Part shown: piece by piece, positions 1-34,799 of the stretch
Layout: every line of letters starts with the position of its first letter
Position numbering within the stretch: position 1 is the stretch's first letter
Origin: Lachnospiraceae bacterium
GTDB lineage: Bacteria; Bacillota; Clostridia; Lachnospirales; Lachnospiraceae
Reading direction: 5' to 3'
NCBI GenBank assembly: GCA_028727605.1
Contig: JAQYOA010000244.1
Location: 1-34,799, forward strand
Length of the DNA stretch: 34,799 bases
Made by a program: the position numbers and the translations under genes
Notes under the pieces: generated by a model
The model's database searches: none
The model's input: the letters and a program-made list of their open reading frames with translations, nothing else
What the model was told of the DNA's origin: nothing

Positions 1-47
1 GATGAACAAAAAAGCTGCGTCTGGCTCCCTTGTCGGGCAGTTCAAAT

Positions 48-96
48 GAAAAAAGTGATGGAACACGCAAACACGTGAATATCCATCACTTTTTTC
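48..96 (-). terminator. Rho-independent terminator downstream of tmRNA
   Basis: A long inverted repeat, AAAAAAGTGATGGA paired with TCCATCACTTTTTT around an 18-20 nt loop, lies just beyond the tmRNA 3' end. It has A and T tracts on both sides, so it could stop transcription in both directions. Its position makes it the end of the ssrA transcript. Confidence 0.8.
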
Positions 97-108
97 TTCC
101 AACTATAG

Positions 109-466
109 TGGACCTGAGGGGAATCGAACCCCTGTCCGAAAGCCTATTCATTCAGGCATCTCCCATTACAGTCATTCTTTTACAGATTCCCCGGACGGTA
201 CGCCGGATGACAGGCTTACCGTTTCGGTAGCTTCATAAAATCTTTCATCTCCGCAAAGCTTAAGAGACGAAGTGCCCCGCATTCATTTGATGCCAGGAGA
301 TGAGCCGCGGGAAACCCATCAGCTGACAACGCCGCACTTAGGCAGCGTACGCTAACTCGTAATTATCGTCTGCGTTTAATTTTAGGTTCCAGGTTGATGA
401 CGTGGTCCCGGAGTCCACGAATGGCTTCCCAAACTTCAAAACCCCCGTCGAAACCAGTACAAGCCC
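109..466 (-). ncRNA. ssrA: tmRNA (transfer-messenger RNA)
   Basis: This is tmRNA, which rescues stalled ribosomes and tags the unfinished protein for proteolysis. Read on the minus strand, the 5' end gives GGGCUUG followed by the hallmark UGGUUUCGACGGGG. The 3' end gives a TPsiC arm (GGGGUUCGAUUCCCC) and CAGGUCC, which pairs with GGGCUUG to form the tRNA-like acceptor stem. The internal tag frame reads ADDNYELAYAA and stops with TAA at 338-340; the likely resume codon is GCA at 371-373, by comparison with clostridial tags such as ADDNFAIAA. The 3' CCA is not encoded, because the discriminator A is followed by CTA, so CCA must be added after processing. The ORF track line at 338-568 (minus) is this RNA and not a protein gene. 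Ends are accurate to a few bases. Confidence 0.95.
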
Positions 467-535
467 GTTCTGGTTTTTACAGACGTTTGCAGGTTTTAGC
501 GATTCTTCAGTTGCAGTCTTCCCTGCTGTCACAAT

Positions 536-565
536 AGTATACTCTATTGAAGATGCTTTTGTCAA
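536..565 (-). promoter_or_regulatory. Promoter of ssrA
   Basis: On the minus strand TTGACA and TATACT are separated by 18 bp. Transcription would begin about 60 nt upstream of the mature tmRNA 5' end, which implies a 5' leader removed by processing. Confidence 0.75.
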
Positions 566-573
566 CAAAATTT

Positions 574-607
574 AAAAAAGGCTAAGCCTTTCGGCTTAAC
601 CCTTTTT
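574..607 (-). terminator. Terminator of tRNA-Leu
   Basis: On the minus strand GGTTAAGCC-GAAA-GGCTTAGCC is followed by a T run. It has a stable GAAA tetraloop and lies between the tRNA and the ssrA promoter, so the two RNA genes are separate units. Confidence 0.8.
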
Positions 608-613
608 GCTTCC

Positions 614-698
614 TGCGGAAGATGGGACTTGAACCCACACGATCGCAATGACCACCAGATCCTTAGTCTGGCCTGTCTGCCAATTCCAGCACTTCCGC
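614..698 (-). tRNA. tRNA-Leu (anticodon AAG)
   Basis: The minus strand folds into a class II tRNA. It has an acceptor stem GCGGAAG/CTTCCGC, a D arm with GAATTGGCAGA, an anticodon stem CCAGA/TCTGG with loop CTAAGGA, a long variable arm typical of leucine tRNA, and a T arm with TTCAAGT. Positions 34-36 are AAG, reading CUU. The CCA end is not encoded, since the discriminator A is followed by GGA. A34 would probably be deaminated to inosine. Confidence 0.93.
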
Positions 699-722
699 AT
701 GTGTCTCTCGACAACAGATTGA

Positions 723-751
723 ATTATAGCATGAACTTTTAAATTCGTCAA
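723..751 (-). promoter_or_regulatory. Promoter of tRNA-Leu
   Basis: The minus strand shows TTGACG, a 17-bp spacer and a perfect TATAAT about 25 bp upstream of the mature tRNA 5' end. Confidence 0.75.
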
Positions 752-819
752 TACCTATTTTTCGAAAATCCCAATGACCGAACGGGTTTGTGTGCTGCTT
801 TTTTCTGTGAATGACAGGA

Positions 820-848
820 TTGTGAAGAAATATATGGTGTGTTACAAT
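820..848 (+). promoter_or_regulatory. Promoter for the GH38-like gene
   Basis: TTGTGA, a 17-bp spacer and TACAAT lie about 40 bp upstream of the start at 889. This is the only good candidate for the cluster 889-4900. Confidence 0.55.
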
Positions 849-888
849 AGGGGCAATGAAGTGAAATTCCGGAATGGGAGGTTGTGTA

Positions 889-2676
889 ATGAAAGAAAAA
901 GAAGTGTTATTAATCTTTAAAACGCATCTGGATATCGGTTTTACGGATTATTCCGCAAATATTGTGTCAAAATATCTGAATCAGTTTATACCGAACGCGA
1001 TCAAGGTGGGAAGAGAACTGCAGAATACGGATACCCCGTTTCTGTGGACAACGGGATCCTGGCTGATTTATCAGGCTTTGAAACAGGATCAGGATAAAAG
1101 CGTGGAAAATGCTGTTCGCGATCACATCATCAGCTGGCATGCGCTGCCATTTACCACGCATACAGAGCTTATGAACCCTGCGCTTTTCCAGTACGGACTT
1201 GACCTTTCAGCGGAGTTGGACGAACGGTTTGGAAGAAAGACGATCGGGGCTAAAATGACTGATGTGCCGGGTCATACAATCGGTATGGTTCCTCTGATGG
1301 CGAAGAGGGGAATTCGATTTCTTCACATTGGAGTCAATCCGGCAACTCCGGTACCGCCGGTACCTCCCGTATTTCGATGGAAATATGGAGAGAACGAAGT
1401 GATTGTGATGTATCAGGGAGATTACGGGGCAGCAGCGGAGTTTGATGATTTTGTGATTTACTTTGCTCATACAAATGATAACTGCGGTCCTCAGTCTTCG
1501 AAAGAGATTGTTGATATATATGAGAGGGTGCAAAAACAGTATCCCGGATGGAAGGTGCGGGCTGCAACACTGAATGATGCAGCAGAGAGACTGTTATCGG
1601 TTCCCGATTTACCGGTGCTTGAGAAAGAGATCGGGGATACCTGGATTCACGGAGCGGCGACAGATCCGCAGAAACTATCCCGTTATCGAAAACTGCTTCG
1701 TTCCATTGAGAAAACAAAAAACCCTCTGCCGGATCTGAGTGAGTCCCTTCTGCTTGTTCCGGAGCATACGTGGGGGATGGATGTCAAGACCTTTTTCCGC
1801 GATGAGCAGCATTTTACGTGCTGCGAGATGGAACAATGCGCAGCGGAGCGTAAAGTGATCGAAAAATCCTGGGAAGAGCAAAGACAGTATGTCTGCGCAG
1901 CGGAGAAATTACTTCGGACAGAATCGGATTATCCGGTGAAGATGCCGGAACTGTCCGGTTATGAACCAACAGCCTGCCCGGAAAATCTTCCGGTGGAGAT
2001 CAGCTGGCAGCTTTTTGATCGTTCTGATTATATGCGGTATGAGAAGGAATATATTCGTTTGACCGAGGAGAACAGAGGATGGGCTCTGTGGGATCTGACA
2101 AAGTATGGAATTCCGGAATATCAGGGCGGCCTTTATGATGCGCAGGTTACGGCAGCTTACTGCAAAGGAGAAAAAAGGCTGTACCGGCTGAACTTCGTCC
2201 CGGAAATCGAAGAAAAACACGGTCTTCCCTGCTTTTATCTTGAGATCGAAGGAAACAGGATTGATCTGAAGTGGTTCGGAAAGAAGGCATCACGTCTGCC
2301 GCAGGCATTCTGGCTGAAAATCAAAGGATTTGAGGAACAATGGGAATTGCACAAGATGGGAATCTGGGTGAAACCGGAGGAGATTGTCGGAAGTCCGCTG
2401 ATCAGCGCAGTTCAGGATGGTGTGCGGAACCGGGAAGTGGAGATTGATTCTCTGGATGCCGCGCTTGTGGCTCCTTTTGGAAGGCGGCTGCTTTGCTATG
2501 GGGAGGAGGATCTTCAACAGGATCTGTATTTCAATCTTTATAATAACATTTGGAATACAAACTTCCCCATGTGGTATTCTGATGATGCCGTATTCCGGTT
2601 TGAGATAAAGAAACGGGAAAGAAAAACGGACCTTTCCGATTTTTCACAGAATGAACATAAAGAAATGATAAACTAA
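889..2676 (+). CDS. DUF5054 protein, glycoside hydrolase family 38-like
   Basis: This is a 595-residue cytoplasmic protein with no signal peptide, resembling the DUF5054 family, whose N-terminal half is related to GH38 alpha-mannosidases. The start THLDIGFTDY occupies the place of the GH38 HxD metal motif. TDVPGHTIGMVPLMAKRGIRFLHIGVN corresponds to the segment carrying the catalytic Asp, and WIHGAATDPQKL is a second conserved His segment. The C-terminal part is probably a beta domain. The track starts at 874, but GGGAGG at 876-881 sits 7 bases before the ATG at 889, so 889 is preferred. The gene precedes the two-component genes by 29 bp and probably shares their transcript, which suggests a carbohydrate-related signal for that system. 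Glycosidase activity and substrate are inference. Confidence 0.75.
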   Translation: MKEKEVLLIFKTHLDIGFTDYSANIVSKYLNQFIPNAIKVGRELQNTDTPFLWTTGSWLIYQALKQDQDKSVENAVRDHIISWHALPFTTHTELMNPALFQYGLDLSAELDERFGRKTIGAKMTDVPGHTIGMVPLMAKRGIRFLHIGVNPATPVPPVPPVFRWKYGENEVIVMYQGDYGAAAEFDDFVIYFAHTNDNCGPQSSKEIVDIYERVQKQYPGWKVRAATLNDAAERLLSVPDLPVLEKEIGDTWIHGAATDPQKLSRYRKLLRSIEKTKNPLPDLSESLLLVPEHTWGMDVKTFFRDEQHFTCCEMEQCAAERKVIEKSWEEQRQYVCAAEKLLRTESDYPVKMPELSGYEPTACPENLPVEISWQLFDRSDYMRYEKEYIRLTEENRGWALWDLTKYGIPEYQGGLYDAQVTAAYCKGEKRLYRLNFVPEIEEKHGLPCFYLEIEGNRIDLKWFGKKASRLPQAFWLKIKGFEEQWELHKMGIWVKPEEIVGSPLISAVQDGVRNREVEIDSLDAALVAPFGRRLLCYGEEDLQQDLYFNLYNNIWNTNFPMWYSDDAVFRFEIKKRERKTDLSDFSQNEHKEMIN

Positions 2677-2705
2677 TTTCCAAATCGTGCGAGGAGGCAA
2701 TTACG

Positions 2706-3386
2706 TTGGAGAAAATTAAAATATTGGTGGTAGATGATGAAAGCCGTATGCGAAAACTGCTCAGGGATTTTTTGACGAAAAGCGGCTATGAAGTGCTTGA
2801 AGCAGGTGACGGTGAGGAGGCACTGGATCTGTTTTTTGAGCAGAAAGATATTGCACTGATCATTCTGGATGTTATGATGCCGAAAATGGATGGATGGCAG
2901 GTGTGCCGTGAAGTCCGTAAAAACTCGAAAGTTCCGATCATTATGCTGACAGCAAAAAGTGAGGAAAGAGATGAACTTCTGGGATTTGATCTGGGAGTTG
3001 ACGAATATATTTCCAAACCGTTTTCACCCAAAATTCTTGTGGCCCGTGTGGAAGCAATTTTGCGCAGAAGCGGAAAAACAGATGAGGATGACGTCGTTGA
3101 GGCTGGCGGTATTCACATTGATAAGACAGCTCATATAGCAACCATTGACGGAAAACAGATGGAGCTTAGCTATAAGGAATTTGAACTTCTCACTTATTTT
3201 CTGGAAAATCAGGGAATTGCACTTTCGAGAGAAAAGATCCTGAACAATGTATGGAATTATGATTATTTCGGAGATGCAAGAACCATCGACACACATGTGA
3301 AGAAACTGCGCAGTAAAATGGGAGAGAAAGGCGATTACATTAAGACAATCTGGGGCATGGGATATAAATTCGAGGCAGAAAAATGA
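2706..3386 (+). CDS. OmpR/PhoB-family response regulator
   Basis: This 226-residue DNA-binding response regulator has a receiver domain (about 1-115) with the acidic pair D10-D11, phosphoacceptor D55 in ILDVMMPKMDG, T/K switch residues (LTAKS, SKPF), and a C-terminal winged helix (about 130-226) ending in the typical DTHVKKLRSKMG...IKTIWGMGYKF. The start is TTG at 2706, preceded by a strong GAGGAGG. The stop overlaps the kinase start by 4 bases (ATGA), so the pair is translationally coupled. It is probably phosphorylated by the adjacent kinase. Its targets are not visible; the upstream GH38-like gene is a candidate. Confidence 0.93.
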   Translation: MEKIKILVVDDESRMRKLLRDFLTKSGYEVLEAGDGEEALDLFFEQKDIALIILDVMMPKMDGWQVCREVRKNSKVPIIMLTAKSEERDELLGFDLGVDEYISKPFSPKILVARVEAILRRSGKTDEDDVVEAGGIHIDKTAHIATIDGKQMELSYKEFELLTYFLENQGIALSREKILNNVWNYDYFGDARTIDTHVKKLRSKMGEKGDYIKTIWGMGYKFEAEK

Positions 3387-4900
3387 AAGTCAGAGAAAAA
3401 AAGAAAAGAAAACCGTCTGTAAAGACAAAGATTGCTTTGACATTTATTGCAACCATGGCGATAACCCTTATGCTGATCGGACTGATTCATTACTTTTTTC
3501 TGGGGTCTTTTTATTCCAGGCATAAAGAGGAAGTTCTTTCTGATAGTTTCCGATTGCTTAATGAGGCCAGTCCGACCAGCGGCAGCGATATCCCGGATAC
3601 TTTTGAACATTTTTGCGCCACAAATAATCTGAAGGTCATTATCACAGGTCCGGAACTGAGCAGCTATATCTATTCCAATGCTACAGACCGGCAGAGCCTT
3701 CAGACTTTGATTTTCGGACTGATCAGCGGAAATGAACAGGAGAATCTTGAAATTATTGAATCAGGAAGAAACTATCAGATACAGAAGTTTCATGATCGCT
3801 ACGCAGGCGGAGATTATCTGCAGCTGATCGGGTGGTTTGACAATGGCAACTGTTATTTTGCGCGCTGTCCGTTGGAGAGTATTGATGATGCGGTTGTTAT
3901 TTCCAGCCAGTTTTATACGATTACCGGAATCTGGATGATTCTGGCAGGTGCGGTCGTGATTTGGCTGATTGCCAGAAAGATTGTACAGCCGATTCAGGAA
4001 TTAACCGGAATTTCCAAGAGAATGGCGGCGCTTGATTTTGATGCCCGGTATACCAGTGGAGGAAAAGATGAGATCGGGGAGCTGGGCAATCACTTTAACA
4101 TTATGTCCGAAAAGCTGGAAAAGGCCATTGCAGAGCTGAAAAGTGCAAATGTGCAGCTTCAGAAGGATATCAATGAAAAAATCCAGATTGACGAGATGCG
4201 TCGGGAGTTTCTGTCCAATGTGACGCATGAATTGAAGACACCGATTGCCCTGATACAGGGATATGCGGAAGGGCTGAAGGACAATATCAGTGATGATCCG
4301 GAAAGCCGGGAGTTTTATTGCGATGTCATTGTGGATGAGGCTGCCAAGATGAACGAGATGGTGAAAAAACTTCTGAATCTGAATCAGCTGGAATTTGGAG
4401 AAGATCAGGTGACGATGGAACGATTTGATCTGGCTGCAGTGATTCAGGGAGTACTTCAGTCTTCTGCAATTCTGATCAAACAGAAAGAGGCAGTGATTCT
4501 CTTTTCACAGGAAACGCCAATTCCTGTCTGGGGAGATGAGTTTAAGGTGGAAGAGGTTATCACGAATTATCTGACTAATGCGTTGAATCATCTGAATGAA
4601 GAACGGACGATTGAAATATCCTGTAAAAAAGAACAGGGAACCGTAATTACCACAGTATTTAATACCGGAGATCCGATTCCGGAGGAGGATCTGGACAAAA
4701 TCTGGATCAAATTCTTTAAGGTGGATAAGGCCAGAACAAGGGAATACGGAGGCAGCGGAATTGGTCTTTCGATCGTAAAAGCGATAACCGATTCGATGAA
4801 CCAGCACTGCGGATGCCGTAATTATGATAATGGTGTGGCGTTCTGGTTTACGCTTGAGGCGGATGATGGTTCCGCGCTTGAAGAAACTGAAAAAATGTAG
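3383..4900 (+). CDS. Membrane sensor histidine kinase
   Basis: This 505-residue partner of the preceding regulator has a basic N-terminus and a first membrane helix (about 17-41), an extracellular sensor region (about 42-175) and a second helix (about 178-200). A HAMP linker (IVQPIQELTGISKRMAALDFDARY) and coiled coil follow. The HisKA domain has the phosphoacceptor H282 in FLSNVTHELKTPI. The HATPase domain has an N box (NYLTNALNH), a degenerate G1 box (FNTGDPIP) and GGSGIGLSIVKAI. Layout and length match ResE/VanS-like kinases. The extracellular domain is not one I recognise, so the ligand is unknown. Confidence 0.92.
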   Translation: MKVREKKKRKPSVKTKIALTFIATMAITLMLIGLIHYFFLGSFYSRHKEEVLSDSFRLLNEASPTSGSDIPDTFEHFCATNNLKVIITGPELSSYIYSNATDRQSLQTLIFGLISGNEQENLEIIESGRNYQIQKFHDRYAGGDYLQLIGWFDNGNCYFARCPLESIDDAVVISSQFYTITGIWMILAGAVVIWLIARKIVQPIQELTGISKRMAALDFDARYTSGGKDEIGELGNHFNIMSEKLEKAIAELKSANVQLQKDINEKIQIDEMRREFLSNVTHELKTPIALIQGYAEGLKDNISDDPESREFYCDVIVDEAAKMNEMVKKLLNLNQLEFGEDQVTMERFDLAAVIQGVLQSSAILIKQKEAVILFSQETPIPVWGDEFKVEEVITNYLTNALNHLNEERTIEISCKKEQGTVITTVFNTGDPIPEEDLDKIWIKFFKVDKARTREYGGSGIGLSIVKAITDSMNQHCGCRNYDNGVAFWFTLEADDGSALEETEKM

Positions 4901-4924
4901 TAAAATGCAGCAGGGAGGAAAACC

Positions 4925-5470
4925 ATGGCAGGTTATTTTCCGGTATTTGTAAATTTGACGGAAACCAGAATATTGATTGTGGGCGGAGGTACCATTGCGC
5001 TTAGAAGAATCCAGACGCTGCTCCCTTTTGCAGATGGGATTCAGGTAATAACAAAAAGAGCGTGTGAGGAAATTCGGATGCTTGCAAAGAAAGCGAAGAT
5101 TATACTGGAAGAACGCCCTTTTTGTAAGGAAGATCTTTTGGGGCAGGAGCTTGTGCTTGCCTGTACAAATCAGCCGGAAGTCAACAATGAGATCTATGAT
5201 CTCTGCAAGGAACATGGCATTTATGTCAATATCTGCTCCGACCGGACAAAATGTGATTTTTTCTTTCCTTCGGTGGTTTTCCATGAAGGTGTTGTAATCG
5301 GGATCAATGCCGGCGGAGAAAATCATAAGCTGGTGAAAGAGACAAGGATAGAACTGGAACAATATTTTAAGGGAAAAGAGGAAATAGAGAATGGAAATGA
5401 CAGTCAGACCGCGCCGCCTGAGAGGAAATGCAGTGCTGCGCAAGATGGTGAGAGAAACGAGAATGGATAA
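4925..5470 (+). CDS. sirC: Precorrin-2 dehydrogenase / sirohydrochlorin ferrochelatase-like
   Basis: This 181-residue protein resembles the N-terminal CysG / Met8 / SirC domain, which oxidises precorrin-2 to sirohydrochlorin with NAD. Its N-terminus FPVFVNLTETRILIVGGGTIALRR is the typical start plus Rossmann GGG motif, and LACTNQPEVNNEIYDLCKEHGIYVNICSD and CDFFFPSVVFHEGVVIGINAGG are family segments. GGGAGGA precedes the ATG. The last 26 codons overlap the start of hemB in another frame, and the tail after the core (NGNDSQTAPPERK...) looks non-conserved. It fits siroheme or cobalamin/heme-precursor synthesis with hemB. A possible promoter, TTGAAG-17-TAAAAT (4878-4906), lies at the kinase end but would leave a very short leader. 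Confidence 0.85.
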   Translation: MAGYFPVFVNLTETRILIVGGGTIALRRIQTLLPFADGIQVITKRACEEIRMLAKKAKIILEERPFCKEDLLGQELVLACTNQPEVNNEIYDLCKEHGIYVNICSDRTKCDFFFPSVVFHEGVVIGINAGGENHKLVKETRIELEQYFKGKEEIENGNDSQTAPPERKCSAAQDGERNENG

Positions 5471-6374
5471 ATCTTCTCTGATTTACCCGCTTTTTGTGAG
5501 AGAGGGAACCAATCTGGAGGAGGAAATTCCTTCTATGCCGGGTCAGTACCGGTATACTTTGGACCGTCTTCCCTATAAACTGGAAGAATTATCGAATGCA
5601 GGCGTGGGAAGTGTCCTGCTTTTCGGAATTCCGGATAAAAAGGATGAAAGAGGATCCGGAGCTTACGATGACAACGGGATTGTGCAGAAAGCACTCCGTG
5701 TATCCAAGGAGAGATTTCCGGAGCTGTATTATATCACAGACGTATGTATGTGCGAGTATACATCCCATGGTCATTGCGGTCTGCTGTGCGGTCATGATGT
5801 GGAAAATGATTCCACGCTGGAGCTTTTGGCCAAAACTGCTCTGTCTCAGGTGCAGGCCGGTGCGGATATGGTGGCACCGTCCGATATGATGGATGGTCAC
5901 ACAAGAGCAATCAGAAAACTGCTGGATGAGAATGGGTACAAGAATATACCGATTATGTCCTATGCTGTGAAATACGCATCGTCATTTTATGGTCCTTTCC
6001 GGGATGCTGCCGGAAGCGCACCCTCATTTGGAGACAGAAAGAGCTATCAGATGGATTTCCATAACAGCCGTGAAGGAGTAAAGGAAGCACTTCTGGACGT
6101 GGAAGAAGGTGCGGATCTGTTAATTGTGAAGCCGTCTCTGGCTTATCAGGATATGATTACACGCGTGGCAGAGCGCACGAATATTCCGGTTGCCGCTTAC
6201 AGTGTAAGCGGTGAGTATGCAATGGTAAAAGCTGCCGCAGCCAATGGCTGGATTGATGAGGAACGAATCATGTGTGAGATGGCAGTAGGCGCGTACCGTG
6301 CCGGCGCACAGCTTTACATTACCTATTTTGCGGAAGAACTCGCAAAGTGTATGGATGAAGGAAAGATTGGCTGA
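5391..6374 (+). CDS. hemB: Delta-aminolevulinic acid dehydratase (porphobilinogen synthase)
   Basis: This enzyme joins two 5-aminolevulinate molecules into porphobilinogen, the common precursor of heme, siroheme and cobalamin. The 327-residue length is normal. RPRRLRGNAVLRKMVRET is the usual start. The zinc-type cysteine cluster DVCMCEYTSHGHCG (C119, C121, C129) is intact, and the two active-site lysines are K194 (YAVKYASSFYGPFRDA) and K247 (LLIVKPSLAYQDMI). The start may be the ATG at 5391 or at 5397; both lie behind AAGAGGAA. It overlaps the preceding gene by 80 bp, implying coupling. No hemA, hemL, hemC or cobalamin genes follow; a terminator closes the unit. Confidence 0.95.
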   Translation: MEMTVRPRRLRGNAVLRKMVRETRMDKSSLIYPLFVREGTNLEEEIPSMPGQYRYTLDRLPYKLEELSNAGVGSVLLFGIPDKKDERGSGAYDDNGIVQKALRVSKERFPELYYITDVCMCEYTSHGHCGLLCGHDVENDSTLELLAKTALSQVQAGADMVAPSDMMDGHTRAIRKLLDENGYKNIPIMSYAVKYASSFYGPFRDAAGSAPSFGDRKSYQMDFHNSREGVKEALLDVEEGADLLIVKPSLAYQDMITRVAERTNIPVAAYSVSGEYAMVKAAAANGWIDEERIMCEMAVGAYRAGAQLYITYFAEELAKCMDEGKIG

Positions 6375-6401
6375 CAAAAACAGGATACAGAAATAAGATT
6401 C

Positions 6402-6439
6402 AAAAAAAGGAATCACTGGTTTTTCAGGATTCCTTTTTT
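6402..6439 (+). terminator. Terminator after hemB
   Basis: AAAAAAAGGAATC and GATTCCTTTTTT form a stem around a 14-nt loop ending in six T, 28 bp after the hemB stop. Confidence 0.85.
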
Positions 6440-6466
6440 GATATATTTCCTTAACGAGCGGGAATA

Positions 6467-6481
6467 CTGTTATTATAACAG
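6467..6481. promoter_or_regulatory. Perfect 15-bp palindrome, possible operator
   Basis: CTGTTATTATAACAG is a perfect inverted repeat with a one-base centre, in the 278-bp gap before the PHP gene and just after the hemB terminator. It contains a TATTAT/TATAAC-like element, so it could be a regulator site over a promoter. No regulator gene is adjacent. Confidence 0.3.
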
Positions 6482-6555
6482 AACAGCTGGTTCTTACTAT
6501 GGGAAAATTTCGGATTCTGTCCAAATGAGATGCGTTGACAGAATTCACCAAAAGT

Positions 6556-6584
6556 TCACCTGGATGCTCTTTTGCATTTACAAT
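6556..6584 (+). promoter_or_regulatory. Possible promoter of the PHP gene
   Basis: TACAAT has a weak -35 (TCACCT) at 17 bp, about 70 bp before the start. The TTGACA at 6535 has no good -10 at the right distance. Confidence 0.3.
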
Positions 6585-6652
6585 AATTATGGTAAGATAA
6601 CAATATCAGCAAATGTATCCGGATAATCCAAAAGGAAAGGGGGGATCTTTTC

Positions 6653-7453
6653 ATGAAGTTTGACATGCATTGCCATACAAAAGAAGGATCGATGGATGGA
6701 AAGGTCATGATCGAGGAGTATATTCGTACCTTAAAGAGAAAAGGTTTTGGAGGGATGCTGGTTTCGGACCATAATTCTTATGCTGGTTACCGGGAATGGA
6801 AAAATGCAATTAAAGGGAAAACACATCAGGATTTTGTGGTGCTGAAAGGTGTCGAATATGATACTTGCGACTGCGGACATATTTTGGTGATTATGCCTTT
6901 TGGAGTGAAATTGAAGATCCTGGAACTTCGGGGACTTCCAGGGTCCATCCTAATCAAAATTGTTCATGCCTATGGAGGAATTCTTGGACCGGCGCATCCT
7001 TACGGTGAGAAATTTATGAGCATGATTACGACAAACCAGGGAAAAGAAAAATGCCGGGAGCGGATCCGTGCACTGATGCCTCAGTTTGATTTTGTGGAGA
7101 TTTATAATGCCTGTGAGGAGGAAGAGAGCAATAGAAAAGCAAAACAGCTTGCCGAGCTTTATCATAAGCCGGGATTCGGGGGCAGTGATGCTCATAAACT
7201 GAACTGTATCGGCACTGCATTCACAGAACTTCCGGATTCTATACGAAGTGAGGATGATCTGATTGCCTATGTAAAGACAGGACCGGAGATTTCCTGCGGC
7301 GGCAGCCATTATACCGGAACAACCAGGGGTAAAATGGGTATGTTTGGAACGGCATTGGTGGATTCTTTCTATTTTTACAATAAGGTGGCGAATGTCTGGC
7401 GGGGACGAAAGAGAAAGAAGGAATTATTTCAGATTATTGAAAAAAAGTTATAG
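6653..7453 (+). CDS. PHP-domain phosphoesterase
   Basis: This 266-residue protein belongs to the PHP family of metal-dependent phosphoesterases. The metal-binding motifs are in order: MHCHTKEG at residues 5-12, SDHNSYAGY, the Glu in LKGVEYDT, GPAHPYG, and GSDAHKLNCIGTAFT near the C-terminus. It has no polymerase or histidinol-phosphatase context, so the substrate is unknown; nucleotide or small phosphate-ester hydrolysis is likely. The start ATG follows AAAGGAAAGGGGGGA. The next gene, a metallophosphoesterase, begins 12 bp downstream and is probably co-transcribed, giving two phosphoesterases of different folds in one unit. Confidence 0.85.
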   Translation: MKFDMHCHTKEGSMDGKVMIEEYIRTLKRKGFGGMLVSDHNSYAGYREWKNAIKGKTHQDFVVLKGVEYDTCDCGHILVIMPFGVKLKILELRGLPGSILIKIVHAYGGILGPAHPYGEKFMSMITTNQGKEKCRERIRALMPQFDFVEIYNACEEEESNRKAKQLAELYHKPGFGGSDAHKLNCIGTAFTELPDSIRSEDDLIAYVKTGPEISCGGSHYTGTTRGKMGMFGTALVDSFYFYNKVANVWRGRKRKKELFQIIEKKL

Positions 7454-7465
7454 GAAAAGGAAACT

Positions 7466-8644
7466 ATGCTTGCACTTGTCATTGCACCAATCTATGTTTT
7501 ACTGAATGTGTTTACTGCATACTGGCTGCTGCGATGGATGGCAGCAGTTCATCAGGTTTTTACTTATCCGGTGGTACTTGCGATAATTCTGGCTCTCTAT
7601 GTGTTTTTTTCTCTTTCTCTGCTTACCGGATTTCTGGTAAAAAAGGAACCGTTTCATAGAATCCTGAAGATTATCAGCAATTACTGGCTGGGGGTTTATC
7701 TTTATTCCTTGATTTTTACTCTATTGATGGTGGTGATTCATAAGATATTGTCTTACAGCCTGCTTTATGGGACATGGTTGTACTCGAAAAAAGGTCTGCA
7801 GGCGGTAGGGCTGGGAGTGATCGCTTTCATTGCAGGTGTTACGATTTATGGGGTGATCCAGGGAAAAAAGATTCGGCTGGTAAAGTATCGGGTAAAACTT
7901 GGAAAACCTCTGCATCTTCGCATTGCACTTGCAGCTGATCTGCATCTGGGATACAGTGTGGGAAAACACCAGGTGAAGCGGATGGTACGGATGATTAACC
8001 GGGAGCATCCGGATCTGGTAGTGATAGCGGGAGACATATTTGACAATGAGTATGATGCTATCCGGGAACCGGAGGAAACAGCACAGATCTTTGCCGGGCT
8101 GAACAGCCGCCTTGGAACCTATTCTTGTTGGGGAAATCATGATCTTGACGAGAAAATTCTGGCGGGTTTCACTTTTGCGGCGAAGAAAGATAAAATTCCC
8201 GATGTTCGTTTTGAACGTTTTCTGAAAAAAGCAGGAATTCACATGCTTGCCGATGAATCCGTGTTTCTGGATCAGAACTTTTATCTGGCAGGAAGAAAGG
8301 ATCCTGACAGGAGCAAAAAGACAGGAGAATCGCGTTGTACGCCTGAGAAATTATTTCGCGGGATGGACAGAGAATATCCCATTCTGGTGTTAGACCATCA
8401 GCCAAAAGAATTGGATGAATTATCCCTTCGGGGAGCAGATCTGGTGCTTGGCGGCCATACCCATGATGGTCAGATGTTCCCGGGAAATCTTTTGACGAGG
8501 TTAATCTGGGAAAATTCTGCTGGCATGCTTAAAAAAGGAGATATGTACAGCATAGTCACTTCCGGTGTCGGGATGTGGGGTCCCTGTATGAGAATCGGAA
8601 CGCATTCGGAGGTGGTTATCATAGATGTTGGAAATGAAGAATAG
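7466..8644 (+). CDS. Membrane-anchored metallophosphoesterase (YkuE/YaeI-like)
   Basis: This 392-residue protein has three or four hydrophobic helices in about the first 130 residues and a calcineurin-type phosphoesterase domain. The metal ligand motifs are complete: AADLHLGYS, AGDIFDNEYD, CWGNHDLDE, LDHQPKE and GGHTHDGQMFPGN. The GHTHDGQ form is typical of the YkuE/YaeI group, which has been linked to lipid or UDP-sugar phosphate substrates. A RBS, AAAAGGAAA, precedes the ATG, and the gene follows the PHP gene by 12 bp. The catalytic domain is predicted to lie at the membrane surface; the substrate is not known. Confidence 0.87.
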   Translation: MLALVIAPIYVLLNVFTAYWLLRWMAAVHQVFTYPVVLAIILALYVFFSLSLLTGFLVKKEPFHRILKIISNYWLGVYLYSLIFTLLMVVIHKILSYSLLYGTWLYSKKGLQAVGLGVIAFIAGVTIYGVIQGKKIRLVKYRVKLGKPLHLRIALAADLHLGYSVGKHQVKRMVRMINREHPDLVVIAGDIFDNEYDAIREPEETAQIFAGLNSRLGTYSCWGNHDLDEKILAGFTFAAKKDKIPDVRFERFLKKAGIHMLADESVFLDQNFYLAGRKDPDRSKKTGESRCTPEKLFRGMDREYPILVLDHQPKELDELSLRGADLVLGGHTHDGQMFPGNLLTRLIWENSAGMLKKGDMYSIVTSGVGMWGPCMRIGTHSEVVIIDVGNEE

Positions 8645-8662
8645 GAATCCGATGCCGGAAAG

Positions 8663-8714
8663 AAAAAACACACCAAATCCGTTCTGTAAGCAGAGCAGTT
8701 TTGGTGTGTTTTTC
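8663..8714. terminator. Shared bidirectional terminator
   Basis: AAAAAACACACCAAA and TTTTGGTGTGTTTTT form a strong stem between two convergent genes, with A/T tracts on both sides. It can end the metallophosphoesterase transcript and the opposing small gene. Confidence 0.85.
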
Positions 8715-8719
8715 ATGCT

Positions 8720-9049
8720 TTAAAAATCGTGAATCGAACAGGTATGAATAAAATCACGGAACTGTTCATCAGAAAGGCCAAGTACATAGCGAATACGGTC
8801 ATCCTGCTCGGATGGAGTATTCTGTACACCCATCTCATCCTTTTCCACGTACCCGTACAGAACGGTAAGAATTTCTTTCGGTGAAATGGAAAGCTGATCT
8901 TCCAGTGCGAAAATCCGGTTTGCAAGATCTGCAATCTCACGATCGTTCAGAGAAGGGAACATGCTGATGGCATCAAGCACAACGGTAAAATTCGGAATCC
9001 GGCTTAATTCTCTTGCTGTTGCTGCGAGTGATTCAGTAATTGTAAACAT
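8720..9049 (-). CDS. Uncharacterised small acidic protein (109 aa)
   Basis: I do not recognise this family. It is a 109-residue, acidic, probably all-helical cytoplasmic protein with no cysteine-rich or membrane segment; it begins MFTITESLAATARELSR and contains LSISPKEILTVLYGYVEKDEMG and LGLSDEQFRDFIH. It is very likely a real gene. A near-perfect AAGGAGG lies 8 bases before the ATG, an extended -10 promoter lies upstream, it shares a terminator, and it is divergent from the cyclase gene. The regular helices suggest a protein-protein interaction role, but no function is proposed. Confidence 0.8.
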   Translation of the reverse strand: MFTITESLAATARELSRIPNFTVVLDAISMFPSLNDREIADLANRIFALEDQLSISPKEILTVLYGYVEKDEMGVQNTPSEQDDRIRYVLGLSDEQFRDFIHTCSIHDF

Positions 9050-9091
9050 GTAATTTCCTCCTTTTTGTCGGACAGTTAAGCTGTTTTCTTT

Positions 9092-9120
9092 ATTATAACA
9101 AAAAGAGAAAAAAGAGTACA
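9092..9120 (-). promoter_or_regulatory. Extended -10 promoter of the small orphan gene
   Basis: On the minus strand TGTTATAAT (an extended -10) has TGTACT at 17 bp as a weak -35, about 40 bp upstream of the start codon. Confidence 0.6.
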
Positions 9121-9162
9121 GGATTATTTCGAAAGGATTTTTGCTTTCTGTACTGCTTGCAC

Positions 9163-9191
9163 TTGTAAGTGCCGGTAAAATCAGGTATACT
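9163..9191 (+). promoter_or_regulatory. Promoter of the cyclase-family gene
   Basis: TTGTAA, a 17-bp spacer and TATACT place the transcript start near 9198. This excludes the ORF-track start at 9169 and supports the internal ATG at 9262. Confidence 0.6.
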
Positions 9192-9261
9192 ACTACACGA
9201 TATGCAGAAAAAAAAGAAAGCCTGCGGAAAATCGTGTCTGCAGGGTGAGGATGAAATCAAG

Positions 9262-9834
9262 ATGAAGCTGTATGATATTTCGAAAGAGTTGTTTTCCACA
9301 CCGGTTTATCCGGGAGATCCGGTTCCTGAGGTGGAGAGAATACTGTCAATTGAAAACGGTGATGCCTGTAATCTTTCCCGATTATCTATGGGAAGTCATA
9401 ACGGGACCCACATGGATGCACCCCGACATTTTGTCCGGGATGGAAAATCGATTGAACAGGTTACTCTGGATCATTCCATTGGAGAATGTCAGATTATTGA
9501 TGTTGAGGGGAAAGCTACAAGGGAAATTCTGGAAGAGGAGCTGTCGGAAACCTGTGAACGGCTTCTGATCCGCGGAGATGCGGAGATTACGGTTGAAGGA
9601 GCGCGTTATCTTGCAGAGCGAAAACTGCTTCTTGTGGGAGTTGAAAAGATGACGGTTGGAAATGAAAAGACGCAGAAGGAAGTTCATCAGACGCTCCTTG
9701 GCACGGGAATGGTGATTGTGGAAAACCTGAATCTGTCGGAGATAGAGCCAGGATATTATTTTCTCGTGGCAGCTCCGCTGAGAATGAAGGATATGGATGG
9801 AAGTCCCGTGCGGGCGGTACTGATCGGAGAATGA
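9262..9834 (+). CDS. Cyclase-family metal-dependent hydrolase (KynB/arylformamidase-like)
   Basis: This 190-residue protein of the cyclase superfamily has the metal-binding signature HNGTHMDAPRHF (H46, H50, D52, H56). It begins MKLYDISKELFSTPVYPGDP, the usual family start, and continues through a conserved LLVGVEKMTVG segment and a VENLNLSEIEPGYYFLVAAPLRM end. Family members include bacterial kynurenine formamidase, but no tryptophan-catabolism genes are nearby, so the substrate is open. The track start at 9169 lies upstream of the predicted transcript start, so M32 of that ORF (9262) is chosen. The RBS is weak (GTGAGG, somewhat far). Confidence 0.85.
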   Translation: MKLYDISKELFSTPVYPGDPVPEVERILSIENGDACNLSRLSMGSHNGTHMDAPRHFVRDGKSIEQVTLDHSIGECQIIDVEGKATREILEEELSETCERLLIRGDAEITVEGARYLAERKLLLVGVEKMTVGNEKTQKEVHQTLLGTGMVIVENLNLSEIEPGYYFLVAAPLRMKDMDGSPVRAVLIGE

Positions 9835-9903
9835 TTCTCGCTTGCAGATGAGGATGCCAGAATATCGACAGAAGAGATATTGGAAGAAATTCGAAGAGAA
9901 TAG
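9835..9903 (+). other. In-frame extension after the cyclase stop codon
   Basis: After the TGA at 9832-9834 the same frame continues for 22 codons as FSLADEDARISTEEILEEIRRE and then meets TAG. The peptide is charged and helix-like. It may be the decayed end of a longer gene or a chance frame. No start codon or RBS supports separate translation. Confidence 0.2.
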
Positions 9904-9923
9904 AGAAGAATTTTTGTAGAAGG

Positions 9924-9954
9924 AAGCGGAACAGAATGAGTGCTCCGCTTTTTT
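9924..9954 (+). terminator. Terminator after the cyclase gene
   Basis: AAGCGGA and TCCGCTTTTTT form a hairpin with a 12-nt loop and a T run. Confidence 0.75.
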
Positions 9955-10005
9955 AGGGCATAGTCAAAAACAGGTATGTGGGACTTCCGTAAGCGGAATC
10001 GTGAA

Positions 10006-10034
10006 TTGATTTCAGGTGCCGCCTTTGATACAAT
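10006..10034 (+). promoter_or_regulatory. Promoter of the MoxR-VWA operon
   Basis: TTGATT, a 17-bp spacer and TACAAT lie about 55 bp before the moxR-like start. A small inverted repeat TTCCG-taag-CGGAA (9984-9997) sits just upstream and could be an operator. Confidence 0.55.
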
Positions 10035-10094
10035 AAATGAAAAATAACAGAAAACTCATCATCGAGATCAAATGAGAAAGGACGTAGTGTCACA

Positions 10095-11012
10095 ATGAAT
10101 GAAGAATTTGTTTTTCTGGAAAGACAGGGAATAAATGAAAAGCTGGTTGAAGGAATAAAAGAATTTCGGAAACGATATCCGGTATCGGATACGGAGAGCA
10201 CGCGAAGGAGCAAACCCCTGATTCCCTTTTTCGGAAGGGAAATTCTTGAGATGGGCATCGCAGGTATTCTGCAGGGAGAGAATCTTCTGCTTGCGGGCGA
10301 AAAGGCGACGGGAAAAAATGTGCTTGCGGAGACTTTAGCCTGGATATTCGGACGTCCGGTTTATAATGTTTCTTTTCATGTCAATATCGGAAGTGCAGAG
10401 CTGATCGGTACAGATACCTTCCGGAATAATGAAGTGACACTTCGGAAAGGAAGCATTTACCGCTGTGCGGAGAACGGGGGCTTTGGAGTTCTGGATGAAA
10501 TTAACATGGCGAAAAATGATGCTGTCAGCGTGCTTCACGCTACACTGGATTATCGAAGAATTATTGACGTTCCCGGTTATGAGAGAATCGGTCTTCATCC
10601 GGCGGCACGCTTTATCGGAACCATGAATTATGGATATGCCGGTACCAGAGAATTAAATGAAGCTTTGGTTTCCAGATTCCTTGTGATTGATATGCCTCCT
10701 CTGGATGAAAAAACACTGGATTATTTGATGGATGAGATGTATCCGGAGATGAAACCGGTCGGTAAAGCCGCTTTTGCCGGTTTATACCTGGACCTGCAGG
10801 AAAAGGCAGCACGTGCAGAGATTACAACAAAGAGTCTTGATTTAAGAGGACTTTTTGGTGCAATCGGAACGATTTCCAGAGGACTTGCTCCTTATTCGGC
10901 AGTTCGGATGGGAATCGTCAATAAGTGTTTTGATATATTTGAAAAGGAAATTGTTGAGGATGTGGCGAGAACGCGGATTCCGGAAGAGTGGAAACCGGAA
11001 GATTTGTTTTAG
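10095..11012 (+). CDS. MoxR-family AAA+ ATPase (NorQ/CbbQ-like)
   Basis: This 305-residue AAA+ ATPase acts as a chaperone-like partner for a VWA protein. It has Walker A GEKATGKN (68-75; the usual final T/S is N, as in several MoxR proteins), Walker B GVLDEINMAK (131-140), sensor 1 GTMNYGYAG around N178 and a putative arginine finger in ALVSRF (R194). The order and spacing match MoxR/NorQ/CbbQ proteins, which assemble as rings and load cofactors or remodel a client together with a VWA partner. That partner gene follows by 12 bp. No nor, rubisco or methanol-dehydrogenase genes are present, so the client is unknown. Confidence 0.88.
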   Translation: MNEEFVFLERQGINEKLVEGIKEFRKRYPVSDTESTRRSKPLIPFFGREILEMGIAGILQGENLLLAGEKATGKNVLAETLAWIFGRPVYNVSFHVNIGSAELIGTDTFRNNEVTLRKGSIYRCAENGGFGVLDEINMAKNDAVSVLHATLDYRRIIDVPGYERIGLHPAARFIGTMNYGYAGTRELNEALVSRFLVIDMPPLDEKTLDYLMDEMYPEMKPVGKAAFAGLYLDLQEKAARAEITTKSLDLRGLFGAIGTISRGLAPYSAVRMGIVNKCFDIFEKEIVEDVARTRIPEEWKPEDLF

Positions 11013-11024
11013 AGGAGGCTGCCC

Positions 11025-12836
11025 ATGGATCAGCGAAGCGAGGCAGAGTTATTGGAGAATTCCGGAAGAGAAAATAATCAGATGGAGCTGGAAAATCGGA
11101 TTCGAAACCTGGTTTGGACAGTCAGCGGTGATTACTCGCTGAATTTAAAGCCGGATTTATCGCGTTACCATCAGATGCCGAACGCGGTATTGTACGACAC
11201 GATCCGGCAGGGGGCATTTGCAAAATATTTTGACAGAGAAACCTTTGGTATGTATCTGGTAAAAAAAGTCTACAGTGGTGCCAGGGAAAGGGAACTTATG
11301 ACGGCAGCACAGCTGGTGACGGAACAGGCAGTTTCCGAGAGACTGGAGAGAGAGCGGCCGGGTGTCAAAAATTTCCGGCGCCGGGCATGGGAAGAAATTC
11401 TGGATTCTGATTTTGCCGGATTGGCGGGAAGTGCGGTCGGCCGGTTGAAGATTGCCTATATACGAAAGAAAAGCGCAGAGGAATCCGGGAAAAAGGATGT
11501 TTTGTCCGGAGATATCAGGCGCTGGATGAGCCACCTTGATACGGCAAAAAATGCGGCAGATACGATGGAACTGATACAATTGACGGATCAGCTGTATAAC
11601 GAGACAACCGATCCGCTTTTTGAGAAAAAACATGGTTCTCTTAAGGATATTCTGTCTGTCACTTATGAGGAACTGACAGAGTATTCCTGGAAAGACTTTC
11701 TGTCAGAGGATCTTTATGAAGATGCACTTCAGACATATCTGGAAAGAGTAACGCTGGAAATGACGTCTTTTGAACTGGAAAAAACAGAAAAGGAAGAGCA
11801 AACGGAGGCGTCTCTGGTACAGAAAAAAGTGGTTATCGTAGATGAGAATGCTCTGAAACGGATGTACAGCTATGTGGAATGCAATTTCGGGAGAACCTAC
11901 CTCTCAAAGACGGAGGAGAAAAGCCGCAATCATCAGCATTGCAGGGGAATTCACAGTGACTGCAGTCTGTATTATACCGAGGGGATTCTGAAAAATCCGG
12001 TAGTGAATAACTATCAACTCTCTTATGCAAAAAAACAAAAAGATAAAAATATTCATGCCTATTACGAAGACCACAGAACGGTAAAACAAAATGTGAAAAC
12101 ACTGTCGCAAATGCTGAAAAAAGCGCTGATTCAAAGAGAAGATGTTCACTTTAGTGCTTCGGATCACGGTATCCTCACGCCATCCTCTTTGTGGAAGGCG
12201 GGGCGATGTGAAAATGCGCAATTGTTTCGCCGTGAGATTAAAAATGATGCACTGGATTTCGTGGTGGATATTTTGATTGATGCCAGCGGATCCCAAAGGG
12301 TGCGGCAGTCCAGTGTTGCACTTCAGGCATATATTCTGGCTGAAACCTTGAGTATTCTGAAAATCCCGTCGCGGGTTATGAGCTTTTGTACTTTCTGGGA
12401 TTATACGATTCTTCATCGTATGCGTGATTATGAGGATCCGCGGGAGAAAAACAGCGGAATCTTTGAATATATCACTTCGTCAAATAACCGGGATGGATTG
12501 GCTATCCGGGCCATCGGTGCAGATTTGCTGAAGAGAGAGGAAAATAAAAAACTGCTGATTGTTTTAAGTGATGGAAAACCCTATGATGTTTTGGTCAATC
12601 GGCCAAATGCAAGAAATCCGCAGCCCTATCGTGACAGGGAAGCGATATATGATACAGCAACAGAGATTCGCCGGCTGCGTTTGCAGGGAGTGCAGGTACT
12701 TGGTGTATTTACCGGGAAGGAAACGGAGCTTCCGGCTGAACACAGAATTTTCGGAAAGGATTTCGCCTATATCAAGGATATAAAAAACTTTTCCCATATG
12801 GTAGGAAGTTATCTGCTGAAACAAATGGAGGAATAA
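11025..12836 (+). CDS. VWA-domain protein, NorD/CbbO-like partner of MoxR ATPase
   Basis: In this 603-residue protein the N-terminal 400 residues are helical and charged, and the C-terminal about 190 form a von Willebrand A domain. The MIDAS motif is DASGS at 419-423 (ILIDASGSQRVRQ). SSNNRDGLAIRAIG and LIVLSDGKPYDV supply the remaining metal-site loops, and these are the variants seen in NorD-like proteins. In known systems the VWA protein bridges ATPase ring and client. It lies 12 bp after the ATPase gene behind GAGGAGG, and the two almost certainly form one operon. It is cytoplasmic, with no signal or membrane segment. Client and phenotype are unknown. Confidence 0.85.
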   Translation: MDQRSEAELLENSGRENNQMELENRIRNLVWTVSGDYSLNLKPDLSRYHQMPNAVLYDTIRQGAFAKYFDRETFGMYLVKKVYSGARERELMTAAQLVTEQAVSERLERERPGVKNFRRRAWEEILDSDFAGLAGSAVGRLKIAYIRKKSAEESGKKDVLSGDIRRWMSHLDTAKNAADTMELIQLTDQLYNETTDPLFEKKHGSLKDILSVTYEELTEYSWKDFLSEDLYEDALQTYLERVTLEMTSFELEKTEKEEQTEASLVQKKVVIVDENALKRMYSYVECNFGRTYLSKTEEKSRNHQHCRGIHSDCSLYYTEGILKNPVVNNYQLSYAKKQKDKNIHAYYEDHRTVKQNVKTLSQMLKKALIQREDVHFSASDHGILTPSSLWKAGRCENAQLFRREIKNDALDFVVDILIDASGSQRVRQSSVALQAYILAETLSILKIPSRVMSFCTFWDYTILHRMRDYEDPREKNSGIFEYITSSNNRDGLAIRAIGADLLKREENKKLLIVLSDGKPYDVLVNRPNARNPQPYRDREAIYDTATEIRRLRLQGVQVLGVFTGKETELPAEHRIFGKDFAYIKDIKNFSHMVGSYLLKQMEE

Positions 12837-12846
12837 GAAAAGTATC

Positions 12847-12875
12847 TTGACAAAAAGCAATGGATCCGATAGAAT
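12847..12875 (+). promoter_or_regulatory. Promoter of the marR-ABC operon
   Basis: TTGACA, a 17-bp spacer and TAGAAT place the transcript start near 12882, directly in front of the GAACAGTT repeat array. This is the strongest promoter match on the plus strand of the window. Confidence 0.75.
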
Positions 12876-12885
12876 GTTTTATAGC

Positions 12886-12953
12886 GAACAGTTCCAATAT
12901 GAACAGTTTTCAAATGAACAGTTCAACTATCAACTGTTCCAAACAAAACAGTT
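12886..12953. repeat. Five-copy GAACAGTT array in the marR leader
   Basis: GAACAGTT occurs at 12886, 12901 and 12916, inverted (AACTGTTC) at 12932, and in a near copy AAACAGTT at 12946. Start-to-start spacing is 15, 15, 16 and 14 bp. Copies 3 and 4 form a perfect palindrome with 8-bp arms and an 8-bp centre. The array begins a few bases after the predicted transcript start and ends about 60 bp before marR. It is best read as an operator cluster for the MarR protein; the RNA could also fold through the inverted copy. Confidence 0.75.
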
Positions 12954-13011
12954 TGCTATCAAATAATTTAAATGTGATTCTTTATTTGGGAAAGGAAGGT
13001 GAAACAAGGGT

Positions 13012-13470
13012 GTGAGAAAAAGGAGAACAGTTGGTCACAGTGTTCGTACGCTGGATAATATGATGTTTCGCAATTTTGCATCTTGCGTCAGGGAACATGG
13101 TCTGGATGAACTGACGACGATGCATGGCTGGATTCTCGGCTTTCTGTACAGGAATGAGGGACGGGATATTTTTCAGAAGGATATTGAGGCAGAATTTCAG
13201 ATTGGCCGCTCCACTGTGACGAACATCGTGAAACTGATGGAAAAGAAAGGCTATATTTGCAGAGTGGCTGTTCCCTATGATGCCCGCCTGAAGAAGCTGG
13301 TTTTGACAGATACTGGACGGGAACTGCAGGAGGCAACGATGCATCTGATTGATGAACTGGAACGGAAAACAGTGGAGGGAATCAGTGAAGAGGATCTTGA
13401 GACCTTCTTTGAAGTGATTGACAAATTAAAAGAAAATGTAAAAACAAATTTGGGAGAAACGACATGCTGA
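13012..13470 (+). CDS. MarR-family transcriptional regulator
   Basis: This 152-residue regulator has a dimerising helical N-terminus, a central winged helix (QKDIEAEFQIGRSTVTNIVKLMEKKGYICRVAVPYDARLKKLVLTDTGREL) and C-terminal dimer helices. The start is GTG at 13012 behind GGAAGGTG, a slightly distant RBS. The gene overlaps the first ABC gene by 7 bases (ATGCTGA), so regulator and exporter are coupled. MarR proteins in this position usually repress their own operon and release DNA on binding a small molecule; the repeat array upstream is the likely binding region. Confidence 0.92.
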   Translation: MRKRRTVGHSVRTLDNMMFRNFASCVREHGLDELTTMHGWILGFLYRNEGRDIFQKDIEAEFQIGRSTVTNIVKLMEKKGYICRVAVPYDARLKKLVLTDTGRELQEATMHLIDELERKTVEGISEEDLETFFEVIDKLKENVKTNLGETTC

Positions 13471-15215
13471 AAACATTAGGAGCACAGGTAAAGGAATTTA
13501 AAAAAGCCTCCATAGTAACTCCCTTCTTCATGATTCTGGAGGTTATCATGGAGATGATTATTCCGCTTATGATGGCATCGATTATTGATGATGGCGTAGA
13601 AGCAGGAAATATGCATCACATTTATGTGGTGGGAGCATTTATGCTGGTCGCAGCGGCAATCGGCCTGTTTGCCGGTGTGATGGGAGGAAAATACGGAGCG
13701 AAGGCATCCGCAGGTTTTGCAAGAAATTTAAGACAGGCTATGTTTCAAAATATACAGACATTTTCCTTTTCAAATATTGACAAGTTCAGTACGGCCGGCC
13801 TGGTAACCCGGCTTACCACAGATGTCAGCAATCTGCAGAACGCGTACCAGATGATTCTGCGTATGTGTATGCGGGCACCTTCCAGTATGATTATTGCTAT
13901 GTTCATGGCATTTACGATCAGCCCGCGCCTGGCAAGCATTTATCTGGTTGCTGTTCTGATTCTTGGATGCTGTCTGTTTTTGATCATGAAAAATGCAACC
14001 AGTTATTTCCAGCAGGCATTTCCGAAATACGATGATTTGAATGCCAGTGTGCAGGAAAATGTCTCTGCCATTCGTGTGGTGAAGGCGTATGTCCGGGAGG
14101 ATCATGAAACGAAGAAGTTCCGTACTGCCAGCAGCAATATTTATAAAATCTTCTGCAAGGCGGAAGGGAATATTTCTTACAATGCGCCTTTGATGCAGTT
14201 TACGGTATATAGCTGTATTCTTTTGATCAGCTGGCTGGGCGCAAAGATGATTGTCGGAAGCGAACTGACCACCGGACAGCTGATGAGTCTGCTGACTTAT
14301 TGTATGAATATTCTGATGAGCCTGATGATGCTTTCTATGGTTTTTGTCATGGTGACGATGAGTATGGCAAGTGCGAAGCGTATCACAGAGGTGCTGAATG
14401 AAAAGAGTGACCTTGGCAATCCGGAGAAACCGGATTATGAAGTGCCGGACGGAAGCATTGAATTTGAGCATGTAAGCTTCAGCTATCGCCAGGGAGAAGG
14501 AAAGCCGGTTCTCTCTGATATCAATCTGTCGATTCGATCCGGTGAAACCATCGGTATCATCGGCGGTACCGGAAGTGCAAAAACCAGTCTGGTGAATCTG
14601 ATCAGCCGATTGTATGATGTTACCGAGGGCAGCGTAAAGGTTGGCGGCAAGGATGTACGAACTTACGATATGGAGACCATTCGTAATGAAGTTTCCGTGG
14701 TACTGCAGAAAAACGTTCTGTTTTCCGGAACAATTCTGGAAAACCTGCGGTGGGGCGATGAGCATGCGACGGAAGAGGAGTGCAAAAGAGCCTGTCGCTT
14801 AGCCTGCGCGGATGAATTTATCGAGCGCATGCCGGATGGATACAATACATACATTGAGCAGGGAGGCTCCAATGTATCCGGCGGTCAGAAACAGAGGCTT
14901 TGTATTGCCAGAGCTCTTCTGAAAAAGCCGAAGGTTCTGATTCTCGATGACAGTACCAGCGCGGTAGATACCGCTACAGACGCAAAAATCTGCAAGGCAT
15001 TTCTGACAGAAATTCCGGAGACGACAAAATTGATTATTGCACAGCGTATCTCCAGTGTTCAGGATGCAGACCGGATTATTGTCATGGACGACGGACGGAT
15101 CAATGGATTTGGAACTCACGAAGAATTGTTAAAGAGCAATGATATTTACAGAGAAGTATACGAATCTCAGACCGGAGGCGGTGGAGATTTCGATGAAAAG
15201 GGAGGTGATCAGTAA
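13464..15215 (+). CDS. ABC exporter half-transporter A (degenerate ATP site)
   Basis: This 583-residue half-transporter has six membrane helices (about 1-300) fused to an ATP-binding domain. Walker A is GGTGSAKT (367-374), with A in place of the usual G. The signature is VSGGQ, and Walker B ends ILDDS, so the catalytic Glu position is D496. A Glu-to-Asp change in one half is the mark of heterodimeric exporters such as TM287/288 and BmrCD, in which one nucleotide site hydrolyses poorly. It overlaps marR upstream, and its stop TAA shares a base with the next ATG (TAATG). The substrate is probably a drug, peptide or lipid-like molecule. Confidence 0.92.
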   Translation: MLKTLGAQVKEFKKASIVTPFFMILEVIMEMIIPLMMASIIDDGVEAGNMHHIYVVGAFMLVAAAIGLFAGVMGGKYGAKASAGFARNLRQAMFQNIQTFSFSNIDKFSTAGLVTRLTTDVSNLQNAYQMILRMCMRAPSSMIIAMFMAFTISPRLASIYLVAVLILGCCLFLIMKNATSYFQQAFPKYDDLNASVQENVSAIRVVKAYVREDHETKKFRTASSNIYKIFCKAEGNISYNAPLMQFTVYSCILLISWLGAKMIVGSELTTGQLMSLLTYCMNILMSLMMLSMVFVMVTMSMASAKRITEVLNEKSDLGNPEKPDYEVPDGSIEFEHVSFSYRQGEGKPVLSDINLSIRSGETIGIIGGTGSAKTSLVNLISRLYDVTEGSVKVGGKDVRTYDMETIRNEVSVVLQKNVLFSGTILENLRWGDEHATEEECKRACRLACADEFIERMPDGYNTYIEQGGSNVSGGQKQRLCIARALLKKPKVLILDDSTSAVDTATDAKICKAFLTEIPETTKLIIAQRISSVQDADRIIVMDDGRINGFGTHEELLKSNDIYREVYESQTGGGGDFDEKGGDQ

Positions 15216-17149
15216 TGGCAGAGGAAAAAGTACGTCAGGTGAAACAGCCGGGACCGGGAGGACCGCGCCCGAGAGGGATGAAGTCTCAGGTAAAGAATCC
15301 CATGAAGATTTTTGCGAGATTGATGAAATACGTTTTGAAAAATTATCTGCCGCACTGTATCATTGTGGTGATTGCAATTTTTGTCAGTGTTCTGGCTAAT
15401 GTACAGGGAACGATGTTTACGCGTACACTGATTGATGACTATATCGGACCGCTTCTGATTTCAGATCAGCCGGATTTCTCCCCGCTGCTCGGGGCGATCG
15501 GAAGGGTAGCCTGCTTCTATGCCATTGGTGTTGTTGCCACCTTTGCACAGAACCGGATTATGATCTATGTGACACAGGGAACGTTAAGAAACCTGAGAGA
15601 TGATCTGTTCACTCACATGGAAATGCTGCCGATCAAATATTTTGACACGCATTCTCACGGAGATATCATGTCCATTTACACCAATGATATTGATACGCTT
15701 CGCCAGATGATCAGTCAGAGTATTCCTCAGGTAATCAACAGTGCAATCACAATTGTCAGTGTTTTTGTCAGCATGGTGATTCTGAATGTTCCTCTGACAA
15801 TTACAACGCTGATTATGGTTGGGATCATGCTGTTAGTAACAAAGAAGGTTGCAGGACTTTCCGGAAGCTATTTTGTAAAACAGCAGATCTCTCTTGGTAA
15901 AGTAAACGGATTTATCGAAGAAATGATGGAAGGCCAGAAGGTTGTCAAAGTATTCTGCCATGAGGAGAAGAATATTGAAAAGTTTGACGAGCTGAACAAT
16001 CAGCTGTTTGACAGCGCTTACAACGCAAATGCATTTGCCAACATTCTCGGACCGATCAACGCACAGCTTGGAAATATCAGCTATGTGGTCTGTGCGATTG
16101 TGGGTGGTGCGCTGGCCCTGTTTGGGGTTGGCGGATTTACCTTGGGCGGATTGGCTAGCTTTTTGACCTTTAATAAGAGTTTCAATATGCCGATCAACCA
16201 GGTAAGCCAGCAGCTCAATGCAATTGTTATGGCACTTGCCGGTGCAGAGCGTATTTTCCGCCTGATGGATGAGACAGCGGAAACAGATAACGGTTATGTG
16301 ACCCTAGTAAACTCAAAGGAAGAAAACGGAAAGATTACGGAAACTGCAGAGAGAACCGGACATTGGGCATGGAAACATACGCATCAGGCGGATGGTTCTG
16401 TGGATTATGTGAAGCTGGAAGGACGTGTGGTATTTGACGGTGTGGATTTTGGATACAATCCGGAGAAAATTGTACTGCATGATGTGAAGCTGTTTGCGGA
16501 ACCGGGTCAGAAGATTGCCTTTGTAGGTTCTACCGGTGCCGGAAAAACGACAATCACCAACCTCATTAATCGTTTCTATGATATTCAGGACGGAAAGATC
16601 CGTTATGACGGTATCAATGTAAATAAAATTAAAAAAGCAGATTTGCGCAGATCTCTTGGAATTGTACTTCAGGATACGCATCTGTTTACGGGAACGGTTC
16701 GTGAGAACATTGCCTATGGTAAGTTGGATGCAACAGAGAAAGAAATCATTGCAGCTGCAAAACTCGCAAATGCGGATGGATTTATCCGTCGACTGCCAAA
16801 CGGTTATGATACAATGCTGACCGGTGACGGTACGAATTTAAGTCAGGGTCAGAGACAGCTGCTTGCCATTGCCCGTGCAGCCATTGCAGATCCGCCGGTA
16901 TTGATTCTGGACGAGGCGACCAGTTCCATTGATACCCGTACGGAACGGATTGTGCAGGATGGTATGGATAAGCTGATGCATGGCAGAACTACGTTTGTGA
17001 TTGCCCACAGACTGTCCACAGTACGAAATTCCGATTGTATCATGGTTCTGGAACAGGGGCGCATTATTGAACGCGGAACACACGATCAGCTGATTGAACA
17101 GAAAGGAAAGTATTATCAGCTGTACACAGGCAATCAGGTGACAGCATAG
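15215..17149 (+). CDS. ABC exporter half-transporter B (catalytic half)
   Basis: This 644-residue partner of the preceding half has six membrane helices and an ATP-binding domain with Walker A GSTGAGKT (438-445), signature LSQGQ (non-canonical; usually LSGGQ) and Walker B ILDEATS with catalytic E567. The odd signature would face the weak Walker site of half A, so one composite site is degenerate and the other intact. Between membrane and ATPase domains it carries an extra segment of about 40 residues (NSKEENGKITETAERTGHWAWKHTHQ), common in clostridial members. The N-terminal tail is rich in Pro/Gly/Arg (KQPGPGGPRPRG). The start overlaps the upstream stop by one base. Confidence 0.93.
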   Translation: MAEEKVRQVKQPGPGGPRPRGMKSQVKNPMKIFARLMKYVLKNYLPHCIIVVIAIFVSVLANVQGTMFTRTLIDDYIGPLLISDQPDFSPLLGAIGRVACFYAIGVVATFAQNRIMIYVTQGTLRNLRDDLFTHMEMLPIKYFDTHSHGDIMSIYTNDIDTLRQMISQSIPQVINSAITIVSVFVSMVILNVPLTITTLIMVGIMLLVTKKVAGLSGSYFVKQQISLGKVNGFIEEMMEGQKVVKVFCHEEKNIEKFDELNNQLFDSAYNANAFANILGPINAQLGNISYVVCAIVGGALALFGVGGFTLGGLASFLTFNKSFNMPINQVSQQLNAIVMALAGAERIFRLMDETAETDNGYVTLVNSKEENGKITETAERTGHWAWKHTHQADGSVDYVKLEGRVVFDGVDFGYNPEKIVLHDVKLFAEPGQKIAFVGSTGAGKTTITNLINRFYDIQDGKIRYDGINVNKIKKADLRRSLGIVLQDTHLFTGTVRENIAYGKLDATEKEIIAAAKLANADGFIRRLPNGYDTMLTGDGTNLSQGQRQLLAIARAAIADPPVLILDEATSSIDTRTERIVQDGMDKLMHGRTTFVIAHRLSTVRNSDCIMVLEQGRIIERGTHDQLIEQKGKYYQLYTGNQVTA

Positions 17150-17183
17150 AAAAATTTCTGTGAAAGAGGGGAGAAACAGAATT

Positions 17184-18491
17184 ATGGAATATTTACAGAC
17201 AGCGCAGAATCTTCTGGATTTTATCAGCCGATGCAAAAGTCCTTTCCATGTGATAGCTGAGGCTGCCGGGATGCTGCAGCAAGCAGGTTATGTCAGGCTG
17301 GATGAAACGAAAGAATGGAATCTGCAGCCGGGGAAAAACTATTATGTAATCAGAAACGGCTCTTCGATCATTGCTTTTCAGATTCCACAGGGACAGTGGC
17401 ACAGCTATCAGATTATGGCAAGCCATAGTGATTGTCCGGTATTTAAGATAAAGGGAGAGGATCCCTTTGTCACGGACGGTCATTATACCAGACTGAATGT
17501 GGAAGGCTACGGAGGAATGATTCGTTCGCCGTGGTTTGACCGTCCTCTGTCGGTGGCGGGACGCATGATTGTGAAAAAAGATGGCGCTGCAGAAGCAGTT
17601 CTTGTGGATGCCGGCCGGGATCTGGTTTTGATTCCCAACATGCCAATTCACCTGAATAGGGAAATGAATGAAGGGATCAAATACAGTATTCAGAAGGATA
17701 TGCTGCCGATTCTGGGAGATGGGACGGCGAAAGATCATTTTTATGAGCTGTTTCTTCCCGATGTGGATCGGGAACAGATTCTGGCTATGGATCTGTATCT
17801 CTACAGCCGGGTACACGGTTCCATATGGGGAGCAGATCAGGAATACATTTCCTGCGGACGTCTGGATGATCTTCAGAGTGCATACGGTTCTCTTATGGGA
17901 TTTCTGGTAGCCGAGCCAAAGGAGCATGTCAACGTCTGCTGCATTTTCGACAATGAGGAAGTGGGAAGTCTCACAAAACAGGGTGCGGATTCCACATTTC
18001 TTGCTGACACACTGCAGCGCATAAATGAAGGAAAGGGTGCAGATCCGGCCCAATACCGACGGGATCTGGCCGGAAGCTTTTTGGTATCTGCGGATAACGC
18101 CCATGCATTCCATCCGGCACATCCGGAAAAATATGATGTGCAGAGCCGCGTGTATATGAATGAGGGAATTGTAATTAAACAAAGTGCAAATCAGAAATAT
18201 ACCACGGATGCCCTTTCAGAGGCAGTGACAAAAATGCTCTGTCAGAAAGCAGAGGTTCCATGCCAGGTATTCGCCAATCACTCCGATATTCCCGGTGGAA
18301 GTACATTGGGAGCTATTTTGAATTCCCTGGTGTCGGTGGCGAGCGTGGACATTGGTATGGCACAGCTGTCCATGCATTCTCCGTATGAGACGGCAGGAGC
18401 AAAAGACACGGAGTATCTGATCAGATTTTCCAGATGCTTCTATGAAACGGAATTGAAGAGAACCGATGAGGGTGGATTCCGGATCAATTAA
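17184..18491 (+). CDS. apeB: M18-family aminopeptidase
   Basis: This 435-residue zinc aminopeptidase resembles the aspartyl aminopeptidase group and removes N-terminal residues from peptides in the cytoplasm. Conserved metal and catalytic segments are MASHSDCPVFKIK, GRLDDLQSAYGSL, FDNEEVGS (adjacent Glu residues) and NHSDIPGGSTLGAI. The Gly-rich segment before MASH is ordinary. The track starts at GTG 17160, but GAGGGGAG at 17166-17173 fits the ATG at 17184 (MEYLQTAQNLLDFI, the usual start). It follows the exporter genes by 34 bp and may share their transcript; a terminator closes it. Confidence 0.9.
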   Translation: MEYLQTAQNLLDFISRCKSPFHVIAEAAGMLQQAGYVRLDETKEWNLQPGKNYYVIRNGSSIIAFQIPQGQWHSYQIMASHSDCPVFKIKGEDPFVTDGHYTRLNVEGYGGMIRSPWFDRPLSVAGRMIVKKDGAAEAVLVDAGRDLVLIPNMPIHLNREMNEGIKYSIQKDMLPILGDGTAKDHFYELFLPDVDREQILAMDLYLYSRVHGSIWGADQEYISCGRLDDLQSAYGSLMGFLVAEPKEHVNVCCIFDNEEVGSLTKQGADSTFLADTLQRINEGKGADPAQYRRDLAGSFLVSADNAHAFHPAHPEKYDVQSRVYMNEGIVIKQSANQKYTTDALSEAVTKMLCQKAEVPCQVFANHSDIPGGSTLGAILNSLVSVASVDIGMAQLSMHSPYETAGAKDTEYLIRFSRCFYETELKRTDEGGFRIN

Positions 18492-18500
18492 AAGATAATA

Positions 18501-18548
18501 AAAATTCCCGATGAAAGCTTTTTGACTGGCTTTCGTCGGGAATTTTTT
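18501..18548. terminator. Terminator between M18 peptidase and AEC transporter
   Basis: AAAATTCCCGATGAAAGC and GCTTTCGTCGGGAATTTTTT form a long stem between convergent genes, with T/A tracts on both sides; it probably serves both strands. Confidence 0.85.
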
Positions 18549-18568
18549 GACTTCATGTATTTATGTAT

Positions 18569-19510
18569 TTATGCAATCAGGCCGATACTTTTCATGACCC
18601 AGACAAACAGGAAAATGGTAACAATACATCCGGCAGAACCGGCTGCAATGATTTCACCGGCCAGTTCTCCGTTTCCGCCCATAGACTGAGCCATCGGACC
18701 GGAAGCAACTGCGGTTGGGGATCCGAATGCTGCAAGAATTGTGATCAGTTCCATGTTTCGGTATCCAAGCAGTGCAAAAAGGGTGATAGCTGTAAGAGGA
18801 AGCAGTACCAGGCGGCAGGATAAAACAGCCAGCAGTTTCCCCCAGTGCTTTTTCAGGCTCTGGAAGGAAAGCATTCCGCCAAGGCAGATCAGAGCAACCG
18901 GGGAGGCAATGCTTCCGGCATCTGACAAAGTGTCAACAAGCAGAACGGGAAGCCGGATTTCGGTCAGAGCAAAGAAGATGCCCAGCAATCCGCCGATAAT
19001 CAGCGGGTTTTTCAGAATCTTGGTAAATAGTTCCAATGGGTGTATTTTACCTCCGCGAAACATTTCGAAGAGGATGACAGCCAGGGCATTGAAGAGGGGA
19101 ACCAAAAAGGCAGCCAGTGCCGATACAACACCAAGATCCTCACCCCGATAAATGCTGGATGCCATTGTGAGACCGAATAGAACATAATTGCTGCGGTAGA
19201 TTCCCTGAATCATAACAGAGGCATCCGCTTTCTCTTTTACAAAGATGGGAACAATCAGACAGAGCAGCAAAAAGACAACAATTACCAACAGCAGAACCAG
19301 GAAAATCAATCGGGGATTGGCAGATTTTTTAAAATCCGATTCATAGATATTGACAAAAAGCATCAGGGGAATGAAAATTTTAAAAATCACCTGGTTCAGT
19401 TTCTGGAAAGAAGCCTTTTCCATCCAGCCTTTTTTTGAAATAAAACCGCCCAGTACCATATAGAAAAACATAGGAAAGACAGCAGAAAAAGCCATCAAAA
19501 AATCATCCAT
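18569..19510 (-). CDS. AEC-family (auxin efflux carrier) transporter
   Basis: This 313-residue integral membrane protein has about ten hydrophobic helices in two groups of five separated by a polar loop. This matches the AEC/MDR family, whose bacterial members carry malonate, malate or other small organic acids. Family features include the N-terminal FFYMVLGGFISKKG, the N/P kink IFKIFIPLMLFVNI, and the helix with GSPTAVASGPMAQSMGG. It begins 2 bp after the stop of the XRE regulator gene, with GGAGG inside the end of that gene, so the two are one operon. The substrate cannot be told from sequence. Confidence 0.88.
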   Translation of the reverse strand: MDDFLMAFSAVFPMFFYMVLGGFISKKGWMEKASFQKLNQVIFKIFIPLMLFVNIYESDFKKSANPRLIFLVLLLVIVVFLLLCLIVPIFVKEKADASVMIQGIYRSNYVLFGLTMASSIYRGEDLGVVSALAAFLVPLFNALAVILFEMFRGGKIHPLELFTKILKNPLIIGGLLGIFFALTEIRLPVLLVDTLSDAGSIASPVALICLGGMLSFQSLKKHWGKLLAVLSCRLVLLPLTAITLFALLGYRNMELITILAAFGSPTAVASGPMAQSMGGNGELAGEIIAAGSAGCIVTIFLFVWVMKSIGLIA

Positions 19511-19512
19511 TT

Positions 19513-19836
19513 TTAAACCTCCATGAGAAGTCCTTTCATATAGGCTTTCAGTATTTTTTTCTTTTCCAGGGAAAGCCGATTGTAGAGCTCAATCATTTCT
19601 TTTTGAGGCTGTGTCAGCTGGCTGTTTTCGGATTCATCCTGAAAAAAATCGGAAAGCGTGATACCAAAAGCATCGCAGAGTTTCTGAAGTGTGGGAATTG
19701 TGGGAATATTATTCCGGTTCATCATATTGTTCAGTGTAGAGTAAGGAATATCGGCTTCCTTTGCAAGACGATAATAAGTCCAGGAACGTTCTTTGCAGAG
19801 CTCCTGTACGTGTAAAATAACATCAGTATCTCTCAT
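19513..19836 (-). CDS. XRE-family helix-turn-helix regulator
   Basis: This 107-residue protein has a Cro/CI-type HTH at about residues 8-62 (LAKEADIPYSTLNNMMNRNNIPTIPTLQKLCDAFGITLSDFF) and a short helical tail (QKEMIELYNRLSLEKKKILKAYMKGLL). GAGG precedes the ATG. It is followed directly by the AEC transporter and may regulate it. No clear promoter is visible; TTGGCG-18-TATACA ends six bases before the ATG, which would imply a leaderless transcript. No phage genes are near, so it is probably a stand-alone regulator. Confidence 0.9.
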   Translation of the reverse strand: MRDTDVILHVQELCKERSWTYYRLAKEADIPYSTLNNMMNRNNIPTIPTLQKLCDAFGITLSDFFQDESENSQLTQPQKEMIELYNRLSLEKKKILKAYMKGLLMEV

Positions 19837-19898
19837 GTTGTATACCTCATTCGGTTAGTATGCGCCAAGGGACATCGAATCGGTCTGTCAGGTCCCGC

Positions 19899-19936
19899 AA
19901 AAAATCAGCCGCCACATCGGGCGGCTTTTCTTTTTT
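19899..19936 (-). terminator. Terminator after the DUF1292 gene
   Basis: On the minus strand AGCCGCC-cgatgt-GGCGGCT is followed by GATTTTTTGC. It separates the DUF1292 gene from the downstream XRE/AEC operon, though read-through remains possible. Confidence 0.8.
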
Positions 19937-19938
19937 GA

Positions 19939-20301
19939 TTATGCATTCGGTTCGCTTTCGTCAAATTCCTGATCATCCAGCAGCTGGTCAAATGCATCAG
20001 CTGCGATCTCATATTCCTCATCGGAATCGATGTTGTCAAGATTTGGCTGACCGTTCTCCTCGTAATAACGGTAAAGATAAACTTCACCATCCTGATTCTC
20101 ACCGTTTTCGTCCAGAGGCAGCAGCGCAATGTACTCCTGTTTGTTTGGCGCCGGGAAGATTGTGAGAACAGCACAGGTTACCTGGGTATCGTCATCAAGT
20201 GTCAATGTGACAGTCGGCTGATCCAGATTTTCTTCACAGTCGCATCCGCATGCAGAGCAGTCTCCGCTGCAGGAAGCGGTGGTGTTAAATTCTTCACTCA
20301 T
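19939..20301 (-). CDS. DUF1292 protein with a Cys-rich N-terminus
   Basis: This 120-residue acidic protein has a DUF1292 domain (about 28-105: TVTLTLDDDTQVTCAVLTIFPAPNKQEYIALLPLDEN...VYLYRYYEENG), a small beta-rich domain common in Firmicutes and of unknown role. The N-terminal tail holds CSGDCSACGCDC, five cysteines in twelve residues, which could bind a metal or be oxidised. The tail after residue 95 is strongly acidic. It has its own promoter (20351-20379) and terminator, and the RBS is AAGGATCAGG. In other Firmicutes DUF1292 genes often lie near yrzL/ruvX, which are not present here. Confidence 0.85.
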   Translation of the reverse strand: MSEEFNTTASCSGDCSACGCDCEENLDQPTVTLTLDDDTQVTCAVLTIFPAPNKQEYIALLPLDENGENQDGEVYLYRYYEENGQPNLDNIDSDEEYEIAADAFDQLLDDQEFDESEPNA

Positions 20302-20350
20302 GTAATATACCTGATCCTTTCAAAAAATGTAGATTTTTGTGCTGATAATG

Positions 20351-20379
20351 ATTCTATCAGATCCGGGACAAAAAGACAA
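20351..20379 (-). promoter_or_regulatory. Promoter of the DUF1292 gene
   Basis: The minus strand shows TTGTCT, 17 bp and TAGAAT about 50 bp upstream of the start. Confidence 0.65.
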
Positions 20380-20429
20380 TGCCCGCAAAAAAAATAACTG
20401 AAAAAAGGTGAATTTGGGCGGATTTTCTA

Positions 20430-20458
20430 TTGACTGTTCCAAGTTGCGGTCTTATACT
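20430..20458 (+). promoter_or_regulatory. Promoter of ilvE
   Basis: TTGACT, 17 bp and TATACT give a leader of roughly 70 nt before ilvE. Confidence 0.7.
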
Positions 20459-20488
20459 TAATACATTGAAAAAATTTAAAAGATTACA

Positions 20489-20521
20489 GGCAGTTGGTGA
20501 AAATCTTTAGCCGAAACTGCC
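20489..20521 (+). promoter_or_regulatory. Leader hairpin ending at the ilvE ribosome site
   Basis: GGCAGTTGG and CC-GA-AACTGCC pair around a short loop; the right arm ends directly at the ribosome site GGGGAGG. The stem could control access to the ribosome site. There is no T-box specifier, leader peptide with Leu/Ile/Val codons, or terminator visible in the about 70-nt leader. Confidence 0.4.
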
Positions 20522-20537
20522 GGGGAGGCAAGATACA

Positions 20538-21602
20538 ATGGATATCAAATTTGTAAAAAGAGAGCAGCCGCAGGAAAAACCGGATTGGAAGAATCTGGGC
20601 TTCGGCAAACATTTTACGGATTATATGTTTGTTATGGACTGGGACAGAGATCAGGGATGGCATGATGCAACGATTATGCCGTACGGTGCGATTCCTACAG
20701 ATCCGGCAACCATGGTACTTCATTATGCCCAGGAGACTTTTGAGGGTCTGAAGGCATACAGAACAGCAGAAGGAAAGATTCAGCTGTTCCGTCCTGAGAT
20801 GAATGCACGCCGTATGATCAAGTCCAACGAGAGACTTTGCATGCCGGGTGTTCCGGAAGAGATGTTTGTGGAAGCAATCAAAGAGCTGGTAAAAGTTCAG
20901 GAAGACTGGGTTCCCAGCGAGCCGGGCACTTCTCTGTATATCCGTCCGTTTATGTTTGCTACTGAGTCCAGTCTCGGTGTACATATGGCAAAATCATATA
21001 AGTTTGTCATTATCACAACACCGGTTGGTGCTTATTATGCAGAGGGAATCAACCCGGTTAAGATTCTGGTTGAGGACGAGTATGTACGTGCCGTACAGGG
21101 TGGTACAGGCTTTACAAAATGCGGAGGAAACTATGCCAGCTCCATCGCAGGCCAGGTGAAGGCCGAAAAGATGGGATGTACACAGGTTCTCTGGCTGGAT
21201 GGTGTTCATCGGAAATATGTGGAAGAAGTCGGAACCATGAATATTATGTTCAAGATCGCAGGCGAGATCTATACTGCTCCGTTGGAAGGAACCGTTCTTC
21301 CCGGCGTTACCCGTGATTCCCTGATTCATATTCTGCGTGACTGGGGTTACAAGGTAAACGAGACTCATCTGTCTATAGATGATCTGATGAAAGCAGGCCA
21401 TGACGGTACTCTTGAAGAGGCATTCGGTACCGGAACTGCAGCTGTTGTTTCTCCGGTAGGCGAGTTCGTTTACAAAGATGACTCTGTACTTGTCAACGAT
21501 TTCAAGATCGGTGAGCTGACACAGAAACTGTATGATACGCTGACCGGTATCCAGTGGGGTAAACTGGAAGATAAATATGGCTGGATCGTTCCGGTAGAAT
21601 AA
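20538..21602 (+). CDS. ilvE: Branched-chain amino acid aminotransferase
   Basis: This 354-residue PLP enzyme of fold type IV catalyses the last step of leucine, isoleucine and valine synthesis and the first step of their breakdown. Typical segments are HYAQETFEGLKAYR, FRPEMNARRM, LYIRPFMFATE, GGTGFTKCGGNYASS (PLP lysine in FTKCGGN), KYVEEVGTMNIMF and GTGTAAVVSPVGEF. Length and start (GGGGAGG, ATG) fit. Codon choice is regular (CTG, GAA, CGT, ACA), as in a well-expressed gene. It is monocistronic, with its own promoter and terminator; no other ilv or leu genes lie here. Confidence 0.96.
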   Translation: MDIKFVKREQPQEKPDWKNLGFGKHFTDYMFVMDWDRDQGWHDATIMPYGAIPTDPATMVLHYAQETFEGLKAYRTAEGKIQLFRPEMNARRMIKSNERLCMPGVPEEMFVEAIKELVKVQEDWVPSEPGTSLYIRPFMFATESSLGVHMAKSYKFVIITTPVGAYYAEGINPVKILVEDEYVRAVQGGTGFTKCGGNYASSIAGQVKAEKMGCTQVLWLDGVHRKYVEEVGTMNIMFKIAGEIYTAPLEGTVLPGVTRDSLIHILRDWGYKVNETHLSIDDLMKAGHDGTLEEAFGTGTAAVVSPVGEFVYKDDSVLVNDFKIGELTQKLYDTLTGIQWGKLEDKYGWIVPVE

Positions 21603-21625
21603 TCAGAATCGAGATACGATAAACG

Positions 21626-21679
21626 AAACGGTCATCCCATCAGAACTGTACTGTCTGTTCTTGTGGGATGGCCGTTTTT
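21626..21679 (+). terminator. Terminator after ilvE
   Basis: AAACGGTCATCCCA and TGGGATGGCCGTTTTT form a long stem; the loop adds AGAAC/GTTCT pairing. Confidence 0.85.
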
Positions 21680-21715
21680 CATGCAAAGAATACCAGAAAA
21701 TGGGGAGTGAAATCA

Positions 21716-23191
21716 ATGAATCAGGCAAGAATGCCTCTGGTAGAGGCTCTGGAAAAGTTTACAAGGGAGGAACCTGCATATTTTCGAATTCCGGGACATC
21801 GCTTTTTGAGGGGAATTGATCCGTCACTTCAAAATGCATCACTGGCAGCCTTTGATTTGTCGGAAGCGGAAGGACTGGATGATCTGCATAATCCCTGCGG
21901 TGTCATTGCTAAGGCGCAGGAATTGGCAGCAGATCTTTACGGTGCAAAGAAAGCTTATTTTCTTGTGAATGGGACAACCTGCGGGAATGAGGCTATGGTT
22001 CTAAGTGCAGCACGGGAAGGAGAGCAAGTGATACTGCCAAGGAATGCACACAAATCAGTTCTCATGGGTTTGATTATGAGCGGTGCGGTTCCGGTTTATG
22101 TGCAGCCCGAGTATTTCGGGGAATGGCAGATCTGGGGAGGCATCACGCCGGGTAAGATAAAAGAGGCTTTTGAAAGAGCACCGGGTGCAAAAGCAGCGCT
22201 TGTGGTAAGTCCCACCTATTATGGAATCGGCAGTGATCTTGAGGCAATTGCCGGAATCTGTCATGAAAACCAGGCGCTGCTGCTTGTGGATGAGGCACAT
22301 GGATCTCATCTGTATTTTTCGGATCAGCTTCAAAACGGCGCAATTCGCTGCGGAGCAGATGTAAGTGCGCTGAGCATGCATAAGACTGCGGGATCTTTTA
22401 CGCAGAGCTCTCTTCTTCTGGTGGGATCCGGACGGATTAATCCAGGATTGCTGGAGGAAAATCTGCAGATGGTACAGAGTACATCGCCTTCTTATCTTTT
22501 GATGGCATCTCTGGACGCAGCCAGAAAGGGAATGGCACTGGAAGGAAAGGAGAGAATGCAGCGGGCGCTGGAACTTTCGGAGATGGCGCGGGATGCTTTC
22601 GGGAAAATACCGGGAGTACGTGTTCTGGATGAGAAGGCGGAAGGCAGAAGCGGAATTTACAGAATCGATCTCACTCGTCTGGTGTTTTCCATGAAAGAAC
22701 TTGGAATCGGGGGATATCGTCTGCAGGAACTTCTCTATGAGCGTTTTGGTGTCAGCACAGAACTGTCGGATGAAGAGAATGTTGTTGCCGTAATTACCTG
22801 GGCAAATGAAGAAAAGGACATTCAACGTCTGATTCATGGCGTTGAGACTCTGGCAAAAGAGGCGGACGTGAAAAATGAGTGTTCTGTGTCGCGATTTGAA
22901 GGCGCGGTTCCGGAAAAAGAATGGGTACAGATTCCAAGGGAGATTCCTTCGATGTGTCTGACACCAAGAGAAGCTTATTTTGCTGACAAAAGGACGGTGT
23001 CTTTTTGGAATGCGAAAGGCTGTATTGCAGGGGAAATGATCGTGCCTTATCCTCCTGGAATTCCGATTGTCTGTCCCGGTGAAAGGATCACAGACGAAAT
23101 TCTGGAACTAATTTTTAAAAACAAAAAGAACGGATGTGCATTTCACGGTCCGGCCGATGCTTCTCTGGAGACAATTCGTGTGATTCGCTGA
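21716..23191 (+). CDS. Orn/Lys/Arg decarboxylase-family PLP enzyme
   Basis: This 491-residue fold type I decarboxylase belongs to the short Gram-positive group (SpeA/YaaO-like) used in polyamine synthesis. Key segments are RIPGHRFLRG, ATFL-like FLVNGTTCGNEAMVL, NAHKSVLMGLIMSGA, VVSPTYYGIGSDLEAI, LLVDEAHGSHLYF, the PLP lysine in SMHKTAGSFTQSSLLLV, and the C-terminal PYPPGIPIVCPGERIT. The track start at 21668 lies inside the ilvE terminator; GGGGAGTGA before the ATG at 21716 fits better. Substrate choice among arginine, lysine and ornithine cannot be settled by eye. No adjacent polyamine genes help. Confidence 0.88.
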   Translation: MNQARMPLVEALEKFTREEPAYFRIPGHRFLRGIDPSLQNASLAAFDLSEAEGLDDLHNPCGVIAKAQELAADLYGAKKAYFLVNGTTCGNEAMVLSAAREGEQVILPRNAHKSVLMGLIMSGAVPVYVQPEYFGEWQIWGGITPGKIKEAFERAPGAKAALVVSPTYYGIGSDLEAIAGICHENQALLLVDEAHGSHLYFSDQLQNGAIRCGADVSALSMHKTAGSFTQSSLLLVGSGRINPGLLEENLQMVQSTSPSYLLMASLDAARKGMALEGKERMQRALELSEMARDAFGKIPGVRVLDEKAEGRSGIYRIDLTRLVFSMKELGIGGYRLQELLYERFGVSTELSDEENVVAVITWANEEKDIQRLIHGVETLAKEADVKNECSVSRFEGAVPEKEWVQIPREIPSMCLTPREAYFADKRTVSFWNAKGCIAGEMIVPYPPGIPIVCPGERITDEILELIFKNKKNGCAFHGPADASLETIRVIR

Positions 23192-23215
23192 CTTTTTTTG
23201 GGAAGCGTGAGGCAC

Positions 23216-23244
23216 TTTCCAAGGGCTGTGGGGTGTGCTATAAT
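23216..23244 (+). promoter_or_regulatory. Extended -10 promoter of exoA
   Basis: TGCTATAAT (an extended -10) has TTTCCA at 17 bp as a weak -35, 35 bp before the gene. Confidence 0.6.
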
Positions 23245-23278
23245 GGACACAATTGAAAATTGAAAGGAGTTTTTGAGA

Positions 23279-24031
23279 ATGCGGTTTATTTCCTGGAATG
23301 TGAATGGTCTGCGTGCATGTATGAAAAAGGGATTTTCCGAGTATTTTGGGCAGGCAGATGCAGATATTTTTTGTCTGCAGGAGACAAAGCTTTCGGAAGG
23401 ACAGCTGAAGCTGGAACTTCCGGGCTATTACCAATACTGGAATTATGCGGAAAAGAAAGGGTATTCAGGGACTGCGTTATTTACAAAAGAAGAACCGATT
23501 TCTGTGAGATATGGAATCGGAACAGAAGAATTTGATCATGAAGGACGGGTGATCACGGCAGAATATCCGTCTTTTTATTTTGTGACGGTGTATACACCGA
23601 ATTCTCAGGAAAAACTGGCCAGATTATCCTACCGTATGAGATGGGAAGAGGCGTTTCTTTCCTATTTAAAGAAACTGGAAGAAGAGAAGCCGGTCATTGT
23701 CTGCGGTGACCTCAATGTGGCAGCAACGGAGCTTGACATTAAAAATGCGAAGTCAAATGTGAATAATGCAGGATTTACTCCGGAAGAACGGGAAAAGTTT
23801 AAAGATCTTCTTGATTCCGGTTTTACGGATACGTTCCGGTATCTGCATCCGGATACGGAAAAGTATTCCTGGTGGTCATACCGGTTTAAGGCAAGAGAAC
23901 GAAATGCCGGCTGGCGAATAGATTATTTTCTGACCTCCGATGCTATGAAAGAGAAAATTTTGTCGGCGGAAATTCATACAAATATTATGGGGTCGGATCA
24001 TTGTCCGGTGGAACTCGAGTTGGATGTTTAA
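23279..24031 (+). CDS. exoA: Exodeoxyribonuclease III (AP endonuclease)
   Basis: This 250-residue enzyme of the Xth/ExoA family cuts DNA at abasic sites in base-excision repair and removes 3' blocking groups. Conserved pieces are [23 protein letters not shown] (metal-binding Glu), [23 protein letters not shown] (Asp/Asn pair), [33 protein letters not shown] and the terminal GSDHCPV (catalytic Asp-His). The track begins at TTG 23273; the ATG at 23279 gives the normal family start and lies 11 bases after GGAG. It is single-gene, with a promoter just upstream. Confidence 0.95.
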
Positions 24032-24095
24032 TCTTCAGAAGATTTCGAAAAATTGTGCAGAATATGCTTCCTTTTTCTTTCGATTGCCTTTCTAA

Positions 24096-24124
24096 TTGAC
24101 AAAAAGGGCGAATTGTCTTAAATT
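24096..24124 (+). promoter_or_regulatory. Promoter of the GlgX-like operon
   Basis: TTGACA, 17 bp and TAAATT lie about 125 bp upstream of the first gene of a three-gene operon. No hairpin is evident in the leader. Confidence 0.55.
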
Positions 24125-24248
24125 AAAGATATGTAAGGTCATTGTAAGGATGCGGATTTTCAGGAATGCGAAACGATATCCATGAAATACCTGTTATTTC
24201 CAAATCAGGGAAATATCATTGAAAAGGTAGAAGAAAGGCGGAAAAGAG

Positions 24249-26111
24249 ATGAGTCAGAGAAAAGAAAAGGAAGAACTCCAGGTACTCGCCGGGGATCCGA
24301 GAAAACTGGGAGCATCCAAAGCGGAGAGAGGGTATCATTTTGCTCTTGAAATACCGGAAGGGAAGAAAGCAGAGTTATTATTGTACAAAAAGGGAGAAAA
24401 GGAACCATTTGAGAGAATTCCTTTTACAGAGGAACAAAGAGTTGGTTCGGTAGCTGCAATGACTGTTATCGGACTGAATGGTAATTTTTCCTACAATTTT
24501 TGCATAGATGGAAGGGTATGTCAGGATCCAAACGCAACTGCATTGGAAGGCAGGGATCAATTCGGAGAGCCCGTCAGTGAGGACGAACATGCAGTGCGCT
24601 GTCTGATTGCCAAAAAGCCGGTGATGAGCACACAGCCGCTTTTTCAGCCGTATGAGGATTTGCTGGTTTATAAGCTGCATGTCAGAGGTTTTACCAAAGA
24701 TACTTCTTCTAAAGTAAAACATAAGGGGACATTTCTGGGTGTGATTGAAAAGATCCCATATCTGAAAGAATTGGGAATCAATGCCGTAGAACTCATGCCG
24801 GTATATGAGTTTTTTGAGATGCCGGTAAAAAAGGAAGAAAAAAAATATGCCCCTTTGCTTATTAAGGCAGAGCCTAAGGTGAATTACTGGGGATATGGGG
24901 GAAGAGCACTGTATTATGCGCCGAAAGCATCTTTTTCAGCGACTCACCATCCGGTACAGGAATTTGCACAGCTGGTTGATGCACTTCATGAGAGCGGGAT
25001 AGAATGCATTCTTGAATTTTGTTTTCCGGGTGAAATCACAGCGGCACGTGCTGTTGATATCCTGGAATATTATGTTGTGACATTTCATGTGGATGGATTT
25101 CGGATCATCGGGGATGGAAAACTGGCGATGGAAACGGCCGGAAATCCGCTTTTGAAAAAAACGAAACTGATTTTTGTCGGATTTGATGGAGGACAGATTT
25201 ACGGCGAATCAAAACCGGGAATTCAAAATCTGGGTGAGCAAAACCAAGGTTTTCAGGAAAACGTACGCCGTTTTCTGAAAGGAGATGAGGGCACGCTTCC
25301 GGGCTTTTCTTATTCTATGCGAAGAAATCCGGCAACGCATGGGGTGATTAACTATCTGGCTGAGCATGACGGATTTACTATGATGGATATGGTTTCTTAT
25401 GATACCCGGCACAATGAGGACAACGGAGAAGAAAACAGAGATGGAACCGAGAGTAATTTCTCCTGGAACTGCGGGGCGGAGGGACCTTCGCGCAAGGCTG
25501 CGGTTCGGAAATTAAGAATCCGGCAGCTGAAGAATGCATTTCTGATGCTTATGACCGGTCAGGGAACGCCTATGATTTACAGCGGGGATGAGCTTGGCAA
25601 CAGCCAGAATGGAAATAACAATGCCTGGTGTCAGGATAATAAGGTTGGCTGGATTGACTGGAATGCCGGTAAAAAATATCCGGAGCTTCAGGAATTTGTC
25701 AAAAAAGCGATTGCCTTCCGAAAGGAACATCCGGCATTTCATGGCAGTGCAGAACCAAAACTGTTGGATTACAAAGCTTACGGATGTCCGGATCTGTCCT
25801 ATCACAGTCAGAGAGCATGGTATTCACAGATGGAAAATACAAGCCGTTCGATCGGAGTGATGTATTACGGTGATTATTATCGGAAGCAGGATGGCACACC
25901 GGATACTTCGCTCTATATCGCATATAACATGCACTGGGAAGAGAAAGAACTGGCATTGCCCACACTTCCCGGAAAGCAGGTCTGGCAGGTAACTGTGGAT
26001 ACAGATAAGGAAGAATGTTTTTATGGAGAGGGAAAGGGACCGAAGATAGCCGGAAAGATGGTTACAGTGGCTCCGCGCAGTATTATGATTTTAATCGGAA
26101 AACAGGAGTAA
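24249..26111 (+). CDS. GlgX/isoamylase-like GH13 protein, apparently catalytically inactive
   Basis: This 620-residue protein has the layout of glycogen debranching enzymes: an N-terminal CBM48-like domain (about 10-125), a GH13 barrel (about 135-510) and a C-terminal beta domain. Family landmarks remain (VYKLHVRGFTKD, YLKELGINAVELMPVYEF, YWGYGGRALYYAP, HDGFTMMDMVSYDTRHNEDNGEENRDG, GTPMIYSGDELGNSQNGNNNAWCQDN). The catalytic regions do not. The DVVFNH segment reads EFCFPGE, the nucleophile Asp of VDGFRFD is Ile (VDGFRII, I287), and the general acid Glu of KLIAEPWD is Val (KLIFVGFD, V310). Only the stabilising D374 stays. It is probably a glucan-binding or regulatory pseudoenzyme. It heads a tight operon with a DUF5662 gene and an aminotransferase. 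Confidence 0.85.
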   Translation: MSQRKEKEELQVLAGDPRKLGASKAERGYHFALEIPEGKKAELLLYKKGEKEPFERIPFTEEQRVGSVAAMTVIGLNGNFSYNFCIDGRVCQDPNATALEGRDQFGEPVSEDEHAVRCLIAKKPVMSTQPLFQPYEDLLVYKLHVRGFTKDTSSKVKHKGTFLGVIEKIPYLKELGINAVELMPVYEFFEMPVKKEEKKYAPLLIKAEPKVNYWGYGGRALYYAPKASFSATHHPVQEFAQLVDALHESGIECILEFCFPGEITAARAVDILEYYVVTFHVDGFRIIGDGKLAMETAGNPLLKKTKLIFVGFDGGQIYGESKPGIQNLGEQNQGFQENVRRFLKGDEGTLPGFSYSMRRNPATHGVINYLAEHDGFTMMDMVSYDTRHNEDNGEENRDGTESNFSWNCGAEGPSRKAAVRKLRIRQLKNAFLMLMTGQGTPMIYSGDELGNSQNGNNNAWCQDNKVGWIDWNAGKKYPELQEFVKKAIAFRKEHPAFHGSAEPKLLDYKAYGCPDLSYHSQRAWYSQMENTSRSIGVMYYGDYYRKQDGTPDTSLYIAYNMHWEEKELALPTLPGKQVWQVTVDTDKEECFYGEGKGPKIAGKMVTVAPRSIMILIGKQE

Positions 26112-26118
26112 ACAGGTT

Positions 26119-26694
26119 ATGAAGGCTTGGCAGCACTTTAAGACGATCACAAAGCACAGAATGCTTGTAATGCGTTATTGTTTCAAAGTCGGTTTATATT
26201 ATCAGGGACTGACGCATGATTTATCAAAATATTCACCGACAGAGTTCCTGGTGGGAGCGAAATACTATCAGGGAGATCGAAGCCCGAACAATGCGGAGAG
26301 AGAGGATACCGGAATGTCAAAATCCTGGCTTCATCACAAAGGCAGGAATAAACATCATTTTGAGTATTGGGTGGATTATGGAATTCACTGTGATACTGTG
26401 ATTGAGGGTGTTCCGATGCCAAGAAAATACGTGGCAGAAATGATTATGGACCGTATCAGCGCTTCCAGAGTATATCTTGGAAAGGATTACACAGATCAGG
26501 CTCCGTACGAATACTTTGTGAAAGGCAAAGATCATCTGTGGTTTGTGCATCCAAAGACATTAGGTCAGCTGGAGTTTTTGTTGAAAATGCTCTCGGTGCG
26601 AGGGGAGGATGCAACACTCTGGTATATCCGCAATCGCTTTTTAAAGGGCAGTAAACTGCCCGAATATCGGAATACAGGAGACGAAAGGAAATAG
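26119..26694 (+). CDS. DUF5662 family protein
   Basis: This 191-residue cytoplasmic protein belongs to a family common in gut Clostridia and named DUF5662. It contains conserved histidine/aspartate segments spaced like a metal-binding helical site: LTHDLSKYSPTEF (about residues 31-43), SWLHHKGRNKHHFEYWVDY (about 70-88), and AEMIMDRISASRVYLGKDY. The His-Asp start followed by clustered His recalls HD-type phosphohydrolases, but the match is only general and no activity is claimed. It starts 7 bp after the GlgX-like stop and ends 6 bp before the aminotransferase, so it is translated within the same operon. Confidence 0.85.
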   Translation: MKAWQHFKTITKHRMLVMRYCFKVGLYYQGLTHDLSKYSPTEFLVGAKYYQGDRSPNNAEREDTGMSKSWLHHKGRNKHHFEYWVDYGIHCDTVIEGVPMPRKYVAEMIMDRISASRVYLGKDYTDQAPYEYFVKGKDHLWFVHPKTLGQLEFLLKMLSVRGEDATLWYIRNRFLKGSKLPEYRNTGDERK

Positions 26695-26700
26695 AGAGTT

Positions 26701-27876
26701 ATGCAGTTTTCAAAGAGAATGGATCATTTTGGTGAAAATATATTCACTGTATTGCTGAATCGCAAACAGGAAAAAGAATCTGCCGGCGAAAAAGTGATTG
26801 ATTTAAGTGTGGGCACGCCGAATATTCCTCCGGCAAAACATGTAATCGATGCACTTACAAGTGCCGCTGCAGATGAAAAAAATTACGTTTATGCGATTAA
26901 AGATACCAGTGAACTCGACGATGCGGTTGCCATCTGGTACGAAAGAAGATATCAGGTGAAAATCAATCCGAGAACACAGGTGGTTTCTCTCCTTGGTTCA
27001 CAGGAAGGGCTGGCGCATTTTGCGTTAGCAGTTGCTGATCCCGGGGATACGGTGCTGGTGCCGGATCCCTGTTATCCGGTTTTTGGCGATGGACCGCTGA
27101 TTGCAGGAGCAGAGCTGTATCCGATGCCGCTTAGAAAAGAGAAAAATTATCTGATTGATTTTGATGAAATTCCGGAAGAAATTGCAAAAAAAGCAAAATT
27201 AATGGTGGTTTCCTATCCGAACAACCCAACAGCTGCGATTGCTCCTGGGGAGTTTTACGAAAAGCTGGTTGCGTTTGCAAAGAAATATGACATTATGGTA
27301 CTTCATGATAATGCATATAGTGAACTTGTCTTTGATACGGAGCCAACGGGAAGCTTTCTTGCTACTCCGGGCGCCATGGATGTGGGTGTGGAATTCAATT
27401 CGCTTTCCAAGACCTATGGACTTGCGGGAGCGAGAATCGGGTTTTGCATTGGAAATGAGCAGATTGTTGCCATGCTTGCAAAACTGAAATCAAATATGGA
27501 TTACGGAATGTTTCTGCCGATACAAAAGGCAGCGATCGCTGCAATTACCGGTGATCAGAGCTGTGTGAAAGATACAAGGGATGCTTATCGCCGACGCAGG
27601 GACTGTTTGTGTGAGGGACTTACCTCTATCGGTTGGGAAGTGGAAAAAAGCCCGGCTACCATGTTTGTATGGGCAAAGATACCGGACGGATTTACATCTT
27701 CCGAAGAGTTTGTGACCAGATTGCTGGAGGAATCCGGCGTGTTGGTGACTCCGGGAAATGCGTTTGGCGCGTCCGGCGAGGGGTATGTGCGAATTGCCCT
27801 TGTAAAAGAGGAACCGGAGATACAGGAAGCGATCGCAAAAATCCGGGACTGCGGTATCCTGAAAGAAAAAATGTGA
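26701..27876 (+). CDS. Class I/II PLP aminotransferase (DapL/AspC-like)
   Basis: This 391-residue fold type I aminotransferase has motifs VIDLSVGTPNIPP, LLGSQEGLAHFALAVADPGDTVLVPDPCYPVF, VVSYPNNPTAAIA, VLHDNAYSELVFD, the PLP lysine in FNSLSKTYGLAGARIGF, and a C-terminal Arg segment GEGYVRIALV. The closest look is to the LL-diaminopimelate / aspartate aminotransferase-like group (Ib-gamma), but the substrate cannot be fixed without lysine-pathway neighbours. It is the last gene of the operon with the GlgX-like and DUF5662 genes, 6 bp behind the latter; the stop of the previous gene is embedded in the RBS region. Confidence 0.88.
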   Translation: MQFSKRMDHFGENIFTVLLNRKQEKESAGEKVIDLSVGTPNIPPAKHVIDALTSAAADEKNYVYAIKDTSELDDAVAIWYERRYQVKINPRTQVVSLLGSQEGLAHFALAVADPGDTVLVPDPCYPVFGDGPLIAGAELYPMPLRKEKNYLIDFDEIPEEIAKKAKLMVVSYPNNPTAAIAPGEFYEKLVAFAKKYDIMVLHDNAYSELVFDTEPTGSFLATPGAMDVGVEFNSLSKTYGLAGARIGFCIGNEQIVAMLAKLKSNMDYGMFLPIQKAAIAAITGDQSCVKDTRDAYRRRRDCLCEGLTSIGWEVEKSPATMFVWAKIPDGFTSSEEFVTRLLEESGVLVTPGNAFGASGEGYVRIALVKEEPEIQEAIAKIRDCGILKEKM

Positions 27877-27878
27877 TA

Positions 27879-27950
27879 AAAATGCCATCGGACGCTGTCA
27901 GATCTGTCAATTTTCGTGATAAACAGGTTTGCTGATATCTGATGGCATTT
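27879..27950 (+). terminator. Long hairpin after the aminotransferase, terminator or attenuator
   Basis: AAAATGCCATC and GATGGCATTTA pair across about 50 nt. The following T run is short (TTTATA), so termination may be weak. The right arm GATGG can instead pair with CCATC at 27954-27958, which would dismantle the hairpin. Confidence 0.45.
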
Positions 27951-27957
27951 ATACCAT

Positions 27958-27994
27958 CGTTCCGTTTCAGATAAATAGAGTTGAAACGGGAACG
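27958..27994 (+). promoter_or_regulatory. Inverted repeat before the FGGY kinase gene
   Basis: CGTTCCGTTTCA and TGAAACGGGAACG (one extra G) flank a 12-nt centre, 37 bp upstream of the kinase start. There is no T run, so this is more likely an operator or RNA control element than a terminator. A pentose-responsive regulator is a plausible binder. Confidence 0.45.
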
Positions 27995-28030
27995 GGTATC
28001 TTGATAAAAACAGGAATGGAGGAATTACAG

Positions 28031-29629
28031 ATGGGAATGGATGCAAAAAACGCAATTTTATCCGGGAGAACAGCATTGGGGATTGAATTTGGTTCTACAA
28101 GAATTAAGGCTGTGCTGGTAGGAGAGGATAATGCTCCGATTGCTTCCGGAAGTCATGACTGGGAAAACCGTTATGAGGACGGAATCTGGACTTATCATTT
28201 GGATGATATCTGGAACGGTCTGCAGGATGCCTATGCCAATATGGCACAGGATGTCAAAGAAAAATACGGAGTCACCCTTACTACGATCGGTGCGATTGGT
28301 TTCAGTGCGATGATGCATGGCTATATGGCGTTTGATCGGGAGGGAAATCTTCTTGTGCCGTTTCGTACCTGGAGAAATAACATTACCGGAAAGGCAAGCG
28401 AGGCGCTGACAGAGGTATTCTCCTATCATGTGCCGCAGAGATGGACAATTGCACATCTTTATCAGGCAATTTTAAATGGAGAGGAACATGTAAAAGAGAT
28501 TGATTATCTGACCACACTGGCCGGCTACATTCAGTGGAAAATGACAGACGAACGGGTAGTTGGCGTTGGTGAAGCATCCGGTATCTTCCCCATTGATTCT
28601 GATACAAATACTTATTTTGCAGATATGGTGGAGAAGTTTGATCAGCTGACAGCAGAGAAGGGTTACCCATGGAAACTGACCGGGATTCTTCCGAAAGTAC
28701 TGGTTGCCGGAGAAACCGCAGGCTATCTGACGGAAGAGGGAGCCAGACTTCTGGACGTTTCCGGTAATCTTCAGGCCGGAATTCCTCTGTGCCCGCCGGA
28801 AGGAGATGCAGGAACCGGTATGGCAGCCACGAACAGCGTGACAAAGAGAACGGGAAATGTATCTGCAGGTACTTCCGTATTTGCCATGATTGTGCTGGAA
28901 AAGAATCTTTCCAAAGTTTATCCGGAAATTGATATGGTAACAACTCCTACCGGTCATCCGGTGGCGATGGTTCACTGCCAGAACTGTACCTCTGATCTGA
29001 ATGCCTGGGTTGGACTGTTTCGGGAGTTCGCGGAAGCTTTTGGAATCCAGGTGGATATGAATGAGCTGTTCGGAACTTTGTATAACAAAGCTCTGGAAGG
29101 GGATGTGGACTGCGGAGGATTGCTTTCCTACAATTATTTCTCCGGTGAACATATCACTGATTTTGAGGAAGGTCGACCACTGTTTGTGCGCACACCGAAC
29201 AGTAAATTCAGCCTTGCAAACTTTATGAGAGTTCATCTGTTTACTGCACTTGGCGCTCTGAAGGTGGGACTTGATATTCTGCTGAAAGAAGAGCATGTAC
29301 AGGTGGATGAGATCTTTGGCCATGGAGGATTGTTTAAGACAAAAGGTGTAGGTCAGAAAATTCTCGCCGCTGCCATGAATGCGCCGGTATCGGTTATGGA
29401 AACAGCAGGTGAGGGCGGTGCCTGGGGCATTGCACTGCTGGCTTCCTACATGATTAATAAAGACGAGAATGAGACGCTGGATGATTATCTGGCAGAAAAG
29501 GTGTTTAGCGGAAACAAGGGAAGCAAGATGAATCCGGATCCGGAGGATGTTGCGGGATTTGAAGCCTTTATTGAGCGCTATAAAGCCGGACTTCCCATTG
29601 AGCGCGCCGCAGTGGAAAATCTGAAGTAA
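28031..29629 (+). CDS. FGGY-family carbohydrate kinase, likely L-ribulokinase/xylulokinase
   Basis: This 532-residue sugar kinase phosphorylates a ketopentose with ATP. The N-terminal ATP/phosphate loop is [37 protein letters not shown] is the substrate-side segment; [33 protein letters not shown] includes the catalytic Asp and phosphate-2 loop; [24 protein letters not shown] is the C-terminal nucleotide segment. The track start (27929) includes a hairpin region; GGAGG and the ATG at 28031 are chosen. The next gene, 14 bp on, is L-ribulose-5-phosphate 4-epimerase, which makes L-ribulose the likely substrate. No isomerase (araA) is in the window, and the hairpins upstream may control it. Confidence 0.87.
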
Positions 29630-29643
29630 AGAGGAGAAAAGAA

Positions 29644-30339
29644 ATGTTAGAAGAATTAAAGAGACGTGTCTATGAAGCCAACATGCTTCTGCCGAAATAC
29701 AATCTGGTGACATTTACCTGGGGAAATGTCAGTGAAATTGATCGCGAGAGCGGCTTGTTTGTAATCAAGCCAAGCGGAGTGGATTATGATTTGCTGACAC
29801 TGGATGATATGGTTGTCATGGATTTAAATGGAAATAAAGTGGAGGGACGGTACAAACCGTCTTCCGATACACCGACACATCTGGAACTGTATAAAGCATT
29901 TCCGCAGATTGGCGGTGTGGTACACACCCATTCGTCCTACGCGACCAGCTGGGCTCAGGCAGGGAGAAGCATTCCCTGCTACGGGACTACTCATGCAGAT
30001 TACATCTATGGTGAGGTACCCTGCCTGCGTTGTCTGACGAAAGAGGAGATTGAGGATGCATATGAAGAGAATACCGGGCATCTGATTGTCAATGAATTTA
30101 ATCGGATGGGAAAAGATGTCATGGCTGTTCCGGCTGTGCTTTGCAAGAATCATGGTCCTTTTACCTGGGGTAAGAATGCCTACGAGGCTGTTCATAATGC
30201 AGTTGTTCTTGAAGAAGTGGCAAAAATGGCCTATCGTGCCGAGACGATTAATCCGAGAATCCAGCCTGCGCCAAAAGAGCTGCAGGATAAGCATTATTAC
30301 AGAAAACATGGGGCAAATGCCTATTATGGACAGAACTAA
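29644..30339 (+). CDS. araD: L-ribulose-5-phosphate 4-epimerase
   Basis: This 231-residue class II aldolase-fold epimerase interconverts L-ribulose 5-phosphate and D-xylulose 5-phosphate, linking arabinose to the pentose phosphate pathway. Typical segments are [58 protein letters not shown] (zinc histidines in HTHS), [27 protein letters not shown] (third zinc His) and [14 protein letters not shown] at the end. The length is the family norm. GAGGAG precedes the ATG, 14 bp after the kinase gene, so the pair is one operon. Confidence 0.95.
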
Positions 30340-30365
30340 GAAGAGCAATCGGCTCAAGAAAACAC

Positions 30366-30394
30366 TTGCACGGATTGACAAAGAGAAGTATAGT
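30366..30394 (+). promoter_or_regulatory. Promoter of the SLH surface protein gene
   Basis: TTGCAC, 17 bp and TATAGT lie 35 bp before the gene, so it is probably transcribed apart from araD. An alternative TTGACA at 30375 has no good -10. Confidence 0.5.
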
Positions 30395-30428
30395 GGGATA
30401 AGGGATTTAGAGTGAAAGGAGAAAACAA

Positions 30429-32390
30429 ATGAAACGAATGCTTGCTCTGATACTTTCTGCGGCAATGTGTTTCGGATTACTGCCCGGCTCTGTTTTTGCA
30501 GCAGAACCGGACTATTATGAAGTTACCTACATAAACCCGCTCTACTCCGGGGAGGTTCGGGAAAGCGATCTTGAGACTGTCTCACCGTATCGTGTCAGTG
30601 CTGCATCCGACGAGGAACCTGAGTATTACACCAGGGTCAGTGAAGCCGGAGCTATTGTGCGAGAAGCGATGAAAGAGCGGCAGGAGACGATCGTGGTCGG
30701 TTTGCAAAGAGATACTCTGGATGGAGATCTGGCAAAAGAACTGGCTTACGAAATTTTTAATCAGGCAATTGAACACACGGGGAATCCTGTGGAAGGCGAT
30801 TATCTTGCCTGGCAGTATGCCGGATGGAAAGGAAGTATTTCCTATAAGACAAGCAATGGCATTTACTATGCGAAGTTTACTTATTCCATAACCTATTACA
30901 CTTCAAGTGAGCAGGAAGAGGAAATGGATGCCGCTGTGGAAGAGGTTTTAGGTCAGCTGGATGTGTATGATGATACGGATTATGAAAAGGTCAAAGCGAT
31001 TTACGATTACATCTGTGCACATACTACCTACGACAATGAACATCTGAACGATGAAGACTATAAGCTGAAATTCACTGCGTATGCGGCTTTGATTAACGGT
31101 ACTGCTGTCTGTCAGGGGTATGCGGTGCTGTTTTATCGTCTGGCACTGGAATTGAATGTTGACAGCCGATTGATTGCCGGAAAAGGAAATGGTGAGTCTC
31201 ATGCATGGAATATCACCGATCTGGATGGTGCGTATTATGATCTGGATTCCACATGGGATGCGGGAAAGACAAGCTACCGGTATTTTTTGAAGTGTGATGA
31301 AAATTTTGGTGATCACACCCGGAATGAAGAGTATGCGTCCGAGGAATTCTATAAAGCATATCCTATGGGATCCGGGGATTATACACCGGATGCTTCTCTG
31401 GAAGTGATAGCAGAAGGAACGTGTGGAGAAGATCTTCGCTTTGAACTGAATGCAGCAGGAAGACTGACTGTTCGCGGAACAAAAGAGATGACGGATTATG
31501 AAATCGGCAAGGAGAACACTCCCTGGCAGGAATACACAGAAGAGATCCGGAAGGTTCGCATCCGGAACGGTGTGGAGAGTATTGGCAATGCCGCTTTTGC
31601 TTCCTGCAGTAATCTGAGCGAAGTAATGATTTCTTCTGATGTTGTCCGGATTGGCAGTTATGCTTTTGCGGAATGTTCCGCTCTGACGGAGGTGACAATT
31701 CCGGCAACTGTGACTGAAATCGGAGCGCACGCTTTCGACGGATGCGATCACTTAACAATTTGTGGATATCGCGATACAGCTGCCCAAAGCTATGCGATAG
31801 AAAATGACATTCCGTTTGAAGATCTGGATCCTGAGCCGGAACCGACTCCGGAACCGGAAAATCCGTTTACGGATGTCAGCGAATCTGATTATTATTATGA
31901 TGCTGTTGTGTGGGCATATGAAAAGGGAATCACTTCCGGCAAAACGGCGACTACTTTTGAGCCGGACGGAGAATGTACCCGTGCTGAAGCAGTGACTTTC
32001 CTGTGGCGAGCAGAAGGCAAACCGGAACCGGAGACGACAGAAAATCCGTTTACAGATGTGAAAGAGGATGCTTACTACTATAAGGCAGTTTTGTGGGCAT
32101 ACGAAAATGGAATTACTTCCGGAACGACAGCGACCAGTTTTAGCCCGAACAGTGTGGTAGACCGGGGTCAGACCGTCACTTTCCTGTGGCGAGCAGAAGG
32201 CAAACCAGAGCCGGAGATGACAGAGAACCCGTTTGCGGATGTGAAAGAGGATGCTTACTACTACAAGGCAGTTTTGTGGGCATACGAAAACAAGATTACT
32301 TCCGGAGTTACAACGACGGAGTTTAAACCGAAAAATCATTGTATCCGTGCACAGATCGTTACGTTTTTGTATCGGTATATGGGACAATAA
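30429..32390 (+). CDS. Secreted transglutaminase-like protein with LRR and three SLH domains
   Basis: This 653-residue cell-surface protein has a signal peptide (MKRMLALILSAAMCFGLLPGSVFA, cleavage probably before AEP). A transglutaminase/protease-like domain follows (about 175-300), with an apparent Cys-His-Asp triad at C228 (GTAVCQGYA), H258 (ESHAWN) and D273 (DLDSTWD). Next come BspA-type leucine-rich repeats (about 375-465: IGNAAFASCSNLSEV, IGSYAFAECSALTEV, IGAHAFDGCDHL), then a Pro/Glu linker and three SLH modules (NPFTDVSESDYYYDAVVWAYEKGITSG and two near copies) to the end. SLH modules bind secondary cell-wall polymers, so the enzyme domain is held on the surface. GAAAGGAG precedes the ATG. 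Crosslinking or peptide-cutting activity is inference. Confidence 0.9.
   Translation: MKRMLALILSAAMCFGLLPGSVFAAEPDYYEVTYINPLYSGEVRESDLETVSPYRVSAASDEEPEYYTRVSEAGAIVREAMKERQETIVVGLQRDTLDGDLAKELAYEIFNQAIEHTGNPVEGDYLAWQYAGWKGSISYKTSNGIYYAKFTYSITYYTSSEQEEEMDAAVEEVLGQLDVYDDTDYEKVKAIYDYICAHTTYDNEHLNDEDYKLKFTAYAALINGTAVCQGYAVLFYRLALELNVDSRLIAGKGNGESHAWNITDLDGAYYDLDSTWDAGKTSYRYFLKCDENFGDHTRNEEYASEEFYKAYPMGSGDYTPDASLEVIAEGTCGEDLRFELNAAGRLTVRGTKEMTDYEIGKENTPWQEYTEEIRKVRIRNGVESIGNAAFASCSNLSEVMISSDVVRIGSYAFAECSALTEVTIPATVTEIGAHAFDGCDHLTICGYRDTAAQSYAIENDIPFEDLDPEPEPTPEPENPFTDVSESDYYYDAVVWAYEKGITSGKTATTFEPDGECTRAEAVTFLWRAEGKPEPETTENPFTDVKEDAYYYKAVLWAYENGITSGTTATSFSPNSVVDRGQTVTFLWRAEGKPEPEMTENPFADVKEDAYYYKAVLWAYENKITSGVTTTEFKPKNHCIRAQIVTFLYRYMGQ
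31995..32302 (+). repeat. Tandem 183-bp repeat within the SLH-coding region
   Basis: The segment starting ACTTTCCTGTGGCGAGCAGA at 31995 recurs at 32178, 183 bp (61 codons) later, and remains nearly identical for about 125 bp. It encodes SLH modules two and three. Such close identity points to recent duplication or gene conversion. Confidence 0.85.
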
Positions 32391-32393
32391 ATA

Positions 32394-32455
32394 AAAAGCA
32401 GGAATCCGTTTTTGGAATTTCTTAAGTGAATTTCAAGAGCAGATTCCTGTTTTTC
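32394..32455. terminator. Bidirectional terminator between SLH gene and fucosidase
   Basis: AAAAAGCAGGAATC and GATTCCTGTTTTT pair around a loop containing a second small stem (TTGGAATT/AATTTCAA). It lies between convergent genes and has A and T tracts on both sides. Confidence 0.8.
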
Positions 32456-32472
32456 GTCATATCCAGTATCGT

Positions 32473-33948
32473 TTATCGAAGTGTAAGGCGAAATACCACA
32501 GGCTTATCCGAAGCTACATTTTTGGTAGTAATGTGAAGTCCCTGCTCGTCCCGTACCCATTTTGGAGTTTCATCAAAACCGAGTACATCCACACGGTCAA
32601 TGATTCCGCAAAAGAGCGGAAGATGAGAAGCATCTGCCTTTGCAAAAGAGCGGATGGTAATCCGTCCGTTTTCCGGATAGGAAAGACATGCGGCATAAAT
32701 ATGGGAGCCTTTGACTGTGAAGCGGAAATCCTCTGATGTGAAGACTTTATCAGTTTTATCAGTAAACTGCCCCTGTGCTACTTTTGTTGGTCCTTCACTG
32801 CTGTATCTCCATGGACGGGTACCGTAGATGGCCTCTCCGTTTGCGTCCATCCATTCTCCGATTTCAAGAAGTACTTTCGTATCCTCCGGAGAAATCGTTC
32901 CGTCCGCCTTTGGACCGACGTTTAAAAGGAGATTGCCGTTTTTGCTGACAATATCCACCAGATCGCAGAGAATGCTTTTGGCTGATTTGAATTGATTATT
33001 TTCGGTATAGCACCAGGAATTTTTCGCAATCGCCGTGTCCGTCTGCCAGGGGAAAGGCTGACATTCGGAAAATTGTCCGCGCTCAATGTCTACCAGTGCG
33101 GTTCCGAACATAAAAGCATCGTGCTTATAGGCAATGACAACTTCCTCTCCCCAGGAAACTGCACGGTTGTAATAGTAAGCAGCTATTTTTTTCAGATACG
33201 GTTTTGCACTGGAATGCTGGATCCACCAGTCGAAATACAGTTCTTTGATATGGTAGCGGTCGATCAGTTCGCAGGTACGGATCATCCAGTCTTCCAGAAA
33301 TTCCCGGGAGGGAGTTGGCTCACTAAACAGATCATGGTGATCCGGCTCAGGCATAGCCGGCCAGTAGAAGTCACCCCATTGTTCCTGATCGGTAATGTCG
33401 CTGTCAAATTCGCGTCCGTGTCCCATAAAGAACCAGTGTTCAATTCTGTGCGTGGAGGCGCCGTTGATCAGGCCCTGGCGATGGCATTCTTCAGTTAATT
33501 CGCCGAGGATATCTCTCTTTGGACCCATTTCCCAGGCATTCCAGCAAGAGAGATCACTTCGGTACATCTGAAAACCGTCATGATGTTCAGCGACGGGGAC
33601 AACGTATTTTGCACCGGCTTTTGAAAACAGAGTGATCCATGCAGCGGGGTCAAATTGTTCCGCGCGGAACATCGGGATAAAATCCTTGTATCCGAAGTCT
33701 TTCTGGTTGCCGTAGGTTTTTTGATGATGACTGAAGACGGGACTGTCCTGGATGTACATGTTGCGGGAGTACCATTCATTTCCAAAAGCAGGGACGCTGT
33801 AAATTCCCCAGTGGATAAAAATACCGAATTTGGCGTCCCGAAACCATCGGGGAGTTTCATGCCGGGACAGGGAATCCCAGTCATCTTTGTAGGGACCGTT
33901 TTCAATTACCTGATCAATCTGATCGAGATAACGTTGTTTGTCATACAT
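32473..33948 (-). CDS. Alpha-L-fucosidase, glycoside hydrolase family 29
   Basis: This 491-residue GH29 enzyme removes alpha-L-fucose from glycans or oligosaccharides. Conserved segments are ETPRWFRDAKFGIFIHWGIYSVPAFGNEWYSR (30-62), the EHHDGF motif at 121-126, WNAWEMGPKRDILGEL, KELYFDWW with the probable nucleophile D240, and NGNLLLNVGPKADGTI. A C-terminal beta domain follows. There is no signal peptide, so it acts inside the cell on imported fucosylated sugars. AAAGGAG precedes the ATG. It is divergent from an AraC-type regulator with a palindrome between, which suggests local control. No fucose-pathway genes (fucI, fucK) are seen in the window. Confidence 0.93.
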   Translation of the reverse strand: MYDKQRYLDQIDQVIENGPYKDDWDSLSRHETPRWFRDAKFGIFIHWGIYSVPAFGNEWYSRNMYIQDSPVFSHHQKTYGNQKDFGYKDFIPMFRAEQFDPAAWITLFSKAGAKYVVPVAEHHDGFQMYRSDLSCWNAWEMGPKRDILGELTEECHRQGLINGASTHRIEHWFFMGHGREFDSDITDQEQWGDFYWPAMPEPDHHDLFSEPTPSREFLEDWMIRTCELIDRYHIKELYFDWWIQHSSAKPYLKKIAAYYYNRAVSWGEEVVIAYKHDAFMFGTALVDIERGQFSECQPFPWQTDTAIAKNSWCYTENNQFKSAKSILCDLVDIVSKNGNLLLNVGPKADGTISPEDTKVLLEIGEWMDANGEAIYGTRPWRYSSEGPTKVAQGQFTDKTDKVFTSEDFRFTVKGSHIYAACLSYPENGRITIRSFAKADASHLPLFCGIIDRVDVLGFDETPKWVRDEQGLHITTKNVASDKPVVFRLTLR

Positions 33949-34032
33949 AATGAGAAGCTCCTTTCCTTTTGCGTTTTCAATTCTTATGCTTTCATTTTAG
34001 ATGGGGCGGCGAAAAATAAAAACTGGAAAAAA

Positions 34033-34057
34033 CGACATAATTTGATATTCTATGTCG
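34033..34057. promoter_or_regulatory. Palindrome between fucosidase and AraC-type regulator
   Basis: CGACATA-N11-TATGTCG is a perfect 7-bp inverted repeat centred at 34045, about 85 bp upstream of the fucosidase start and 70 bp upstream of the regulator start. It is flanked by AAAA and TTTT. It is a likely operator for the adjacent regulator; clear promoters are not visible on either side. Confidence 0.55.
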
Positions 34058-34125
34058 CTTTTTATGGTAATTTATGATACGCTGAAAGAAGAGTAGACGG
34101 AAACGATCATACAGAGGATAAAAAA

Positions 34126-34799
34126 ATGGCAGATGTGAATTATGAGATGAAATTGGGAGAAACGCTGTTTACTTTGGTTACCGTGGGAAGAGGAACGGTG
34201 GGAAGTATTCCGCTGCACAGTCACAGCGGCGGTAGTTTCGAACTGCATTATATTGTTCAGGGAAGCGGAAGAATCCGTATCGGAAATCCGGAACAGATAA
34301 GGGAAATGAGCGTTTATCCAGGCATGTTTTTTCTGACTGGCCCAGGGGTAGAACATGAGCAGGTTTCATCCAGGTCGGATCCTATGGAAGAAATTGGAAT
34401 TTACTATACAGCCCCAATCGATATGGTAAAAAGTGCAGCTGATGTACTTGACGGAAAAAAGGAAAAGAAACCGGGAATGGAAAACTGGATGCTGGCTTTG
34501 CTGGGACGAAGAGTCTGGGTTGGAGAAATACCGTCGGAAGTTTCCGAACTGTTGATTCGACTGTGGAGAGAGGTAAACGAGAAAAAATCAGGATTTCAGA
34601 CAATGATTCCATTGCTGGCCGGGGAGCTTTTGATTACACTTGGAAGAATGTATGAGACAACGTCCGGTGACAGTCATCATGTCTATATTCCCCAGTCGCA
34701 GGAATTGAAATATCTGTTGCTGGAACGTGCGTTTCTGGAAGATCCGGTACATCTGACGATCCGGCGGCTCTCCGAAATTCTGGGATTGAGCGTGCGCCA
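34126..34799 (+). CDS. AraC-family transcriptional regulator (partial, runs off the window)
   Basis: The frame is open from the ATG at 34126 to the window end (224 codons, no stop); it is missing from the ORF track because it is incomplete. The N-terminus has a cupin-like sugar-sensing domain (IPLHSHSGGSFELHYIVQGSGRI, YPGMFFLTGPGVEHEQ). The end enters the first AraC HTH (KYLLLERAFLEDPVHLTIRRLSEILGLSVR). GAGGA lies just before the ATG. It is divergent from the fucosidase and shares the intergenic palindrome, so control of fucosidase by a fucose-related signal is the natural guess. The C-terminal half of the DNA-binding domain lies outside. Confidence 0.88.
   Translation, partial: MADVNYEMKLGETLFTLVTVGRGTVGSIPLHSHSGGSFELHYIVQGSGRIRIGNPEQIREMSVYPGMFFLTGPGVEHEQVSSRSDPMEEIGIYYTAPIDMVKSAADVLDGKKEKKPGMENWMLALLGRRVWVGEIPSEVSELLIRLWREVNEKKSGFQTMIPLLAGELLITLGRMYETTSGDSHHVYIPQSQELKYLLLERAFLEDPVHLTIRRLSEILGLSVR

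Follow-up and report, generated by a model that had tools for sequence, protein, structure and literature searches.

Why would a bacterium keep a full-length homologue of GlgX and isoamylase in which the catalytic regions have been rewritten? The question is raised by an open reading frame in a 34,799-nucleotide contig from a Lachnospiraceae bacterium (JAQYOA010000244.1), the whole of which is referred to here as the window. The reading frame begins with ATG, contains no internal stops, and is present as a single copy in its own genome, an 89%-complete assembly that lies near Fusicatenibacter. The features of the window discussed below are as follows.

24096..24124, plus strand: promoter-like site TTGACA-17-TAAATT, 5' of the pseudoenzyme gene (consensus match alone)
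24249..26111, plus strand: gene for a predicted isoamylase/GlgX-fold pseudoenzyme of 620 amino acids (GH13 match, AlphaFold2 model, Foldseek)
25014..25034, plus strand: region I, residues 256–262, EFCFPGE replacing DVVFNHT, with the following GlgX loop 44 residues shorter (alignment)
25089..25109, plus strand: region II, residues 281–287, VDGFRII, lacking the nucleophile Asp (alignment)
25164..25187, plus strand: region III, residues 306–313, KLIFVGFD, with V310 at the position of the acid/base Glu (alignment)
25365..25373, plus strand: HDG, residues 373–375, the third catalytic Asp position, present in the window and variable across the family (alignment)
25413..25484, plus strand: retained beta7 loop, residues 389–412 (NEDNGEENRDGTESNFSWNCGAEG), with many family-invariant residues (alignment)
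25584..25640, plus strand: retained beta8 loop, residues 446–464 (GDELGNSQNGNNNAWCQDN), with many family-invariant residues (alignment)
26119..26694, plus strand: gene for a DUF5662 (PF18907) protein of 191 amino acids, 7 nucleotides after the pseudoenzyme gene (Pfam)

The encoded protein has the three-domain architecture of isoamylase-type GH13 proteins, consisting of an N-terminal beta domain (residues ~11–134), a beta/alpha barrel (~135–515) and a C-terminal beta domain (~516–620), and it matches PF00128 above the Pfam cut-off. An AlphaFold2 model computed from 87 sequences has a pLDDT of 94.4 and a pTM of 0.94. The nearest solved structures identified by Foldseek are rice ISA1, Chlamydomonas ISA1, Streptomyces GlgX and Sulfolobus TreX (TM ~0.8, 25–28% identity, E of 1e-46 or lower), and the match to plant ISA2 is lower (TM 0.73–0.76). 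A CBM48-like domain had been proposed for this protein. The N-terminal beta domain does appear in the model; however, the sequence score for CBM48 (15 bits, E 0.031) is below the Pfam threshold of 22.4. Against TIGR02100, the GlgX equivalog, the whole protein scores 314.5 bits compared with a cut-off of 640.9, and members of the family scored ~200–267 bits in our genome scan.

In the window protein DVVFNH is replaced by EFCFPGE, VDGFRFD by VDGFRII and KLIAEAWD by KLIFVGFD, and H373-D374 is retained. The original prediction had read these motifs, including I287 and V310, correctly residue by residue. Alignment of 96 non-redundant representatives of the family with 30 true GlgX proteins shows how far these changes extend. 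Asp occupies the nucleophile column in none of the 96 representatives and in none of all 130 collected loci, and 8 of the 96 still have Glu in the acid/base column. The third catalytic position is D in 60 representatives, N in 30, E in 5 and S in 1, and the more divergent members found later have T, N, E, S or Y; the persistence of D374 is thus correct for the window protein but is not a family trait, and the GlgX catalytic triad is not found as a feature of the family. Neither of the two residues that follow the region II Arg/His is D or E in any representative, which argues against a shift of the nucleophile by one position, and we reject a displaced nucleophile like that of BmaN1.

The description of three rewritten catalytic regions is borne out by these sequences, but the main change proves to be a pair of deletions rather than point changes. 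The interval between regions I and II is 29 residues in every one of the 96 representatives and 28 in a single later member, compared with 73 in all 30 true GlgX proteins and 65–69 in pullulanases, and the distance between regions II and III is ~25 residues in the pseudoenzymes versus 39 in GlgX. Relative to GlgX there are two fixed deletions, one of 44 residues between regions I and II and one of 14 residues between regions II and III, the second of which takes out the nucleophile position. No spacing intermediate between GlgX and the pseudoenzymes was seen among the 96 representatives, the later members and the 30 GlgX proteins. Around beta3–beta5 only 7 of 63 GlgX-invariant columns are retained (26 are deleted), versus 34 of 41 around beta7–beta8. 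Strong constraint is evident in the beta7–beta8 loops, the beta1–beta2 region and the junction with the C-terminal domain. As judged from the alignment, one wall of the cleft is removed and the opposite wall (beta7–beta8) is preserved.

The loci that we collected came from named genomes (80) and from a one-per-genus sample of Lachnospiraceae (50), and some were fetched twice. In a maximum-likelihood tree of 83 proteins, built by a quick search with no bootstrap and with plant sequences left out, the family (~130 homologues and the divergent ones found later) is a single clade with an SH-aLRT of 98 that is sister to true GlgX, GlgX from Lachnospiraceae and other Clostridia forms a separate clade (SH-aLRT 95), and pullulanases fall outside. 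True GlgX was also sought among the weaker hits, and all 20 of the weaker or partial matches fetched were pseudoenzymes. Nei-Gojobori dN/dS is 0.04–0.17 in close pairs and ~0.09, at high dS, between the window gene and its nearest relative. These values, together with the intact reading frames, confirm that the gene is under selection and not decaying, as had been supposed, and the recurrence of the same losses across a family under purifying selection excludes chance. The losses are also carried by the homologues as a clade. On this sequence evidence the window protein is an isoamylase/GlgX-fold pseudoenzyme, and none of the sequence-based checks that might have refuted this part of the original prediction did so.

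The pseudoenzyme is present in ~161 of 200 sampled Lachnospiraceae genera (150 from the first scan and a further 11 recovered later, which include divergent and fragmentary sequences). Outside the Lachnospiraceae, samples of 291 genomes from the class and 349 from the phylum did not yield it; the strong matches there are true GlgX proteins, the match being split in two by an extra loop. True GlgX occurs in 57 of the 200 genera, 54 of which also carry the pseudoenzyme (Fisher p 7e-4, uncorrected for phylogeny and completeness). GlgX is nevertheless rejected as an obligate partner by the ~107 genera that have the pseudoenzyme without it. Type I pullulanase was rejected as a partner as well, since it shows no presence association (p 0.85), and 75 of the 150 pseudoenzyme genera have neither enzyme. 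Glycogen synthase GlgA scores above its cut-off in 194 of the 200 genera, so that these bacteria should in principle make a glycogen-type polymer; being nearly universal, its co-occurrence with the pseudoenzyme is not discriminating. In many genera GlgA is present with both GlgX and type I pullulanase below cut-off. In the genome of the window, which is 89% complete, neither GlgX nor type I pullulanase scores above cut-off, and GDE_C has no match. This genome contains further GH13 genes, two of them with CBM48, which we take to be branching enzymes.

The pseudoenzyme gene was predicted to head a tight operon, and its spacing agrees with this: 217 nucleotides containing the promoter-like site lie 5' of it and a gap of 7 nucleotides separates it from the next gene. 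However, among the downstream genes a conserved neighbourhood is common for the first only. That gene encodes a DUF5662 protein, the commonest downstream neighbour of the family. Of the 126 loci with enough downstream sequence, a set in which near relatives are included and some loci occur twice, 91 have a same-strand DUF5662 gene within the 300 nucleotides that follow, in many cases overlapping the pseudoenzyme gene or almost so. Counted by genus, DUF5662 directly follows in 52 of 150, and in 13 more it lies within 1.5 kb. Of 200 Lachnospiraceae genera, 167 have a DUF5662 gene, and 14 control genomes have none. Its association in presence with the pseudoenzyme is weak (p 0.08), with 21 genomes carrying the pseudoenzyme alone and 36 carrying DUF5662 alone, and DUF5662 is therefore rejected as an obligate partner. 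The strictly invariant residues of DUF5662 are His, Asp and Glu and include nine His and Asp residues (H6, H13, H33, D34, H72, H73, H79, D86 and D111), which suggest a putative metal-binding enzyme. Its structure model is confident and all-helical; a fold search gave no significant match, with HD-type hydrolases among the weak ones. DUF5662 distantly matches a phage protein family of unknown function, and no mention of it was found in the open-licence papers searched. We regard it as a lead, not an established partner of the pseudoenzyme.

Other neighbours vary by lineage (xthA, ABC-F, TraX, LuxS), and a general linkage to a glycogen gene cluster was considered and rejected. GlgX lies near the pseudoenzyme gene in two sampled genomes only (G126 and G133). 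In the first, a tight single-strand run (L202:4641-11738) comprises true GlgX, an ABC-F ATPase, the pseudo-GlgX, a TraX-family protein and LuxS. ABC-F ATPase genes are frequent immediate upstream neighbours of pseudo-GlgX, and TraX-like genes adjoin it in several distant lineages (L118, L120, L132, L112, L113 and L202; called by eye except at L202). An Rfam search upstream of the pseudoenzyme gene matched no RNA element. An anti-phage role was considered and rejected, PADLOC giving only a weak match to a GlgB model and PHROGs no match for the pseudoenzyme. Further along the window are an apparent pentose-use pair, a FGGY-family sugar kinase followed by L-ribulose-5-phosphate 4-epimerase (27929-30339); a surface-type protein with a transglutaminase-like domain, BspA-type leucine-rich repeats and S-layer homology domains (30429-32390); and, on the minus strand and convergent with these genes, an alpha-L-fucosidase (32473-33948).

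We consider it moderately probable that the protein binds glucan without hydrolysing it and acts as a scaffold or regulator of glycogen metabolism, as the original prediction had suggested, in parallel with plant ISA2. The pseudoenzyme would be a non-hydrolytic isoamylase/GlgX homologue that probably lost its post-beta3 and post-beta4 loops once, in an early ancestor of the clade, as both the alignment and the tree support; these loops provide a wall of the catalytic cleft, the nucleophile and the surroundings of the acid/base. The half-open cleft and the outer domains may bind branched alpha-1,4/1,6-glucan without cutting it, the most likely ligand being cytosolic glycogen or its limit dextrins, and the protein could scaffold, target or modulate the enzymes of glycogen metabolism in the way that ISA2 serves ISA1. 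Against this reading, the gene generally lies away from glycogen genes, and the conserved beta7–beta8 residues could be structural. Because most carriers lack GlgX, the partner in these would be another enzyme (branching enzyme, phosphorylase, GlgA or the DUF5662 protein), and the analogy with ISA2 is only partial, its strict ISA1–ISA2 version failing. A strict partnership with an active debranching enzyme, either GlgX or type I pullulanase, would fit the presence of the pseudoenzyme in nearly all GlgX genera and the run of GlgX, ABC-F ATPase gene and pseudoenzyme in G126, but it seems quite improbable given the many genera without GlgX, the half of pseudoenzyme genera that have neither enzyme, and the debranching gene complement of the window's own genome. 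The protein might instead be a substrate-targeting or regulatory subunit of the adjoining DUF5662 protein, which would carry out the chemistry. The frequent same-strand adjacency and the nine invariant residues speak for this possibility, which we nonetheless think unlikely, as the presence association is weak, the linkage is explicable by inherited synteny, and DUF5662 has no confident fold match. A broader proposal, of which we are more doubtful still, would make the protein a core glucan sensor or scaffold of the Lachnospiraceae, in which a lineage-defining family of dead debranching proteins and a putative metal-dependent DUF5662 protein would form a carbohydrate-storage module independent of GlgX.

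A remodelled enzyme could have a pocket formed by E256, D282, H285 and D374 and perform another reaction on an alpha-glucan or other substrate. D282 is invariant, E256 replaces the region I Asp in 85 of the 96 representatives, and His replaces the region II Arg in 75; moreover, the GH13 alpha-amylase BmaN1 is active despite an aberrant triad (PMC5347038). However, E256 drifts to Q in 7 representatives and to D in 4, D374 drifts to N in 30, to E in 5 and to T or Y in others, and the window protein itself has R rather than H at position 285. BmaN1, in addition, retains Glu as well as Asp beside its lost nucleophile, whereas the pseudoenzyme family has no acidic residue there and no constant Glu, and we give remodelling a low probability. 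That the protein is an active GH13 enzyme with unusual residues, or else a dying paralogue, is very improbable: the overall GH13 fold and many motifs do persist, but the nucleophile is lost and the cleft loops are deleted in all members, and strong purifying selection on intact frames is at odds with decay.

The family is real, conserved, and undescribed in the open-licence papers searched. That search, covering GlgX pseudoenzymes, inactive GH13 proteins and Lachnospiraceae glycogen, found no description of it, although such absence is not proof. For Blautia obeum, a review gives a count of two glgX homologues (PMC10395257). Roughly four-fifths of the sampled genera of Lachnospiraceae, which are major gut commensals, keep the pseudoenzyme, and fewer than one-third show true GlgX. 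Homology-based surveys of GlgX may thus credit Lachnospiraceae with a debranching capacity that is absent there. In organisms that carry the gene, its deletion and assays of glycogen should in principle be possible, and the clear clade with fixed deletions makes tests of binding and partners direct.

Compared with GlgX and TreX, the family has the same fold, domain order and beta7–beta8 motifs, and 30–35% identity to Lachnospiraceae GlgX. It differs in lacking the nucleophile, usually the acid/base, and the 44 and 14 cleft residues, in scoring far under the TIGR02100 cut-off, and in forming its own clade. BmaN1-type alpha-amylases likewise have altered GH13 catalytic residues and a branch of their own; however, the Glu and Asp adjacent to the lost nucleophile of BmaN1 are not reliably present in the pseudoenzymes, whose loops are deleted. 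Plant beta-amylase 4 (BAM4) is not a GH13 isoamylase-type protein, and its likeness to the pseudoenzyme is one of analogy. PMC12892837 lists BAM4 among its references as a non-catalytic protein of glucan metabolism.

The original prediction knew of no described role for such a protein. None was found for this family; however, a parallel exists in ISA2 of plants and algae, a non-catalytic isoamylase fold that is kept by selection although several of its catalytic residues, the nucleophile among them, are gone (PMC12510319). Retained since the ancestor of green plants, ISA2 binds ISA1 and raises its activity, and its glucan binding lies in the C-terminal part (PMC12510319, PMC12892837). ISA2 serves starch synthesis together with ISA1, whereas the pseudoenzyme family is bacterial and occurs mostly without GlgX. 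By structure comparison our model is also nearer to ISA1 and GlgX than to ISA2. In both cases, nevertheless, catalytic residues have been lost under purifying selection, and the family offers a bacterial counterpart to the question posed in plants of why a non-catalytic isoamylase stays selected (PMC12510319).
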